NCBI GenBank assembly: GCA_017407835.1
Contig: JAFQVV010000010.1
Location: forward strand, 1-64,000
Length of the DNA stretch: 64,000 bases
Direction of reading: 5' to 3'
From: Clostridia bacterium
Lineage (GTDB): Bacteria > Bacillota > Clostridia > Oscillospirales > CAG-272
Part shown: piece by piece, positions 1 to 64,000 of the stretch
How the letters are laid out: every line of letters begins with the position of its first letter
Numbering within the stretch: position 1 is the first letter of the stretch
Program-made: the position numbers and the translations under genes
The notes under the pieces: model-generated
The model's database searches: none
What the model was told of the DNA's origin: nothing
The model's input: the letters and a program-made list of their open reading frames with translations, nothing else

Positions 1-477
1 AGCTTCTGTGTCCTGCCCTGCCACAACAAAACCGCTGTCGATGGCGTAATCTTCACCCTCTCCCTCCCAAAAGAGACAGTAGTATTCCCTTCCCGTTACA
101 GGATCGGTGAGCGTACCGTCGGGCTTTGCGTCAACCGTCCAGCCGAAGCGGGGATATGCGGGATAAGTCGAGGTCAGCACTCCCGCATAATCCAATGTTA
201 CGTTCACCCGAGTGGGGGTAGTGGGGTACAGGTAGATGACGGGTTTTTCGGGGCAGACAGTTATGGAAGCGGTTGTTGTAGGTGCAGGTGTATCTGTTGT
301 CTCGGGTGCAGTTGTTGTCTCGGGTGCAGTTGTTGTTTCGGGTTCTATTATTGTTTGGGGTGATCGCGTAGATTCGGCGGGGGCAGTTGTTTCGGCTTCC
401 CTCCATGCGATATCACATCCGCCGAGGAAAAGTGTCACTAAAAGCAGGAAAAAAAGCAAGCAGAATATTCTGTTCAT
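1..477 (-). CDS. KPVIYLYP-family lipoprotein, N-terminal part (cut by left edge)
   Basis: The frame is open from an ATG at 477-475 to base 1 (159 codons), so the C-terminus lies outside the window. A GAGAGGAG ribosome site precedes the start. Residues 1-20 are a hydrophobic signal ending in a lipobox LGGC with the acceptor cysteine at residue 21, so the protein should be an exported, lipid-anchored surface protein. Residues 28-71 are a Thr/Pro/Glu linker with repeated TTTAPE units. Around residue 78 comes KPVIYLYP, followed by a stretch rich in Tyr, Gly and acidic residues (TLDYAG, FGWTV, YCLFWEGEGE). I recognise this as a recurring uncharacterised secreted domain of Firmicutes, often placed after a Cys as here (C75). 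Function unknown. It is transcribed divergently from the sugar isomerase-like gene. Confidence 0.8.
   Translation of the reverse strand, partial: MNRIFCLLFFLLLVTLFLGGCDIAWREAETTAPAESTRSPQTIIEPETTTAPETTTAPETTDTPAPTTTASITVCPEKPVIYLYPTTPTRVNVTLDYAGVLTSTYPAYPRFGWTVDAKPDGTLTDPVTGREYYCLFWEGEGEDYAIDSGFVVAGQDTEA
296..342. repeat. 18-bp tandem repeat in the lipoprotein linker
   Basis: About two and a half copies of an 18-bp unit (gtctcgggtgcagttgtt on the plus strand) encode the TTAPET repeats of the lipoprotein linker on the minus strand. In-frame units like this can change linker length by slippage without breaking the frame. Confidence 0.7.
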
Positions 478-578
478 GGAAGCAATCTCCTCTCAAGTGG
501 GTTATAAAAGAAGACGCAAAAAAATAAAAAAAGTTCCCGCGAAAATGCGAAAACGCAGCACATTTTTATCAACAAGCC

Positions 579-607
579 TTGCTTTTTGTCTCCGACTGTG
601 CTATGAT
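579..607 (+). promoter_or_regulatory. SigA-type promoter for the TIM-barrel isomerase gene
   Basis: TTGCTT at 579-584 and TATGAT at 602-607 are separated by 17 bp. They lie about 45 bp before the start codon at 652. The -10 is a 5/6 match to consensus and the -35 is weaker. Confidence 0.55.
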
Positions 608-651
608 TATCTCGGTTTGATTTTCAACAACAATGACAAGGAGAAATATGC

Positions 652-1575
652 ATGCTGCTCTCTGTTCAATCGGCTACTGTGGTCAACGATTTCGGGTCTG
701 AGCTCGGTTATAAAATGATCCGCGAAGCGGGATTTCAAGCCATTGATTGGAATATTGACCATTCGCTCAAAGCCAAAGATCTCAAAAGCGCACCGCTGGA
801 AGATCTCTGCATTTTTGAGAAATCACTGGACGAATGTTTGGCATATTATGCCGAACAGCTTGAGCAAATTCACGCCAACGGTCTGACAATCGCACAGGCA
901 CACGCCCCCTTCCCCGCTTATCTGCCCGAGCGCCCCGAAACGCTGGACTACACCATCAAGCTTTACCGACGCTGTATCGAATTCTGCCACGCGGTCGGCT
1001 GCAGAAATCTGGTCATCCACGGTATCTCGCTCGCCAATCCCGACAACACCAACACTCCCGAGACGGTGAAGGCGCTTAACTACAAGCTCTACGAGAGTCT
1101 CATGGATATTCTGGTCAAGACCAACGTCACCGTCTGCCTTGAAAATCTCTTCTCGGGTTCGCCCAAAGGACTGATCGAGGGCACCTGCTCCAATCCCAAT
1201 GAAGCTGTCGAATACATCGACACCCTCAATGCAAAGGCAGGCAAAGAATGCTTTGGCCTGTGTCTGGATACAGGCCACCTCAATCTGCTGCGCAAGAGCT
1301 TCCGCATCTATGTCCCGATTCTTGGCCGCCGCATCAAGGCACTGCACATTCATGACAACAACGGCACTGCCGATCAACATCTGATGCCTTATGTCGGCAC
1401 CATCAACTGGGATCACTTCTGCGATACCCTGCGCGAAATCGGATATGACGGTGATCTCAGCTTTGAAACCTTCGCCCAAACCCGTCCCAGTCAGCTCAAC
1501 CGCGAGCTTGTACCGCTCTTCCTATCGACCATTGCGGGAATAGGTCAATATTTCCGTGAGCGTATTCGTGCTTAA
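652..1575 (+). CDS. Sugar phosphate isomerase/epimerase (AP endonuclease 2 / xylose isomerase-like TIM barrel)
   Basis: This 307-aa protein matches the TIM-barrel family shared by endonuclease IV-like and sugar isomerase/epimerase enzymes. The expected metal-binding signatures occur in order: LENLF (about residue 163), LDTGHLN (about 205), LHIHDN (about 232) and SFETF (about 270). Such enzymes usually use Mn, Zn or Mg to isomerise or epimerise keto-sugars, sugar phosphates or inosose derivatives. The substrate cannot be read from the sequence. AAGGAG at 638-643 sits 8 nt before the chosen ATG; an out-of-frame ATG at 648 is ignored. An EamA exporter follows after 64 bp, so the pair may be co-transcribed, but no specific metabolic link is visible. 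Confidence 0.8.
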   Translation: MLLSVQSATVVNDFGSELGYKMIREAGFQAIDWNIDHSLKAKDLKSAPLEDLCIFEKSLDECLAYYAEQLEQIHANGLTIAQAHAPFPAYLPERPETLDYTIKLYRRCIEFCHAVGCRNLVIHGISLANPDNTNTPETVKALNYKLYESLMDILVKTNVTVCLENLFSGSPKGLIEGTCSNPNEAVEYIDTLNAKAGKECFGLCLDTGHLNLLRKSFRIYVPILGRRIKALHIHDNNGTADQHLMPYVGTINWDHFCDTLREIGYDGDLSFETFAQTRPSQLNRELVPLFLSTIAGIGQYFRERIRA

Positions 1576-1639
1576 ACGCTCCCATCGATCCGTCGGCACG
1601 GCGGATATTGCTCTCTTCAGGAAAGGTTTTTGATTCACT

Positions 1640-2533
1640 ATGAATAAACATATTATCTCAGTCCTTACCGCAGGCGCGCTGTGGGGACTGATGGGACTCT
1701 TTACCCGTGCGCTTTCTTCGTTTGGCTTCAGCTCCACCAGCGCCATCCTTCTGCGCTGCGGAGTTGCCGCCATCCTCTTCGGCATCACCGCCGCCGTCAC
1801 TGATCCCAAACAATTCCGTGTCAAGCTCAAGGATATCTGGTGCTTCCTCGGCAGCGGCATCTGCAGTCTGCTCTTTTTCACCTACTGCTACTTCGAGGCG
1901 ATTTCGCGCATGAGTCTCTCAACTGCGGCCATCCTGCTCTACACCGCCCCCACCATCGTCATGCTCCTCTCGGCCCTTTTCTTCAAAGAAAAAATCACTC
2001 CCATTAAATTAGCGGCACTTGTCCTCGCCTTTATCGGCTGCTGTCTTGTTTCGGGACTTGGGCAAGGCGAGCAGGCGCTCTCACTTGACGGACTGCTCTT
2101 CGGTCTTGGCTCGGGTGTGGGATACGCCCTCTACAGCATTTTTGCACGCTGTTCGCTCAATCGCGGATACAGTTCAACCACCGTCAACTTCTACTCCTGC
2201 CTTCTGGCAGCCCTGGGTTCGGCTGTCATCTGGGGCGTGGAGGAACCAATGCTCGCACTGACGGGTTCCTGGCAGACTTTGCTGATCAGCCTTGCCATGG
2301 GCGGCATCAGCTGCTATCTCCCCTACTTGTTTTACACCTACAGTCTCACCGGATTGGAGACGGGACGTGCATCGATCCTCTCCTCCTTTGAGCCTGTGGT
2401 TGCAACGCTGGTTGGCATCATCATCTTCCGCGAGCCGCTGACGCTGATGAGTGCACTCGGCGTAATCTGCGTACTCGGTGCTGTCGTTCTGCTGAATATG
2501 CGGCGCAAATCCGCAGCAGAAAAAGCAAAATAA
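1640..2533 (+). CDS. EamA/DMT-superfamily transporter
   Basis: This 297-aa polytopic membrane protein has ten predicted membrane segments in two homologous halves (about residues 1-145 and 150-290), the standard EamA (RhaT-like drug/metabolite transporter) layout. Typical elements are the N-terminal GALWGLMGLFTR motif, ALFFKE at the end of the first half and FEPVVATLVGIIIFREPL in the second. It probably exports a small metabolite such as an amino acid or sugar derivative; the substrate cannot be predicted. It ends just before a terminator shared with the converging DD-carboxypeptidase-like gene. Confidence 0.88.
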   Translation: MNKHIISVLTAGALWGLMGLFTRALSSFGFSSTSAILLRCGVAAILFGITAAVTDPKQFRVKLKDIWCFLGSGICSLLFFTYCYFEAISRMSLSTAAILLYTAPTIVMLLSALFFKEKITPIKLAALVLAFIGCCLVSGLGQGEQALSLDGLLFGLGSGVGYALYSIFARCSLNRGYSSTTVNFYSCLLAALGSAVIWGVEEPMLALTGSWQTLLISLAMGGISCYLPYLFYTYSLTGLETGRASILSSFEPVVATLVGIIIFREPLTLMSALGVICVLGAVVLLNMRRKSAAEKAK

Positions 2534-2547
2534 GCGCCCCGAAAATA

Positions 2548-2577
2548 AAATCACCGCAGCATAGGCTGCGGTGATTT
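2548..2577. terminator. Bidirectional intrinsic terminator
   Basis: A perfect 13-bp stem (2548-2560 with 2565-2577) and a 4-nt ATAG loop lie between converging genes. The stem begins with A and ends with T residues, giving U-rich tails in both directions. It overlaps the stop codon of the minus-strand gene. Confidence 0.8.
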
Positions 2578-3901
2578 ATTTGAAGCGCATATAGCGCTGT
2601 TGCTTGCGGTAACGGTGGATCGCCGTGCCGAATATATACACCACCGTCAAAATGATGGCAGCAATTACGGCGGCGATGAAAAAACGGCTGCGGGAAAAAG
2701 CCTTGATGCGCGAGAGCACATAGAGGAACTCCGATCGTTCAACCGAATTTTTCGTCACAAGATTAACTGTCCCCAACACCTCGTCACCATATTTAACGGT
2801 GATAAATCCTGCGACCTGCCCCTCTGTCACGGGTGCCGCAAGTGACGCGGAGGTAATGTTATGCGTATAGGTGAGATCGACGGCGGGATCAAGCGTAGTC
2901 GGCAGATAGTGGGTTACCGACGTTTCAGGCACAAGGGTGACGTAATCAACCTTATCCGACAGGGTAACGGGGACCTCGCAAACCATGCGGTCGGTATCCA
3001 GCACCGTCACATAACCAAAGTGATCAAATGCCCAATCAAGCAGAGTCCGTGCAAGGGTATAGGATGTAATTTTCCCCTCAACCTCCTCGCCGCCCATGAC
3101 AATGCACAGATATGTCAACCCGTCTTTCTCGGCAGTCGTGGCAAGGCAATACCCGCCTTCATTGGTTGAGCCTGAGTTGAGACCGCGGGCAGAAGCGTAA
3201 TAGTAGATAACTTCTTTGTTGCGCGCGATCAGGTAATTGCGGTTATAAATATTCCGCTCACCGGTGATATTGGTGGCGGGCATGATGTACTTGGATGCGG
3301 AGGTAATCTCCATATACAGCGGATTTCGGGCAGCGGCAAGCGCAATTTTCGCGGTGTCTGCCGTGGTGGTCACCATATCGGCGTGGTGCATCCCCGACGG
3401 ATTGGTATAATGTGTGTTCTCGGCACCGAGCTCGGCGGCACGATCATTCATCATGACAACAAAGGCGTTTATGCTTCCCCCAACCAGATGTGCGAGAACG
3501 GCACAAGCATCGTTATATCCGCCGCAAAGCGCGGCATAGAGCATATCTCGCACACTGACCGTTTCGCCGGCTTTAAGGGCAATGTTATTGCCCTTGACGT
3601 TCTTGAGCATCTCGCTTGTGATGGTGACACGCTCATCCAACCGCTCTGACAATGCCTCAACCGCCACAAGGCCGGTCATGATTTTCACGGTAGAGGCGGG
3701 ATAGATTTGTTCATCTTCACGATAGGTCAGAAGCGGCACATCGTGCTCAAGATTGTACAAATATACGCCCTGCGCGTGTGTAATTTCAGGGGGAACCGGT
3801 TCGTTTGATGCTTGTTCGGCAGCTGCAGGCAGGGAGAGCAGGCTGGTACTCACCGTCAAAACCAGCAGCAGATATGCAATTACCCGAGTAAACGGTTTCA
3901 A
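2576..3901 (-). CDS. DD-carboxypeptidase-like (DacF/PBP5 family) protein with altered SxN and KTG motifs
   Basis: A 441-aa penicillin-binding protein of the S11 peptidase type. The best start is TTG at 3901 with GGAGGAG 7 nt upstream; the longer open frame would run into ribF. A signal sequence ends near AAAEQ (about residue 30), the catalytic SxxK is present as STVK, and a C-terminal segment (FFIAAVIAAIILTVVYIFG) plus a basic tail anchors it. Family members trim the terminal D-Ala from peptidoglycan stem peptides. Two of the three family motifs are changed: the SxN position reads GYN (CGGYNDAC) and the KTG position reads NSG (GLNSGSTNEGGYC). Activity is therefore doubtful, or specificity is altered. 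It is last in an operon with ireB and ribF. Confidence 0.82.
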   Translation of the reverse strand: MKPFTRVIAYLLLVLTVSTSLLSLPAAAEQASNEPVPPEITHAQGVYLYNLEHDVPLLTYREDEQIYPASTVKIMTGLVAVEALSERLDERVTITSEMLKNVKGNNIALKAGETVSVRDMLYAALCGGYNDACAVLAHLVGGSINAFVVMMNDRAAELGAENTHYTNPSGMHHADMVTTTADTAKIALAAARNPLYMEITSASKYIMPATNITGERNIYNRNYLIARNKEVIYYYASARGLNSGSTNEGGYCLATTAEKDGLTYLCIVMGGEEVEGKITSYTLARTLLDWAFDHFGYVTVLDTDRMVCEVPVTLSDKVDYVTLVPETSVTHYLPTTLDPAVDLTYTHNITSASLAAPVTEGQVAGFITVKYGDEVLGTVNLVTKNSVERSEFLYVLSRIKAFSRSRFFIAAVIAAIILTVVYIFGTAIHRYRKQQRYMRFK

Positions 3902-3917
3902 ATTTAATCTCCTCCAA

Positions 3918-4853
3918 TCAGCGGAGTTTGAAATAGGCGCGAGCGGCAGTGATATCGTCTGCAATCGCAGCCCGAAGTTCATCCAGAGAGGCATATTTTT
4001 GCTCGGTGCGCAGATGGGCATGAAAATGCACCCGCACAGCACGATCATACATATCCTGCGAAAAATCAAGAATATGGCTCTCGCAGGTGACGGTATCGCC
4101 ATCGTCCACCGTCGGGCGGATGCCGACATTGGTTACGGCAGGATAATGCACACCATCAATCTCACAAACTGTGGCATATACGCCAAACGCGGGGATAATG
4201 CTGCCGCGCGTAAAATGCTGGTTGAGCGTAGGCACCCCAATGGTGCGTCCGAGCGCTTTGCCATGCTGAACCGGCAGACAAACCGACCAGGGGCGACCGA
4301 GCATATTTTTTGTCAATTCCACATTTCCCGCACCGATTGCCGCTCGAATTGCCGTGGAGCTGACCACCTGCGCACCCAAGCAAACAGGGTCCACCACTGT
4401 CATTCGATCGCCAAAAAATCGGCGCAATATCTCTGCATTCCCCAGCCCCCGTGCACCGAAGCTGAAATTGAAGCCGCAGACAACATAGCGGCAGTCGCAG
4501 ACATCAAGCAGAATTTCCTGCACAAAACGATCGGGAGAATAGTCTCGCAGTGTGGGGAAATCCCCGAGGATGCAGTAATCCATTCCCGCTTCGGCAAAGC
4601 AGGCGAGCTTTTCTTCGATGGATAGAATCTGCGGAATCGGCTTGTCCGCCAGATATGCCGAGGGGGGCTCAGCAAAGCACCACACCCCTGCACAAAGCCC
4701 GGGGAGCTCGTCCCGAAGGGATGCGACCGCCCTCCGGACAGCCTCAAGCAGAGCACGGTGCCCGATATGTACACCGTCAAAATTACCAATGGCGAGAGCG
4801 AGGGGGTTCTTATGAACCTCCTCGCACATTGTTCTCAGGTTAATTTGTTTCAT
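3918..4853 (-). CDS. ribF: Bifunctional riboflavin kinase / FAD synthetase
   Basis: This 311-aa protein converts riboflavin to FMN and FMN to FAD in the cytoplasm. The N-terminal adenylyltransferase domain shows GNFDGVHIGHRALL (about residues 22-35) and VCGFNFSFGARGLGN (about residue 120). The C-terminal flavokinase domain has the LGRPW turn, YPAVTNVGIRPTVDDG and a later ESHILDF segment with the family glutamate. Length is normal. It lies between ireB (17 bp upstream) and the DD-carboxypeptidase-like gene (16 bp downstream), so the three are probably one transcript from the promoter at 5164-5192. Confidence 0.95.
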   Translation of the reverse strand: MKQINLRTMCEEVHKNPLALAIGNFDGVHIGHRALLEAVRRAVASLRDELPGLCAGVWCFAEPPSAYLADKPIPQILSIEEKLACFAEAGMDYCILGDFPTLRDYSPDRFVQEILLDVCDCRYVVCGFNFSFGARGLGNAEILRRFFGDRMTVVDPVCLGAQVVSSTAIRAAIGAGNVELTKNMLGRPWSVCLPVQHGKALGRTIGVPTLNQHFTRGSIIPAFGVYATVCEIDGVHYPAVTNVGIRPTVDDGDTVTCESHILDFSQDMYDRAVRVHFHAHLRTEQKYASLDELRAAIADDITAARAYFKLR

Positions 4854-4870
4854 GTCGGCTGCGGCGTCAT

Positions 4871-5128
4871 TTATACGCCAAGATACTCCTTCACCAGCTT
4901 ATTGAGCAGCTCATAACGGTCAATGCGGCAAATAAGACTGCGCGCATTATTGTGGTTGGTGATGTAGGTCGGATCCTCCGAAAGAATATACCCGACAATT
5001 TGGATAATGGGGTCATACCCTCTTTCGCTCAATGCGTTATATACGGTGGACAGGATTGCCTTGGTCGGGTTTTCTTTATCCGCACTCAAGGTAAACGTCT
5101 GGGTTGTCTGCAGTTCATTCTTCGGCAT
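4871..5128 (-). CDS. ireB: IreB-family regulatory phosphoprotein (UPF0297)
   Basis: An 85-aa protein matching the IreB/YrzL family over its full length, including QTFTLSADKENPTKAIL and the GYDPIIQIVGYILSEDPTYIT core. In Enterococcus faecalis IreB is a substrate of the PASTA kinase IreK and modulates intrinsic cephalosporin resistance. The N-terminal Thr residues (TTQTFT) correspond to the phosphorylated region there. AAGGAG precedes the ATG. In many Firmicutes ireB sits with ruvX; here it precedes ribF and a penicillin-binding protein homologue, which fits a cell-envelope role without proving one. Confidence 0.93.
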   Translation of the reverse strand: MPKNELQTTQTFTLSADKENPTKAILSTVYNALSERGYDPIIQIVGYILSEDPTYITNHNNARSLICRIDRYELLNKLVKEYLGV

Positions 5129-5163
5129 TCGGATCTCAACTCCTTTATGATTTCTGTGATTAC

Positions 5164-5192
5164 AGTATACGACATTTCGGAAAAAATTTCAA
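5164..5192 (-). promoter_or_regulatory. SigA-type promoter of the ireB-ribF operon
   Basis: On the minus strand, TTGAAA (5192-5187) and TATACT (5169-5164) are separated by exactly 17 bp, about 36 bp before the ireB ATG. Confidence 0.8.
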
Positions 5193-5269
5193 GTATTTTT
5201 GCAGATTGTAATATAATTTTAACTTTTCTGTAAGCCGGCTGCAACAAAACTTCCGGTTGCGCTCACGCT

Positions 5270-5299
5270 CAGCGGCAGCGAGAGAACTCGTCGCTGCTG
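5270..5299 (-). terminator. Hairpin downstream of the SLH protein gene
   Basis: A 13-bp imperfect stem (5270-5282 with 5287-5299, one mismatch, two G-U pairs) with an AGAA loop lies 22 bp past the SLH gene stop. It has no clear U-run, so it may be a weak or Rho-assisted terminator or only an mRNA-end structure. Confidence 0.4.
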
Positions 5300-5321
5300 C
5301 TGAACGATCCGCATGGCGTAA

Positions 5322-6599
5322 TTACTGCAGTGCATCCACCGCACACAAAATCTGCGCGGTCTGTGCACGGGTGATGAGACTGTTTGCCGCAATCATTCCG
5401 CTGCCCGTTCCGCGGAATACACCGATGGCATTGAGGGCGCTGAGTGCATCATAAGCCCATTCGGGTACGCCCGAAGCATCGGCAAAAATCGGTTTGACCG
5501 TCGGGACGGCAGGATCAAGCATATTACCGAGCATCACGGCTGCTTCGGCGCGGGTAATGGTATCATTGGCAGCAAAAATCTGCTTTCCGTCAACCGTTCT
5601 GCCCTGCACATAACCCAATTCAACCGCAGCGGCAACATAACCCTTCATCGCCGCAGGAATTTCGGCATCATCGGCGAATCCCGTATTTGTTACGGTCGGC
5701 ACATCGGTAATCCCCAGGACATTCATTGCCATCACCAAGAAGTCGCCTCGGCTGACCGTCGCACCAGGATCAAAATAGCACAGACTGCCCACCTGCCGTC
5801 CCTGCATGATTCCGCGTTCGGTCATGGTCAGTGCGGCATTGCAGGCCCAGTGATCCTGCATATCGGCATAAACAATCGAGGTGGAAGGGCGGGTGATCTC
5901 AACCGTCACCGTGGCAGCAGCAGAATAATTGCCGTATTTGTCATGCACCACATAGCGAAAGCTGTCACGTCCGCTCTTGCCATCTGCGGGGGTATACCGA
6001 TAATCTCCGTTGCTTGCATCGAGCAGTGTAACCGTACCCTTTTTCGGCTGCGTAACAATCTCATAGGTCAGTGCATCTCCCTCGGGATCATAGGCGGGCA
6101 AATTGCCGAAACAGCTGACCGAGCGATGCGTACTGACCGACAGTGCCTGTGCATCCGCCAACTCTACCGTAGGAGAAAAATTAAGTGCGGAAAGCAAATA
6201 GAGTGAACAATTCACCGAATATCCTCTCTCATCGCACGAAAAGGTAAAGCTGCTCTCTGTCACCGCATCGGCGGCAGGAACAAAGCGAAGCACATTCAAT
6301 TGATTTCGTGCAATTACCTGCCCCGCATACACATCGCTCTGTCCCAGCTTAAGACGCCCCTCCTCCGCCGGCGGAAGCGTATTTACCGTAATTGTTGCGA
6401 ATTTACTCAGGTTCAATGCACGGGAAAAATCCTCTGCCGAAAATTCAATCTCATCGTACATCAATCCCGATTTTGCCATTTCCTGCTCGGCAGCGAGCAA
6501 ATGCAGCGCAGGGGAGAGCGTGGCAGCCGAGGCGGGAATCATCGCCGCAGCTGTCAGCAAAAGAGCCAGTGCAGCCAACAGAGAAGTAAACTTTTTCAA
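5322..6599 (-). CDS. S-layer homology (SLH) protein with a cadherin-like domain
   Basis: A 425-aa secreted protein. TTG at 6599 is the likely start, because GGAAAGG lies 9-10 nt upstream; an ATG at 6623 has no ribosome site. After a signal peptide ending ASAATLSP come a region of unknown fold (about residues 30-150), a cadherin/VCBS-like repeat (DPEGDALTYEI through DSFRYVVHDKYGNYS, about 175-235) and three C-terminal SLH repeats (WACNAALTMTERGIMQG, YVAAAVELGYVQGR, WAYDALSALNAIGVFRG). SLH repeats bind pyruvylated secondary cell-wall polymers, so it should be held non-covalently at the surface. The ligand of the cadherin-like part is unknown. Confidence 0.88.
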   Translation of the reverse strand: MKKFTSLLAALALLLTAAAMIPASAATLSPALHLLAAEQEMAKSGLMYDEIEFSAEDFSRALNLSKFATITVNTLPPAEEGRLKLGQSDVYAGQVIARNQLNVLRFVPAADAVTESSFTFSCDERGYSVNCSLYLLSALNFSPTVELADAQALSVSTHRSVSCFGNLPAYDPEGDALTYEIVTQPKKGTVTLLDASNGDYRYTPADGKSGRDSFRYVVHDKYGNYSAAATVTVEITRPSTSIVYADMQDHWACNAALTMTERGIMQGRQVGSLCYFDPGATVSRGDFLVMAMNVLGITDVPTVTNTGFADDAEIPAAMKGYVAAAVELGYVQGRTVDGKQIFAANDTITRAEAAVMLGNMLDPAVPTVKPIFADASGVPEWAYDALSALNAIGVFRGTGSGMIAANSLITRAQTAQILCAVDALQ

Positions 6600-6797
6600 A
6601 ATAACCAAACCTTTCCGACGCATAAATCACCGGGACAGCCCGCGTCACAGACTGCCGTCCTACTCTTAATTTATCCATCTCAATCCAAAATATGCACATT
6701 CCCGATCGTCTTCCGCCGCAAAGTTTCCCAAAATGCCCCCCGATAAAGCCGAATTGAAAAAAAGTGAAGAAAAATCCGCTTTTTTACAAAATAAACA

Positions 6798-6826
6798 TTG
6801 CAAAATTGCGCAAAATGGACTATAAT
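6798..6826 (+). promoter_or_regulatory. SigA-type promoter of ilvE
   Basis: TTGCAA (6798-6803) and a consensus TATAAT (6821-6826) are separated by 17 bp, about 60 bp before the ilvE ATG. Confidence 0.8.
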
Positions 6827-6885
6827 AGATGCAATCCTTAACGCATACTAACGACGAAGGAAATTCGATTACGGAGGATTTCGTG

Positions 6886-7959
6886 ATGTTAGACATCAAA
6901 ATCACCCCCACCACAGCGCCGAAGGCCAAACCGCAAACCGATAAGCTTGGCTTCGGCAAGATCTTTACCGATCATATGTTCATTATGAACTACACCGAGG
7001 GCAAGGGCTGGCATGATCCCCGCATTGTCCCCTATGCACCCATCTCGCTTGATCCTGCGGCTATGGTTTTCCATTACGGTCAGGAGATGTTTGAGGGCCT
7101 GAAGGCTTACCGTACCGCCGACGGCTCTATCCAGCTCTTCCGTCCCCAGAAAAACATCGAGCGCATGAACAATACCAACCGCCGCCTCTGCATCCCCCAG
7201 GTAGATCCCGATGATGTACTTCAGGCCATCAAGGCTCTGGTTGAATATGAAAAGGATTGGGTTCCTTCTTTTGACGGCACCTCCCTCTACATCCGTCCCT
7301 TTATCATTGCTACCGATCCCTTCCTTGGCGTCCACGCTGCCAAGACCTATCTCTTCATGATCATCCTTGCTCCCTCCGGCTCCTACTATCCCGAGGGAAT
7401 CAACCCTGTCAAGATCTTCATTGAGACCGAGTATGTCCGCGCTTCCCGCGGCGGCACCGGCTTTGCCAAGTGCGGCGGCAACTACGCCGCTTCCCTCATC
7501 GGTCAGGAGAAGGCAGAGAAGTTGGGCTACGCACAGGTGCTCTGGCTTGATGCCATCGAGCGCAAGTACATCGATGAGGTGGGCGCAATGAACGTCTTCT
7601 TCGTCATCGACGGTGAGATTGTTACGCCCTCTCTGACCGAGGGCTCTATTCTTCCCGGTGTTACCCGCGCATCCTGCATCGAGCTGCTCCGCAGCTGGGG
7701 CTACACCGTCACCGAGCGCCGCGTTTCGGTGGAGGAGCTGTACACCGCACACCGTGAAGGCCGCCTCAACGAGGCGTTCGGCACAGGCACCGCTGCCGTT
7801 ATTTCTCCCATCGGTGAGCTCAACGACAACGGCGACAAGATTATTCTCAACAACAACGAAATCGGTCCCATCGCGCAGAAGCTCTACGACAATCTCACCG
7901 GCATCCAGTGGGGCCGCATCGACGATCCCATGGGCTGGATTGAGAAGGTCTGCGACTAA
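6886..7959 (+). CDS. ilvE: Branched-chain amino acid aminotransferase
   Basis: A 357-aa class IV PLP aminotransferase that interconverts Val, Leu and Ile with their 2-oxo acids using glutamate/2-oxoglutarate. The start at 6886 is set by GGAGG 8 nt upstream; an upstream in-frame ATG at 6829 overlaps the promoter. The PLP lysine is in ERKYIDEVGAMN (about K227), preceded by the CGGNYAASL segment and followed by SILPGVTRAS, all typical of this family. A terminator follows, so it is monocistronic. Confidence 0.95.
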   Translation: MLDIKITPTTAPKAKPQTDKLGFGKIFTDHMFIMNYTEGKGWHDPRIVPYAPISLDPAAMVFHYGQEMFEGLKAYRTADGSIQLFRPQKNIERMNNTNRRLCIPQVDPDDVLQAIKALVEYEKDWVPSFDGTSLYIRPFIIATDPFLGVHAAKTYLFMIILAPSGSYYPEGINPVKIFIETEYVRASRGGTGFAKCGGNYAASLIGQEKAEKLGYAQVLWLDAIERKYIDEVGAMNVFFVIDGEIVTPSLTEGSILPGVTRASCIELLRSWGYTVTERRVSVEELYTAHREGRLNEAFGTGTAAVISPIGELNDNGDKIILNNNEIGPIAQKLYDNLTGIQWGRIDDPMGWIEKVCD

Positions 7960-7973
7960 ACAAGCAAACAGGC

Positions 7974-8001
7974 AAAATGGACCGCGCATACGGTCCATTT
8001 T
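7974..8001 (+). terminator. Intrinsic terminator of ilvE
   Basis: An 11-bp perfect stem (7974-7984 with 7991-8001), a 6-nt loop and a T-run ending at 8002 lie 15 bp after the ilvE stop. Confidence 0.85.
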
Positions 8002-8017
8002 TCTGCAGAGTGTAGCT

Positions 8018-8078
8018 CCCAATGCAGGGGTTCCACCCCTGCACCCCGCCAAAGAACTTTTTGTAAAAAGTTCTTTGG
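8018..8078. repeat. Palindromic intergenic element (candidate dispersed repeat)
   Basis: Two nested inverted repeats lie between ilvE and the M3 peptidase gene: a GC-rich one (gcaggggttccacccctgc) and a perfect 14-bp arm pair, 8049-8062 with 8065-8078, around GT. No T-run follows, so it is not a simple terminator. The GC-rich header and CTTTTT-containing palindrome resemble intergenic repeats that I associate with Ruminococcaceae genomes, and a degenerate counterpart occurs near 41392-41450. Confidence 0.45.
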
Positions 8079-8111
8079 AATCTCAAAAACTTTCAAACAA
8101 GGAGGTCCCCT

Positions 8112-9797
8112 ATGAAGTTTAAGGATATGCCTTATTCCAGACCGGATGTGGAGGCCATTTGTGCGGCTTACCGCAATCTCGCCGAGCGTGTGCAGGCTGC
8201 GTCTGCTGCCCATGATGTCTTTGCCGCCATCGAGGAGCATGAAAAGCTGTCCATGGAGTTTTACACCATGGAGTCTATCTGCTACATCCGTCACACGGTG
8301 AATACCACCGATGAATTCTACACCGCCGAGATGGCCTACATCGATGAGAATTCTCCTCTCGTCCAGGAGCAGACGCAGGCCTTTGCGCTGGCCCTGCTGG
8401 CCTCTCCTTTCCGTGCCGACATAGATGCCCGCTACGGCGAGCTCATGCTCCGCAATGTGGAGATCGGCACCAAGACCTTCTCACCCGCCATCATTGCCGA
8501 GCTGCAGGAGGAGAACCGCCTGGTCTCGGCTTATCAGAAGCTGTCCGCCTCTTCCCAGATCGACTTCGACGGCAAGGTGCTGACGGTGGCAGAGCTGGCT
8601 CCCTACAAGCAGTCCCCCGATCGTGAGGTGCGCCACGCCGCATATCTGGCTGAGGGCAACTTCTGGATGTCGGTCAAGGACGAGCTGGACCGTCTCTTTG
8701 ACGAGCTGGTCAAGGTCCGCGCCGCCATCGCCGAGAAGCTGGGCTATGCCAGCTTCACCGAAGTGGCCTACCTGCGCAACAACCGCAACTGCTATGATCC
8801 TGCTATGGTGGAAAAATTCCGCGCGCAGGTCAAGCGCGATCTTGTCCCCGTGGTCGCGGCCATGAAGGCAAAGCAGGCCGAACGCATCGGTCTCGCCGGT
8901 GATTTCCGTTTCTACGACGATGCTTTCGGCTACCCCGAGGGAAATCCCAAGCCCCACGGCACTCCCGACGATATTCTCGCGGCCGGGCGACAGATGTACC
9001 GCGAAATGTCTCCCGAGACGGCTGAATTCGTGGACTTCCTCTACGACAACGAGCTCTTCGATGTCTGCTCCAAGAAGGGTAAGGCCCCCGGCGGCTACTG
9101 CACCTCCCTGCCCCTCTACCGCGCCCCCTTCATCTTCTCCAACTTCAACGGCACCTCGGGTGACGTGGACGTGCTGACGCATGAAGCCGGCCACGCCTTC
9201 GCCGGCTACCGCGCCCGCAATTTCGAGCTGCTGGAGCAAACCAGCCCCAGCATGGAGTCCTGCGAAGTGCATTCAATGTCCATGGAGTTCCTTGCCTGGC
9301 CCTGGCTCAACCTTTACTACAAGGAAGATGCCGACCGCGCCCGCTTTGCCCACTTGGAGTCCACCCTCATCTTCATCCCCTACGGCACCATGGTGGATGA
9401 GTTCCAGCATCACATCTACGCCAACCCCAAGATGACAGCCGCCGAGCGAGATGCCCTGTGGATGTCTCTGGAGAAAGAATACCGCCCCTACATCGATTTC
9501 GCCGATGTGCCCTTCTATGGTGCCGGTGCCGGCTGGCAGAGACAGCTGCACATCTACCACTATCCCTTCTACTATATCGACTACTGCCTGGCCCAGACCA
9601 TTGCCCTTGAGGTATGGGCAGAGTCTCAAACCGACTACCCCTCCGCATGGGCGCGCTACCTGCGCTTTGTGGAGCAAGGCGGCAAGCAGACCTTCGTGGA
9701 GCTCTGCCGCACGGCGGGCTTCGTCACCCCCTTTGAGGAGGGCTGCCTGAAGCAGATCACCGACACGGTGACCGATTGGCTGAGCAAAAACGGCTAA
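8112..9797 (+). CDS. M3 family oligoendopeptidase (PepF-like)
   Basis: A 561-aa zinc metallopeptidase of the M3 (thimet/oligopeptidase F) type that hydrolyses short peptides in the cytoplasm. The HExxH zinc motif is present as THEAGHAFAGY (about residue 357), with the downstream ESCEVHSMSMEF segment supplying the third ligand. AAGGAGG immediately precedes the ATG. No signal peptide or membrane segment is evident. It stands alone between a palindromic element and an unrelated AT-rich gene. Confidence 0.92.
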   Translation: MKFKDMPYSRPDVEAICAAYRNLAERVQAASAAHDVFAAIEEHEKLSMEFYTMESICYIRHTVNTTDEFYTAEMAYIDENSPLVQEQTQAFALALLASPFRADIDARYGELMLRNVEIGTKTFSPAIIAELQEENRLVSAYQKLSASSQIDFDGKVLTVAELAPYKQSPDREVRHAAYLAEGNFWMSVKDELDRLFDELVKVRAAIAEKLGYASFTEVAYLRNNRNCYDPAMVEKFRAQVKRDLVPVVAAMKAKQAERIGLAGDFRFYDDAFGYPEGNPKPHGTPDDILAAGRQMYREMSPETAEFVDFLYDNELFDVCSKKGKAPGGYCTSLPLYRAPFIFSNFNGTSGDVDVLTHEAGHAFAGYRARNFELLEQTSPSMESCEVHSMSMEFLAWPWLNLYYKEDADRARFAHLESTLIFIPYGTMVDEFQHHIYANPKMTAAERDALWMSLEKEYRPYIDFADVPFYGAGAGWQRQLHIYHYPFYYIDYCLAQTIALEVWAESQTDYPSAWARYLRFVEQGGKQTFVELCRTAGFVTPFEEGCLKQITDTVTDWLSKNG

Positions 9798-9868
9798 ATT
9801 GACAGAATTAGTAGTACAATAAGCACACCTACGAACTTGAATTTGAAAATCATGCGGAGGTAGCAGAA

Positions 9869-10279
9869 ATGGAAGAAAATAAAAACTTTGACTTGGACAC
9901 CATTATGGATGAATTATCTTCCCGTCTTGAAGATATGATTGAAGATGCACTTATTGACCAAATTGACGATGCTGTCACTTGTGCAGTGCAAGATGCTCTT
10001 CCAGAAGCATTAGGTGAAAGTTTTTCTCATTTTGAATTTGTGCTTTCTAACGGAACAATTGTTAGACCAAGGCAACATATGAAATTATTTAGTCCAGATA
10101 AATCAAAATTAGTAATTTGCTATGGCGGGCTTCGTGTTGATGGTTCTACTTTGATGGTTCAAACAAGAATTAGTAGTTGGGAAAGTATTGCTTATTATCA
10201 AAGCAGGGAAGAAGCCATTGAAGCATTAGCAAAGGTAAAAAATGCTATGGATTCTAATTTGACCATATGTGAGTTGTAA
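9869..10279 (+). CDS. AT-rich orphan protein of unknown function
   Basis: A 136-aa protein with a good GGAGG ribosome site. Residues 1-45 are strongly acidic and helical (MDELSSRLEDMIEDALIDQIDDA), and a compact alpha/beta C-terminal part follows (KLVICYGGLRVDG, EAIEALAKVKNAMDS). No signal or membrane segment. Its composition and codon use (AAA, TTA, ATT, GAA, AGA) are visibly AT-richer than both neighbours, suggesting recent transfer or a different origin. I do not recognise a family; a small defence or mobile-element accessory protein is possible but unsupported. Confidence 0.75.
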   Translation: MEENKNFDLDTIMDELSSRLEDMIEDALIDQIDDAVTCAVQDALPEALGESFSHFEFVLSNGTIVRPRQHMKLFSPDKSKLVICYGGLRVDGSTLMVQTRISSWESIAYYQSREEAIEALAKVKNAMDSNLTICEL

Positions 10280-10318
10280 AGAAATTCAAGCCAATAAATT
10301 CCAATCTGTCAAACAGTC

Positions 10319-10349
10319 AAAAACAGCACCCGTATCGGGTGCTGTTTTT
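10319..10349. terminator. Bidirectional terminator between the orphan gene and the spoIIIA operon
   Basis: A perfect 14-bp stem (10319-10332 with 10336-10349) and a TAT loop, with A- and T-runs at the ends, can terminate both the plus-strand orphan and the minus-strand spoIIIA transcript. Confidence 0.85.
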
Positions 10350-10367
10350 GCGCATCGGGGAGTTGGC

Positions 10368-10387
10368 GGCGGGGGCAAGCCCCCGCC
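10368..10387. repeat. GC-rich palindrome near the end of the spoIIIA operon
   Basis: GGCGGGGGC and GCCCCCGCC flank AA: a 9-bp perfect hairpin without a T-run. It may reinforce termination or be part of a dispersed repeat. Confidence 0.45.
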
Positions 10388-10436
10388 CTGCGATAGATAG
10401 CATCCTAATTGGCAGCCGCCCAGAGGCGCGATTTTT

Positions 10437-11033
10437 TTATGTGCTCTTTTCGATGATCTTGACATTGGCAGGAAGAATGCCCGCCTGCTCATAAACAATC
10501 TCATTGATCTGGGCAATTTCGTTGGGCAGAAGTCCGTCACTCTTGACAATGATGTTGGCAGTATCACCATTGATCACAGCCACACACTGCGCAAATCCCT
10601 TGGATGTAATCAGCGTCTCGATATTGGCTTCACGCTCAATGTCAAGGGCGATGCGGGTGATATCCGAGAGTGCCTGCCCTTTCACCGTCTCAACGGCATC
10701 CTCACTGTCTACCACCGCACGAAGCACTTCCATTGCCTCATCCCGTGCACGCTGACGGCTGACCTGCGTTGCGGCAAAATATGCGGCATCATCCTGCGCG
10801 GTATTGTCCACGGTTGTATCTCCCGAAAGGCTTTCCCCCATCAGGCTATCACCGCTCATTCCGGCCGCGTTGTCGTAGGAGAACCCATCATCGGCACCGG
10901 CAAACAAGCTCCAGTTCAGATATACCGCGCCTGCAATCAGCAAAAGCGCGCCGAGAATGATCCAGTTCCGCCGCCCGACCTTGACTATACCCCGCTTGAT
11001 TGCATCGAGGCTCAACATTTCTTTCAGCTTCAT
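10437..11033 (-). CDS. spoIIIAH: Stage III sporulation protein AH
   Basis: A 198-aa mother-cell protein of the SpoIIIA-SpoIIQ feeding-tube channel in the engulfed forespore. One N-terminal membrane segment (WIILGALLLIAGAVYLNW, about residues 23-40) is followed by a linker and the C-terminal YscJ/FliF-like ring domain (VSRQRARDEAMEVLRAVV, GFAQCVAVINGDTANIIV, EIAQINEIVYEQAGI). It is the last gene of the spoIIIA operon, 69 bp after spoIIIAG. Confidence 0.95.
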   Translation of the reverse strand: MKLKEMLSLDAIKRGIVKVGRRNWIILGALLLIAGAVYLNWSLFAGADDGFSYDNAAGMSGDSLMGESLSGDTTVDNTAQDDAAYFAATQVSRQRARDEAMEVLRAVVDSEDAVETVKGQALSDITRIALDIEREANIETLITSKGFAQCVAVINGDTANIIVKSDGLLPNEIAQINEIVYEQAGILPANVKIIEKST

Positions 11034-11102
11034 ATGGTAACCTCCGTTACAGTTGTTTGAATTGGTATTCTATCTATATGCCGCCGGGGAAAACAATATG
11101 CC

Positions 11103-11594
11103 TCATCCCGCAGAAGTAATGTAAATACGATTTGTTCCCACACCAAAGGCAGCGGAAAGCAAGGATAACAGAGTTTGCACCGTCTCGGGATCATCGGCAC
11201 CGACGCAAACCACACCAATACCGCTGACCTGGGGCGGACGTTCGGTCAACAACAGGCCGCACGCCGAAGCACCGCTGCCTGTCAGCAAATATCCGCCTTC
11301 GTCTTCGGCATAGACATATTCCACCCCCTGCGTCAGGCTGAGTGCAACCGTCACATCGCTCACTCCTGCCACACGGCTGCACAAGGATGCCGCTTTTTCC
11401 TCCAAAATCTGCACATATTCCTGCCAATCCTGCGCTTCATTGACTGTCGTCTCACTCTCCTTCGACAGATCTGTACGGCCGATCAAAAGCAAAGCCAGTC
11501 CGACAGCCGCCAACGCGGCAATCAACGCTGATTGACGTCCCAAGGGGAGTCGCTTATGCACACGTCTCTCTGCCATTTTTTCCTCCATTTTCAT
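11103..11594 (-). CDS. spoIIIAG: Stage III sporulation protein AG
   Basis: A 163-aa SpoIIIAG homologue that forms a large ring in the outer forespore membrane. A basic N-terminus precedes a single membrane segment (SALIAALAAVGLALLLIG), and the ring-building domain carries LCSRVAGVSDVTVALSL and GIGVVCVGADDPETVQ. The start overlaps the spoIIIAF stop (ATGA). Confidence 0.92.
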   Translation of the reverse strand: MKMEEKMAERRVHKRLPLGRQSALIAALAAVGLALLLIGRTDLSKESETTVNEAQDWQEYVQILEEKAASLCSRVAGVSDVTVALSLTQGVEYVYAEDEGGYLLTGSGASACGLLLTERPPQVSGIGVVCVGADDPETVQTLLSLLSAAFGVGTNRIYITSAG

Positions 11595-12094
11595 TCAATC
11601 GCAACAACTGCCACACCGCCGAAAAGGGTGCTCAAATACGCTTCGATGGTATAGGGATCGGCGAGCACTGCACGCCCCGACAGGACTACCGTTATTTCTT
11701 CAAGGGTAATCTCCTCTGCCGTACCGCCAAGTGTAATATCGACGCGGCAATCCTGTGCCGAAATTCCAAACCGCTCGGCAAGCAATATCCCCACCGATTC
11801 CTCGGCCTCACGCGCACTTGCCGTACGAATATAGGCCGCCGTTTGCTCGGCATAACGATCACTCAGCGCCGTCCCCTCTGTATTGATCTCCTCGATGGCA
11901 GCGCGGATGCGGTCAAACAGTGCATCCGGCCCCTCTTGTAAAACAGTCAGCAGGGGATTGGCAATGACGCATAAGATCATCAGAGAAACCAGCAAACGAA
12001 AAACCGATGTCTCCCTCCCCTCATCGGGCGGAAGCAATTCCACCAATGTCCCGATTACAACTGCCAAAACCACGCCAATCAGATAGCTTTTCAT
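11591..12094 (-). CDS. spoIIIAF: Stage III sporulation protein AF
   Basis: A 167-aa protein with two N-terminal membrane segments (YLIGVVLAVVIGTLVELLP; FRLLVSLMILCVIANPLL) and a C-terminal ring-type domain with FGISAQDCRVDITLGG. This matches SpoIIIAF of the mother-cell channel complex. It lies between spoIIIAE and spoIIIAG with minimal spacing. Confidence 0.9.
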   Translation of the reverse strand: MKSYLIGVVLAVVIGTLVELLPPDEGRETSVFRLLVSLMILCVIANPLLTVLQEGPDALFDRIRAAIEEINTEGTALSDRYAEQTAAYIRTASAREAEESVGILLAERFGISAQDCRVDITLGGTAEEITLEEITVVLSGRAVLADPYTIEAYLSTLFGGVAVVAIE

Positions 12095-12103
12095 TTTCTG
12101 TCC

Positions 12104-13252
12104 TCAAGCTGAAATCACCAGCGACATACGAACAAACAAAATCAATGCAAAAATAAAGCAAACGGCTGCCCCCGCAAGAAGTGCCAGCAAAATACCGTTG
12201 ATCGATGCGAAATCGCCAAGCAGTTTTTGTTCCCCTTCACACCCCAACAATTCGGCTGCAGCCTCCCCCAAGGTCAAAGCCGCACGCCGAAAGACGAGGT
12301 GCATCACTGCCCCAAGCAGCGGCAAAAGCGTCAGGAGAATTCCCATCACGCCAACCGTATTTTTGAGATAAGAAAGCCCCGATGCGACAGTGCGTACCGA
12401 GTCCCCAACCGCACTGCCAATCACGGGAATCGCTTTTCCCAGCGCAAATTTCAGAGTTTTTGCCGAAACACTGTCCGCACCCGACGCAAGCAAGGTCTGT
12501 GCCGACAGTACCGCCGAGAAGAGTACACCGAACAGCGAAAGGGTATAGGTCAGCACCCGACGCAGGCAGGAGAGCAAACCGCGAAGCCGCCCGCGATCTG
12601 ACAGTCCGACAACCGCAGTGAGTCCGCAGACAGCGGCTGTCAGGGGAAGGAAAAATTCGGCGATCAAATTTTCTGCCAAATTCAGAAAAAGCGCTAAACT
12701 CCCATATCCTGCGGCGGCAGTGGCCGTATTGCCGCCCGCGGCAAGAAGTGCCGCCAAAACGGGAAGCATGGCGTTGACAATCACCTGTAATTGCTGCAAG
12801 GTTGCACTGACAAGCCGAAGCAAAACGATCTGCTCCTCGCACAAAAGGGCAGCCATGCAGAGTCTGCTGCAGATCTGCGCCGTCTGTGTCAGCTTATCCC
12901 GCCCCCAAGCTTCGCAGAGCACACCGAACACCGCTGAGAAAAGCAGGCAAAGCAGAGTTTGTCCGAACCCCTTCAGCGCCGACGGCAATGTGCCGAGAAG
13001 AGCATCACGCAATGTCTGGAGGACAGAGGAAAAACTCGTTGCTTCGAGCAGATCTTCGCTGTCCGGAAATCCCTGTGCGGCATCATACAGAGAATCGGGG
13101 AGCTGCCGGCGAATTTCATCGGGAAGCTCCGCCCAAAAGGATTGAAGGGCTGCAGAAAGCTCCGGCATTTCCTCTTGGGCCGCGCAGGCAGGCGCCAGTA
13201 CCAAGCTCCAGGCGATCAGCAATGCCGCCCATAGATATCGTCTGCCCATCAT
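12104..13252 (-). CDS. spoIIIAE: Stage III sporulation protein AE
   Basis: A 382-aa polytopic membrane protein with an N-terminal signal sequence (ALLIAWSLVLAPACA) and several hydrophobic segments. The hallmark region GKAIPVIGSAVGDSVRTVASGLSYLKN-like, around residues 260-290, is clear. SpoIIIAE is thought to be a channel or transporter-like core of the SpoIIIA complex. The start overlaps the spoIIIAD stop (ATGA). Confidence 0.95.
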   Translation of the reverse strand: MMGRRYLWAALLIAWSLVLAPACAAQEEMPELSAALQSFWAELPDEIRRQLPDSLYDAAQGFPDSEDLLEATSFSSVLQTLRDALLGTLPSALKGFGQTLLCLLFSAVFGVLCEAWGRDKLTQTAQICSRLCMAALLCEEQIVLLRLVSATLQQLQVIVNAMLPVLAALLAAGGNTATAAAGYGSLALFLNLAENLIAEFFLPLTAAVCGLTAVVGLSDRGRLRGLLSCLRRVLTYTLSLFGVLFSAVLSAQTLLASGADSVSAKTLKFALGKAIPVIGSAVGDSVRTVASGLSYLKNTVGVMGILLTLLPLLGAVMHLVFRRAALTLGEAAAELLGCEGEQKLLGDFASINGILLALLAGAAVCFIFALILFVRMSLVISA

Positions 13253-13638
13253 TGCCAGGAGAGAAAGGCCGACACCCCGGTCAGGAGCTGTTCCAGCAGG
13301 GGAATCATCAGCAAAATCAGCTCTGCTTTTCCCGCAAATTCCAGACAGAGGGCAATGGTCGGCTCACCGCAATCACGACAGAGTGCCGCGCAGATACGAA
13401 CCAAAAACAAAATGCAAAGTGCCCGTAAAAGCAGTGTCGCATGATCGGCAGAAAACACTTGTTGACTCAAGGTTTCAATCCATCGAACGGTGGGCGACAA
13501 CAAAACCAACCCGAACCCAAGCAGCAAAATCACCGCCGCAGTACGGATCGGAAGGGTAAACTCACTTCTGTATTGACGCACCAACACAACGGTTACGGTG
13601 CAAAGAAAAGCAGCTGCACAAAGTTTAACACTCTCCAT
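13249..13638 (-). CDS. spoIIIAD: Stage III sporulation protein AD
   Basis: A 129-aa integral membrane protein with about four hydrophobic segments, normal for SpoIIIAD, including the conserved CGEPTIALCLEFAGKAELILLMIPLL region. It starts 2 bp after spoIIIAC ends, so the two are translationally linked. Confidence 0.93.
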   Translation of the reverse strand: MESVKLCAAAFLCTVTVVLVRQYRSEFTLPIRTAAVILLLGFGLVLLSPTVRWIETLSQQVFSADHATLLLRALCILFLVRICAALCRDCGEPTIALCLEFAGKAELILLMIPLLEQLLTGVSAFLSWQ

Positions 13639-13640
13639 CT

Positions 13641-13835
13641 TTACACTCCAAACACGCTTTTGATTGTATCAAACAAGCTCCCAATCTCGCGCATTAAAAA
13701 AAGTAAGACAACCACAATTCCCGCAATAGAAACCAGCATCGCCTGCTCATCCCGTCCGGCCTTGGACAAAATCTGGGTGACAACCGCGACGAGCATTCCG
13801 ACACCTGCGACTTTGATGATCAAACTGATGTCCAT
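13641..13835 (-). CDS. spoIIIAC: Stage III sporulation protein AC
   Basis: A 64-aa protein of two membrane helices: MDISLIIKVAGVGMLVAVV, then a loop with GRDEQAMLV, then a second helix. I chose the ATG at 13835 (AAAGGA site upstream) because it gives the normal SpoIIIAC length. The longer open frame would extend into spoIIIAB. Confidence 0.93.
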   Translation of the reverse strand: MDISLIIKVAGVGMLVAVVTQILSKAGRDEQAMLVSIAGIVVVLLFLMREIGSLFDTIKSVFGV

Positions 13836-13866
13836 AATACAATCCTTTCTTCGGCTGTTTCCCCAT

Positions 13867-14343
13867 TTACCACAAGAGCAGAATAAGCGCCAATCCACCG
13901 CAGATGCAGAAAGCACGAATCAAGCGCACACGCTCACGCAGCGCTCCTTCTTCCCGCCGACAGATTTCCGTCAATTGCGCAATTGTCTCATCACAGGTGA
14001 CAATCTGCTCCTCTTTGTAGCTCTTCCCCAATTCAGCGGCAAAATGTCTGAGCAGTGTCTCGGCATCGGGAGGCAGAGTAAGTGCCGCCGAGGCAAGCAT
14101 CACCGCAAACGAATCACCCGGCAACCCAAGCCCGCAGTCCCGCAGAAGCTGCGCATCAATACTCTGACAGATTGCCGAAAAGGAACGGCTGTAGCAAGCA
14201 ATCTGTGCCCGAATTTGTCGGAGCAGTGTGAGATAGGCACTGCATTGCTTCACCTTGCACCGTTCTTGCAGCACAAGTCGATGGGAAAGCAGAAAAGCTC
14301 CCGCCAATACCAATCCGCCGCCGATCAATTTGCATACATTCAA
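13867..14343 (-). CDS. spoIIIAB: Stage III sporulation protein AB
   Basis: A 158-aa SpoIIIAB homologue: an N-terminal hydrophobic segment (LIGGGLVLAGAFLLSHRLVL), a helical core with CSAYLTLLRQIRAQIACYSRS and LGKSYKEEQIVTCDETIAQL, and a C-terminal hydrophobic helix. The fold resembles GspF-type assembly proteins. The ATG overlaps the spoIIIAA stop. Confidence 0.93.
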   Translation of the reverse strand: MNVCKLIGGGLVLAGAFLLSHRLVLQERCKVKQCSAYLTLLRQIRAQIACYSRSFSAICQSIDAQLLRDCGLGLPGDSFAVMLASAALTLPPDAETLLRHFAAELGKSYKEEQIVTCDETIAQLTEICRREEGALRERVRLIRAFCICGGLALILLLW

Positions 14344-15254
14344 AGCCGTGTAATCTCCAAAGATAATCCGCTCTTCCCCAGTTCCCGCCGAAGATCAATG
14401 CACGCGCTGATTGCGTGCTGTGCAAACAGCTCACGCATGGACGGGCGGCGGCAAAGCAGCGTGTGATCATCACTGTGGGCAGTCGCGATGAGCGGAACAC
14501 CACATGCCTGCGCGTCAAGCAAAGCTTCGGCATCTGCCGCAGTACCGATTTCATCACAGAGAATCACTTCAGCTGCCAAAGTGCGCAGAGCAATTTCAAT
14601 CCCGATTCTGCGGGGATAGCCTGTCAGCAGATCCAATGCTCCGCTGACAGAAGACAACATGGGCGTCAGCTCGCATCGGCTGTCCACCACTGCGGTTTGT
14701 TTTGCTCTCGGCGGTCGGGACAGCCCCTCCGCCAAAGCGCGCAGCAGGGTTGTCTTCCCCACCCCGGGCGGACCGCAGAGCAGAATGGAGCGACAATCCT
14801 TTTCCCGATCAAGCAGAGATAAAATTTCTTCGGCGCCATACCGCGCGGAAGACGGTATGCCTCCGGGAAGCCGCACGCACAATGAGCTGATTTCCGTCAC
14901 CGCGGTGACACGCCCCAATTCAGTCACTGCTCGGCCGCAAACCCCCACACGACATCCGTCGGGAAGTGTCACATATCCCTCCGCCAATGTGTCGCGATGG
15001 GCATAAAGTGCCCCTTCACAGCAAAGTGTCAGCATTTCCTCAAGCAATTCTGCTGTGACAGCCCCTCTTCCTTTCCGCCAACCGCTCCGGCTGCGCAGGA
15101 AAACAGGCTGGCCAAGCCGCAGCCGAAGCTCTTCGGGGAAATTGGCCTGGGCAAGCAACGCTTCGATCTCTTCGCTCCACGGTCGGGGAAGGCGTTCAAT
15201 TAAGCGATAAAGTTTGGAATGTGCCCCTTCCCCTTCGATGAAATTGCCCGCCAT
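14340..15254 (-). CDS. spoIIIAA: Stage III sporulation protein AA (AAA+ ATPase)
   Basis: A 304-aa secretion-type ATPase of the SpoIIIA apparatus. The start at 15254 follows AAAGGAGGG; the upstream open frame has no ribosome site. Walker A is [14 protein letters not shown] (about residue 155) and Walker B is VILCDEIG (about 222). The N-terminal domain has the ELRLRLGQPVFLRS segment seen in SpoIIIAA. First gene of the operon, behind a candidate SigE promoter. Confidence 0.95.
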   Translation of the reverse strand: MAGNFIEGEGAHSKLYRLIERLPRPWSEEIEALLAQANFPEELRLRLGQPVFLRSRSGWRKGRGAVTAELLEEMLTLCCEGALYAHRDTLAEGYVTLPDGCRVGVCGRAVTELGRVTAVTEISSLCVRLPGGIPSSARYGAEEILSLLDREKDCRSILLCGPPGVGKTTLLRALAEGLSRPPRAKQTAVVDSRCELTPMLSSVSGALDLLTGYPRRIGIEIALRTLAAEVILCDEIGTAADAEALLDAQACGVPLIATAHSDDHTLLCRRPSMRELFAQHAISACIDLRRELGKSGLSLEITRL

Positions 15255-15284
15255 CTTCTCCCTCCTTTGCTTGTCTGATGGTTG

Positions 15285-15314
15285 AGTATATGCAGCTTGT
15301 CTTTGGCATATGCC
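15285..15314 (-). promoter_or_regulatory. Candidate SigE promoter of the spoIIIA operon
   Basis: On the minus strand GGCATATG (15314-15307) and CATATACT (15292-15285) are separated by 14 bp, close to the SigE pattern (about KTCATATT, 14-15 bp, CATACANT). It lies about 30 bp before the spoIIIAA ATG, where a mother-cell promoter is expected. Confidence 0.5.
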
Positions 15315-15326
15315 GATGAATAAATG

Positions 15327-15359
15327 CAAAAAAAGACCGATGGGAATTCCCATCGGTCT
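15327..15359 (-). terminator. rpsU: Intrinsic terminator of rpsU
   Basis: An 11-bp stem (15334-15344 with 15349-15359) around AATT is followed on the minus strand by a run of T (15334-15328). It lies 20 bp after the rpsU stop and separates rpsU from spoIIIAA. Confidence 0.88.
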
Positions 15360-15378
15360 CAATTCAGTCATGACAGAC

Positions 15379-15555
15379 TTATTTGTATTTGCGCTTTCTG
15401 GCTGCCTCGGATTTCTTCTTCCGTTTTACGCTGGGCTTTTCGTAGTGCTCTCTCTTGCGAAGCTCAGTGAGGACGCCCGATCTTGCGCACTGTCTCTTAA
15501 AACGACGAAGGGCGCTGTCAAGCGATTCGCCTTCTTTAACTTTTACTTCTGCCAT
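15379..15555 (-). CDS. rpsU: 30S ribosomal protein S21
   Basis: A 58-aa S21: [20 protein letters not shown] at the N-terminus and a very basic C-terminus ([19 protein letters not shown]). The ATG at 15555 follows GGAGGGAGGG. It has its own strong promoter and terminator. Confidence 0.97.
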
Positions 15556-15605
15556 TCTTCTTCCCTCCCTCCGCAATGTGCAAGGAGACATAAATCTCTT
15601 TTTAT

Positions 15606-15634
15606 ATTATACACGATAATTTGTCCGCTGTCAA
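15606..15634 (-). promoter_or_regulatory. rpsU: Consensus SigA promoter of rpsU
   Basis: On the minus strand a perfect TTGACA (15634-15629), 17 bp, and a perfect TATAAT (15611-15606), about 50 bp before the rpsU ATG. Confidence 0.92.
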
Positions 15635-15662
15635 GAGTTTTTTTCTTAAATTTCACAGTTTT

Positions 15663-18065
15663 TTATCGAGCAACAAAGTTCACAATCTTACCGGGAACAT
15701 AGATTTCCTTGATCAGAGTCTTGCCCTCCAGCTGTGCGGCGATCTTCTCATCGGCTTTTGCGGCGGCGATAGCAGCGTCCTTATCGGCATCAGCGGCGAT
15801 GCGGATGGTGCCCTTCAGCTTACCGCAGATCTGCACGGCGATCTCCACGGTGGAATCCACCGTCTTAGTCTCATCCCAGGTGGGCCACTCGGCAACAGCG
15901 CACAGGTTCTTGTTGCCCAACATCTCCCACATTTCCTCGCAGAGGTGGGGCGCGAAGGGGCAAAGCAGGCGGACAAAGACACCCAGCTCATCACGCGTCA
16001 GCGAGCCATGCTCGTAGATGGCGTTGATCAACGTCATCATGGCGGCAATGGCGGTGTTGAACTTCATCTCCTCGATGTCTCCCGTCACCTTCTTCACCGT
16101 CTTGTGGAAGAGGGAGGCGATGGCCTCGGTCTCACCCGTACCCTTCACCAGATCAGTCAGACCGGCTACCCGCTCAAGGAAGCGTTTGCAGCCCTTCATA
16201 CTGCTCTCATTCCAGGGAGCGGCAGAGGAATAGTCACCCATAAACAGGATGTACACACGCAAAACATCTGCGCCGTACTCGTTTACCACATCGTTGGGAT
16301 CAACCACATTCCCCTTGGACTTACTCATCTTATCCCCGTCCGGACCGAGAATCAGACCCTGTGCGGTACGCTTGGCATAAGGCTCATCCACCGGAACTTC
16401 ACCGATATCATACAGGAAGTGGTGCCAGAAACGGGAGTAGATCAGATGGCGGGTAACGTGCTCCATACCGCCGTTGTACCAGTCAACAGGGAGCCAGTAG
16501 TCCAGCGCTTCCTTGGAGGCAAATGCCTCGGTGTTGTGGGGATCGCAGTAGCGCAGGAAGTACCAGGAAGAACCCGCCCACTGGGGCATGGTATCGGTCT
16601 CACGCTTGGCCGCACCGCCGCACTTGGGACATGTGCAGTTGACGAAGGATTCCACCTTTGCCAGGGGGCTCTCGCCGCCCTCACCGGGGACGAAGTTCTC
16701 CATGTCAGGCAGACGGAGGGGGAGCTCCTCATAGGGAACGCCAACCATGCCGCACTTGGGGCAATGGACGATCGGGATGGGCTCACCCCAGTAACGCTGA
16801 CGGTTGAATGCCCAGTCCTTCATCTTGAACTGAACACCTCGCTCGCCGATTCCCTTTGCGGAGAGGAACTCGATCATCTTCGCAATGGCCTCGGCCTTGG
16901 TGGTGATGCCGTCCAGGAATTCGGAGTTGACCATCTCGCCGTCGCCGGTGTAAGCCGCCTCGGCAATGTTGCCGCCGCGGATGACCTCGATGATGTCGAT
17001 ACCAAATTTCCGGGCAAAGTCGTAGTCACGCTCGTCGTGGGCGGGAACTGCCATAATGGCACCCGTACCGTAGCCCATCATGACGTAGTCGGAGATGTAA
17101 ACGGGGATTTCTTTCCCGTTCGCGGGATTGATCACCGAGAGACCGTCGATCTTCACGCCGGTCTTATCCTTGACCAGCTGGGTACGCTCGAACTCGGTCT
17201 TCTTGGCACACTCTTCCTTGTACGCATCCAGCTCAGCGATGTTAGCAATGCTGTCGCGGTACTTCTCGATGACGGGGTGCTCGGGAGCAATGACCATGAA
17301 GGTCACACCGAACATGGTGTCGGGGCGGGTGGTGTAGATGCGCAGGAAGTCATCCTGTCCGCTGATGGCGAAGTTGGCAAAGGCACCCTCGGAGCGGCCG
17401 ATCCAGTTTTCCTGCTGCAGCTTGATGTTGGGGAGATAATCCACCTTGTCAAGCCCCTGCAGGAGCTTATCGGCATACTCGGTGATGCGGAGATACCACA
17501 CATCCTTGGACTTCTGCACGATATCGTTGTGACAAATATCACACTTGCCGCCCTGAGAGTCCTCGTTGGAGAGAACGACCTTGCAGTGTGGGCAATAGTT
17601 GACCAGCGTCTTGGCACGAAACACCAGACCTTCATCGAACATACGACGGAAGATCCACTGCGTCCACTTATAGTACCCTTCCTCGGTGGTATCCACCACG
17701 CGGGACCAGTCAAAGGAGAAACCAACGCGCTTGAGCTGGGAAGTGAACTTCTCGATATTTCTGTCGGTCAGAATACGGGGATGGGTGTTGTATTTGATGG
17801 CAGAGTTCTCGGTGGGCAGACCATAGGCATCAAAGCCTATGGGGAACAGAACATTATAGCCCTGCATTCTGCGCTTGCGGGAAATTACCTCAAGGCCGGA
17901 ATAAGCCTTGATATGGCCCACGTGCATGCCTGCGCCGCTGGGATAGGGAAATTCAACCAGTCCGTAAAACTTCGGCTTGCTGTGATCCTCGGTCGCCTTA
18001 AATACGCCTTCGGCATCCCAGCGATCCTGCCATTTCTTTTCAATCTCGCTGTAATTGTACTTCAT
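15663..18065 (-). CDS. leuS: Leucyl-tRNA synthetase
   Basis: An 800-aa class I synthetase charging tRNA-Leu. HIGH appears as PYPSGAGMHVGHIKAYSG near residue 45 and KMSKS as DGDKMSKSKGNVVDP near residue 580. The CP1 editing domain includes TTRPDTMFGVTF (about residue 245), and zinc-type Cys pairs occur (CPHC/CDIC; CPKC twice). Length is normal for bacterial LeuS. It follows rsfS by 41 bp. Confidence 0.98.
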   Translation of the reverse strand: MKYNYSEIEKKWQDRWDAEGVFKATEDHSKPKFYGLVEFPYPSGAGMHVGHIKAYSGLEVISRKRRMQGYNVLFPIGFDAYGLPTENSAIKYNTHPRILTDRNIEKFTSQLKRVGFSFDWSRVVDTTEEGYYKWTQWIFRRMFDEGLVFRAKTLVNYCPHCKVVLSNEDSQGGKCDICHNDIVQKSKDVWYLRITEYADKLLQGLDKVDYLPNIKLQQENWIGRSEGAFANFAISGQDDFLRIYTTRPDTMFGVTFMVIAPEHPVIEKYRDSIANIAELDAYKEECAKKTEFERTQLVKDKTGVKIDGLSVINPANGKEIPVYISDYVMMGYGTGAIMAVPAHDERDYDFARKFGIDIIEVIRGGNIAEAAYTGDGEMVNSEFLDGITTKAEAIAKMIEFLSAKGIGERGVQFKMKDWAFNRQRYWGEPIPIVHCPKCGMVGVPYEELPLRLPDMENFVPGEGGESPLAKVESFVNCTCPKCGGAAKRETDTMPQWAGSSWYFLRYCDPHNTEAFASKEALDYWLPVDWYNGGMEHVTRHLIYSRFWHHFLYDIGEVPVDEPYAKRTAQGLILGPDGDKMSKSKGNVVDPNDVVNEYGADVLRVYILFMGDYSSAAPWNESSMKGCKRFLERVAGLTDLVKGTGETEAIASLFHKTVKKVTGDIEEMKFNTAIAAMMTLINAIYEHGSLTRDELGVFVRLLCPFAPHLCEEMWEMLGNKNLCAVAEWPTWDETKTVDSTVEIAVQICGKLKGTIRIAADADKDAAIAAAKADEKIAAQLEGKTLIKEIYVPGKIVNFVAR

Positions 18066-18106
18066 ACGTCACAAATCCTTTATCTTTATGAAAATTTGTT
18101 GCAAAC

Positions 18107-18511
18107 TCAATTCTGTTCGCCGAGATCGACGGGAACAGCATCGCTCCAAAGCTTATCCAGATTATAGAAATCGCGTGCTTCGCGGCTGAAAATGTGCACG
18201 ATAACTGAGCCGTAATCGATCAGTACCCAACTGCCGTTATCGCGTCCCTCATAGTGAAGGGGGGAGAGTCCGCGCTGACCTATCTTGAAATCAACTTCAT
18301 CGGCGAGCGCATTAACCTGCGTATTCGAATATCCCGTGCACAGCACGAAATAGTCGGCCAAAACAGTTTTATCTTCGACATGAAGCGTCTTGATCTCATG
18401 GCCTTTTTTTTCGTCAAGCACAAAAGCAACGGCTTCTGCCAATGCTCTCGGATCTGCGCCATCCAGCGCAGGGAGTGTTGCCCATTCGGGGCGTGCGGTG
18501 GTTTCGTCCAT
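18107..18511 (-). CDS. rsfS: Ribosomal silencing factor RsfS
   Basis: A 134-aa RsfS (YbeB/Iojap) protein. The core reads TVLADYFVLCTGYSNTQV, then HYEGRDNGSWVLIDYGSVIVH and REARDFYNLDKLW, all typical. It binds L14 and blocks 30S/50S joining under nutrient stress. I chose ATG 18511 because GAAAGGAT overlaps an upstream in-frame TTG. The nadD-yqeK, LCP, rsfS, leuS order is a common Firmicutes neighbourhood. Confidence 0.96.
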   Translation of the reverse strand: MDETTARPEWATLPALDGADPRALAEAVAFVLDEKKGHEIKTLHVEDKTVLADYFVLCTGYSNTQVNALADEVDFKIGQRGLSPLHYEGRDNGSWVLIDYGSVIVHIFSREARDFYNLDKLWSDAVPVDLGEQN

Positions 18512-18534
18512 GGTTATATCCTTTCGCAATTGAA

Positions 18535-19767
18535 TTAGGTTCTGGGAATATAAATTCCTTCTGCGTTGACCTCTTGAGCCGTATATTCACTGCTGATCTT
18601 TATTTCGGTTTGATAAATTGCATTGATCTGCGAGTTGCCGGGATTGGTAAACACCTGATTTCGATCAAAAATCGAATCGGGAATATCCTCGGTATAGACA
18701 TTGAGGAAACGATTAACGGTATCGAGTGCTCCGGCACGGCTGAGGACAAAATAGGCCGAGTACTCACCTTCGGTTACCAAAATGTCGGAACCCGGCATAT
18801 TGACCATAACCACTTTGGAAAGATCAAGCTCAAGCGCCTCTTTGGCAAAGAAAACACAGTCGCTGACCGAAAGATTGGTAGTCACATTTTTGATCATCTG
18901 CTCGACTGTCCCTGTGAGCGTTGTAAGGTTCAAATTTTCCTTATACTGCTTGAGAAAAGCCGCCATGAAAATTTTCTGTGCGTCATTTCGCCCGATATCT
19001 GCCTGAACATATCCGGAACGGAATCGGACAAATTGCTCAGCCTGCTCACCGTTAAGTGTCTGCAGACCTGCTTTCAGATTGATGTTCAAATTTTGATCGG
19101 GATCAAAATATTCCATATCGGCAGGCACATTGAGCTCAACCCCGCCGATCAGATCAACCATTTCACGCAGAATCGTTAAATCAATGAGCACATAATAGTC
19201 AAGCTTGATGGCCAGATTCTGCATCAGGTAGTCCATGAAGCTCTTCATAGCGGCATCCTTCTCAGTATAGCCATACTGGTTCAGCGCACAGGAATACACA
19301 CCGTTGATCTTATGGTAAGTCTTCCAGGCATAGGTGGAATAGCTGTCCCGGGGAATCTGGACCAGATTGAGGGAATTATTCTGGGTATCAAAAGAAGCAA
19401 TGATGATCACGTCGGTATTGACCGCCACACGGTCATGTCCTGCGATGAGAAAATTATATACACCCTCTCGCCGCACATATTCGACCGGATCGGGATTTAT
19501 CACAGAAATATCGGTTTCAATCGGCTCTCCATTTTCATCGGTCTCGGGAAGAGCAGATGTTGTAACTACCGGGTCGGTATCAAAAGGAAGCGTTGCATCC
19601 ACCGGCGGACGATAGAAAAGCTGTACCGCCACAAATATCGCAATCACGGCGAAAATCAAAATCACCGTGATCTCAGCGGCCAGCGCGCCTTTATTTTGTT
19701 TTGGCTTCCGACGATTGTTTCTTTTGTTTGTATTGCTCATATCAATATCAATTTCCTCTTCTGGCAT
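18535..19767 (-). CDS. LytR-CpsA-Psr (LCP) family phosphotransferase
   Basis: A 410-aa membrane-anchored enzyme. A basic cytoplasmic N-terminus (KRNNRRKPKQNK) and one membrane helix (about residues 30-50) precede the extracellular LCP domain with QIPRDSYSTY, KINGVYSCA, VLIDLTILREMVDLIGGVEL and VRFRSGY. LCP proteins transfer undecaprenyl-linked polymers such as teichoic acids or capsule to peptidoglycan. The start is uncertain: ATG 19767 overlaps the nadD-yqeK stop without a clear ribosome site, and ATG 19740 is an alternative. Confidence 0.9.
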   Translation of the reverse strand: MPEEEIDIDMSNTNKRNNRRKPKQNKGALAAEITVILIFAVIAIFVAVQLFYRPPVDATLPFDTDPVVTTSALPETDENGEPIETDISVINPDPVEYVRREGVYNFLIAGHDRVAVNTDVIIIASFDTQNNSLNLVQIPRDSYSTYAWKTYHKINGVYSCALNQYGYTEKDAAMKSFMDYLMQNLAIKLDYYVLIDLTILREMVDLIGGVELNVPADMEYFDPDQNLNINLKAGLQTLNGEQAEQFVRFRSGYVQADIGRNDAQKIFMAAFLKQYKENLNLTTLTGTVEQMIKNVTTNLSVSDCVFFAKEALELDLSKVVMVNMPGSDILVTEGEYSAYFVLSRAGALDTVNRFLNVYTEDIPDSIFDRNQVFTNPGNSQINAIYQTEIKISSEYTAQEVNAEGIYIPRT

Positions 19768-20997
19768 TTATCCAAGCATACTGTTTCTGGCGCGGAGGGT
19801 ATCCTCATCGATATAGACACCGCGTTCCAATAAATGTGCAATGGTCTGTTCTGCCTCCAGGCGAACAAATCGGCGCAGATGCGCCAAACGTTCTTCTTCC
19901 GACATAGACGCGGGATCGGCAGCCCAAAATTGTTCCCGCAAATTCACGCACGCCCGGTGACGGCGTGTCGGTTCGATATAATCTGCCAAAAATACAATTT
20001 GTGCTTCGACCGACATATCAGCCCCCCCTGTGGTGTGCCGGCGAACAGCATCGATAACAATGGGATCGGCAAAATCGGCATATGCCGGATCATGTGTAAT
20101 CAATACCGCAGCCGAAGCAGCGTGCAAAACAGGCGAGTCAACATGACATACAGGTATTATAGCAGATTCTTCGAGAATTTTCAACTGTTTTTCGCACGAA
20201 TATTCTTTTGTGATATCGTGCAGAAGGGCAGCGGCGCGCAGACGGCAAAGCGAGTGGGGCGCACAGAGGGTGCCAATGCGGATCGCGGTCTGCTCTACAC
20301 CGAGTGTATGTGCATACCGCGCGGCAGACATCTCTCGGCGCAGACGTGTACGAAGTGTTCCAAGAAGCTCCGGGGTAATTGTTCCCTGCTGCGGCAGTGA
20401 ATAGAGGTGATTTTGTTCAATATATTCGGCAACTGACGAGGGCAGATAAGGGGTTAGATCACCGCCAACAGCGGCAATACCGCGCAGCTCGATGGACGAA
20501 AGGACAACAACCTTTTCCTCCAATAGACGCACAGAAGCCCCAAAATGTTCCCGATATACATCCATTTTTTCCCGAATCGCCTCAGTTTTACCCACATCAC
20601 TCTCGCGGCGGACACAGACAATCTCTGCCATGGCAAAGATATCGGATGCACGGTACCATTGATCAAGCGTCAAGAACATATCGGTCCCCACCAACAAAAC
20701 CAGCTGTCGGTCGGGGGCGGCGAAATGCTCCAGCGTCAGCACCGTATAGCTCTTCCCTTCCCGTGTCATTTCCCAATCCGAGACTTCGGTCCGGGGCAGA
20801 TCGGCGAATGCCAGGCGAGTCATCGCCAACCGATGTGCGGGATTTTCTTCGGGAGACAATACTTTGTGAGGCGGATTGCCTGCCGGCAGGACAATCAGAC
20901 GATCCACGCCGACTTCGTCCAACAGAAGCCGCGCCGCCGAGAGATGTCCGTTATGGGGGGGAGAAAAGCTACCCCCGTATATGCCGATTCGCTCCAT
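19768..20997 (-). CDS. nadD: Fused NaMN adenylyltransferase and HD-domain hydrolase (NadD-YqeK)
   Basis: A 409-aa fusion. Residues 1-195 are NadD with IYGGSFSPPHNGHL and the SSIELRG nucleotide-binding segment; it makes nicotinate adenine dinucleotide from nicotinate mononucleotide and ATP. Residues about 205-405 are a YqeK-type HD domain with YAHTLGVEQTA, AALLHDITK, the H-x-x-A region at VLHAASAAVL and LADYIEPTRRH. YqeK proteins hydrolyse Ap4A-type dinucleotides. In most Firmicutes the two are adjacent separate genes; here no stop or restart is visible. Confidence 0.93.
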   Translation of the reverse strand: MERIGIYGGSFSPPHNGHLSAARLLLDEVGVDRLIVLPAGNPPHKVLSPEENPAHRLAMTRLAFADLPRTEVSDWEMTREGKSYTVLTLEHFAAPDRQLVLLVGTDMFLTLDQWYRASDIFAMAEIVCVRRESDVGKTEAIREKMDVYREHFGASVRLLEEKVVVLSSIELRGIAAVGGDLTPYLPSSVAEYIEQNHLYSLPQQGTITPELLGTLRTRLRREMSAARYAHTLGVEQTAIRIGTLCAPHSLCRLRAAALLHDITKEYSCEKQLKILEESAIIPVCHVDSPVLHAASAAVLITHDPAYADFADPIVIDAVRRHTTGGADMSVEAQIVFLADYIEPTRRHRACVNLREQFWAADPASMSEEERLAHLRRFVRLEAEQTIAHLLERGVYIDEDTLRARNSMLG

Positions 20998-20999
20998 CC

Positions 21000-21293
21000 T
21001 TATTTGACGAGTTCGATGCGTTTGTGCTTTTCCGATTCGCGATAAAGCACAAAGCGGGTGCCGATCACGGCAACCACATCGGCGCCAACCGCCTCGGCCA
21101 GGGCTTCAGCTGCTGAGCGTGGCGTTTCGTCGCTGTTTTCAAGCACGCGCAGCTTGATCAGCTCGCGGGCTTCAAGTGCATCGGAAACAGTTGTAATGAG
21201 ATTTTCGGTAATACCGCCCTTGCCGACCTGCATAATGGTATCGATCGGATTGGCGAGTGCGCGCAGCTGTGCGCGCTGTTTACTTGTCAGCAT
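21000..21293 (-). CDS. yhbY: YhbY family CRM-domain RNA-binding protein
   Basis: A 97-aa single CRM domain: MLTSKQRAQLRALANPID at the start, QVGKGGITENL (GxxG-type loop) and ALAEAVGADVVAVIGTRFVLYR. YhbY proteins associate with pre-50S ribosomes. It ends 2 bp before nadD, consistent with co-translation. Confidence 0.95.
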   Translation of the reverse strand: MLTSKQRAQLRALANPIDTIMQVGKGGITENLITTVSDALEARELIKLRVLENSDETPRSAAEALAEAVGADVVAVIGTRFVLYRESEKHKRIELVK

Positions 21294-21308
21294 AGTATAT
21301 CCTTTATT

Positions 21309-21923
21309 TTATCGATTTTTCAAGTATTTTTCGGCCCGGGCGGCAAACTCGGGCGCAAAAGCGGCCAGTGTGCGGGCACGGTGAGAGATCTGATTCTTTT
21401 CTTCCCCGCTCAGCTGAGCAAATGTCTTTCCAAGCGGTGCATAGAAGAAGAGCGGATCGTAACCAAAGCCCCCTTCCCCCCTTGCCTCGGTCAGGATCTC
21501 ACCAGGGCATCGGCAGGAGCAAGTATAAGATGAGCCATCCGGGAAAGCGCAAGCCATGGCACAGACGAAAGCAGCTGTACGAGGAACACCGGGATGTGCC
21601 GCAAGCTCACGCAGGAGCTTGGCATTGTTGGCGGCATCATCCCCATGCTCGCCGGCATAGCGCGCCGAATAGACACCGGGGGCACCGCCGAGCGCATCTA
21701 CCATCAGACCGGAATCATCGGCGATGCCGATATACCCCAGCCGTGCGGCGGCGCGGGCTTTGATCACCGCGTTCGCCTCAAAGGTATCGCCGTCCTCGGG
21801 AATATCATCGGGAAGTCCCGCTTCTTGGGCGGACAGCAGCGTAAGTGTTGGCGCAACACGCGACAGAATCGCGCGCAGCTCCTCAATTTTTTTTCGATTG
21901 TGGGAAACCAATACAACCTGCAT
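21309..21923 (-). CDS. rdgB: RdgB/HAM1 family non-canonical purine NTP pyrophosphatase
   Basis: A 204-aa ITPase that removes dITP, XTP and ITP from nucleotide pools. Signatures: VSHNRKKIEELR near the N-terminus, DTFEANAVIKARAAA, IADDSGLMVDALGGAPGVYSAR and GEGGFGYDPLFF, plus SHRARTLAAF near the end. Confidence 0.96.
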   Translation of the reverse strand: MQVVLVSHNRKKIEELRAILSRVAPTLTLLSAQEAGLPDDIPEDGDTFEANAVIKARAAARLGYIGIADDSGLMVDALGGAPGVYSARYAGEHGDDAANNAKLLRELAAHPGVPRTAAFVCAMACAFPDGSSYTCSCRCPGEILTEARGEGGFGYDPLFFYAPLGKTFAQLSGEEKNQISHRARTLAAFAPEFAARAEKYLKNR

Positions 21924-21939
21924 AGGACAAGCTCCTTTC

Positions 21940-22839
21940 TCAATAGATCACGTTCGATGCAAATGTGATCAGCAGCCAGCTCACCACAGCCGAGACAAGA
22001 TTTGCCGTCAGCGCATACCCCACACGGCGGCCGCGAGTATATCCCCGCAGCAAACGTGCGAGGGCGACGGCTTCAAAGGCAAAAATGCCAATCTCAGACA
22101 AAACAAGTGCAAAATATGCGGCATATGCCCCCTCAAAAATCAATGCAGACCCCGATACCGCAGTCAGCACGATCTGCGTGAGCAGATTGAGCAGTGCAAA
22201 CACGCCCAAATTATATCCACGATGTTCTTTTCGCAGGAATCCAAATACCCAGAGCAAAATCCCCTCCAAAACCAATGTGCACAAGCATGTCATGGTAAAT
22301 TGGATCAGATAAGCGCGGGGAATGGAGGTTTGGGAAACAATCTCCTGTGCGGAGAAATCGTAGGTCAAGGTTTGGCGGAAACTGTGCCGCTCGATGGTAG
22401 GCGAGACGTAGGTGTCTCCCTCAGCCGTCACAAAAATCAAACGATATTCGGTGGGGGTAGCGTAATAGCTGAAATGGTGCACCACATTGCCGTTGGTCAA
22501 AGTTCTGCCGACCAGATCCCCGAAAAGCGGAATGCGCGTACCGTAAGTCAGCGCGGTGCGCCAGTTCTCATCATTGTAGTCACGCAGGCAGGCAAGCACC
22601 TCAGGGGGACAGGCCGCCAACTCTTCCTCAGAAAGATTGCTGAAATATTCCTGTGTGGGATCGGTAGGAATCAGCAGATCCATGTAATAGGTTTCATCGG
22701 GCGGATTGATCACCGTCACACTCAACGAGGGTTTGGGACCAAAATCCGCCGCAATCGGGAGGACGAGGACTGCAGTAAGCAGAATCAACATTGTCAAAAG
22801 CAACATCATACGGTTAATGCGAAAACGAATGCTTTTCAT
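21940..22839 (-). CDS. Membrane protein of unknown function
   Basis: A 299-aa protein with a cleavable-looking signal or anchor (LLLTMLILLTAVLVLPIAA), an extracytoplasmic region of about 150 residues (DFGPKPSLSVTVINPPDETYYMDL, then FSNLSEEELAACP), and a C-terminal bundle of four to five helices from about residue 175. I do not recognise a named family, though similar proteins occur in Clostridia. It sits between ftsY and rdgB in the housekeeping cluster. Its duty cannot be inferred from context. Confidence 0.8.
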   Translation of the reverse strand: MKSIRFRINRMMLLLTMLILLTAVLVLPIAADFGPKPSLSVTVINPPDETYYMDLLIPTDPTQEYFSNLSEEELAACPPEVLACLRDYNDENWRTALTYGTRIPLFGDLVGRTLTNGNVVHHFSYYATPTEYRLIFVTAEGDTYVSPTIERHSFRQTLTYDFSAQEIVSQTSIPRAYLIQFTMTCLCTLVLEGILLWVFGFLRKEHRGYNLGVFALLNLLTQIVLTAVSGSALIFEGAYAAYFALVLSEIGIFAFEAVALARLLRGYTRGRRVGYALTANLVSAVVSWLLITFASNVIY

Positions 22840-22873
22840 ACGGTTCTCCTCCTAATTATATCGATTGTACGTA

Positions 22874-23779
22874 TCAGTTAAACAGTGCCTCAACAAATTC
22901 TGCCGCATCAAAGGGCTGCAGATCCTCGATTTTCTCGCCGACACCGATAAATTTAACGGGAATACCCAATTCCTTTTTAATGGCAAAGACGATGCCGCCC
23001 TTGGCGGTGCCGTCCATTTTATTGAGGGTAAGTCCGGTAATATCGGCGGCGTTTTTGAACTCCTTCGCCTGCATAATCGCATTCTGCCCCGTTGTGGCAT
23101 CGAGCACCAGCAGGTTCTCACGAGAGACACCCGGCAGTTCGCGATCAATGACACGATTGATTTTGGCGAGCTCATCCATCAGATTTTTTTTGTTGTGCAA
23201 ACGGCCTGCCGTATCCACAATGAGCACATCGCTCCGGTGAGAACGCGCATAGCCGATGGCATCGTAAACCACAGCGGCGGGATCAGAGCCTTCGCTCTGC
23301 TTGATCAGCGGAACGTCGGCACGCTCGCACCAAACCGCCAGCTGATCGATCGCGGCGGCGCGGAAGGTATCGGCAGCGGCAACGACCACCTGTTTGCCCT
23401 GTTCCTTAAGACGGGCTGCCATCTTGCCGATCGATGTGGTTTTGCCCGCACCGTTGACGCCGATGACCAGCACAACGGCGGGGGTATTCTCCAAGTGCAG
23501 CGGCTCCCCCTCACCGATCATCCCACAAAGAATCTCATGCAGGGCTGCCATCGCTTCCTCACGCTCACCCAGACGATCGCTCTTGATGCGCTCACGCAGT
23601 GCTTCAATGATTTCATCGGTTGCGGATGCACCGACATCGGCGCAGATCAGCACTTCCTCAAGCTCCTCCAGCATATCCTCGTCTACGCGGACGAAGGCGC
23701 TGAAAACCTGATTGATCTGCCCCACAAAGGCATTTTTGGTCTTGGAAAGACCTGCCTTTAATTTATCCAAAAATGCCAT
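22874..23779 (-). CDS. ftsY: Signal recognition particle receptor FtsY
   Basis: A 301-aa SRP-type GTPase (N and G domains, no long acidic A domain). P-loop GVNGAGKTTSIGKMA (about residue 110), VAAADTFRAAAIDQL, DTAGRLHNKKNLMDEL and LNKMDGTAKGG are all intact. It docks SRP-ribosome complexes at the membrane for co-translational insertion. The start overlaps the smc end by 17 bp. Confidence 0.97.
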   Translation of the reverse strand: MAFLDKLKAGLSKTKNAFVGQINQVFSAFVRVDEDMLEELEEVLICADVGASATDEIIEALRERIKSDRLGEREEAMAALHEILCGMIGEGEPLHLENTPAVVLVIGVNGAGKTTSIGKMAARLKEQGKQVVVAAADTFRAAAIDQLAVWCERADVPLIKQSEGSDPAAVVYDAIGYARSHRSDVLIVDTAGRLHNKKNLMDELAKINRVIDRELPGVSRENLLVLDATTGQNAIMQAKEFKNAADITGLTLNKMDGTAKGGIVFAIKKELGIPVKFIGVGEKIEDLQPFDAAEFVEALFN

Positions 23780-26700
23780 CCCAGTCTTCTCCTTTTTTCT
23801 CTATGTCATCGATGTTGAGCGCCAGCACACGGGAGATTCCCCGCTCGGGCATGGTCACGCCGTAAAGGCAATCGGCCACTTCCATGGTACCGCGGCGATG
23901 CGTGATCAAAATAAACTGCGTGTCGCCGGTATAGCGCTTGATGTACTCTGCCAGACGCGCAACATTGACTTCGTCAAGTGCCGCTTCAATCTCGTCAAGG
24001 ATGCAGAACGGTGTGGGATTAACCTGCAGAATGGCGAAAAAGAGTGCAACGCCGATAAAGGATTGCTCACCGCCCGAGAGCTGCATCAAACTCTTGATAA
24101 CCTTACCGGGGGGCGCCGCTTTGATCTCAATACCCGAGGTCAGCGGATCGGCGGGATCGGTCAGCTCAAGCGAGGCGCTGCCGCCGCCGAAAAGCTCGGC
24201 AAAAACGCGGTTGAAATTGCGATTGATGGCATCAAATGCGGCAAGGAAAGCCGTGCGCATTTCGATCTCAAGCCGTGCAATGACTGCTTCAAGATCTGCC
24301 TTAGCATCACGCAGGTCGGACAATTGCCCCGAGAGATAGTCATAGCGCGACTTGACCTCAGCATACTCCTCGATCGCCGATACATTGACACTGCCCAGTG
24401 CGCGCAGCTTATTGCGGCACTCGGTCTGCACGGCGGCGACCTCAGTGCGGTTCTCCTCGGTCACGGGCGGATAGCCCAATTCAATCGCTCCGGCTCGCGT
24501 CAGCTCATAGTCGTCCCACAGGCGAGAGGAGAGCTTATCCTGCTCGGCACGCAGACCCGCCAACTTATTTTCGTTGCGGGTATGCTCGCGAATAACCAGC
24601 TCCTTGCGGTTGTTCTGGTCGCGCAGGCGAACGCGCAAATCGTTGAGCTGCTGCTCAAAGACCAGGCTTCCCGCCTCCACCTCGGCACGACGGGCGTTGA
24701 GTTCACGCAAATGTGCCTCACCCGCTTCGGCTTCGGTGCGGTTTGCCGCCATAGTGGCCTCGGTTTCGCGCAAGCTCTGCTGCAGTTCCGCAATTCGTGC
24801 CTGTGCGGCATTCTTCTCCTCGGTACGGACAAGAATGCGTTCATCCACTGCGGCACGCAGGGTACCGGTTGTCTCAATATCTTTTTCAATTTCGCTGATC
24901 CGAATGAACCGTGCGGTAATCTGCTCACCCAGTTCATTTGCCTCATCATCGGCTGCATTGCGCTCGATCTCTCGATCTGCGCGGAATGCGGACAGCTCGC
25001 TCATGCGCGTCTGCAGTTCGGTCAGCTCGCTCTGCCGTGCGGCGATGTCCTCGTCATAGCGGCGGCGCAGCTCACCCTGTTCGGCAAAATCGGCATAGAT
25101 CTTATCAATGAGCGTTTGGTTTGCCTCGCGCTTGGCTTCAAGCTGATCTAATCTTGCCTGCTCAGCGGCCGACATGGTGCCGATCAGGCGGCGGCGCTCG
25201 GCGGCATCATCCCGATCACGACCGGAAGCGGCAATCTGCTCATCGATTTCATGGAGCCCCTTCTGTGCCGCCTCAACCTCTGCGCCCACTTTTTTCTGCT
25301 CACGGTCGAGCTGTTCGATCTCGCTTGCACGGCTGAGAATGCCGCTGTCTCGCTTAGCAGAACCACCCGTGAAGGAACCGCCGACATTGATCTGCTGACC
25401 GTCCAGCGTCACGGCACGAACACGATAGCGGGTTGCCTTTGCCATTGCCGTTGCATGATCAATATGATCAAAAATCACGGTCCGCCCGAGCAGGGACGAC
25501 AGGACACCGCGGTAGCGATCATCACAGCCGACCAGTGCGTCGGCGGTACCAAGATAGCCGTCAAACTCGGCGGCGCGGCGCAGCTCATCCGTCATGCTCG
25601 ACGGGCGCATTGAGGTGATCGGATAGAAGGTTGCACGACCTGCATTTCCGCGCTTGAGCGCGTAAATGGCGGCTTTGGCAGTCTCTTCGTCTTCAACCAC
25701 GATATTCTGCAGATTCGCCCCCAGCGCGGTTTCAATCGCAGTGATATAACGCGGCTCAACCGAGATCAGCTTGGAGAGCGGACCATACACCGTGTCGCAG
25801 CGTCTGCCATCGGACAGGGTGATCTTGCCCTGCTCGTACTGATTCATGACATAGCGTACACTGCCCGAGTAGCCCTCAAAGTGCTCCTCCATGCGGCGGA
25901 GTGTGTCGGCACGCTGAATCAGCGAATCCTGACGAAGTTTGAGCTGGTTGCTCCGCTCAAGCGCCTCGTGGCGTGCGCGGGCAAGCTCAGCCAAAGTCTG
26001 CTCATGGCGGCTGACCGTTTCATCCAGCTCTGCCACCGCGACGGTATAATCCTCCACCGCTGCACGGGCTGCCTCACATTGCTCACCCAAATCGGAAGCC
26101 GTTTTCTCAAGGGATGCCAGATCATCCTGCATCGTCGCATTTTTATCGTGATCGGCGGCGCGGGTGTTTTCCAGGACCGACAGATGCACCTGCAGATTCA
26201 TCTGCTCTGTTTCTGCCGCATGCAAATTAGCCAGGGCACCGTCAATAATGGCGGCAAGGTTGTCACGGCGTTGGGTTGCTTCTGCCTGCTTGGCAAGCAG
26301 GTCATCGTGCGCCTGCCGCGCTGTGGACAGCTCGGCAGTCATGCGCGCAATCTGATCCATGTGCGTTTGGCGGGCTGCCTGCTCAGCGGCGATGGCGCTT
26401 TCCGCCGATGCCGCAGAAGCCTGGGCTGCGGCAATCAGCTCGCCTGCATGAAGGCGGTTATTTTCTGCCACACGAAGGGCGGCGTCCAATTCATGATTGG
26501 CATTGGTCTGCTCACGAATCTCGCGCAGCAGCTGCTCAGAGGTCAGCTTATTCGACTGGGAAGCTTCATAAAGCTTCTCGTTCTGCGCCTCCAGCGATGC
26601 AATGGTATCATCCACCGTCTGCAGTTCAAGCGCGGAGCGGTTAACCAGCCCCTCGGCATTGGCAACATCCGCACGCAGACGCTCGGTATCATAAAGCCAG

Positions 26701-27389
26701 AGCGAAACATCGGCACGCTTTTTCTCCTCGTACAAATCCAAGTACTTGCGTGCACGCGCAGCTTCCTTCTCGAGCGGTCCCACGCGTCCTTCAAGCTCGG
26801 AGAGAATATCGTTGACGCGCAGCATATTGTCCTCGGTTGAAGCAAGTCTGCGCTCAGCCTCCGATTTTTTGAAGCGGAAACGTGCGATACCCGACGCATC
26901 CTCAAAGATGCCGCGGCGTTCATCGCTCTTGCGCGAGATCATCTCAGCAATCTTACCCTGACCGATGATGGAATATCCGTCGCGTCCGATACCTGTATTC
27001 ATGAAGAGCTCATAAATATCACGCAGGCGGCAGGCCTTGCGGTTGATGAAATATTCACTCTCTCCCGCGCGATAATATCGGCGGGTAACGGTAACTTCAT
27101 CATACGGGCTGTCAAGCCGCCCTTCACCGGTATTGTCGAAGGTCACAGACACCTCGGCAAAGCCCATGGGGCGGCGCCCGTCAGCGCCGCTGAAGATGAC
27201 ATCTTCCATCTTGGTACCGCGGATGCTTTTGGATGAGATCTCACCCAGCACCCAGCGCATCGCATCCGAAAGGTTGGATTTTCCGCTGCCGTTGGGACCG
27301 ACGATTACCGTCGAGCCACGCTCAAACGTCAGCACCGTTTTATCGGGAAAGGACTTGAAGCCATGTAATTCAAGAGATTTCAAATACAA
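23763..27389 (-). CDS. smc: Chromosome segregation protein SMC
   Basis: A 1208-aa condensin ATPase. Walker A GPNGSGKSN (about residue 32), two long Ala/Glu-rich coiled coils, a hinge near residues 510-680 (DTVYGPLSKLISV, GGSFTGGSAKRDSGIL), the ABC signature LSGGEQSFIGVAL (about 1110) and Walker B PFCILDEIEAALDE. It works with ScpA and ScpB, encoded here at 43.5-45.1 kb. Its start overlaps the end of the upstream radical SAM gene by 10 bp. Confidence 0.98.
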   Translation of the reverse strand: MYLKSLELHGFKSFPDKTVLTFERGSTVIVGPNGSGKSNLSDAMRWVLGEISSKSIRGTKMEDVIFSGADGRRPMGFAEVSVTFDNTGEGRLDSPYDEVTVTRRYYRAGESEYFINRKACRLRDIYELFMNTGIGRDGYSIIGQGKIAEMISRKSDERRGIFEDASGIARFRFKKSEAERRLASTEDNMLRVNDILSELEGRVGPLEKEAARARKYLDLYEEKKRADVSLWLYDTERLRADVANAEGLVNRSALELQTVDDTIASLEAQNEKLYEASQSNKLTSEQLLREIREQTNANHELDAALRVAENNRLHAGELIAAAQASAASAESAIAAEQAARQTHMDQIARMTAELSTARQAHDDLLAKQAEATQRRDNLAAIIDGALANLHAAETEQMNLQVHLSVLENTRAADHDKNATMQDDLASLEKTASDLGEQCEAARAAVEDYTVAVAELDETVSRHEQTLAELARARHEALERSNQLKLRQDSLIQRADTLRRMEEHFEGYSGSVRYVMNQYEQGKITLSDGRRCDTVYGPLSKLISVEPRYITAIETALGANLQNIVVEDEETAKAAIYALKRGNAGRATFYPITSMRPSSMTDELRRAAEFDGYLGTADALVGCDDRYRGVLSSLLGRTVIFDHIDHATAMAKATRYRVRAVTLDGQQINVGGSFTGGSAKRDSGILSRASEIEQLDREQKKVGAEVEAAQKGLHEIDEQIAASGRDRDDAAERRRLIGTMSAAEQARLDQLEAKREANQTLIDKIYADFAEQGELRRRYDEDIAARQSELTELQTRMSELSAFRADREIERNAADDEANELGEQITARFIRISEIEKDIETTGTLRAAVDERILVRTEEKNAAQARIAELQQSLRETEATMAANRTEAEAGEAHLRELNARRAEVEAGSLVFEQQLNDLRVRLRDQNNRKELVIREHTRNENKLAGLRAEQDKLSSRLWDDYELTRAGAIELGYPPVTEENRTEVAAVQTECRNKLRALGSVNVSAIEEYAEVKSRYDYLSGQLSDLRDAKADLEAVIARLEIEMRTAFLAAFDAINRNFNRVFAELFGGGSASLELTDPADPLTSGIEIKAAPPGKVIKSLMQLSGGEQSFIGVALFFAILQVNPTPFCILDEIEAALDEVNVARLAEYIKRYTGDTQFILITHRRGTMEVADCLYGVTMPERGISRVLALNIDDIEKKGEDWDGIFG

Positions 27390-28432
27390 GGGTTTCGCTC
27401 CTCCTTCCTGTTGTGTACTATCTTTATATTATACCCCAAAAGTGTGTCAATTTCAACTACTTTTATTGTTTTCATCCCAAATTTTGCACATAATCGGGAT
27501 AAATTTTTCTTTTTTTGCCCGATCATCGCCGAGGTGCGCCCCCGCGGAACGGCAATTGTCACATCAGCACCGCAAGGGATCTCCCCCTGCAGCAGCTTCT
27601 CCGCACGGCGATAGAAGCACTCACCCATTGCCAGCTCGCCAAAGGCGGGATGACACGGTCCGCCCAAAACAGTGCCGGGTTCTCGCAGGCCATCGGTTTC
27701 CTGCAGCCCCACGCGTAGAACCTCAACGTCTGCTTGATCGAAAAGATCAAGCAGATCTGCCGTTCGCGAGACAGCTTCATCGAGGGAAAGGGGCGAATAT
27801 TTCCCCTGAGCCATCCGATCTGCCAGTTGGGTTTCCTGCAGGACAAGCGTGGGATAAATGCGGACGGCGTCAACGCCTGCGGCAATCAGCCGCTCTGCTG
27901 TCTCCCGCTCATCTGCGAAGGTTGAGTTTGGCAAACCGAGCATCATCTGCCCCACGACAGCATAGCCCCTGCCGCGCAATCGTGCAATGGCCGCCAGTGC
28001 ATCTTCTGCCGTATGCCCGCGCCGGCAGGCGAACAGCACCGCATCGGACAGGCTCTGCACCCCAAGCTCCACCGTCCCGACGGGATAGGGCGCGATGCGA
28101 TCAAGCACCGCATCCCCCACATAATCGGGGCGGGTTGAGCAGCGAATGGAGGACACACGCCCTGCAGCGACATATTCGGCAGCAAGTCCCAGCAAAGCCT
28201 CCATCAGATCCGGCTCTATGCCCGTAAACGAGCCGCCGAAGTATGCAATTTCGCACATGGTATCGGGGGAAATTGTCGTAAGAGCTGTCTCAATTTCCGC
28301 TCTCGCCCGAGCAAGCAAAATCTCAAGCGCGGGGGTGCCGACAACCCCCAATATGGTGTGCTGATTACAAAACACGCAGGCATTGGGACAGCCGCGATGC
28401 GGAATAAAGATTGGAATATTGGCGCGCTTCAA
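27380..28432 (-). CDS. Radical SAM protein (Elp3/HemN-like)
   Basis: A 350-aa radical SAM enzyme. TTG at 28432 is the likely start, with GAGGAGGG 6 nt upstream; an ATG at 28453 lacks a ribosome site. The cluster motif is RGCPNACVFCNQ (CxxxCxxC, residues 14-21), followed by YFGGSFTGI, TRPDYVG and VELGVQSLSD, the pattern of Elp3/HemN-like proteins. This gene is commonly found between rnc and smc in Clostridia. The substrate is unknown; tRNA modification is possible given the Elp3 similarity. Confidence 0.88.
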   Translation of the reverse strand: MKRANIPIFIPHRGCPNACVFCNQHTILGVVGTPALEILLARARAEIETALTTISPDTMCEIAYFGGSFTGIEPDLMEALLGLAAEYVAAGRVSSIRCSTRPDYVGDAVLDRIAPYPVGTVELGVQSLSDAVLFACRRGHTAEDALAAIARLRGRGYAVVGQMMLGLPNSTFADERETAERLIAAGVDAVRIYPTLVLQETQLADRMAQGKYSPLSLDEAVSRTADLLDLFDQADVEVLRVGLQETDGLREPGTVLGGPCHPAFGELAMGECFYRRAEKLLQGEIPCGADVTIAVPRGRTSAMIGQKKKNLSRLCAKFGMKTIKVVEIDTLLGYNIKIVHNRKEERNPCI

Positions 28433-28479
28433 GGGTGTCCCTCCTCTCTGCATAAAATTTTTTTGTGCAAAAACGGTCC

Positions 28480-28528
28480 AATCCCACCGCAGATGTGCAG
28501 CCTCGGGCGACATCCATGCGGTGGGATT
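28480..28528 (-). terminator. Terminator-like hairpin between rnc and the radical SAM gene
   Basis: A 12-bp stem (28480-28491 with 28517-28528) with an inner GATG/CATC helix is followed on the minus strand by a short T-run (GGACCGTTTTTG). It could attenuate read-through from rnc. Confidence 0.65.
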
Positions 28529-28531
28529 TGA

Positions 28532-29305
28532 TTATACCTCTGTTTTTTGTGCGCCAAAAAGGATCAAGGCCTCCTTGGCTGCTTTCTGTTCGGCTTCGCG
28601 CTTAGATCTGCCCTCTCCGCGGCCGATCACGTTGCTGTTGAGGCGAGCTTCAACCACAAACGATTTAAGGTGATCGGGACCGTGCTCGGCCACAGTGACA
28701 TATTCCAACAACTCGCCGTCAACCTGCTGAATGATCTGCTGCAGCAGGGTTTTATCGTCTTGAATGTGCCCATCCAGTGCGGCAAGCTCTTCGATCAAAA
28801 AAGGAAGAAGGAAACGGCTGACCGTTTTTTTGCCTGCACTGCCCGCATCAAGATAGACAGCAGCAAGCAAGGCCTCAAAGGCATCAGCCAAAATTGATTT
28901 ACGCGTGCGCCCCTGATTTTTCTCCTCACCCCGGCCAAGACGCAGATAATCGCCAAGACCGATCTGTGCGGCATAGCCCGAGAGTGCCCTCTCGCACACG
29001 ATCTCGGCACGCATCCGTGTCAAGTCGCCTTCGGGACGCTGTGTATAGTGCGAATAGAGATATTCGCTGGCGATAATGGAGAGAACCGAGTCCCCCAAAA
29101 ATTCGAGTCGTTCATTACAGCGGATCACAAGTCCCCTGCCCTTCATCTCATTTGAATAGGAGGAATGTGTCATTGCCTCCTCAAGATGACCTCTCTCTCG
29201 AAAGGTGTACCCGATTTTCTCCTCAAGCTGCTCAAGCGCACGAGGCAGAGCCGACCGGACTGCGGAAGCCTGCTTTTTGCCTGCGGTCGATCGCACATCA
29301 GCCAT
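28532..29305 (-). CDS. rnc: Ribonuclease III
   Basis: A 257-aa double-strand-specific endoribonuclease processing rRNA and mRNA. The catalytic signature is NERLEFLGDSVLSII (about residues 63-77), with a second acidic site near LADAFEALLAAVYLDAG. A C-terminal dsRNA-binding domain ends with GEGRSKREAEQKAAKEAL. The first about 20 residues (ADVRSTAGKKQASAVRS) are an extra basic tail. GAGAGGAG precedes ATG 29305, which overlaps the plsX stop. Confidence 0.97.
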   Translation of the reverse strand: MADVRSTAGKKQASAVRSALPRALEQLEEKIGYTFRERGHLEEAMTHSSYSNEMKGRGLVIRCNERLEFLGDSVLSIIASEYLYSHYTQRPEGDLTRMRAEIVCERALSGYAAQIGLGDYLRLGRGEEKNQGRTRKSILADAFEALLAAVYLDAGSAGKKTVSRFLLPFLIEELAALDGHIQDDKTLLQQIIQQVDGELLEYVTVAEHGPDHLKSFVVEARLNSNVIGRGEGRSKREAEQKAAKEALILFGAQKTEV

Positions 29306-30329
29306 TGCTCTTCTCCTCTCTCTCAGCGTTTTCTGCCTGTTTTATCTCCCCGATAGCACGAGCAATATCATAGGTTACCCCTGTATTGACATAGTCAATC
29401 GCCTGACGGATGGCATTGCGGAATGCCTTTGCGTTGGAATTGCCGTGCGCCTTGATAACAGGGCGAGAAATGCCCAAGAAAGGCGCGCCGCCGTATTCAC
29501 TGGCATCGAAGGTATGCTTGATCTCCCCAAGCTGTCCTTTGACCAACAGCGCCGACATTTTGGTCAGGGTATTGGCTTTGAACATTCCCTTCAGCGTACC
29601 AATCATCATCTTACCCATACCCTCGGTATATTTGAGCACGATATTGCCGGTAAATCCATCGGTAACCAAGACATCGCAGGCATTGTGCGGAATGCGGCTG
29701 GCTTCAATGTTGCCCACGAAATTGACTGACTCATCTGCCAGCAGTTTTTCATAAGCACCGAGCTGAAGCGCGGTCCCCTTGCAAGCTTCAATGCCGTTGT
29801 TGAGCAATCCGACGCGAGGAGAGGAAAGATTGAAGAGATTCTGCATATAAATGGAACCCATCATCGAAAACTGGACCAGCTGGTCGGGAGTAACCGTCAG
29901 ATTCGCCCCCGAATCAAGCAGAAGAACCGGGGTGCTGAAAGGCAGAACGCTGGCAATCGCCGCACGCTGGATCCCCTTGATTTTGCGCACGATCAATGTC
30001 GCGCCCGTAAAGAGAGCACCTGTATTGCCCGTGCTGACAAAGGCATCTCCTCGGTCGTCGGCAAGCATCTGCAGACCGACACCCATAGAGGAATCGCGTT
30101 TAGCGCGAACCACCGAGATCGGATCATCCTCCATACAGATCACAGACTCGGTATGCACGATCTCAAAGCGGGAAAGATCATAGCCCTGCTCGGCTGCAAC
30201 CGCCTCAATGGCAGTGCGGTCCCCGACCAGAATATAGTTTGCCGAATAAAGTTCAGCGGCTTGAACCGCCCCTTTTACCAGCTCACCCGGAGCATTGTCG
30301 CCTCCCATGACATCTACAATTATTCTCAT
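29298..30329 (-). CDS. plsX: Phosphate acyltransferase PlsX
   Basis: A 343-aa enzyme making acyl-phosphate from acyl-ACP for phospholipid synthesis. Motifs: IIVDVMGGDNAPGELVKG, VSTGNTGALFTGA and VTDGFTGNIVLKYTEGM, ending with YGGAPFLGISRPVIKAHGNS. It runs directly into rnc by an 8-bp overlap with no acpP between them, which is less usual than plsX-fab/acpP arrangements. Confidence 0.97.
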   Translation of the reverse strand: MRIIVDVMGGDNAPGELVKGAVQAAELYSANYILVGDRTAIEAVAAEQGYDLSRFEIVHTESVICMEDDPISVVRAKRDSSMGVGLQMLADDRGDAFVSTGNTGALFTGATLIVRKIKGIQRAAIASVLPFSTPVLLLDSGANLTVTPDQLVQFSMMGSIYMQNLFNLSSPRVGLLNNGIEACKGTALQLGAYEKLLADESVNFVGNIEASRIPHNACDVLVTDGFTGNIVLKYTEGMGKMMIGTLKGMFKANTLTKMSALLVKGQLGEIKHTFDASEYGGAPFLGISRPVIKAHGNSNAKAFRNAIRQAIDYVNTGVTYDIARAIGEIKQAENAEREEKSNG

Positions 30330-30438
30330 GTTTACCCTTTGCCCCGCAGGGCATCCTTACTTTGTTTCGGTGAAAAAATGCAAGCTGAACACATCCGCAC
30401 AGCGCAAGCAAATCTGCTCATCGCACTGCATGGAGAGT

Positions 30439-31770
30439 CTATGCAAGCATCGGCAGAAGCTGGGAAATTTCCGCCAGCGAGCGCTCTGCCATGACCTCAT
30501 ATTTGGCAATCTTCCCGCCCTTTACCCGTGTGGGCAAGGGAGCGAGAATGCCGAAATTTGCATTCATCGGTTGGAAATTCCCCGTCATACCGCCTTCGCT
30601 GACATACGCCGCCATCGCACCGATCATGGTCGTGCGCGGGAAAATGATGGGTGTCTCATCCAAAATCAGGCGTGCAGCATTCAGTCCCGCAACAAAGCCG
30701 GAACCGGTAGATTCGATATAGCCTTCAACCCCCGTCATCTGTCCGGCGAAGAAAAGATTGGGGCGGGCCTTGACGGCATAAGTGGGTGTCAACGTACCGG
30801 GGGAATTGAGATAGGTATTGCGATGCATGACACCGTAGCGCATAAACTCTGCGCGCTCAAGTCCGGGAATCATACGGAAAACGCGCTGCTGTTCGGGAAA
30901 GCGCAGATGCGTCTGGAATCCAACCAGATTATACATTGTTCCGTCTGCATTCTCGCGGCGCAGCTGAACAACTGCATATGCCTCGCGTCCCGTTCGGGGA
31001 TCGCGCAGGCCGACCGGCTTTAGCGGTCCGTAGCGAAGCGTATCCCTGCCCCGCGCCGCCATGATCTCCACAGGCATACAGCCCTCGAAGACCTTCAGCT
31101 CGGCGCGCTCAAAGTCATGCAGCTCTGCCGTCTCGGCTGTAACCAGCGCATCATAAAAGGCGTTATACTGTGCTTCATCCATCGGACAGTTGAGATAATC
31201 GGCATCTCCCTTGTCGTAGCGGGAGGCAAAATAGGCAATATCCATGTTCACCGTTGCGGCATCGACAATGGGCGCGGCGGCATCAAAGAAATGCAGCTGT
31301 CCGCAGCCGAGAATCTCACCGATATGCGCAGCCAATGTATCGGCCGTGAGGGGGCCGGTAGCAATCACCGTGGGCAAATCATCGACGAGCTCGGTCACTT
31401 CATCTTCGATCACGGTGATGAGGGGGTGCGAACGGATGTGCTCGGTGACATAGGCGGAAAATCGATCGCGGTCAACCGCAAGTGCCGATCCTGCCGGGAC
31501 GCGCGTTGCATCCGCCGCCGCAAGGATAAGCGAGCCCATCCGGCGAAGCTCCTCCTTGAGCAAACCAACAGCATTGGTTGTGCGGTCGGAACGCAGCGAA
31601 TTGGAGCAAACAAGCTCGGCAAAGGCAGGGGTGCGGTGGGCAGGCGTCATTTTCTTGGGCTTCATCTCGTACAGCTCAACGGCAATACCGCGCTGTGCGA
31701 GCTGCCATGCCGCCTCACAGCCTGCCAACCCTGCTCCGATGACACGCGCCTTATGCTGAAAATCAGGCAT
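30439..31770 (-). CDS. trmFO: Methylenetetrahydrofolate-tRNA-(uracil-5-)-methyltransferase TrmFO
   Basis: A 443-aa folate/FAD-dependent enzyme forming ribothymidine at position 54 of tRNA. The FAD motif is [16 protein letters not shown] (about residues 10-25), followed by [12 protein letters not shown] and [11 protein letters not shown], hallmark TrmFO segments. Its start overlaps the topA end by 8 bp; topA-trmFO pairing is common in Firmicutes. Confidence 0.97.
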
Positions 31771-34054
31771 TGGATTCCTCGCTTTCGGTCTCTACGCTCA
31801 CTTCAGGCGGGAGCTCACGCTTATAGCCGCAAGTTTTTTCATGGCAAATCAGCTGATTCTTGCCCTTTTTGCGGAAGAGCATTCCGCCGCAATCGGGACA
31901 TTTTTCACTCGTGGGCATATCCCACGAGGAAAAATCGCAATCAGGATAGCGTGAGCAGGAGTAGAACACCGTGCGTCCGCGACCGTATTTGGTAACCAGC
32001 TTAGCACCGCACTTGGGGCAGTCCACATCCAACTCTTTATTCTTTTGCTTGGTGTGCTTGCACTCGGGATAGCGCGAGCAGGCATAGAAGCTGCCGTAGC
32101 GTCCCGTACGCAGAACCATATCGGCACCGCAGACCTCGCATTTGAAATCAGCGACCACAGGCTGCTTGGTCTCTTCGGCTTTCTCGGGTGCATCCAGCGC
32201 CTTGGTGTTCTTGCACTGCGGATAGTTAGGGCAAGCGGCAAATTTGCCATAGCGACCGTTTTTGATGATCATGGTCGCGCCGCACTTCTCGCAGATGATA
32301 TCGGTTTCCTCAACGGGAAGCTCGATGCTCTCACGCGACACGGTTGCCTGTGCAGCTTCAAGTTCGGGCAAAAAGCTATGCCAAAAATCATGCAGAACAG
32401 CGAGCATGGTGTTTTCGCCCTTTTCAATGCCGTCAAGATCATCCTCCATTTCGGCAGTGAACTGATAATCCACGATATCGGGGAACTTTTCCTCCATGAG
32501 TTTGGTTGTCACCTCACCCAGCGGCGTGGGGACAAACGCCTTGTTCTCGCGATTAACATAACCGCGGGCAATGATCGTGGTAATGATGGGCGTATATGTC
32601 GAAGGACGGCCAATCCCCTTCTCTTCAAAGAATTTGATCAGCGATGCTTCATTGTACCGCGGAGGCGGCTCTGTGAAGTGGCGCTGCGGCTTGACATCGA
32701 GGGTATCGAGGACCTGCCCCTCGGTAATATCGGGCAGACGAAGTCCGCGCTCCTCCGCAGGATCATCCGCCTGACGGACATTCTCTTCCTCGGTCGCTTC
32801 ATAGACAGCCATAAAGCCCTGGAACTTAACCGTATAGCCCGAAGTACGGAACAAATATCCGCCCGCTTCAAAATCGGCGGTGATGGTATTCAGCTCTGCC
32901 GACTCCATCTGGCTGGCAACAAAACGCTCCCAGATGAGCTTATAGAGACGATACTGATCCTGCGTGAGATTTTTCTTGATCTTAGCCGGCTCAATTTCAA
33001 CCCGTGCGGGGCGAATGGCTTCGTGTGCATCCTGCGCACCCGTACGTGACTTATACACACGAGGTGTACCCGGCACATACTGCTCGCCGTATTTATCCAA
33101 AATATAGCTGCCCGCCATCTCCTGCGCTTCGCTTGAGACGCGAAGCGAGTCGGTACGCATATAGGTAATCAAACCCTGCACACCGCCAAACTCTGCACCA
33201 AGGTTGATCCCTTCATACAGCTCCTGCGCCACACGCATGATACGCTGGGACTGGAAGCCAAGCTTGCGCCATGCTTCCTGCTGGAGGGTAGAGGTAGTAA
33301 AAGGGGGAGTGGGAGCCTTATGCCGAACAGCACGGCGAATGCTCTTGACCGTGAATCCCGATGCGGCCGCACGCAGGACAGCATTGGCATCATCCTCACA
33401 GGTGAGTTTGATTTTTCCATCGGTGTTGCCCCAGAAGCGTGCAGTGAAGGGCTTGCCGTCGGCGGCAAGATTGGCATCGATGGTCCAGTATTCCTCGGGC
33501 ACAAAAGCGCGGATTTCATTTTCGCGCTCAACAATCACGCGAGTGGCAACCGACTGCACACGGCCTGCTGACAAACCGCTCTTGACCGTTTTCCAAAGGA
33601 AGGGGGAAAGTTTATAGCCGACGATTCGGTCAAGAATGCGGCGGGTTTGCTGTGCATTGACCAGATTCATGTCAATGGCGCGCGGGTTCTTGATGCCGGC
33701 CTTAACCTCGCCTTTGGTCAGCGAGTTGAAGGTCGCGCGATAGATTTTATTCTCGGGAATGCCGAGGGCGGTCACCAAATGCCACGCAATCGCCTCACCT
33801 TCGCGGTCAGGGTCGGTTGCGAGGAAAATTTTATTGGCACCCTTGACTTCCTTTTTCAAGGTTTTAATCAAATCGCCTTTGCCGCGAATATTGATATAGT
33901 GGGGGGCGAAATCATTGTCAATATCAATGCCAAGCGTACTTTTGGGCAGGTCGCGCACATGCCCCTGGGAGGCAATCACGCGGTAGTTTGAGCCCAAATA
34001 GCCCTTGACGGTCCCCACTTTGGTGGGTGACTCCAGAATGACCAAATTAGCCAT
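31763..34054 (-). CDS. topA: DNA topoisomerase I
   Basis: A 763-aa type IA topoisomerase relaxing negative supercoils. The TOPRIM domain starts [17 protein letters not shown] with [17 protein letters not shown]. The active-site tyrosine is in [14 protein letters not shown] (about residue 300). Four C-terminal C4 zinc ribbons follow (CEKC/CPNYPQC, CEVC/CSRYPEC, CPKC/CSRYPDC, CPDC/CHEKTC), which bind DNA. Confidence 0.98.
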
Positions 34055-34086
34055 GTGAATCGTACCTTTCGTCGAAATGATGATGC

Positions 34087-35442
34087 TTATTTAACCGTAC
34101 GGATATAGAGATTTCCGGGCAGACATTCAATGACGCCCAGAAGCTCCAATCGCGTCAGTGCCGAGATCAGCGATGCGGGGGAGATGCCTGATGCGGCAAG
34201 TGTATCGCCTGATACCGCACGGTCATCGGGAATCAGCTCAAACACCGATCGGCAATCCTCGGGCAGATCAGGGCAAATCATATTCTGCGGGGCAGATGCG
34301 CGCACTGACGACTCTGCCTTCGGTGCTTTTGCCGCGGCGGCTTTTTTCGTATGGGGCAAGTCCCCGGGCAACCGCTCGATCCGTTTAGTCGGCCGCGATA
34401 CTGTACGGTCGTTTTGCTGCGGCGGTGCACTCAAAGGTTTACGCGATGTTTTCGCATATTTGAAATCGGCAGGTCTTGCCGACACTCCGTATTCATCCAA
34501 TCGAGACTCGTCAAGATCGGAGTGCGCAACAGCGGCATGATATGCAGGAAGATTGAGCATCTTCCCGTAAAGGAAAGTGTAATTATCCAGAATATCCTTG
34601 GCAGTGAGCACCATGTTCGCACCTGCGTGAATGAGTTCATTGGTGCCGGCAGCGTGGAAATTACCCACGTTTCCCGGAACAGCAAACAGATCGCGCCCCT
34701 GCACGAGCGCCTCGCGCGCTGTAATCAGCGCACCGCTTCGCATATCTGCCTCAACCACCAAGGTGCCGTGAGACAGCCCACTGATGATGCGATTTCGAAC
34801 CGGGAAATTCCGTCCATTGGCAGGCGTTCCGGGCGGATATTCACTGATGACCGCACCTTTGGCAAGAATGCGATCACGCAATGTCGCATGTGCGGGCGGA
34901 TAGGTGACATCAACACCGCATCCGAGAACGGCAACCGTATCTCCGCCTGCAGCCATTGCCGCGCACTGTGCAACGCTGTCGATGCCAAGTGCCATACCGC
35001 TGACAATCAGCACATCTGCCGATGCCAGCTCGTAGGATATTTTATACGCCGTTCGCCCGCCGTATTCACTCATCGAGCGAGTTCCCACAACAGCGACGGC
35101 AACACGGTCATTCCATGCCGGAAGCTGACCGCGATAGTACAGCACCGCCGGCGGATTGCGCAGATTGCGCAGTCGGGCTGGATATGCGGGATCGTCATAG
35201 CAAAGGATACCGATGCCCGAAACGGCACATTGATCGACAATACGGCAAGCATCTTCCAGATTCCGCTGACGGCAGAGTCGGTCAATGGTCGCCTCGCTGA
35301 CACCGGGAATTCGGTACAGCATCCCTTCATCGGCACTGAAAATATCAAACGGAGAACCGAATTGACGTATCAGCGCCTCAAGATCACCGTTGCCCGGACC
35401 AAGACATTCTGCCAGCCAAACCCAATAGAGATTGTCCGCCAT
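34087..35442 (-). CDS. dprA: DNA processing protein DprA
   Basis: A 451-aa protein; ATG 35442 follows AAAGGA 9 nt upstream. The Rossmann-like DprA core carries VVGTRSMSEYGG, VSGMALGIDSVAQ, GCGVDVTYPPAH and NFPVRNRIISGLSHGTLVVEA. A disordered Lys/Pro/Ala linker (about residues 300-395) leads to a winged-helix C-terminus (VFELIPDDRAVSGDTLAASG). DprA loads RecA on incoming single-stranded DNA in competent cells, and is widely conserved in bacteria not known to transform. Confidence 0.95.
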   Translation of the reverse strand: MADNLYWVWLAECLGPGNGDLEALIRQFGSPFDIFSADEGMLYRIPGVSEATIDRLCRQRNLEDACRIVDQCAVSGIGILCYDDPAYPARLRNLRNPPAVLYYRGQLPAWNDRVAVAVVGTRSMSEYGGRTAYKISYELASADVLIVSGMALGIDSVAQCAAMAAGGDTVAVLGCGVDVTYPPAHATLRDRILAKGAVISEYPPGTPANGRNFPVRNRIISGLSHGTLVVEADMRSGALITAREALVQGRDLFAVPGNVGNFHAAGTNELIHAGANMVLTAKDILDNYTFLYGKMLNLPAYHAAVAHSDLDESRLDEYGVSARPADFKYAKTSRKPLSAPPQQNDRTVSRPTKRIERLPGDLPHTKKAAAAKAPKAESSVRASAPQNMICPDLPEDCRSVFELIPDDRAVSGDTLAASGISPASLISALTRLELLGVIECLPGNLYIRTVK

Positions 35443-35464
35443 TGAAGTGCATCCTTTCGTTTGA

Positions 35465-36307
35465 TTATTCTGTCCCGAAGCGTCTCGCCTGCTCCCACAG
35501 GCAAATCGATGCGGCTGCTGCCGCGTTGAGCGATTCGGTATGCAGACAAATCGGAATAAAAACCGCGCCGTCAGCCGCGGCGATCGCCGCTTCGCTGAGG
35601 CCGTGCCCTTCATTGCCGATCAAAAAACAGTCTTGCGGGGAAAGCGTTAAGCGATCCAATTGCTGTGCATCCCGCGCCAATGCGGTTGCCCAGACGCGCC
35701 TGCCGGTCTGCCGCAAAGCCGCAACCGCGGCGGGCAGATCATCCACGCGAAGGGTGGGCAGCTTAAAGATTGCTCCCATCGCCGCACGCAGCGTGCGGGG
35801 ATTGTACAACTCAGCACAATCACTGCTCATCAGCACACAATCAACGCCGAACGCAGCGGCCGAGCGCAGGATCGTCCCCAAATTCCCGGGATCGCGAAGC
35901 GACTCCAGCAGAAGCAGCCGTCCTCGGCAATCGCCTGCCGCGAAGGAGTTTCCTTTTTTTATTGTAACTGATTTATGAAATTTGTCAAGAGTTTTTGCTA
36001 CACAAATTATACCTTCGGGAGATTTTTCGGGGGAAATTTTCTCAAAAGCAGAGTCTCCCACCAGCAAAAAGCGGCACCTCGAGGAGAAAACCATATCTTT
36101 GCACGCAAACTCCATTCGCGCCGCACTGTCCTCTCGCACCAGTACCAACTCAATCTCCGCACCGTGGGCAAGTGCCTCTTCGGTCAACTTAACGCCATGG
36201 AGCAGAAACGCCCCTTCGGCATCACGATATTTTTTCTGTCCCAGCCTTACCGCTCGCAAAATGACGGGGTTCTGCCGACTGGTCACAACGGTTGACTCAA
36301 ATTGCAT
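35465..36307 (-). CDS. TrmH/SpoU family RNA 2'-O-methyltransferase
   Basis: A 280-aa SPOUT methyltransferase. ATG 36307 follows AGGAGG by 5 nt; an in-frame TTG further upstream overlaps that site. An N-terminal substrate-binding domain (NPVILRAVRLGQKKYRD, FLLHGVKLTEEAL) precedes the trefoil-knot domain with LLLESLRDPGNLGTILRSAAAFG, YNPRTLRAAMGAIFKLP and FLIGNEGHGLSEA. Probable target is 23S rRNA or tRNA ribose. Confidence 0.93.
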   Translation of the reverse strand: MQFESTVVTSRQNPVILRAVRLGQKKYRDAEGAFLLHGVKLTEEALAHGAEIELVLVREDSAARMEFACKDMVFSSRCRFLLVGDSAFEKISPEKSPEGIICVAKTLDKFHKSVTIKKGNSFAAGDCRGRLLLLESLRDPGNLGTILRSAAAFGVDCVLMSSDCAELYNPRTLRAAMGAIFKLPTLRVDDLPAAVAALRQTGRRVWATALARDAQQLDRLTLSPQDCFLIGNEGHGLSEAAIAAADGAVFIPICLHTESLNAAAAASICLWEQARRFGTE

Positions 36308-36343
36308 CGCAACCTCCTGCAAATCATAGATAGCTGAAAAATA

Positions 36344-36376
36344 CGATAAAAACCCGGGTATCCCGGGTTTTTATCG
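36344..36376 (-). terminator. Intrinsic terminator of infC-rpmI-rplT
   Basis: A perfect 15-bp stem (36344-36358 with 36362-36376), 3-nt loop, and T-rich 3' arm on the minus strand, 43 bp after the rplT stop. Confidence 0.9.
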
Positions 36377-36418
36377 TTAACACCCGTCCCCGCACAGGGG
36401 ATCGGGCCATCATATCGC

Positions 36419-36772
36419 TTACAGAGCAGCCTTTGCCTTCTCTACCAGAGCAGCGAAAGCTTCCTTGTCGCTGACGGCCAGCTCAGCCAGCATCTTGCGG
36501 TTGAGGTTAATGCCTGCCAGCTTAAGGCCGTGCATAAAGGTGGAGTAGTTCATCCCGTTGACCTTCGCCTGAGCGGAGATACGGGTAATCCAGAGAGAGC
36601 GGAAGTCTCTCTTCTTCATCTTGCGGCCTGCAAATGCATAGTTGCCGCTCTTCATTACGGCTTGCTTAGCCATCTTGAAATGCTTGGATTTTGCACCCCA
36701 GTAGCCCTTCGCAGCCTTCAGAACTTTATTTCTTCTCTTGCGCGTCATCATAGCGCCTTTTACTCTTGCCAT
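36419..36772 (-). CDS. rplT: 50S ribosomal protein L20
   Basis: A 117-aa L20: [40 protein letters not shown] and [16 protein letters not shown] match the family. L20 is needed early in 50S assembly and represses its own operon in Bacillus via the leader. Last gene of the infC operon. Confidence 0.98.
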
Positions 36773-36811
36773 TTCAGTATCCTCCTACTAAATTTTATGA
36801 GCGCGGGGCGC

Positions 36812-37006
36812 TTACTTGTTGATCATCTTCTTGACGTTTGCAGCCATGGCTTCGCTCATAACTGCGCCGCCGCGGAGCTGTCTCTTGCGCTTTGCGGTCT
36901 TGATGCCGAGTTTATGACGGCGATTGGTGTGGTTGAGCTTTACTTTGCCGCTGCCGGTAAGCGAAAAGCGCTTGGCAGAAGCCTTGTGCGTTTTGATCTT
37001 TCCCAT
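36812..37006 (-). CDS. rpmI: 50S ribosomal protein L35
   Basis: A 64-aa L35 with the usual N-terminus MGKIKTHKASAKRFSLTGSG and the KLNHTNRRHKLGIKTAKRKRQL core. It lies 39 bp before rplT and 87 bp after infC. Confidence 0.98.
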   Translation of the reverse strand: MGKIKTHKASAKRFSLTGSGKVKLNHTNRRHKLGIKTAKRKRQLRGGAVMSEAMAANVKKMINK

Positions 37007-37093
37007 TGTTCTAATCTCCTTTACATTTGCGTTTGTGCTGATTTCGGGGAATCGGGGTTGCGCGGCTGTGTACTGACAACCTGCGTCTGCAAA

Positions 37094-37624
37094 TCAATCC
37101 TTCTTTGCGCCGGGCTTCACCGGATTGACCATCATGCTCATAAATCTACCCTCAAGTGACGGCTTTTTATCAACCGTTCCGAGGTCCTGGCAAGCTTCCT
37201 CAAAGCGAGAAAGCATTTCGCGGCCAAGCTCCTGATGGCTCATCTCACGGCCCTTAAACCGAAGAATGACCTTCACCTTATTGCCCGCAGTCAGGAATTT
37301 GCGTGCATGATTGACCTTTGTTTCGAAATCGTGGGTATCGATGCGGCAGGAAAGCTGAATTTCCTTCACCTCGATGGTCTGCTGCTTTTTGCGTGCCTCT
37401 TTTTCCTTCTTGTCACGCTCAAAACGATATTTGCCGTAATCCATGATGCGGCAAACAGGGGGAGTTGCCTGAGGGGCCATCAGCACCAGATCCAATCCCT
37501 TGTCATACGCAGCTTTCTGCGCATTTTCGATGGAAAGGATGCCCAGCTGTTCGCCATCGGCTCCGACCAATCTGACCTCTTTGGCCCGGATCTCGTCATT
37601 GATCTGCATTTCTTTTGCGCTAAT
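37094..37624 (-). CDS. infC: Translation initiation factor IF-3 with an ATT start codon
   Basis: A 176-aa IF-3. The start is read as ATT at 37624-37622: GGAGGTG lies exactly 7 nt upstream and the resulting N-terminus (SAKEMQINDEIRAKEVRLV) fits the family. The first ATG (37609) is 22 nt from the ribosome site and would remove conserved residues. Non-standard infC starts (ATT, ATC, ATA, CTG) are known and let IF-3 repress its own synthesis by rejecting poor start codons. Other motifs: TPPVCRIMDYGKYRFE and KVNHARKFLTAGNKVKVILRF. Confidence 0.95.
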   Translation of the reverse strand: MSAKEMQINDEIRAKEVRLVGADGEQLGILSIENAQKAAYDKGLDLVLMAPQATPPVCRIMDYGKYRFERDKKEKEARKKQQTIEVKEIQLSCRIDTHDFETKVNHARKFLTAGNKVKVILRFKGREMSHQELGREMLSRFEEACQDLGTVDKKPSLEGRFMSMMVNPVKPGAKKD

Positions 37625-37645
37625 TGTCGTGCACCTCCAGTACAT

Positions 37646-37680
37646 AAAGAAAAAATGTGCGACAGACACAGTCTCCGCAC
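37646..37680 (-). promoter_or_regulatory. Attenuator hairpin in the infC leader (L20/infC-leader type)
   Basis: Within the about 145-nt leader a stem GTGCG/CGCAC plus AGAC/GTCT (37680-37657) is followed by ATTTTTTCTTT (37656-37646), an intrinsic terminator 22 bp before the infC start. This is where Firmicutes infC-rpmI-rplT operons carry L20-controlled transcription attenuators. The competing antiterminator was not resolved by eye. Confidence 0.7.
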
Positions 37681-37775
37681 AAACCTTGCCCCCGACAAAC
37701 GAAGGATGGATATTAACCCGGCTCGCGGTGCGGCAGGGTGAGAACGGAGCGTGTTCTTCTTCTTTTACGCACAAT

Positions 37776-37804
37776 AGTATAGCACAACCGATTTCGCTTG
37801 TCAA
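37776..37804 (-). promoter_or_regulatory. SigA promoter of infC-rpmI-rplT
   Basis: On the minus strand a perfect TTGACA (37804-37799), 17 bp, and TATACT (37781-37776). Predicted transcript start near 37769. Confidence 0.9.
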
Positions 37805-37999
37805 GACTTTTTTTGCATTTGCTCAAAAATATTTTTTCGGCACAACATACACCCAAAAGCATGCAAAAACTTTATCCGGGAAGAAGATTTTCACAAGCTT
37901 TGTTCATGAATAACAAAATCCCCCCTTTTTTCACCCCGTCTTTTCTATGTCATATTCATTTCCACGAAATTTTCATCAAAAAATCGTCAATATTGATGA

Positions 38000-38028
38000 T
38001 TTACAAATTCGATTTTATTCGCTATAAT
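38000..38028 (+). promoter_or_regulatory. Strong SigA promoter upstream of the candidate RNA
   Basis: TTTACA (38000-38005), 17 bp, and a perfect TATAAT (38023-38028). It points toward lon but lies about 320 bp before it, with a terminator-like element in between. Confidence 0.8.
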
Positions 38029-38034
38029 ATTATC

Positions 38035-38165
38035 GTTGACGTGAAAATTTGCCGAAATGCGAATTTTCCGTCATCACGCACAGCGCGCCCCTTATAGTTG
38101 CCGCGGAATATCAAACTCATGATATCACCCTGCGATGCACTAAGGACGCGCTTTTTTCCTTTTTT
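38035..38165 (+). ncRNA. Candidate structured non-coding RNA or lon leader attenuator
   Basis: The predicted transcript starts near 38035. It forms a 5' hairpin of TGACG-GAAAATT (38037-38041, 38043-38049) with AATTTTC-CGTCA (38062-38073). A long-range stem follows: GCGCG...CCTTA (38083-38094) with TAAGG...CGCGC (38141-38151), enclosing a small hairpin ATATCA/TGATAT (38108-38113 with 38120-38125). Two T-runs (38152-38157, 38160-38165) come directly after the long stem. Promoter, folded core and terminator make a unit of about 130 nt with no convincing reading frame. I do not recognise a known RNA family. This stretch and the AT-rich DNA around it (37805-38354) hold no gene I can support. Confidence 0.5.
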
Positions 38166-38261
38166 CGCTCATTTGACGTTCAAAAATTCCGATCAGACCG
38201 GATTTCCCTTTGCTAAATACGATATTCTTATATATTATTTGTAAAAATATTTCGTAACCCA

Positions 38262-38290
38262 TAGAAATTCGGAAAGATTTGTGGTATACT
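38262..38290 (+). promoter_or_regulatory. lon: Probable proximal promoter of lon
   Basis: TAGAAA (38262-38267), 17 bp, TATACT (38285-38290). The -10 is good and the -35 moderate. The leader contains a GTGCC/GGCAC hairpin (38299-38324) just before the ribosome site. No CIRCE or CtsR box was seen. Confidence 0.55.
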
Positions 38291-38354
38291 AATATGTAGT
38301 GCCTTCGCCCGACGGCCGGGGCACCTCGCAAAGAAAGGATTGAATTTACCCATT

Positions 38355-40781
38355 ATGCCAAATTACATAGAAAAAGCGGAAAAGCTCAACCTCCCCGTTC
38401 TTCCCCTCTTTGGGTCGGTGGCTTTCCCTTCCATCAGTATCAGTTTGGAGACTTCTACCGACACAGCAACTGCTGCGGTAAAGGCTGCCAACGAAAGCAA
38501 TACCTATGTGCTTCTGCTCAGCGCTCGCGAACCGGAGGGGCTTGAGCAGACATCCGATACACGCGAACATTACTTTGACGTCGGCACGGTTGCCAAAATC
38601 AAGCAGACCATCAAAACAGGTGAGGGCAGTCTGCGCATCATCGCCGAGGGCTGCAGCCGCGCACAGGTGCTCACCCTTGCCCGTGCGGGCAAGCAGCTGC
38701 GCGCCGATGTGCTCTGCAAAACCATCACGCTGGAGGACAACGGCGGTCTCAAAGGCGAGGCTTACCGCCACGAAGCAGTCAGTGTACTCGAGGGGATGCT
38801 TCGTCACCTTCCCGCTGTGTCGCAGGAATTGCTCGGCTTTTCCCGCACCATCAAAAATCCCGGGCTTCTCGCCGACTTTATTGCCGCCCACGTTTTGGTG
38901 AAATATGAAGCAAAGCAAGCGGTATTGGCTTGCTTTGAGCCGCTGCAGCGTCTGGAAGTGCTGGTGGTTGAGCTTGAGCGCGAGCGAAAGATGCATGAGA
39001 TTGAGGCTGAACTCAATGGCAAGCTGCGCGAACAGATCGAGCAGCATCAGCGCGAAAACTACATCCGTGAGCAGCTGCATATGCTGCAGAACGAACTGGG
39101 TGATGGTGCCGCTGACAGCGACGAATATTATCAGCGCATTCTTGATGCGCATCTCCCCCCCGAAGTAGAGCAAAAGCTGCTCAAGGAAAATGAGCGCATG
39201 GCCCGCTCACCCTTCGGCTCGGCAGAAGCGGCTGTACAGCGCAACTATCTCGATGTTTGTCTTGAGCTGCCCTGGAACCAAACTACGCGTGATCGCCTTG
39301 ACGTCAGGACGGCAAAGAAAATACTCGATGCCGATCACGACGGTCTGGACAAGGTCAAGGATCGTATTCTTGAGTTTCTTGCCGTCAAGCAGCTCAACCC
39401 CGAGCTGCGCAATCAAATTCTGTGTCTCGTCGGCCCTCCCGGCGTGGGCAAAACCTCGATCGGCGCGTCCATCGCACGCGCAATGAAGCGCAAATATGTG
39501 CGCGTCTCTCTGGGCGGCGTGCGGGATGAGGCCGATATCCGCGGACACCGCAAGACCTACATCGGTGCAATGCCCGGTCGTATTATTAACGCACTGTCCC
39601 AGGCGGGTGTGCGAAACCCGCTCATTCTGCTCGATGAGATCGACAAGCTGACCCGCGACGCACACGGTGATCCCTCCTCTGCACTGCTGGAGGTGCTGGA
39701 TGCCGAGCAAAACAAAACCTTCCGCGATCACTTTATCGAACTGCCCATTGATCTCTCCGACTGTCTTTTCATCGCCACCGCGAACACGCTTGAGACGGTT
39801 CCGCGTCCGCTGATTGACCGCATGGAGATCATTGAGCTGCCCATCTACACCCGCTCCGAGAAGCTGGCAATTGCTCAAAATCATCTGCTGCCCAAGCAAC
39901 TCAAGCGGCACGGTCTCAATCGCCGTTCGCTCAAAATTACCGACGCGGCGATCAGCGAGGTCATCGACTACTACACCCGTGAAGCGGGTGTGCGCAATCT
40001 TGAGCGCGCAGTCGGTGATCTCTGCCGCAAAGCCGCTCGCCGCATGGTTGAAGAGGGTGTAAAGCGCATTGTGATTGATGAAAGCGACGTCTCCCGCTAT
40101 CTCGGCGCACGCAAAGCGCTGCCCGAGAAGATCGAAGAGCAGGATCAGGTCGGCATTGTCAACGGGCTTGCCTACACCGAGCTTGGCGGCGATATGCTCC
40201 GGGTTGAAGTCGCCGTGCTTGAAGGCTCGGGCAAGATTGAGCTGACAGGCTCGCTTGGCGACGTGATGAAAGAATCGGCGCACATTGCCGTCAGCTACAT
40301 TCGCTCGATTGCACGCGAAGTCGGCATTGATCCCGATTTCTACAAAACCAAGGATTTGCACATTCACTTCCCTGAAGGTGCCGTACCGAAGGACGGTCCG
40401 TCGGCAGGCGTAACTATGGTGACCGCACTGGTCAGCGCGCTGTCGGGACGTCCCGTTCTCCGCGATCTGGCCATGACGGGCGAGGTTACCCTGCGCGGTC
40501 ACGTGCTGGCGATTGGCGGGCTGCGCGAGAAGACGATGGCAGCCTACTCTGCCGGCGTCAAGCGTGTGGTGATCCCTGCAGACAATATGCGCGATCTGGA
40601 TGAACTTGATCCCACCGCGCGCGAGGCACTGACCTTCATCCCCTGCAAAACCGCTGCAGAGGTGCTTGCCGCCGCCCTGACCGAGGTCGAACCGGTGAAA
40701 ATGAGCGCAGACACAATCCCCAACGAATACATAGCCGCGCAGGCTCCTGCGCCGCGCGCATATGCCAAACAAGGAGAATGA
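38355..40781 (+). CDS. lon: ATP-dependent Lon protease
   Basis: A 808-aa LonA protease that degrades damaged and regulatory proteins. The N-terminal substrate domain ([14 protein letters not shown]) is followed by a coiled region, an AAA+ module with [11 protein letters not shown] (about residue 358), [10 protein letters not shown] and the [20 protein letters not shown] segment, and the protease domain with the catalytic Ser in PKDGPSAGV (about 682) and Lys in [11 protein letters not shown] (about 726). ATG 38355 is 15 nt after AAAGGA, a long spacing; TTG 38340 is in frame but abuts the ribosome site, so the start is uncertain. Confidence 0.97.
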
Positions 40782-40782
40782 T

Positions 40783-41385
40783 ATGGCATTAAATCTGCAA
40801 AAAACAACGCTGCGCATCAGCGCGGGCGAAATCAGGCAGTTCTGCTCCGATCCCATGCCGCAGATCGCCTTCTCGGGTCGCTCGAACGTGGGCAAGAGCT
40901 CACTGATCAATACGTTGCTGGGGAGAAAATCGCTGGCGCGCGTCAGCGCATCCCCCGGCAAAACCATTACCATCAATTTTTATGACATCGACAAGCAGCT
41001 TTTCTTTGTTGACCTGCCCGGCTACGGATTTGCCCGCCGCGCACCCGCCGATAAGGCGAAGTGGTCGGCACTGACCGACGGCTACTTCACCCGAAACCCC
41101 AACCTTGACCGTCTTTCGCTTGTTCTGCAGCTGGTCGATGCAAAGGTCGGCGTGACGGCGGACGATGCCATGATGCTCAACTACCTCCACGAATCGGGAC
41201 TTCCCTTCCTCGTGGTTGCAACAAAGGTCGACAAGCTCAACAAGACGGAGCGACAAAAGGCACTCGATGCACTTCACACCAACCCCAACATTCCCGCAGA
41301 CATACAAATTCTCCCCTTCTCTTCGCACACAGGTGAGGGCAAGGACGAATTGTGGCGGGCAATCCGTCAGGCAGCGGGTGTGTAA
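40783..41385 (+). CDS. engB: Ribosome biogenesis GTPase EngB (YsxC)
   Basis: A 200-aa TrmE-Era-EngA-EngB family GTPase needed for 50S assembly. G1 SGRSNVGKSSLINTL, G3 DLPGYGFAR, G4 VATKVDKL and G5 FSSHTGEGKDEL are present. ATG 40783 follows AAGGAG by 6 nt. The lon-engB pair is standard in Firmicutes. Confidence 0.97.
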   Translation: MALNLQKTTLRISAGEIRQFCSDPMPQIAFSGRSNVGKSSLINTLLGRKSLARVSASPGKTITINFYDIDKQLFFVDLPGYGFARRAPADKAKWSALTDGYFTRNPNLDRLSLVLQLVDAKVGVTADDAMMLNYLHESGLPFLVVATKVDKLNKTERQKALDALHTNPNIPADIQILPFSSHTGEGKDELWRAIRQAAGV

Positions 41386-41391
41386 GTCCGT

Positions 41392-41450
41392 TGGGCTCTG
41401 TCCACACCCTATCGGGGCTTTTTGAGGGAATCCCCTCAATCCCTCGCAAT
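41392..41450. repeat. Palindrome-containing intergenic stretch (possible degenerate dispersed repeat)
   Basis: Between engB and lysA, a GC-rich header (gggctctgtccacaccctatcgggg) leads into CTTTTTGAGGG...CCCTCA with TGAGGG and CCCTCA arms. The layout resembles the element at 8018-8078, though the sequence has diverged. Confidence 0.3.
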
Positions 41451-41491
41451 AATTTTCAGACAAACTTTTTCTAAGGACTGGTTACGATATT

Positions 41492-42790
41492 ATGCTTCAC
41501 CCCAATCTTGCAGTAAATGAAAACGGACATTTGACCATCGGCGGTCTTGATGCCGTTGATCTTGCCCGTGAATTCGGCACACCCGCCTACTTCATTGACG
41601 AGGACATGGTGCGCGAGAACTGCCGCACCTATCGCCGCGCAATGGCAAAATACTTCGGCGGAAATTCCCGCCCGCTCTATGCCTCAAAGGCACTCAGCTG
41701 TACAGCAATTTATCACATCGTGCGCGAGGAAGGGCTCGGCATCGACTGTGTATCGGGCGGCGAGCTGTATACCGCCAAGACCGCCGGCTTCCCCGCGGCA
41801 TGGATCTATTTCCACGGCAACAACAAGACCGACCGGGATCTCGCCGATGCTCTTGACATGGGCGTCGGTACAATCGTGGTTGACAACGAAGACGAACTGC
41901 GCACCATCTCGGCAATGGCATCGGCGCGCGGATGCACGCAGAAAATTCTGCTGCGCATCAGCCCCGGCATTGATCCACACACCCACCGTGCGATCAGCAC
42001 CGGAAGTGTTGACTCCAAGTTCGGACGTGCGATTGAGACAGGACAGGCCAAGGCGATTGTTGCCGAGGCAATGTCGCTGCCCGGCATTGATCTTGCGGGG
42101 CTGCACTGCCACATCGGCTCGCAGATTTTTGAGATTGATCCTTTCGTGGATGCCGCGCGCATCATGACGGCGTTTATCGCCGAGCTCAAGCGCGATCTCG
42201 CATTCGATTGCCGTGAGCTCAATTTGGGCGGCGGACTGGGCGTGCGCTATACCGAATTCGATCCCGTCATTGACTATGCCGATGCGATTGAGCGCATAGC
42301 AGCCGTCGTGCATCAGCTTTGCGCCGAGCACAACATTCCCATTCCCACCATTCTTCTTGAGCCCGGACGTTCACTTGTAGCAGCGGCGGGAACCACGCTG
42401 TATACCGTCGGCTCGGTCAAGGAAATCCCCGGCTTCAAGCGCTATATTTCGGTTGACGGTGGTATGCCCGACAACCCGCGCTATGCGCTCTATGCCTCGC
42501 GCTACACCGCACTTATCGCCAACCGCGCCGCCGAAGAAAAAACCGTCACCGCGACTATCGCAGGACGCTGCTGTGAGAGCGGCGATCTCATCGGCGAAGA
42601 TATGCCCATTCAGCCTGCCCGCCGCGGCGATATTCTTGCCGTTCTGTCAACCGGCGCATATAACTACTCGATGGCATCCAACTACAATCGCATTCCCCGC
42701 CCGCCTGTGGTGCTGATCGCGGGAGGCAAGGCAACTGTTGCCGTTCGCCGCGAAACCTACGCGGATCTGGTGGCGCTGGATGTGCTTTGA
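41492..42790 (+). CDS. lysA: Diaminopimelate decarboxylase
   Basis: A 432-aa PLP fold-type III decarboxylase making L-lysine from meso-diaminopimelate. The PLP lysine is in YASKALSC (about residue 65). HCHIGSQI, LGGGLGVRY (about 245), LLEPGRSLVA (about 290) and the CCESGD motif (about 360) match LysA. Since meso-diaminopimelate is also a common peptidoglycan residue, LysA sits between wall and amino-acid metabolism. It heads the lysA to gerW gene run. Confidence 0.96.
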   Translation: MLHPNLAVNENGHLTIGGLDAVDLAREFGTPAYFIDEDMVRENCRTYRRAMAKYFGGNSRPLYASKALSCTAIYHIVREEGLGIDCVSGGELYTAKTAGFPAAWIYFHGNNKTDRDLADALDMGVGTIVVDNEDELRTISAMASARGCTQKILLRISPGIDPHTHRAISTGSVDSKFGRAIETGQAKAIVAEAMSLPGIDLAGLHCHIGSQIFEIDPFVDAARIMTAFIAELKRDLAFDCRELNLGGGLGVRYTEFDPVIDYADAIERIAAVVHQLCAEHNIPIPTILLEPGRSLVAAAGTTLYTVGSVKEIPGFKRYISVDGGMPDNPRYALYASRYTALIANRAAEEKTVTATIAGRCCESGDLIGEDMPIQPARRGDILAVLSTGAYNYSMASNYNRIPRPPVVLIAGGKATVAVRRETYADLVALDVL

Positions 42791-42817
42791 TTTTCTCCGA
42801 AAGGAGCTTTTGCTCAT

Positions 42818-43498
42818 ATGATCGAACGCTTTATTCAAGATCTGCCCTCGCTGCTGCTGTCATTGCCCATCATCCTTTTCGCCCTCTCGGCGCATGAAGC
42901 TGCCCACGGTTATATGGCGTACCGTCTTGGTGATCCCACGGCGCGCAATTTCGGTCGGCTGACGCTCAATCCGCTCAAGCATCTTGACCCGGTGGGATTT
43001 ATTTGCATGCTCTTCTTTGGGTTTGGTTGGGCAAAGCCCGTCCCTGTTACTACGCGCAATTTCAACAAGCCCCGCCGCGATATGGCACTGACAGGCATCG
43101 CAGGACCGCTCGCAAATATCCTCATTGCATTTGCAAGTATCATTCTGCTTCGCATCTATGTGATATTTGTTGACCCCGTCGATCTGCTTTACGGTGACGG
43201 AATCGCATCAATGGCATCGTATCTCCTTTTTGTCTTTCTGTTTTCCTCCATTTCGCTCAACCTCAGTCTGGCAGTCTTTAACATGCTTCCGGTTCCCCCA
43301 CTTGACGGATCAAGGTTCTGCTATATTTTCCTGCCCACCAAGCTCTACTTCGGTGTGATGAAATATGAGCGTTACATCTCACTTGCCATTATGCTGCTCC
43401 TCTTTTTGGGTGTTCTTTCCGGTCCGCTCGGCTGGATTGTCGACAAGCTGATGTGGCTGATGTGCAGACTGGTCGCCATGCCGTCGTGGGTTTATTGA
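42818..43498 (+). CDS. Site-2 protease family membrane metallopeptidase (M50, YwhC-like)
   Basis: A 226-aa polytopic protein. HExxH is at residues 26-30 (SAHEAAHGYMAYRLGD), followed by RLTLNPLKHLDPVGF and the third-ligand motif NMLPVPPLDGSR (about residue 160). This is the short rhomboid-like M50B subgroup (YwhC type), distinct from SpoIVFB by length and motif context. The substrate is unknown. Nearest neighbours are lysA upstream and scpA 10 bp downstream. Confidence 0.9.
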   Translation: MIERFIQDLPSLLLSLPIILFALSAHEAAHGYMAYRLGDPTARNFGRLTLNPLKHLDPVGFICMLFFGFGWAKPVPVTTRNFNKPRRDMALTGIAGPLANILIAFASIILLRIYVIFVDPVDLLYGDGIASMASYLLFVFLFSSISLNLSLAVFNMLPVPPLDGSRFCYIFLPTKLYFGVMKYERYISLAIMLLLFLGVLSGPLGWIVDKLMWLMCRLVAMPSWVY

Positions 43499-43508
43499 GG
43501 TAATGCAT

Positions 43509-44342
43509 ATGGAAGCGATCACTTATCATCTTGAACAGTTTGACGGCCCGCTTGACCTGCTTCTCTCCCTCATTGCCAAGAACAAAGTCAACATTGCCGA
43601 CATTCCGATCTCGCTCATCTGCGATCAATACATGGAATATATCTCGGCTGCACAGGCGCTGGACATGGAGCTCGCCGCCGAATTTCTGGTCATGGCGAGT
43701 GAGCTGATGCTGATCAAGAGCCGCATGCTCCTTCCCCGTCTCGAAGCAGAAGAGGAAGATCCGCGTGCCGCGCTTGCCGACGCGCTGCTCCAATACCAAC
43801 GTGCGAAGGCTGCCTCCATTAAGCTGAACGAGCGCTACGCCCAATTCAGCGGACGTATGGCGAAGGACACCGACGAAATCACGGTTGACCGTACCTTTGT
43901 TGCCGATCACGAGGTCGATCTCCTTCGCCGTGCACTGCGGCATATGCTCGCACAAACCAAGCCCTCCGGCCGCGAGATTTCTCACCATTTCACGCCCCTC
44001 ATTCAGCGTCCCATCGTCCCCGTTGAGGTCAAAATTATCGGCATCCTCGGGCACATGCAGACGCACGGGGCATCGACGCTGGGCGAATTGTTATCTGACA
44101 ACCTCTCCCGCGCCGATCTGATTGCCGCCTTTCTGGGGATACTTGAGTTGGTCAAGGTGCGCCGCCTGCTAATCGACACGCAGGGGGAGGAAAGCCGTCC
44201 CATTTACGACCTGCGCACCCGGTTCCTGCTCAACACCGATGAATCAACCATTCTCCGCGATCAAGCGAATGAATTTGATTCCGCCATCCCCGACAGCCAA
44301 TCCCCTGATTCCGACAACGAAAGGACTGATGACCATGGATGA
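43509..44342 (+). CDS. scpA: Segregation and condensation protein A
   Basis: A 277-aa kleisin bridging the SMC heads. The N-terminus YHLEQFDGPLDLLLSLIAKNKVNIADIPI and the MASELMLIKSRMLLP region are typical. ATG 43509 is preferred to ATG 43503 because the GAGG site is 9 nt away. Its end overlaps the scpB start. Confidence 0.96.
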   Translation: MEAITYHLEQFDGPLDLLLSLIAKNKVNIADIPISLICDQYMEYISAAQALDMELAAEFLVMASELMLIKSRMLLPRLEAEEEDPRAALADALLQYQRAKAASIKLNERYAQFSGRMAKDTDEITVDRTFVADHEVDLLRRALRHMLAQTKPSGREISHHFTPLIQRPIVPVEVKIIGILGHMQTHGASTLGELLSDNLSRADLIAAFLGILELVKVRRLLIDTQGEESRPIYDLRTRFLLNTDESTILRDQANEFDSAIPDSQSPDSDNERTDDHG

Positions 44343-45114
44343 ATCCATCGCCATGACCGATATCCGCAAGATCACACAAGCCATTGAGGCGATTTTGTTC
44401 GCGGCAGGGCATCCTGTCACCTACGATCGATTGAGTGAGGTGCTTGGCTTGCCCGCACAGGAAGTTCGCCGTCTGACCGAGCACATGGCGCTGGGCTACA
44501 ACGGTGAGGAAAGCGAACGCGGCATTCTCCTGCTGTGCATGGACGATGCCTGCCAGCTCTGTACCAAAGAAGAATATGCGCCTTACATCCGTGAGGCGCT
44601 GGGCATTCGCCGCGGCGGAAACCTTTCCGCCTCCTCGCTTGAGGTTCTCGCCGTCATCGCCTACAATCAGCCCGTTACTCGCTCCTATATCGATGCGGTG
44701 CGCGGTGTTGACAGCTCGTATGCCGTCAACTCACTCATTGATCGCCATTTGATCGAATCCTGCGGCCGCCTTGATGCACCGGGACGCCCGATGCTCTACG
44801 CCACCACGCCCGATTTTCTGCGCGTGTTCGGACTGGAAAGCCTGGCTGACCTGCCCGATGGAGACGCACTCGCACTGGCGAGCGCAACCAAATACGAAGA
44901 AATCAACCGCGAGCAAAACAAGGTGGAAGCAGAGGAATCCGACCCCGTCGATACTGCCGCCGCCGAAGAAACTCCCTCTGCCGAGTCGGTATCCGACACC
45001 GTACAAACCAACTCCGCCGACACTGCGGAACAGCCCGCTCGGACCGATGACAGCCTGCCCGATCCCGAGGAGGATATGCCCGAGGGTGCAGTTGGGTTTT
45101 CGGATATTGACTAA
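44335..45114 (+). CDS. scpB: Segregation and condensation protein B
   Basis: A 259-aa winged-helix partner of ScpA. Motifs: ITQAIEAILFAAGHPV at the start, LSASSLEVLAVIAYNQPVTRSYIDAVRGVD and GRLDAPGRPMLYATTPDFLRVFGL. The last about 70 residues are an acidic, low-complexity tail (VDTAAAEETPSAESVSD), longer than in many ScpB proteins. ATG 44335 lies 9 nt after AAAGGA and 8 bp inside scpA. Confidence 0.95.
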   Translation: MDESIAMTDIRKITQAIEAILFAAGHPVTYDRLSEVLGLPAQEVRRLTEHMALGYNGEESERGILLLCMDDACQLCTKEEYAPYIREALGIRRGGNLSASSLEVLAVIAYNQPVTRSYIDAVRGVDSSYAVNSLIDRHLIESCGRLDAPGRPMLYATTPDFLRVFGLESLADLPDGDALALASATKYEEINREQNKVEAEESDPVDTAAAEETPSAESVSDTVQTNSADTAEQPARTDDSLPDPEEDMPEGAVGFSDID

Positions 45115-45165
45115 TTTGGTATATCTGCGGCAATACTGACTCTGACAAACCGAAAGGAGGACACC

Positions 45166-45861
45166 GTGATCATACTCAAGATTCTGCTGATCTTGCTGGC
45201 AGCCATCCTTTTGCTGCTGATCGCCCTCCTTCTGCTCAAAGCGAAAGTCACCATTGGGTACCGTGACGAGCTGGAACTTACCGTGACAGTCCTTGGCATT
45301 CCCATCCGCATTCTGCCCAAACGGCAAAAGCAGGTCAAGGTTCGCCGCTACAATCTGCGCAGGATGCGCCGTGTCGAAGAGAAGCGCAAGAAAAAAGCGC
45401 TGGCGGCACAACAAAAGGCTTCAGAAAAGCAGCGCAAAAAGGCACAGCGCAAAGCCGAAAAAAAAGCATCTGCGCAAAGCAAGCCCCAAACGCCGATTGA
45501 CCAAACGCTGAGGCTAATTCTGTCTCTGCTCAAGATCTTCTTTGTTCGTTTCGGACATCATCTGCACATCGACATCACCCGCCTGCGTCTCGTCATTGCC
45601 ACCGATGACGCGGCAAAGACGGCAATTCTCTGGGGCGCGGTCTGTCCGACGGTGGCAGCCATTCTTGAGTTGCTTGATCGCGGAACAAATCTGCACACCG
45701 ACCGAGCCACGGATATTGATGTTGCCGTTGATTATCTCTCCGACAGCATCACAGCCGACATCTGCATTGCCTTTACCCTGCGCGTCTGGCATCTCGCCGA
45801 CATCGGCCTGCGTCTGCTCTTCGGATTTCTCAAGCACAAATCCTCCCCCCAATCTGCCTGA
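45166..45861 (+). CDS. DUF2953 domain protein
   Basis: A 231-aa protein with a GTG start 5-6 nt after AAAGGAGG. An N-terminal membrane helix (ILLILLAAILLLLIALLLL), a highly basic Lys/Arg/Gln linker (residues about 60-105, KKAQRKAEKKASAQ) and a C-terminal domain with HIDITRLRLVIATDDAAKTAILWG and VDVAVDY-like repeats match DUF2953 (YtfI). It is almost always next to ytfJ/gerW in spore formers, so a sporulation role is likely but undefined. Confidence 0.88.
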   Translation: MIILKILLILLAAILLLLIALLLLKAKVTIGYRDELELTVTVLGIPIRILPKRQKQVKVRRYNLRRMRRVEEKRKKKALAAQQKASEKQRKKAQRKAEKKASAQSKPQTPIDQTLRLILSLLKIFFVRFGHHLHIDITRLRLVIATDDAAKTAILWGAVCPTVAAILELLDRGTNLHTDRATDIDVAVDYLSDSITADICIAFTLRVWHLADIGLRLLFGFLKHKSSPQSA

Positions 45862-45914
45862 ACTCCCCCACGGGACTTCGATAGATCATATTTTTGACGA
45901 AAGGACATATTATT

Positions 45915-46382
45915 ATGGCTGAAACTTCGGCAAACAAGCTCAGTGAAATTATCCAGACTTCTCTGGAAAACATCCGCACCATGGTCGATGCCAATACCGT
46001 CATCGGCAATCCCATTAACACGGAAAGCGGGACAACCATCATTCCCATCTCGAAAATTTCGATGGGCTTCGCTTCGGGCGGCCTTGATTACAACAACAAA
46101 AACGCCGCACAGGGTGACGGACAGGCACACGCACGTCCGGTACCCCAGAATTTCGGTGGCGGCGGCGGAACCGGTCTGTCCATTTCCCCCATCGGCTTCC
46201 TTGTTATAAATAAGGAAGGAAATGTCGATCTCATCAACGTGGGCTCTCCCGTTCCCAACGATCCCATTGATCAGATCAGTTCGCTCATCGAACGCTCACC
46301 CGATATCTTCGCAAAGCTGAAGGCGGTTTTCAAAAAGAAAGCCGATGATCCCGAGGACGCCGACGACACACCGATGGCATAA
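45915..46382 (+). CDS. ytfJ: GerW family sporulation protein (YtfJ)
   Basis: A 155-aa protein with NVRTMVDANTVIGNPI-like, TTIIPISKISMGFASGG and GGGGTGLSISPIGFLVI segments, the hallmark of YtfJ/GerW. In Bacillus subtilis GerW is required for proper germination. ATG 45915 is 9 nt after AAAGGA. Confidence 0.95.
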   Translation: MAETSANKLSEIIQTSLENIRTMVDANTVIGNPINTESGTTIIPISKISMGFASGGLDYNNKNAAQGDGQAHARPVPQNFGGGGGTGLSISPIGFLVINKEGNVDLINVGSPVPNDPIDQISSLIERSPDIFAKLKAVFKKKADDPEDADDTPMA

Positions 46383-46445
46383 ACACGCATGAATCAGCCG
46401 CTCACCGCATAGAATACACTACTTCTTGTGACGGGAGCGATCTTC

Positions 46446-47578
46446 ATGCAACAAGTTTCTCGAATTTTTCTCTCTGCCCTGCTCTGCTTCTGCGTATTGA
46501 CCGGCAGCTTTATTTTGCCTGCCCATGCCCAGCCCGGTGTTTCGGCAGAGGCCGCAATTCTCATCGATGCCGACTCGGGACGTGTGATCTGGTCAAAAAA
46601 TGCCGATGATCGGCATGCCATGGCGAGCACGACCAAAATCATGACCGCGCTTGTCGCTCTGCGTGAAATGCCGCTTGATACCACAGTTGAAATCAACCCC
46701 GCAGCAGTGGGGGTGGAAGGATCGTCGGTCTACCTGTACGCCGGTGAGCAGCTGACGCTGGAGGATTTGCTCTATGCCATGCTGCTCGAATCGGCCAATG
46801 ATGCGGCTGCGGCCATTGCCATCGCTGTCTCGGGCAGCATTGATGCTTTCGCCGCGGAAATGAATGCCTGTGCCGCCGAATTAGGATTGGAAACACCCAT
46901 TTTACCAACCCGCATGGACTGTGGAACGAGGAACACTACACCACCGCACGGGAATTGGCACAAATCACCATGCAGGCACTGCGCTATCCCACCTTCCGCA
47001 CTATGGTCTCAACCTATAAAAAAACCATTCCCCTCAATGGTGATGAGGGGGTTCGCCTTCTGCTTAATCACAACAAACTGCTCAAACTTTACGATGGTGT
47101 GATCGGCGTCAAAACCGGGTACACCAAGAAAAGCGGTCGCTGCCTGGTCAGTGCCGCCGAGCGGGATGGTGTCACGCTGATTGCTGTAACCCTCAACGCC
47201 CCAAACGATTGGCAGGATCATACCGCGATGCTTGACTACGGCTTTGCCAACTCGGTTCGCCATTCTTTGGGGAAAGCCGGTGAGCTCTCCTATACACTTC
47301 CGGTGGTAAGCGGCAGGATGGATTACGTCTCCGTCTGTAACACCGCACCGCTGGAGGTTACATTATCGGCAAATTCTCCTGTACCCGAGCTCTATGTTGA
47401 ACTGCCCCGTATGCTGTATGCCCCTGTGGAAGCCGATACGGTTGTCGGGAAAGTATGTCTTCTTGTCAACGGGGAGATTGTTGCCGAATCCCCGCTTGTT
47501 GCGGCATTTTCGGTTGAATCAGCCGAGCGGGAAACCGGCTTCTTCGCTTTTCTGCGCCGCCTGTTCGGTAAAAATTGA
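46446..47578 (+). pseudogene. D-Ala-D-Ala carboxypeptidase (DacF/PBP5 type) with a frameshift
   Basis: Two frames together make one about 377-residue DD-carboxypeptidase. The first part has a signal peptide (LPAHAQPGVSA), SxxK as MASTTKIMTA and SxN as LLESANDAAA. The second has the KTG motif VIGVKTGYTKKSGRCLV and a C-terminal domain. The break lies in the A-run at 46891-46893: one extra A would turn GLET-PIL into the family sequence GLENTHFTNPHGL and join the frames. All three catalytic motifs are intact, so the gene decayed very recently or the base is a sequencing error. It follows gerW, as sporulation dac genes often do. Confidence 0.85.
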
Positions 47579-47610
47579 ATGATCATATAATCACATATTA
47601 AGGAAAAGAC

Positions 47611-48369
47611 ATGAAATCATCCTGCTCCACCCCCGTCGAACCAATTCGCCTGCAAAAATATTTCACCGATTGCGGTGTGCTCTCCCGGCGCGCCGCCGAG
47701 GAAGAAATTGCCGCGGGCCGAGTCACGGTCAACGGGATCCCCGCTGTTCTCGGACAAAAGATTTTTCCGGGGATTGACCATGTTCTCTACCACGGCAAGC
47801 CTGTACTCCCTCCCGCCCGCACCAACCATATTTATGTAATGCTCAACAAGCCCCGAGGCGTCCTTTCCTCGGTCAGCGATGATCGGGGGCGGCGCTGTGT
47901 CACTGAACTGACAGTCGACGCAGGTGGGCGAATTTATCCCGTCGGACGGCTTGACTACAATTCAGAGGGGCTGCTTTTGCTCACCGATGACGGGGCGTTG
48001 ACCCATCGCCTGACGCATCCGCGGCATGAGATCCCCAAAATCTATCATGTCACCGTTGCAGGCAAACTTCATGATGAGCAAATCAGCACACTGGGGGCAC
48101 CGCTTGCGCTGGACGGATATATGACGCAGCCCGTTTTAGTCGAGCGTATCGCCGATGAAGCCAACGCAACTGTTTTGCGCATGACGCTCTATGAAGGGCG
48201 AAATCGCCAGATCCGCCGCACTTGTGAGGCGCACGGTCTGCGTGTTCTCCGCCTGTACAGAGTTGCCATCGGCAAGCTTGCACTGGGCGATCTGCCCGCG
48301 GGAAAATGGCGGCATCTGACGCAGGATGAAATCAACTATCTATTGGACAACACGAAAGGACAATCATAA
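47611..48369 (+). CDS. rluB: RluB/RsuA family rRNA pseudouridine synthase
   Basis: A 252-aa enzyme: an S4 domain (IRLQKYFTDCGVLSRRAAEEEI) followed by the synthase domain with YVMLNKPRGVLSSVSD, the catalytic Asp in VGRLDYNSEGLLLLTDDG and LYEGRNRQIRRTCEAHG. Expected to modify 23S rRNA helix 89-93 (RluB) or 16S (RsuA). Placement after scpB in the same run is typical of RluB. Confidence 0.93.
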   Translation: MKSSCSTPVEPIRLQKYFTDCGVLSRRAAEEEIAAGRVTVNGIPAVLGQKIFPGIDHVLYHGKPVLPPARTNHIYVMLNKPRGVLSSVSDDRGRRCVTELTVDAGGRIYPVGRLDYNSEGLLLLTDDGALTHRLTHPRHEIPKIYHVTVAGKLHDEQISTLGAPLALDGYMTQPVLVERIADEANATVLRMTLYEGRNRQIRRTCEAHGLRVLRLYRVAIGKLALGDLPAGKWRHLTQDEINYLLDNTKGQS

Positions 48370-48371
48370 AA

Positions 48372-48812
48372 ATGCTGGAAGTCAAACCCATTCAATCCAA
48401 AACCGAGCAGGAAGCTATCTGTGCGCGCTGCGGTGTGGAATATGACGCCGATCTGCTGGCTTATGCAGCTGTGGTCGACGATGAGCTCCACGGCGTCTGC
48501 CAGTTTGTGCTCACCCCCGAGGGTGGTTCTCTCCGGAGTCTTGGTACTGTGAGCAGCCGTGACCCCGATTTTACCGCCATGTTTGTGCTCGGCCGCGCAG
48601 CGTTGAATTTTATCGATCTCTGCGGTGTGCATTTTGCCACCTTTGATGCCCCCATCGCCGACGAGGAAGAGGCACGGCTTGTCCGCGCAATCGGCTTCTC
48701 GGAGGACGAGGCAGGCAGGTTGAGTGTTGATCTCACCCACTTTTTCGAGCATCCCTGCCAGCATCACGCGACGGGTCCTGCAGATATACCCAACACAACT
48801 GACGAAACCTGA
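48372..48812 (+). CDS. Small protein of unknown function, possibly GNAT-like
   Basis: A 146-aa protein starting 2 bp after rluB, preceded by AAAGGA. The pattern AYAAVVDDELHGVCQFVLTPEGGSL, AMFVLGRAALNFIDLCGVH, RLVRAIGFSEDEAG resembles the beta-sheet and final helix of GNAT acetyltransferases (a small-protein version), but the acetyl-CoA pyrophosphate loop is not evident. I cannot assign a reaction. Confidence 0.75.
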   Translation: MLEVKPIQSKTEQEAICARCGVEYDADLLAYAAVVDDELHGVCQFVLTPEGGSLRSLGTVSSRDPDFTAMFVLGRAALNFIDLCGVHFATFDAPIADEEEARLVRAIGFSEDEAGRLSVDLTHFFEHPCQHHATGPADIPNTTDET

Positions 48813-48834
48813 TTTCTCTTTTTTGACAAGCGCA

Positions 48835-48867
48835 CCTCAAATTTGGTAATAAATACCAAATTTGAGG
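48835..48867 (+). terminator. Intrinsic terminator at the end of the lysA-rluB run
   Basis: A perfect 14-bp stem (48835-48848 with 48854-48867), 5-nt loop, then CG and seven T. Confidence 0.9.
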
Positions 48868-48912
48868 CGTTTTTTTCATGCAACTTTTCATCAGGAAATT
48901 TATGGTAATCTC

Positions 48913-48966
48913 TTGAAATGTCGATACAAATATGGTAAAATATGGTTGTGTCAAATTTTACCATAT
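48913..48966 (+). promoter_or_regulatory. spo0A control region: SigA promoter, 0A-box-like sites and inverted repeat
   Basis: TTGAAA (48913-48918), 17 bp, TAAAAT (48936-48941). TGTCGAT (48919-48925) directly follows the -35 and TGTCAAA (48949-48955) follows the -10; both are one base off the Spo0A box TGTCGAA. A 12-bp perfect inverted repeat ATATGGTAAAAT/ATTTTACCATAT (48930-48941 with 48955-48966, 13-bp spacer) overlaps the -10. Autoregulation by Spo0A, or binding of another dimeric regulator, is suggested. Confidence 0.65.
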
Positions 48967-49015
48967 CCTGCTTTGGAATAAAAACACCTCATACACAGAA
49001 AGGAACAGAAGACAG

Positions 49016-49795
49016 ATGGAACTCAACACAAAAATTTTAATCGCAGATGAAAGTGCGCAGGCACGAGAGGACTTGCGCAGTGCGCTGGGGCACGCAGGCT
49101 ATCGAAACATCGAAGAAGCATCAAACGGCGAAGAGGCATTGGTCAAAATGAGCCGCTTTCATCCCGATGTGGTCATCATCGATGTCTGGCTCTCTAAACT
49201 GGACGGAATCGGTGTCCTGCGCAACAGCCGTGCCATTGATTTCACCCCTGACCGTCCTCCTCATTTCATTGTTCTTTCGATTGTCGCCAATCAAAACATC
49301 TTTGTGGAAGCATCTGCCGCAGGTGCCGCACTCTGTCTGCTCAAGCCCTTTGACAGCGGCAGTTTGATTGAACATATCGCCTCGCTCACCCGTGCGCCGA
49401 TACAGCCTGCCCGTATGCCCGCCGCGCAAAGTGATTCCTCCCCCGATATTGAAACGCAGGTCACAAAAATCATCCACCAGATCGGTGTTCCCGCACATAT
49501 CAAGGGGTATCAATACCTGCGCACCGCTATTCTGCTGACCATCAAGGACAGCGACATCATCAACTCGGTGACCAAAGTGCTCTATCCCTCGGTTGCCAAA
49601 AAATATTCCACCACAACCTCTCGCGTCGAGCGTGCCATTCGCCACGCCATTGAAGTCGCCTGGGATCGAGGAGACGTTGATACCCTCAATGCATATTTCG
49701 GCTACACCATTCAAAACAACCGCGGCAAACCCACCAACAGCGAATTCATTGCCATGATTGCCGACAATCTTCGCCTGAAATATAAACTGTATTGA
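49016..49795 (+). CDS. spo0A: Sporulation master regulator Spo0A
   Basis: A 259-aa response regulator. The receiver domain has the phospho-acceptor Asp56 ([13 protein letters not shown]), acidic pair D11-E12 and Lys in CLLKPFD. The C-terminal sigma-interacting DNA-binding domain is strongly conserved: [39 protein letters not shown] and [19 protein letters not shown]. The receiver is more divergent: ADES instead of ADDN and DVWLSKLDG instead of the usual DIIMPHLDG. It is monocistronic, controlled by the region at 48913-48966. Confidence 0.97.
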
Positions 49796-49826
49796 GGAAA
49801 ATCGGCAAAAATATTTGTACAATCCC

Positions 49827-49855
49827 TTGACAAATATTTCGGATTATGCTATAAT
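49827..49855 (+). promoter_or_regulatory. Consensus SigA promoter of rpsF-ssb-rpsR
   Basis: A perfect TTGACA (49827-49832), 17 bp, and a perfect TATAAT (49850-49855). Confidence 0.95.
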
Positions 49856-49861
49856 GTTGTT

Positions 49862-49935
49862 TCGGTACAGGCTGATTTCGCCTGTCTCCTTACCGCGCAT
49901 AAATTCTTTCTGTGTGCGGTCTTATGTCCATAGGG
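49862..49935 (+). promoter_or_regulatory. Candidate S6:S18-type autoregulatory leader
   Basis: The rpsF 5' leader has two hairpins: ACAGGC/GCCTGT (49867-49872 with 49880-49885) and ACCGCGCA/TGTGCGGT (49892-49899 with 49913-49920, one G-U pair). Leaders before rpsF-ssb-rpsR in many bacteria bind the S6:S18 complex for feedback. The ACCG segment is consistent, but I did not verify the conserved CCG bulge geometry. Confidence 0.45.
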
Positions 49936-49946
49936 AGGTGTAAAAC

Positions 49947-50342
49947 ATGGAAAAGGTTATCAACACGTACGAAACCCTGTTCGTCGTCGACCCGACCAAC
50001 GGTGATGAGGCTGTCAAGGCTGTAGTGGAAAAGTTCACTGCCCTGATCGCCGAGAACGGCACCATTGATCAGATCAACGAGTGGGGCAAGCGCCGTCTGG
50101 CTTATCCCATCAACGACATCAACGAGGGCCATTATGTCGTCGTGACCTACAAGAGTGCTCCCGAGTTCCCCGCTGAGCTCGAGCGTCTCTTCAAGATCAA
50201 CGATGCCATCATGCGCACGATGACGCTGAAGCTGGATGAGAAGGTCATGGCTAAGGTTGCTGCCGCTGCTGCTGCCAAGGCTGCCGCTGCTGAAGCTGCT
50301 GCCGCTGAAGCCGCTGCTGAGCCCGCCGAAGCTGAGGCTTAA
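49947..50342 (+). CDS. rpsF: 30S ribosomal protein S6
   Basis: A 131-aa S6; the core (YETLFVVDPT, WGKRRLAYPINDINEGHYVV, RLFKINDAIMRTMTLKLDE) is normal. After residue 95 it has a low-complexity Ala/Glu tail of about 35 residues (KAAAAEAAAAEAAAEPAEAEA). Such tails vary among bacteria. GGGAGGTG lies 7 nt before the ATG. Confidence 0.98.
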   Translation: MEKVINTYETLFVVDPTNGDEAVKAVVEKFTALIAENGTIDQINEWGKRRLAYPINDINEGHYVVVTYKSAPEFPAELERLFKINDAIMRTMTLKLDEKVMAKVAAAAAAKAAAAEAAAAEAAAEPAEAEA

Positions 50343-50376
50343 GTCCCCCGCAAGTTGAATCAGGAGGCGTAAAATC

Positions 50377-50856
50377 ATGGCAAATTTCAACCTCAATAAG
50401 GTAATCCTCGGGGGCAGAATGGTTGCCGATCCCGAGCTGAAGCAAACCACCAGCGGTGTCCCGGTTGTCTCTTTCCGTATTGCGGTCAACCGTCGCTTCC
50501 AGTCCAAGTCCAATGATGCACAGAACCAGCCTCAGGCTGATTTCCTGGACATTGTTGCATGGCGTCAGCAGGCTGAGTTTGTATCGCGTTATTTCCGCAA
50601 AGGCAGTTCGATCTGCGTTGTGGGCTCGATTCAAACCAGAAGCTGGACCGACCAGCAGGGTCAGAAGCGTTTTGCGACCGAAATTGTGGCAGATGAGATT
50701 AACTTCGTTGATGCCAAAGGCGAGGGCGGTGCAGGCTACGGTGCCGCACCCAGCCAGTATACGCCCGACTCCTACAGCGCACCGTCTTATTCGTCGGGCG
50801 CTGCAAGCACACCGAAATTTGAAGAAATTTCGGGTGACGATGATCTGCCGTTTTAA
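50377..50856 (+). CDS. ssb: Single-stranded DNA-binding protein
   Basis: A 159-aa SSB. The OB fold starts FNLKVILGGRMVADPEL-like with FLDIVAWRQQAEFVSRYF and ICVVGSIQTRSWTDQQG. A flexible Ser/Tyr/Pro-rich linker leads to the acidic tip DDDLPF used to recruit partner proteins. Placement between rpsF and rpsR is the classic order. Confidence 0.98.
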   Translation: MANFNLNKVILGGRMVADPELKQTTSGVPVVSFRIAVNRRFQSKSNDAQNQPQADFLDIVAWRQQAEFVSRYFRKGSSICVVGSIQTRSWTDQQGQKRFATEIVADEINFVDAKGEGGAGYGAAPSQYTPDSYSAPSYSSGAASTPKFEEISGDDDLPF

Positions 50857-50883
50857 CCAAAATTGAACAGGAGGTAACGTATC

Positions 50884-51135
50884 ATGGATAGAACCGAAAA
50901 CACTCAGCGTCCCGTGCGCCCCAACAAGAGAAGAAAGAAGGTCTGCGCCTTCTGCGCCGAGAAGATTGAGTACATTGATTACAAGGATTCCGCAAGACTG
51001 CGCAAGTTCATCAGCGAGCGCGGCAAGATTCTGCCCCGCCGCATTTCCGGTACCTGCGCAAAGCATCAGCGTGAGCTGACCACCGCAATCAAGCGTGCAC
51101 GTCACACCGCTCTGCTGCCCTATATCTGCGACTAA
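50884..51135 (+). CDS. rpsR: 30S ribosomal protein S18
   Basis: An 83-aa S18 with the zinc-type Cys pattern CAFCAEK...[23 protein letters not shown] and the C-terminal [15 protein letters not shown]. It ends the operon before a terminator. Its last about 26 codons are repeated, in decayed form, at 51754-51831. Confidence 0.98.
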
Positions 51136-51153
51136 TTTCAAAGTAGCAAAACA

Positions 51154-51188
51154 AAAACGCCCGAAGAGAATTTCTGTTCGGGCGTTTT
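51154..51188 (+). terminator. Terminator of rpsF-ssb-rpsR
   Basis: A 12-bp stem (51154-51165 with 51177-51188), 11-nt loop and a TTTTCTCTT tail. Confidence 0.85.
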
Positions 51189-51207
51189 CTCTTAAAGGAG
51201 ATCCTCT

Positions 51208-51723
51208 ATGAAACGACTTTCCCCTTATCTCGTCCTTATTTTCGCCTGCATTCTGCTTCTCTCCGCGTGCGCGGCTTCGTCTTCGGGTGATGATTTCCAG
51301 AAAATCAACACCTCAAAACAGGACAGCATTCCGTTTACGGATAACCAGTCCTATGCCGTGGCGCATTTGGGCTATCGGGAAATGACAAGTTTGGACCTTT
51401 ACATAGAGCAGTATCTGGACACCGATCAAATTCCCGTCCACTATTTTTCGGACGGAGATTATTACCTGGTAATTCCAAGATATTCCGGCATGGCTCTCTC
51501 CCTCTACCGAAATGATATGACCACCGAAAGCTCCACCTTAGTGTACGAAGACCCGGATTGCCAACCGTTTATCATCCAATGCAATATCAGCGATATCTTC
51601 CCCGACGTTACCATTCGCCTGACCCGCGAGGACGAAACGGTTGAATTTTCGCCATTCATTTCGCTCAAGGACGGCACGCTGATCGTGGGAGAAAACGGAC
51701 TGAATATTACTGTTGGACACTAA
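51208..51723 (+). CDS. Lipoprotein of unknown function
   Basis: A 171-aa protein. The signal sequence LVLIFACILLLSAC ends in lipobox LSAC (Cys21), followed by a Ser-rich spacer and a beta-rich domain (YFSDGDYYLVIPRYSGMALSLYRN, DVTIRLTREDETVEFSPF). AAAGGAG precedes the ATG. No family recognised. It sits between intact rpsR and a decayed copy of the rpsR 3' end. Confidence 0.8.
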   Translation: MKRLSPYLVLIFACILLLSACAASSSGDDFQKINTSKQDSIPFTDNQSYAVAHLGYREMTSLDLYIEQYLDTDQIPVHYFSDGDYYLVIPRYSGMALSLYRNDMTTESSTLVYEDPDCQPFIIQCNISDIFPDVTIRLTREDETVEFSPFISLKDGTLIVGENGLNITVGH

Positions 51724-51753
51724 ACAATATGCTCTTAAAAAACGGGCATCAGC

Positions 51754-51831
51754 GCAAAGCACTGGCATGAGCTGATCACCGCAATCAAGCGTGCACGTCG
51801 CATCACTCTGCTGCCCTATATCTGCGACTAA
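51754..51831 (+). pseudogene. Decayed duplicate of the rpsR 3' end
   Basis: The DNA translates as AKHWHELITAIKRARRITLLPYICD-stop, against [25 protein letters not shown]-stop at the end of the real rpsR about 700 bp upstream. The high nucleotide identity, including the stop, shows a partial duplication. It has no start codon or ribosome site and is not expected to be translated. Confidence 0.85.
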
Positions 51832-51841
51832 TCCAAAACAG

Positions 51842-51873
51842 ACAAGCCCTTCGCCGTGAGGCGAAGGGCTTGT
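51842..51873 (+). terminator. Terminator after the rpsR fragment
   Basis: A perfect 14-bp stem (51842-51855 with 51860-51873), GTGA loop and a T-rich tail. It probably ends the lipoprotein transcript. Confidence 0.85.
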
Positions 51874-51918
51874 TCTATTATTTTTCACAGACTTCAATTC
51901 CAAAGAAAGTGGAATTTG

Positions 51919-52077
51919 TTAATCTTTCTTGGACGAACCGGTAAAAACCAAGGCATAGCAGATCCCAATGCCAAGGCCGATCAAAATTCCTGCGATGAGG
52001 TTATTCATCGCCACTCCACAGCAAATGCCTACACCGGCTCCCGCACATAGACCACCTATGATTTTTAATATTTTCAT
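51919..52077 (-). CDS. Small glycine-rich membrane protein (52 aa)
   Basis: A 52-aa open frame from ATG 52077 to TAA 51919: MKILKIIGGLCAGAGVGICC, then IAGILIGLGIGICYALVF and a basic/Ser tail (TGSSKKD). Two hydrophobic helices rich in Gly resemble glycine-zipper membrane peptides. It starts 5 bp after the stop of the XRE regulator, so the two are probably co-transcribed. Function unknown; a role as a regulator-linked membrane partner is possible. Confidence 0.7.
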   Translation of the reverse strand: MKILKIIGGLCAGAGVGICCGVAMNNLIAGILIGLGIGICYALVFTGSSKKD

Positions 52078-52082
52078 TCTCT

Positions 52083-52550
52083 TTATCTACCTTTCTTGAA
52101 ACTCATCACGATTGCGACGATGCCGCCCACGACCAAGCTAAGGCCCAAACCGCATAAACAGCCGGATACAAAGTCCCGGAAATGCGATCCGCCGAACAAT
52201 GACACCAAAATCAGGGAGAGAAAACCGATCAGGATCATCATGATTCCGAATGCATATTTGTAGTTCTTCTCCATTTTTTGTATCTTTCCAAGCAACGCTT
52301 TCACCTGTTCTTCGTCGTATACCCTGATGCTGTTCGGCTCCTTTTCTTCTCCATCCAGCAGCTCAGCAAGGGTAATCTCCAGTTCCTTACACAATAATTC
52401 TATCACAGAATAATCGGGCATACATTTTCCATTTTCCCACTTTGAAATTGTCTTGTTCGATACGCCTAATCTTTCTGCGAGCTGCTCTTGTGTCAGATTT
52501 TTCTCTCTTCGCTTGGTTCCTATAAAATTACCTATGATATGTTGATCCAT
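52083..52550 (-). CDS. XRE-family transcriptional regulator with membrane tail
   Basis: A 155-aa protein. Residues 5-60 are a helix-turn-helix (RREKNLTQEQLAERLGVSNK, TISKWENGKCMPDYSVIELL). After a linker come two hydrophobic segments (about residues 98-116 and 126-148), so the DNA-binding domain is tethered at the membrane. This HTH plus two-helix layout occurs in Firmicutes, often with a small membrane protein downstream, as here. AGGAGG lies 5 nt before the ATG. Target and signal are unknown. Confidence 0.9.
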   Translation of the reverse strand: MDQHIIGNFIGTKRREKNLTQEQLAERLGVSNKTISKWENGKCMPDYSVIELLCKELEITLAELLDGEEKEPNSIRVYDEEQVKALLGKIQKMEKNYKYAFGIMMILIGFLSLILVSLFGGSHFRDFVSGCLCGLGLSLVVGGIVAIVMSFKKGR

Positions 52551-52551
52551 A

Positions 52552-52573
52552 ATTACCTCCTATGCAAGGTAAT
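52552..52573. promoter_or_regulatory. Possible operator upstream of the XRE gene
   Basis: ATTACC (52552-52557) and GGTAAT (52568-52573) form a 6-bp inverted repeat around the ribosome site of the XRE gene, with a GGTACC palindrome adjacent. A self-binding site is plausible; no clear -10/-35 pair was seen nearby. Confidence 0.3.
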
Positions 52574-52669
52574 GGTACCACTTTTTACAGAATTTTCCCA
52601 TCCCCCATCAGGAGAATTCGCGTGGAATATGGGCAGTAGAGATCACAAAACCGAATAAAACTTTTTTGC

Positions 52670-53446
52670 TCACGATCCCGTGGAGCGATAATGCAGAAGC
52701 CCAATCCGCCAAACGGCGTAACAGGGGATAAGAAACAGCAGAGCAAAGAGCGGACAAATACGCCAGAGCAGGCTCTCGCTCCGACCTAACAGGGTGAGGA
52801 AGGGATAATAGAGGAAGAGGGCGAGGGGCACTACAAAGGTCAGAAAACGCAGGACAGCGTCCCCGTAGACCGAAAGAGGATAGCGCCCGAACTCCCGCCC
52901 GCCGTCGGTGAAAATGTTCATCACCTCAAGCCCATCCAATGTGAAGAAACAGATCCCCGCGTAGAGCAGGAACAGCCCTGCAAACACCAGGCTTCCCGCC
53001 AAGATCATACCGCAGAGCGTGACCACATTGGCAGCAGTCCACACCACCCCGCTGCGGGGGATGGCCCAAGCAAAGATCACCGCCGCCTGCAGCAGCCGGC
53101 CCAGGCGAGTGAAGTCGATCTTTGCCCCCAGCACCTGAAAAACGGGAGAACGGGGACGCACCAGAATGCGGTCAAACTCCCCGTTGCCGATCATACGAGG
53201 AAAGGTATCAAAGCCACGGAAGAAGGTCTCAGCCAGGGAGAAGGACATCAGCACCACAGCGTAGCACAGGGAGACCTCGGGGTAGGTGAAGCCCTTCACC
53301 GAGCTGAACCGGGTAAACATGACCCAAATCCCAAGGAAGGTGGAAAATGCAGTGAGGAACTGACCGATCAAGGTCAGGAAAAAAGAGGTTTTATACTGCA
53401 TCTGACTCTTGAAGTGGATGGCAAGGTAGCGTAAATAAAGCTTCAT
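52670..53446 (-). CDS. ABC-2 type transporter permease (second subunit)
   Basis: A 258-aa membrane protein with six predicted helices, of the ABC-2/DUF990 permease type (YTSFFLTLIGQFLTAFSTFLGI-like N-terminus, SLAETFFRGFDTFPRMIGNGEFDRILVRP in the first cytoplasmic loop). ATG 53446 is used; the longer frame would enter the other permease. It is third in an ATPase-permease-permease operon. The pattern suggests an exporter, substrate unknown. Confidence 0.9.
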   Translation of the reverse strand: MKLYLRYLAIHFKSQMQYKTSFFLTLIGQFLTAFSTFLGIWVMFTRFSSVKGFTYPEVSLCYAVVLMSFSLAETFFRGFDTFPRMIGNGEFDRILVRPRSPVFQVLGAKIDFTRLGRLLQAAVIFAWAIPRSGVVWTAANVVTLCGMILAGSLVFAGLFLLYAGICFFTLDGLEVMNIFTDGGREFGRYPLSVYGDAVLRFLTFVVPLALFLYYPFLTLLGRSESLLWRICPLFALLFLIPCYAVWRIGLLHYRSTGS

Positions 53447-53450
53447 TCCC

Positions 53451-54272
53451 TCACCCCCCCTGTACGGCCACGCGGCGCAGGGCGTGGGCCATGAGCAAGC
53501 GACCAAACAGGATCAAAGCTGCGATCCAGAACACCTGCAGAAGGATTCTCCACCACATCTCTGCCCCTGACAGGTGCCCCGAATAGATGCGGAAAGGCAG
53601 ATTCTGCATGGCACCGAATGGGGACAGCTCCACCACCCGGCGCAGGCCGTCAGGCATGAAGGGGATGGGGATCAGCGCTCCGCAGAGAAATTCCCCCATG
53701 GAGGTAGCGATGATCCGCACCCCCAGGGGATTCATGGTGTAGAAGGTCACAATGTAGATGAGCATACAGAAGGCTACCACCAGCACGAGAGCCAGCATCA
53801 TGGTCAAAAGAAAGAGCAGAAACGCCCCTAAGGACACGGGCAACGTCAGCCCGTATGGCGCAGGAAGGAAGACCGCCACCACCAAGATGGGCAGGCAGCG
53901 CAGGACAACCTTGGCCGTCCGGGTGGCAAGGTTTTTGACAAACCACATTCGATAGAGATCCAGAGGGCGAACCAGCTCGTAGGCGACATTCCCGTCTCTG
54001 ATGGCGGCGAAAATATCGGCATCCAAAAACCACAGCATGAACATGGTCAAAAAAGCCTGATTGAACCAAACGTAGGCGCTAATCTGCTCAAATCCCATAG
54101 GAAATGCGGTGGGATCAGCTTCGTAGAAGGCGGTATACAGCAGCAGATTCATGGCGCCCCAGGCAAACTGGGTCAGAATCCCCGCAAATGCTGCCACCCG
54201 ATACTGCATTCCTCCAAGGAAACGAAGACGGAAGAAGCTGATGTAGGGACGAAGTCGAGGTGAGCGTATCAT
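53451..54272 (-). CDS. ABC-2 type transporter permease (first subunit)
   Basis: A 273-aa protein with about six helices, including FAGILTQFAWGAMNLLLYTAFYE and the loop IRDGNVAYELVRPLDLYRMWFVKN, the counterpart of the NGEFDRILVRP loop in its partner. The ATG at 54272 overlaps the ATPase stop (ATGA). Together they are the membrane half of the exporter, probably as a heterodimer. Confidence 0.9.
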   Translation of the reverse strand: MIRSPRLRPYISFFRLRFLGGMQYRVAAFAGILTQFAWGAMNLLLYTAFYEADPTAFPMGFEQISAYVWFNQAFLTMFMLWFLDADIFAAIRDGNVAYELVRPLDLYRMWFVKNLATRTAKVVLRCLPILVVAVFLPAPYGLTLPVSLGAFLLFLLTMMLALVLVVAFCMLIYIVTFYTMNPLGVRIIATSMGEFLCGALIPIPFMPDGLRRVVELSPFGAMQNLPFRIYSGHLSGAEMWWRILLQVFWIAALILFGRLLMAHALRRVAVQGG

Positions 54273-55258
54273 ATGCGGAACTCCTCGTAGAGTGAGACGA
54301 CCAGCTCCTCGGTGCTCTGCCCCGTCACCGCCAGATCCCGCACGTCGATATCCCGCGTCAGGCATTCGATGGCCGCGGACACCGAAAGTCGGGCGGTGTC
54401 TACCCCAAACTCGGCACGCCCCTCGTCGGCAGAGAGCAGCGTGATCCCATCAGGCAGAGGACGCGCGGCGGGTGACGGTGTCCCCGGCGCAAAACGCACT
54501 GTGATACGGCGCAGGGCGGAATGCTTTGCCTTCAGCGCATCCAGTGCTCCATCCAGCAGGATCTTGCCCCGACCGATGAGAATGATCCGCTCGGTGAGGG
54601 CTTCAATGTCCTGCATATCGTGGGTGGTGAGGATCACCGTGGTGCCCCGCTCACGGTTGATGCGGCGAATGAATTCCCGCACCGCCAGCTTGGATACTGC
54701 ATCCAACCCAATGGTGGGCTCGTCCAAAAAGATGATGCGCGGGCGGTGAATCAGCGATGCGGCGATCTCACAACGCATCCGCTGACCCAGACTAAGCTGA
54801 CGGGTGGGGGTGCGCAGGATCTCCCCCAGGTCCAGCAGATCGCAGAGTTCGTCCAAGTCGGTGTGATACTGATGTTCAGCCACCCGATAGATATCTCGGA
54901 TAAGATCGAAGGAATCGATAACGGGTACATCCCACCAAAGCTGGGAGCGCTGACCGAATACAACACCGATGTTGGCAACGTGCGCACGACGATCCCGCCA
55001 TGGCACACAGCCGTCAATGACACAACTGCCGCTGTCGGGGGTTAGAATTCCGCTCATCACCTTGATGCTGCTGCTCTTCCCCGCCCCGTTGGGGCCGATG
55101 TATCCCACCATCTCCCCATCGGCGATTCGGAAGGAAATATCGTCCAGAGCATGGATTTCGGTGTATTCACGGCGAAAAAGTGCACGCACGGCCTCACCGA
55201 TGCCCGCGTTTCGCCGCGCCACACGGAATGTTTTGTGCAGATGGGAAACTTCAATCAT
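54269..55258 (-). CDS. ABC transporter ATP-binding protein
   Basis: A 329-aa ATPase. Walker A IGPNGAGKSSSIK (about residue 57), signature QLSLGQRMRCEIA, Walker B IIFLDEPTIGLD and the His of ILTTHD are intact. The N-terminal segment (FRVARRNAGIGEAVRALFRREY) and C-terminal domain match ATPases paired with DUF990-type ABC-2 permeases. ATG 55258 is 7 nt after GGAGAG. Confidence 0.95.
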   Translation of the reverse strand: MIEVSHLHKTFRVARRNAGIGEAVRALFRREYTEIHALDDISFRIADGEMVGYIGPNGAGKSSSIKVMSGILTPDSGSCVIDGCVPWRDRRAHVANIGVVFGQRSQLWWDVPVIDSFDLIRDIYRVAEHQYHTDLDELCDLLDLGEILRTPTRQLSLGQRMRCEIAASLIHRPRIIFLDEPTIGLDAVSKLAVREFIRRINRERGTTVILTTHDMQDIEALTERIILIGRGKILLDGALDALKAKHSALRRITVRFAPGTPSPAARPLPDGITLLSADEGRAEFGVDTARLSVSAAIECLTRDIDVRDLAVTGQSTEELVVSLYEEFRI

Positions 55259-55290
55259 CAAATGTCTCTCCTTTCAAATCAAGATCGGGC

Positions 55291-55328
55291 AAAAAAAGTG
55301 TGTGCCGCGCCGATTGCGCGGCACACAC
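55291..55328 (-). terminator. Terminator downstream of the seven-helix membrane protein gene
   Basis: A 13-bp stem (55298-55310 with 55316-55328) around CGATT, with seven T on the minus strand (55297-55291). It separates that gene from the ABC operon. Confidence 0.85.
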
Positions 55329-55353
55329 CCCAAGTTTTTTCGAAAAGTTGAAA

Positions 55354-56157
55354 TTACAGCGGTTGGTTAAGTGCATTCTCCAGAAAATACTGCCAGACAA
55401 GATCAAATGCCGAGCAGAGCAAAAAGGGCACAATAAACACCCAAATGAATTTTTTGACGATCTGCTTGACGTAGAGATAATTTGTCTCACGCAGACGCGG
55501 CAGTTCTCGCATATCGCCCGATTTTCGGGTAATATCCTCGACAAAGCTGAGATTCAGCTCATATATCGATGCGATCCCCACGACAACCAACATCAAGCAG
55601 GGGAGGATAGAGGGGATTTCCATAAACAAATCAATGATGTAGAGCGCCACATGGACAATGACATAAAACCAAACCGAGCTTGGCGTCACCGTAATATTGC
55701 CCGGCTGCTGTCTTGCCGATGCACCCATCACGCAAGAAATGACAATAATGCCGAATACAATCCAGGGAGCAATAAAATTATCCGAATAATAATCAAGCTC
55801 ACCCGTTTCCACCAGACGCAAAATCTCACGATTGACAAGCGGAACGGTCAGAGACGCCGGAATCATCGCCACCGCGGCAGGAATGAGCAAATAGCGTTTT
55901 TTCACAGTATGCTGTATCTGTTCTTCAATTCCGTCATCTATGTCATGCGCAATATGCGTCACGCCAAACAGACGCTCCTCCAGCATCATCAGCACGTAGC
56001 CGACAGTGAAGAAGAGAATTGCCGCCAGAGGAGAGAGATACCGTCCCCCGAGTCCGACCGCGCGATACATTACCGTATAACTGACGCTGACCAACAGACT
56101 CAGCGGAAGGGCATAAGAAGCCGCAAGATGGACGCGGCGATAGCGTTTTTCTTCCAT
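55354..56157 (-). CDS. Seven-helix membrane protein of unknown function
   Basis: A 267-aa protein with about seven hydrophobic segments (AASYALPLSLLVSVSYTVMY, YLSPLAAILFFTVGYVLMML, IFGIIVISCVMG-like and others) and a short cytoplasmic stretch with FVEDITRKSGDMRELPRLRE. ATG 56157 follows GATGAGG; the upstream open frame overlaps the previous gene. It is 16 bp downstream of the DUF58-N-like gene, so probably a two-gene unit. No named family recognised. Confidence 0.8.
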   Translation of the reverse strand: MEEKRYRRVHLAASYALPLSLLVSVSYTVMYRAVGLGGRYLSPLAAILFFTVGYVLMMLEERLFGVTHIAHDIDDGIEEQIQHTVKKRYLLIPAAVAMIPASLTVPLVNREILRLVETGELDYYSDNFIAPWIVFGIIVISCVMGASARQQPGNITVTPSSVWFYVIVHVALYIIDLFMEIPSILPCLMLVVVGIASIYELNLSFVEDITRKSGDMRELPRLRETNYLYVKQIVKKFIWVFIVPFLLCSAFDLVWQYFLENALNQPL

Positions 56158-56173
56158 AATTACCTCATCCCTC

Positions 56174-56629
56174 TCATGCTTCATCGGTATAGCGGATACG
56201 CAGACGCGCGGCGGTCTGACCGCGATCGGCGGCGTTGTTATCAATTACGGCTCCTGTAATGCCGTAAACAATCAGCTCGGGAGATTCAATGGCAACCTTG
56301 CCCTCTCTCTGTGCCGTGACAGCATGCGTAAAGGTGATACTGTCATGCCCGTCAAGGGTACACATATGTGTACGGTGGCGGGGCAAATCGGTCTCTTCGC
56401 CGACAAAAGCCAGCTCCTCCGGCAGATCAATATCCACGCGCAGAAGCGGAACTACCATAGATTTTTCATTGAAAACCGTCACCGACAGCTGCAGAGTTTC
56501 GCCCGGCTTGGCAAAAGCGGCGGACAGCTTCATCTCCGAGCGCAGGCGTTTGATCATCCGCTGCTGCGGACGCCGTATCCAGACGACATAGGTAATGGCA
56601 GCGGCAAGCGCTAGCGCAAGAATTACCAT
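56174..56629 (-). CDS. DUF58 N-terminal-like membrane protein (truncated architecture)
   Basis: A 151-aa protein: one N-terminal helix (VILALALAAAITYVVWI), a basic RRPQQRMIKRL stretch and an Ig-like domain (LSAAFAKPGETLQLSVTVFN, VVPLLRVDIDLPEEL, VTAQREGKVAIESPELIVYGITG). This resembles the N-terminal half of DUF58/BatA-family proteins, but the protein ends before any DUF58 vWA-like core. It may be a natural stand-alone adaptor or a truncated copy. The ribosome site is weak. Confidence 0.7.
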   Translation of the reverse strand: MVILALALAAAITYVVWIRRPQQRMIKRLRSEMKLSAAFAKPGETLQLSVTVFNEKSMVVPLLRVDIDLPEELAFVGEETDLPRHRTHMCTLDGHDSITFTHAVTAQREGKVAIESPELIVYGITGAVIDNNAADRGQTAARLRIRYTDEA

Positions 56630-56678
56630 AGATTAACATTGCCTTCTTTCTGTTTGGAATTGCATGGAATATAGTATA

Positions 56679-58325
56679 TCACACAGCGGCTTGATTGTCA
56701 ATTGATTTCGACTTCTTCTCTTTTCTCTGACAAGCGGGAAGCAGGTATGAAACGAGGGCAGCCCCCGCCCCAAACATACAGAGCCAAATGAGCAAATTGC
56801 CGACCCTTGCATAGAGCGTCAGTTCGTCATTGCACTCGACCTCAGCACTGATTTGTCCGTCGACAAGAGGTTCGAGCGCGCCCAAAATTGTCCCGCGCGG
56901 CGTAATGATCGATGAAACGCCTGTATTGGCGGCACGAACCACACTGCGGCGGGTCTCGACGGCACGCAAAACGGCCTGTCCGTTGTGCTGATCAAGGGCA
57001 GCCGAATCACTGAACCAAGAGTCATTGGTTGAAACGGCAAGGATTTCGGCACCGTCACGCACACTGTCCAGGGCCAGCGTTTCATAGATCGAATCAAAAC
57101 AGATGAGTGAACCGATCTTCACGCCGTTGACCTCGGCAACTGAGGCACTTTCTCCCGCCACAAGATCGCCGCCCTCCATCATCTGCAGCTCTGCCAGCGG
57201 CGGGCAGATCGCCTCTACCAGCTTTGCCATCGGCAGATATTCGCCAAACGGAACCAAATGGCGTTTGGAATAGACATTGCTCTCCAATCCCGTGTCAGGG
57301 GTAAAGGTGAGAATGGAGTTTCGCATTCCCGCCGTATCCTTCGTAAAGCAGCCGACCAACAGTGCGGCGGAATTTTCCGCAGACAATGCCTCCAGATAGT
57401 CCACCATCCATGCGTAGTTGGGCACAATATACGGAATGGTACTCTCGGGCCAAACAATCAGCTCGGCACCGTCGGAGGCTGCTTCGCGTGTCAGCGACAC
57501 ATATACATCAAAGGTTTCGGCCAGCGCTTCGGTGCTCCATTTGACCGAGGAAGAGATATTCCCCTGCACTGCGGCGGCGACCACTGTTTCTCTTTGCTCT
57601 GCCTTCATCTCATCGACCAAGAAAAGTATACTTCCTGCGGCAAAATTCACTCCAAACACAAGCAGTGCAGCCATCACCCTCCGTCGGGTGACGGCAGGTA
57701 CCAGCAGTGCCTGGGCGAGCAGAAGATTGACAAGCAAAAGCAGAAAAGAGATCAGATAACTGCCAAGCAGTGAGGCGGTCTGAATTACGGGAAGCCAGCG
57801 CACCTGTCCCAGCGCCAATCTACCCCACGGAACGCCGATCCATGTCTGGGTCTGCAGCCATTCAAATATACACCACACCGCCGCCACCAAGGGCAGGCGA
57901 AGTGGGCGGAACCGACGGCAGAGGGGGGATCGCAGCACAAGTGCGATCATCGGAAAGGCAAAGGCATAAATGCCTCCGTGCAGAAGTGCCAGTCCAAAGC
58001 AAGCGAGCACCACGACAACCGCCGCAGCAGCACGGCTCATTCCCGTAAACTCCAGGGGATAAAGATAGATAAACCAATGATAAACAATGGCTTGATAACA
58101 AAAGAAAAAGAAAAATCCATAGCCATAAAGGCGGCGCAGGCGTGTGCGCTTTCCCGTATGCGCAGGCACCGAACTCAACATCAGCAAAACCGCCATTGCC
58201 GGCACAAGCGAGATCCACTCAAGCGGTGCCAGCACGGGGAAAATCAAGACGGCGGCTGTCATAACCGCGCTGAGGATCAGGCAAAGTGACGGGAAACGGC
58301 GGACAACACCAAGAAAGGGACTCAT
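56679..58325 (-). CDS. lnt: Apolipoprotein N-acyltransferase
   Basis: A 548-aa membrane enzyme with about eight helices in the first 230 residues and a periplasmic-type nitrilase domain. The Glu-Lys-Cys triad is visible: LIVWPESTIPYI (Glu about 293), YSKRHLVPFGEYLP (Lys about 353) and GSLICFDSIYETL (Cys about 407). Lnt adds the third acyl chain to lipoproteins. It is classical in Gram-negatives and high-GC Gram-positives, less common in Firmicutes. ATG 58325 overlaps the upstream gene stop. Confidence 0.92.
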   Translation of the reverse strand: MSPFLGVVRRFPSLCLILSAVMTAAVLIFPVLAPLEWISLVPAMAVLLMLSSVPAHTGKRTRLRRLYGYGFFFFFCYQAIVYHWFIYLYPLEFTGMSRAAAAVVVVLACFGLALLHGGIYAFAFPMIALVLRSPLCRRFRPLRLPLVAAVWCIFEWLQTQTWIGVPWGRLALGQVRWLPVIQTASLLGSYLISFLLLLVNLLLAQALLVPAVTRRRVMAALLVFGVNFAAGSILFLVDEMKAEQRETVVAAAVQGNISSSVKWSTEALAETFDVYVSLTREAASDGAELIVWPESTIPYIVPNYAWMVDYLEALSAENSAALLVGCFTKDTAGMRNSILTFTPDTGLESNVYSKRHLVPFGEYLPMAKLVEAICPPLAELQMMEGGDLVAGESASVAEVNGVKIGSLICFDSIYETLALDSVRDGAEILAVSTNDSWFSDSAALDQHNGQAVLRAVETRRSVVRAANTGVSSIITPRGTILGALEPLVDGQISAEVECNDELTLYARVGNLLIWLCMFGAGAALVSYLLPACQRKEKKSKSIDNQAAV

Positions 58326-59281
58326 GCGAAGTCGCGCACAAACCAGATACGGTCAGGCGCAAGGGCGACTTCTCTGCCCCGCAGGTAGGCAAGAGGACCG
58401 TCATCATCGGCAAAATTAAAGCGCAGACGGTAGGCATAGAGTGCCTGATATTTGTATCCACGGCGCTTGTCCTCGCGATTGACGCCGTATTTTCCATCCC
58501 CCAGCAGCGGATGCCCGATGTGTGCGAGATGCGCACGAATTTGATGGGTGCGTCCGGTCAACAGCTCAACCTCAAGCAGAGATGCGTCCTCCCGCGAAGC
58601 AATGGTGACATAGCGGGTGATGATTTCTTTTGCGCCATGCCGTCGATGGTCACTGACACTCACGGTATTCGCGGCGCTGTCCTTGATCAGCCAGCCGTGC
58701 AGTGTTGCCTCGGGCTTTGCGGGCTTGCCGTGAACGGCGCATAAATAGAATTTGCCAATCTCACCGTTGCGGATTTTTTCGTTCATCACCCGCAGTGCGG
58801 CGGCATTTTTGGCCGCCAGCACAAGACCGCCCGTATTGCGGTCAATCCGATTGCAGAGTGCAGGCGCAAACGACTGCTCGGCGGCGGGATCATACTCTCC
58901 CTTTTGGTGCAAATATGCCTGGATGTGCAAAATCAGGGTGTTCTCACCGCCTGCTTCATCCTGATGCACCAGCACCCCGGGACGCTTATTGAGCACAAGA
59001 ATATTCTCATCCTCATAGCAAATCTCCAGCTTGGGCTTGATTCGATCAAGCGCACCAACATCCTCCTCGGGCATACCGAAAAATTCCTCACGGATAAAGA
59101 GCTGCAGCGTATCTCCCTCACAGAGCTGATCATTTGGGGCGGTACGCGCGCGGTTGCGCTTGATTTTTTTGGTGCGAATATATTTATACATCATGGATTG
59201 CGGCAATCCGGGGAGGGCTTTGGACAAGAATTTATCCAGCCGCTGACCCGCGTCATTGCGGCCGATGACAATCTCACGCAT
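58322..59281 (-). CDS. RluA family pseudouridine synthase
   Basis: A 319-aa enzyme: an N-terminal S4-like domain (GQRLDKFLSKALPGLPQSMMYKYIRTKKIKRNR) then the synthase with LEICYEDENILVLNKRPGVL, catalytic Asp in LCNRIDRNTGGLVLAAK (about 150), EVELLTGRTHQIRAHLAHIGHPLLGD. This RluC/RluD-like type modifies 23S rRNA. It is followed directly by lnt. Confidence 0.94.
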   Translation of the reverse strand: MREIVIGRNDAGQRLDKFLSKALPGLPQSMMYKYIRTKKIKRNRARTAPNDQLCEGDTLQLFIREEFFGMPEEDVGALDRIKPKLEICYEDENILVLNKRPGVLVHQDEAGGENTLILHIQAYLHQKGEYDPAAEQSFAPALCNRIDRNTGGLVLAAKNAAALRVMNEKIRNGEIGKFYLCAVHGKPAKPEATLHGWLIKDSAANTVSVSDHRRHGAKEIITRYVTIASREDASLLEVELLTGRTHQIRAHLAHIGHPLLGDGKYGVNREDKRRGYKYQALYAYRLRFNFADDDGPLAYLRGREVALAPDRIWFVRDFA

Positions 59282-59311
59282 GGAGGTATCTCCTTCAATT
59301 TTTATGGGTAA

Positions 59312-59341
59312 GGCGGCATCTGCCTGCTGGCAAATGCCGCC
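59312..59341 (-). other. Hairpin between upp and the RluA-type gene
   Basis: GGCGGCA...TGCC-TGCT-GGCA...TGCCGCC (59312-59341) folds strongly but has no U-run on the minus strand. It could stabilise the upp mRNA end. Confidence 0.4.
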
Positions 59342-59360
59342 CTATCTGATTACACTGTAA

Positions 59361-59990
59361 TTATTTTGTGCCGAAAATACGGTCACCCGCATCGCCCAAA
59401 CCGGGCACGATATAAGCGTGGTCGTTGAGGCACTCATCAAGGCTTGCCGTGTAGATATCCACATCGGGATGATCGGCCATCACGCGTGCCACACCCTCGG
59501 GAGCGGCAACAAGGCACATCAGGCGGATATTGCGGCAGCCCTTTTCCTTGAGCATACGCAGTGCGTCACTGGAAGAGCCGCCTGTCGCCAGCATCGGATC
59601 AACCAAAATGCAAATACGATCCTCAATATCAAAAGGGAGCTTGCAATAATATTCAACAGGCTCATGGGTATCGGGATCGCGATAGAGACCGATATGCCCC
59701 ACCTTGGCGACAGGAATCAGGCTGAGCAAACCGTCAACCATGCCCAAACCGGCACGCAAGATCGGAATGATTGCCAGTTTTTTGCCTGCAATCGTCTTCG
59801 CCTTCATTTTGGTCAGGGGGGTTTCAATGATTACTTCCTCCAGCGGAAGATCACGGGTCAACTCATAACCCATCAGCATAGCGATTTCGTTGAGCAGTTC
59901 GCGGAAATCCTTGGAACCTGTGCGCTTATTGCGCATGATGGACAGCTTATGGGTAATCAGCGGATGGTCTATAACATGAAGTTCGCTCAT
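59361..59990 (-). CDS. upp: Uracil phosphoribosyltransferase
   Basis: A 209-aa UPRTase converting uracil and PRPP to UMP (pyrimidine salvage). [20 protein letters not shown] at the N-terminus, [14 protein letters not shown], the PRPP loop [18 protein letters not shown] and the C-terminal [15 protein letters not shown] are all standard. It has its own promoter. Confidence 0.98.
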
Positions 59991-60035
59991 CAGAAGTATC
60001 TCCTCTCACGGTGACAAATTTTGTCTTCATCTGTT

Positions 60036-60064
60036 ATTATACTGCAACAATCGTTTTTTTTCAA
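60036..60064 (-). promoter_or_regulatory. upp: SigA promoter of upp
   Basis: On the minus strand TTGAAA (60064-60059), 17 bp, TATAAT (60041-60036). No PyrR-type leader is apparent in the about 40-nt 5' region. Confidence 0.88.
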
Positions 60065-60169
60065 GAGGATTTATAAAAAATCGCAGAGGAATTTACACTT
60101 TTTCTCTTTATTTTTTATGCAAATGCTGATAAAATATAAAAAAGTGTTATTTTGATCAAAGGAGTTGCT

Positions 60170-61477
60170 ATGTCTCTTACTGCAGGAATCTACACCTTGG
60201 GCTGCAAGGTCAATCAATATGAGAGTGAAGCAATTGCAGAGGGGCTGCAGAAGATCGGATTCACCCTGCTCCCTCCCACCGAAGTTTGCTCGCTGTATGT
60301 CATCAATACCTGCACAGTTACGGCGGAGAGCGATCGCAAAGCCCGCCAATTTATTCGACGTGCCCTCTCTCACAATCCCGATGCGTATATTCTCGTGACG
60401 GGGTGTCTTGCACAGGTTGATGCCATGCAGATCGCAGCTATTCAAGGCGTGGATTATGTCTGCGGCAATCGTGAAAAGCTGTCAGTCATTGCCGCTGCGC
60501 AGACATTGGCGGCCCGGGGACGAAAAAACGACGCGCCCGTCATCGCCGTCTCCAATCTCGACGATGCGCCCTTCGAGACAATGCAGATCACGCGCTTTGA
60601 CCGTACACGCGCCTATGTCAAAATCGAGGATGGCTGTGAGAGCCATTGTGCCTATTGTATCATTCCCCGCGCACGGGGAAAAATACGCTCAAAAGCCCCC
60701 GCCGACGTGCTGGCTGAAGTTCGCGCGCTGGCCGAGGGTGGATGCCGTGAGGTTGTCCTGACCGGCATCGAAACCTCTGCCTACGGCAAGGATCTCGGCA
60801 ATTATGACCTTGCCGACTTGCTCTGCTCGCTTGACCGCGAGAGCGGCATTGCGCGCATCCGTCTCGGCTCACTTGATCCCTCATTGATCCGCGATGACTT
60901 TGTTTCCCGCATCGCAGGTTTGCGATCACTCGCGCCCCATTTTCATCTCTCCCTGCAGAGTGGCTCCGGCCACGTTCTGCGCCTGATGCGCCGCCGTTAC
61001 TCGGCGGAAATGGCATATGCCGCCATTGAACGGCTTCGCGCCGCTTTCCCTCGCTTGGGGCTGACCGCCGATGTCATCGTCGGTTTTCCGCAGGAAACCG
61101 ATGCCGATTTTGCAGAAACGCTTGATTTCCTTGACCGTGCCCGCTTCCTTGATGCCCACATTTTCGCCTATTCCAAACGTCCCGGCACCGAAGCGGCAGA
61201 GATGGACGGACAAATTGACGAGTCAGTCAAGCACGCTCGCTCAAACGCACTCATTGAAGCCCAAGCAGCACTTCATGCCGAGCTGCTTGATGCCGCCGTT
61301 TCGGGGGCTGAGCCGCAATCGGTTCTCTTTGAAACCAGGCAAGGCAACATCTACCGCGGACACACCCCCACTTTTTACGAAGTCGAGGTTGAATCTGACG
61401 GCTGTGATCTGCGCGGGCGGGAGATAACGGTTACTCCCGTAGCACATGACAATATTCGACTGATCGGCAAGCTTTGA
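60170..61477 (+). CDS. mtaB: tRNA threonylcarbamoyladenosine methylthiotransferase MtaB
   Basis: A 435-aa radical SAM methylthiotransferase that converts t6A37 to ms2t6A37 in tRNA. The N-terminal UPF0004 cysteines are in TLGCKVNQYES, INTCTVT and VTGCLAQ; the radical SAM cluster is EDGCESHCAYCIIPRARG (about residue 150). A C-terminal TRAM-like domain ends the protein. ATG 60170 is 5 nt after AAAGGAG. It is probably co-transcribed with the PurL-like gene. Confidence 0.95.
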   Translation: MSLTAGIYTLGCKVNQYESEAIAEGLQKIGFTLLPPTEVCSLYVINTCTVTAESDRKARQFIRRALSHNPDAYILVTGCLAQVDAMQIAAIQGVDYVCGNREKLSVIAAAQTLAARGRKNDAPVIAVSNLDDAPFETMQITRFDRTRAYVKIEDGCESHCAYCIIPRARGKIRSKAPADVLAEVRALAEGGCREVVLTGIETSAYGKDLGNYDLADLLCSLDRESGIARIRLGSLDPSLIRDDFVSRIAGLRSLAPHFHLSLQSGSGHVLRLMRRRYSAEMAYAAIERLRAAFPRLGLTADVIVGFPQETDADFAETLDFLDRARFLDAHIFAYSKRPGTEAAEMDGQIDESVKHARSNALIEAQAALHAELLDAAVSGAEPQSVLFETRQGNIYRGHTPTFYEVEVESDGCDLRGREITVTPVAHDNIRLIGKL

Positions 61478-61512
61478 TTCCTCTTCAAGACAATAATGAA
61501 AGGATGCTGACT

Positions 61513-64000
61513 ATGCGCTCCTATCTCTTTTTCATCCCCCAAAAATCCGCAGACACCGACAAAATTTTGGCTTGTCTGCAAAACTCTCCGATTTCATCTG
61601 CACTAACCGATCTGTATCTGATCGCCGAATTGCAAGTTGATGCAGACTATTCCGCGCAGGCAATCTCCTCAATTCTGTCAGGGAAAATCGGTACACCATG
61701 CGCTGCGCCGACACAAATCGAGGATGTTCGCGTGCTTCCGCTCTCCGAAGAAGCGGATCATGACGCGATGATGCTTCTTGCCGCAGCAGGCATTGACGCA
61801 GCGGTCATTCGCCGAACGCTCCTTGTGCTGTGCGGCATTGACGATGCACAGTATCGCCTGGCACGCGATATTCTGACTGCAAAATCAAAGGAAACCGCCC
61901 CTCCGCCCAGAAAGCTTCCCGATGATGCCGGTGAGGGCTTTCTGCATCTCTTCCCCGATGAATTGACGGCACGGGCAGCGCGGCTGGACTTGGCACTTCC
62001 CCTGTCCTGTTTGTCGGTAATTGCCGACTATTACCGCACCGTTGAGCTGCGTGATCCCTCTCCCGATGAGCTGCTTCTGCTTGATGAAGCTTATCGTGCG
62101 GCAGCGGCTGATCCCGCACAATGTGCCCCCATTGAATTTACCACCGACGATCCGCGCTGTGAAGCCGCCTATGCCGATCTCATGGCCAAACGCCGTGCAA
62201 TCTACCCCAACGCATCCGCCCCCGCCACCCTCAGCGAACTCTCCGGTCTGGCAAGTGCATATTTTTCGGCACAGTACGGCAAATGTCCCCCTGCGCGGCA
62301 TACCGTCTTGGCACATCCCGATACTGCCCCCCTCCTGCTTGCCGCCCAAGCCGGGAACGCACGTATCGGCTTTGCCGATCATACGGGAGACAATGCTTCG
62401 CTCTATTCGACCGATCCAATCATCCCGCACCTGCCCAAGCCCGAGGATCGTCTGCTGTTTCTCCCCGCAGTCTCGATCGATGCACTGAAGCGTCTTTTCG
62501 AGTCTCCCGCTGCTCCCTATATCCGCCGAAGCTTGCCCGTCCCTCCACACGGTTTGATCGCCGTACTCGGAGAAGTGCTGGCAGACTCCGGCCTTGGTTT
62601 GCGCTTCTCTCTTCCCGATGGCCAGTCGCTGTCGGCTTATCTGCAAAATGAAACCTTCGGCGTTCTGCTTGTCGCCATGCCAAACGGCAGCCGAAATGTT
62701 CCCAATGCACTTCGGGCCGCGGGGCTTCCCTTCCGCTTGATCGCGGCAGTACAGAAGGATCCCTTCTGTGTACTGCCGAACGCCGCAGTGCGTTTCCCTG
62801 CGGCAATGCTCTCACCCCGCCCCGCAATAACCGCGCAGAGCATGATGCCCCCCACCGCGCAGCCATCGCCCACAGAGCTCGGCCTCCTTCTGCCCTATGC
62901 GCTCTCAACGGCAGATGCACGGCATATGGACGGGTTCAACTTCTTCACAGCACACACGGTGGGACAGTATCCCGTGTCCACAGTTTCCACGCCCCAAAGA
63001 ACCATCACAGCCGCTGACTGTATCCCGAGTACCGATCCGTTCGGTGAAATACGGGACACTGCGCTCTCCCTCATCAGCCGTCTTCTTTGTGCAGGTGCAA
63101 CGCTCCGCGATATCACGCTTGCCATGACACTTGAGGCACCCTTCTCCCATGCAGATTCGACTGCCGCAGGCAGCGTCATTGCCGCCATTCTTGCTGTGCA
63201 TACCGTCCAGACCGAGTTTGGTTTGCTTGGTGAGCCGCCTGTTCTGCGGAACGGTACTGCGCTTTGTGTTCGGCTCGGTGTGTCTGCATCAGTCCAAACG
63301 CCCTCCGCACCCTCACTCGCCCCGGGACAGCAGCTCTGGTTGGCAGCTCCACGCTCGACTCACCCGCATCTTGATGGGGAGTTGGCCGTATTTTCTGCGG
63401 CAGAAAATCTCTGTGCCGCCGCACAAGCCGCAATTCCCACCGAAAAGCTGCCGCCCGCGGCTGCCGCTGTTCGTACCGCACTCCGTGCAGGGCTTTCTGT
63501 TGACTTGACCGCTGATGATCAAACGCTGATAACGCCTGTTCCGGGGGGTATACTCTTTGCGCTCCCCGCCCCACCTCCTGCCACAGCCAAAATTGCATGG
63601 ACAGCGATCGGTACACTGCACCCCCTCACCCGGCACGCGGCGACGACACAGGATCATGTATGGTCAATTGAGCAAATTATCTCATCCATGCGGGGCGACC
63701 TCCCTGCACCCATGCTTCCCCTGCCGAATGAGGAGACGCTTCCCCGAATCTCGGCTCACACAGTCAAACACCCACGTGTGCTGATTCCCTATACAGAGAA
63801 TACACCATTGGCGCTTGCACAAACAGTTGAAGCGCTCGGCGGTGAACCGATTTCCTGCCCGATTAAGCTCAGCAATGCAGCCGAGGCACGGCAATCGCTC
63901 TCTTCCCTCTCCGAAGAAATTGTCCGTTCGCAGATCGTCTTGGTGGGCTGCAGCCGCATCTGTACGCTTGCTCTGCTCTCCCAGCGTCGTGTTGCCGAAG
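61513..64000 (+). CDS. PurL-like protein lacking FGAM synthase catalytic motifs (cut by right edge)
   Basis: An unbroken frame of 829 codons runs from ATG 61513 (8 nt after AAAGGA) to the window end. Its layout follows single-chain Firmicutes PurL: a linker region LALPLSCLSVIADYYRTVEL and RDPSPDELLLLDEAY (about 158-195), a domain with LKRLFESPAAPYIRRS and GLIAVLGEVLADSGLGLRF (about 325-365), ISRLLCAGATLRDITLAM in the second synthetase half, and a glutaminase-like start HPRVLIPYTENTPLALAQ (about 753). PurL motifs are lost: no YWSDHCRHTTF after DEAY, no NETHNHP segment, DFGAGG becomes VPPHG, SESQER becomes QNETFG, and PGGFSAGDEP is absent after RSQIVLVG. It follows mtaB by 35 bp. It is probably a PurL-derived pseudoenzyme of unknown role. 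Confidence 0.7.
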   Translation, partial: MRSYLFFIPQKSADTDKILACLQNSPISSALTDLYLIAELQVDADYSAQAISSILSGKIGTPCAAPTQIEDVRVLPLSEEADHDAMMLLAAAGIDAAVIRRTLLVLCGIDDAQYRLARDILTAKSKETAPPPRKLPDDAGEGFLHLFPDELTARAARLDLALPLSCLSVIADYYRTVELRDPSPDELLLLDEAYRAAAADPAQCAPIEFTTDDPRCEAAYADLMAKRRAIYPNASAPATLSELSGLASAYFSAQYGKCPPARHTVLAHPDTAPLLLAAQAGNARIGFADHTGDNASLYSTDPIIPHLPKPEDRLLFLPAVSIDALKRLFESPAAPYIRRSLPVPPHGLIAVLGEVLADSGLGLRFSLPDGQSLSAYLQNETFGVLLVAMPNGSRNVPNALRAAGLPFRLIAAVQKDPFCVLPNAAVRFPAAMLSPRPAITAQSMMPPTAQPSPTELGLLLPYALSTADARHMDGFNFFTAHTVGQYPVSTVSTPQRTITAADCIPSTDPFGEIRDTALSLISRLLCAGATLRDITLAMTLEAPFSHADSTAAGSVIAAILAVHTVQTEFGLLGEPPVLRNGTALCVRLGVSASVQTPSAPSLAPGQQLWLAAPRSTHPHLDGELAVFSAAENLCAAAQAAIPTEKLPPAAAAVRTALRAGLSVDLTADDQTLITPVPGGILFALPAPPPATAKIAWTAIGTLHPLTRHAATTQDHVWSIEQIISSMRGDLPAPMLPLPNEETLPRISAHTVKHPRVLIPYTENTPLALAQTVEALGGEPISCPIKLSNAAEARQSLSSLSEEIVRSQIVLVGCSRICTLALLSQRRVAE

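Follow-up and report, generated by a model that had tools for sequence, protein, structure and literature searches.

A predicted small RNA gene between infC and lon in a family of uncultured gut Clostridia

The intergenic region between infC and lon raises the question of whether it carries an RNA gene in its own right or a regulatory element belonging to lon. An earlier note, made from the sequence of the window (the whole 64,000-nucleotide stretch of Clostridia DNA analyzed here), had left both readings side by side. Our analysis favors the first, and we place the probability that this region holds a stand-alone conserved RNA gene at roughly 0.93. The small RNA is an uncatalogued gene with a predicted promoter and terminator of its own, and it is kept by selection in about half of the sampled genera of one uncultured gut Clostridia family. 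Its fold and its all but constant loop are suggestive of a regulatory RNA. The observation in the earlier note is correct, and the case is stronger than it was put there.

Predicted architecture and promoter

The note had described a TTTACA-17-TATAAT promoter, a bulged hairpin at the 5′ end of the transcript, a GC-rich long-range stem enclosing a further hairpin, and two T-runs, all of which were recovered at the positions listed in Table 1. The long-range stem, P1, encloses P2 and P3 and is followed by the T-runs; it is absent from the output of a simple terminator scan of the window because the enclosed loop is large. A T-run lies 3′ of the stem in 80 of 83 related units. The observation that the region has no open frame also stands, since the transcript ranges from about 84 to 156 nt across relatives and the overlapping ORFs are therefore chance frames.

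Table 1. Predicted features of the infC-lon intergenic region in the window.
Feature	Position	Strand	Basis or remark
Possible L20 leader (RF00558) upstream of infC	37645..37767	-	sub-threshold match, 34.8 bits, E 5e-5
Conserved upstream element AAAAATCGTCAATATTGATGA	37979..37999	+	directly before -35; A/T blocks conserved over 83 units
Sigma-A type promoter TTTACA-17-TATAAT	38000..38028	+	11/12 consensus bases
Predicted transcript, segment folded	38033..38166	+	proposed transcript of about 120 nt starts near 38035
Predicted transcript start and 5′ hairpin P0	~38034/38035..38078	+	fold prediction
P1 closing stem, 5′ arm and linker	38082..38099	+	fold prediction; arm-pairing test in relatives; 38082-38087 pairs with 38147-38152
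P2 5′ arm (GCCGCGG) and conserved GGA	38100..38107	+	P2 pairs covary
Apical hairpin P3, AUAUCA-AACUCA-UGAUAU, loop CA[ANCUNA]UG	38108..38125	+	pairing, compensated changes, loop composition
P2 and P1 3′ arms	38126..38152	+	fold prediction; arm-pairing test in relatives
Intrinsic terminator U-run(s) TTTTTTCCTTTTTT	38152..38165	+	sequence; T-run in related units; runs at 38152-38157 and 38160-38165
Promoter-like site between terminator and lon	38262..38290

Seventy-eight matches to the apical core were read, and two of them, which lack a promoter and look like chance, were set aside. The same promoter precedes 74 of the remaining 76, in nearly all cases about 60-130 nt upstream of the core, so that by sequence the family members possess their own promoter as well as an intrinsic terminator. 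In a tally of 83 units, comprising 73 promoter-bearing core matches and 10 divergent members, the -35 element is TTTACAAA and the -10 element TATAAT, hexamers that are partly selected because units were admitted by promoter match. A/T-rich blocks also lie upstream (AAAAATCGT, TTTTG), and neither these nor the AA after the -35 was required for entry into the tally. The upstream element is unique within the window, and the upstream pattern is single-copy in most genomes where it is found, there marking the infC-lon RNA; it may be the mark of a strong promoter class. A second copy of the upstream element, with a promoter, was seen in one relative (L333; G002:C6:9290-9318, minus strand), before a gene whose product resembles a secreted surface protein with a repeat tail.

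Fold, covariation and host range

The predicted transcript folds at -43.8 kcal/mol, compared with -26.7 ± 3.1 kcal/mol for dinucleotide-shuffled sequences (z = -5.6; none of the 200 folded as well), and the mean fold z over the 83 units is -3.3. Inverted repeats allow both strands to fold, and the reverse strand also folds well, less significantly (z = -3.35). Across 62 sequences, 85% of the cells of the P2/P3 structure are paired and 11 of its 13 pairs carry changes on both sides. The covariation score for these sequences is 0.324 against 0.166 ± 0.013 in shuffles, none of 500 reaching it, and at most 0.158 when the partners are slid; relatedness is not taken into account by the shuffles, and the hairpin itself was what gave away several divergent members, so these figures lean towards structure. 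The 58 sequences of the first model, taken mostly from near-exact sequence matches, give the same answer (0.223 against 0.137 ± 0.012). Covariation across related genomes, which the earlier note had proposed as a check, is therefore present.

Within P3, 98% of cells are paired and four of the six pairs show compensated changes, which are spread over different genera (e.g. L059, L066, L092, L112, L124, L125, L143 and L149), making repeated independent events likely. The loop C-A-[A-N-C-U-N-A]-U-G is invariant in the 62 sequences apart from its two N positions and one C-to-U change. The C-G and A-U pairs that close it vary no more than the loop does, while the stem letters change in pairs. A search within the window found no other strong hairpin resembling the P3 loop. 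The P1 sequence differs between members, and arms pair better with their own partners than with swapped ones (mean run 6.4 versus 4.76, maximum 5.05 over 200 swaps). P0 is structured, variable in sequence and absent from the shortest members; the P0 segments of relatives beat shuffles with a mean z of -2.3 (n = 69). The stretch GGGCCAAT, or a related one, occurs in the P0 loop of members from different genera (L005, L086, L087, L090, L091, L103).

Among 97 related genomes searched at the DNA level, two from the same genus carry almost all of the unit with about 80% identity, and several other genera of the family have a short core. Allowing up to two mismatches, this apical core, GGAATATCAANCTNATGATATC, is present in 82 of 295 genomes of the family, nearly always as a single copy; the reversed pattern, used as a control, occurs 0 times in the same set. 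The second covariance model (E<=0.001) found matches in 112 of 248 family genomes and 30 of 60 genera, several of the weakest of which are likely false, judged by a recurrent coding-looking stretch. Strong matches were confined to this family, both with the first model in 345 genomes of the order and with the second in 391 genomes of the class and 348 of the phylum, under strict filters that may miss weak members. The lon-upstream regions of 25 genomes from other families of the order yielded no homologue. In family genomes with no strong match, infC is mostly absent from the lon-upstream region, but such regions supplied four further divergent members (L140, L143, L149, L151). The named contigs with the core come from uncultured Clostridia, chiefly of ruminant, deer and horse guts, one being Candidatus Flemingiibacterium.

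Weak model matches outside the family are mostly coding-looking, none lies in a lon/infC setting, and many fall at the recurrent stretch GAGGAGTATCAACCTGCTGGATGATACC. This stretch, probably part of an ABC-transporter ATPase gene by its sequence, mimics the RNA core directly or as its reverse complement and is a steady source of false positives (L118, L119, L121, L309, L311, L312). Also rejected were L141, a chance hairpin in a coding-looking stretch, and five viral-contig matches and one Treponema pattern match, which lack the promoter and the outer stems.

Genomic context and possible modes of action

The usual gene order is rplT-infC (divergent), the RNA, lon and ysxC. The RNA faces away from lon and/or towards infC in 11 of the 75 contigs that bear the promoter. 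The inverted copies that could be matched to genome handles belong to three genera (g18, g48, g97), and all three also include members oriented in the usual way; inversion has therefore probably arisen at least three times. Several members have neither lon nor infC nearby, for instance one adjoining apparent argG and argH genes, as read by eye. The structure is thus conserved whatever the neighboring genes, and the RNA is usually single-copy. Together with the promoter and the covarying structure, this bears out the independent small RNA among the alternatives of the earlier note. The inversions and the copies beside unrelated genes argue against a role in cis; that the RNA so often keeps to the infC-lon location might point to a local function.

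In the mechanism we propose, a strong sigma-A promoter would drive a transcript that forms the 5′ hairpin, then the long P1-P2-P3 hairpin, and stops at the U-run at the foot of P1. The RNA would be transcribed, probably strongly, and would act in trans, with P0 and P1 serving to stabilize and terminate it. A loop that stays fixed while the stem letters change in pairs is likely to be the recognized part. The invariant CA-ANCUNA-UG loop would then be a protein recognition site, through which the RNA sequesters or delivers the bound protein. On the sequence pattern, putative recognition of the loop by a protein stands at about an even chance, and we would give the same balanced odds to a stand-alone gene and this mechanism taken jointly. 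Antisense pairing or a tertiary contact is also compatible with an invariant loop, and the two free positions could suit either a protein or an antisense reading. More tentatively, at somewhat below even odds, the RNA may be a new family-wide riboregulator whose hairpin binds an RNA-binding protein or global regulator. If so, these Clostridia would possess a 6S- or CsrB-like control layer not described before.

A trans-acting antisense small RNA, in which the exposed ANCUNA loop and the flanking GGA strand form an mRNA-pairing seed, perhaps helped by an RNA chaperone, is the main rival, possible but rather unlikely. A free-standing gene with its own promoter and intrinsic terminator would suit it, and a seed would be expected to show as an unpaired stretch that stays fixed; however, such a seed, at six bases, would be very short, would have two free positions and would be closed within a stable hairpin whose C-G and A-U closing pairs are fixed like the loop, as in a hairpin recognized by shape.

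Very improbable is a cis-acting attenuator or leader of lon, with transcription from 38035 stopping at the U-run or reading into lon, the conditional terminator that the earlier note had offered as its second alternative. In the window, as in most members, the RNA does lie upstream of lon and codirectional with it, as a leader should, but the inverted contigs, the others placed away from lon and the members beside unrelated genes do not share this arrangement. Moreover, a promoter-like site follows the terminator before lon, and no conserved alternative antiterminator fold was seen.

That the palindrome TATCA-N6-TGATA is a DNA operator rather than an RNA can hardly be sustained: the core is an inverted repeat of nearly invariant sequence, yet the spacer (the loop) is more conserved than the half-sites, whose changes compensate each other in pairs; P1 and P2, too, keep their pairing although their sequences vary, and on the plus strand G-U cells outnumber A-C cells (63 versus 19), which fixes the strand.

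The trans-acting RNA with a protein-recognized loop is our preferred reading. The RNA gene is strongly supported and absent from Rfam 15; it combines a compact recognition element with a distinctive promoter, and its host range is defined, among gut Clostridia known mainly from metagenome assemblies. The invariant loop offers a ready bait for a partner search, and the usual infC-lon position can guide the search for divergent copies.

Comparison with known RNAs

The earlier note recognized no matching RNA family, and the RNA corresponds to no Rfam 15 family and no known leader class. Rfam 15 gave no match at gathering threshold and no plausible one at E<=10 in the region, and at E<=1 none to the infC-lon RNA in 13 homologous loci. 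No description of it was found in the literature. Surveys of microbiomes have already yielded predicted structured-RNA candidates by the thousand (PMC8040213). The main text of this large human-microbiome survey does not mention lon or infC; an earlier unnamed prediction in survey motif tables is possible.

The L20 leader (RF00558) match shares the intergenic region with the infC-lon RNA but lies on the other strand and is separate from it; it is probably the L20 leader of the infC-rpmI-rplT operon in divergent form.

SRP RNA (RF00169/RF01854) has no match in the region, and a large SRP RNA is encoded elsewhere in the carriers G001, G002 and G004-G006. The two RNAs are alike in having a hairpin with a conserved apical part; bacterial SRP RNA, however, has its own apical domain, unlike the ANCUNA loop of the infC-lon RNA. 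The 98%-complete assembly of the window (G000) has no SRP RNA of either model, and four of its same-genus relatives have a clear large SRP RNA, so its absence is probably an assembly gap.

6S RNA (RF00013) likewise has no covariance-model match in the region, the genome's own 6S RNA lying elsewhere (G000:C33:3308-3513). Both are small and free-standing, with a long irregular hairpin, a housekeeping-type promoter and a possible protein-binding role, whereas 6S RNA has a central bubble and the infC-lon RNA a conserved apical hexaloop.

CsrB/RsmY-type RNAs sequester protein through many repeated recognition hairpins with GGA in the loop. The infC-lon RNA would resemble them in action if its invariant loop is a protein-binding site, and it is from this loop that we infer a possible CsrB-like sequestration of a regulatory protein; in place of repeated GGA-in-loop hairpins, it would present a single recognition hairpin.
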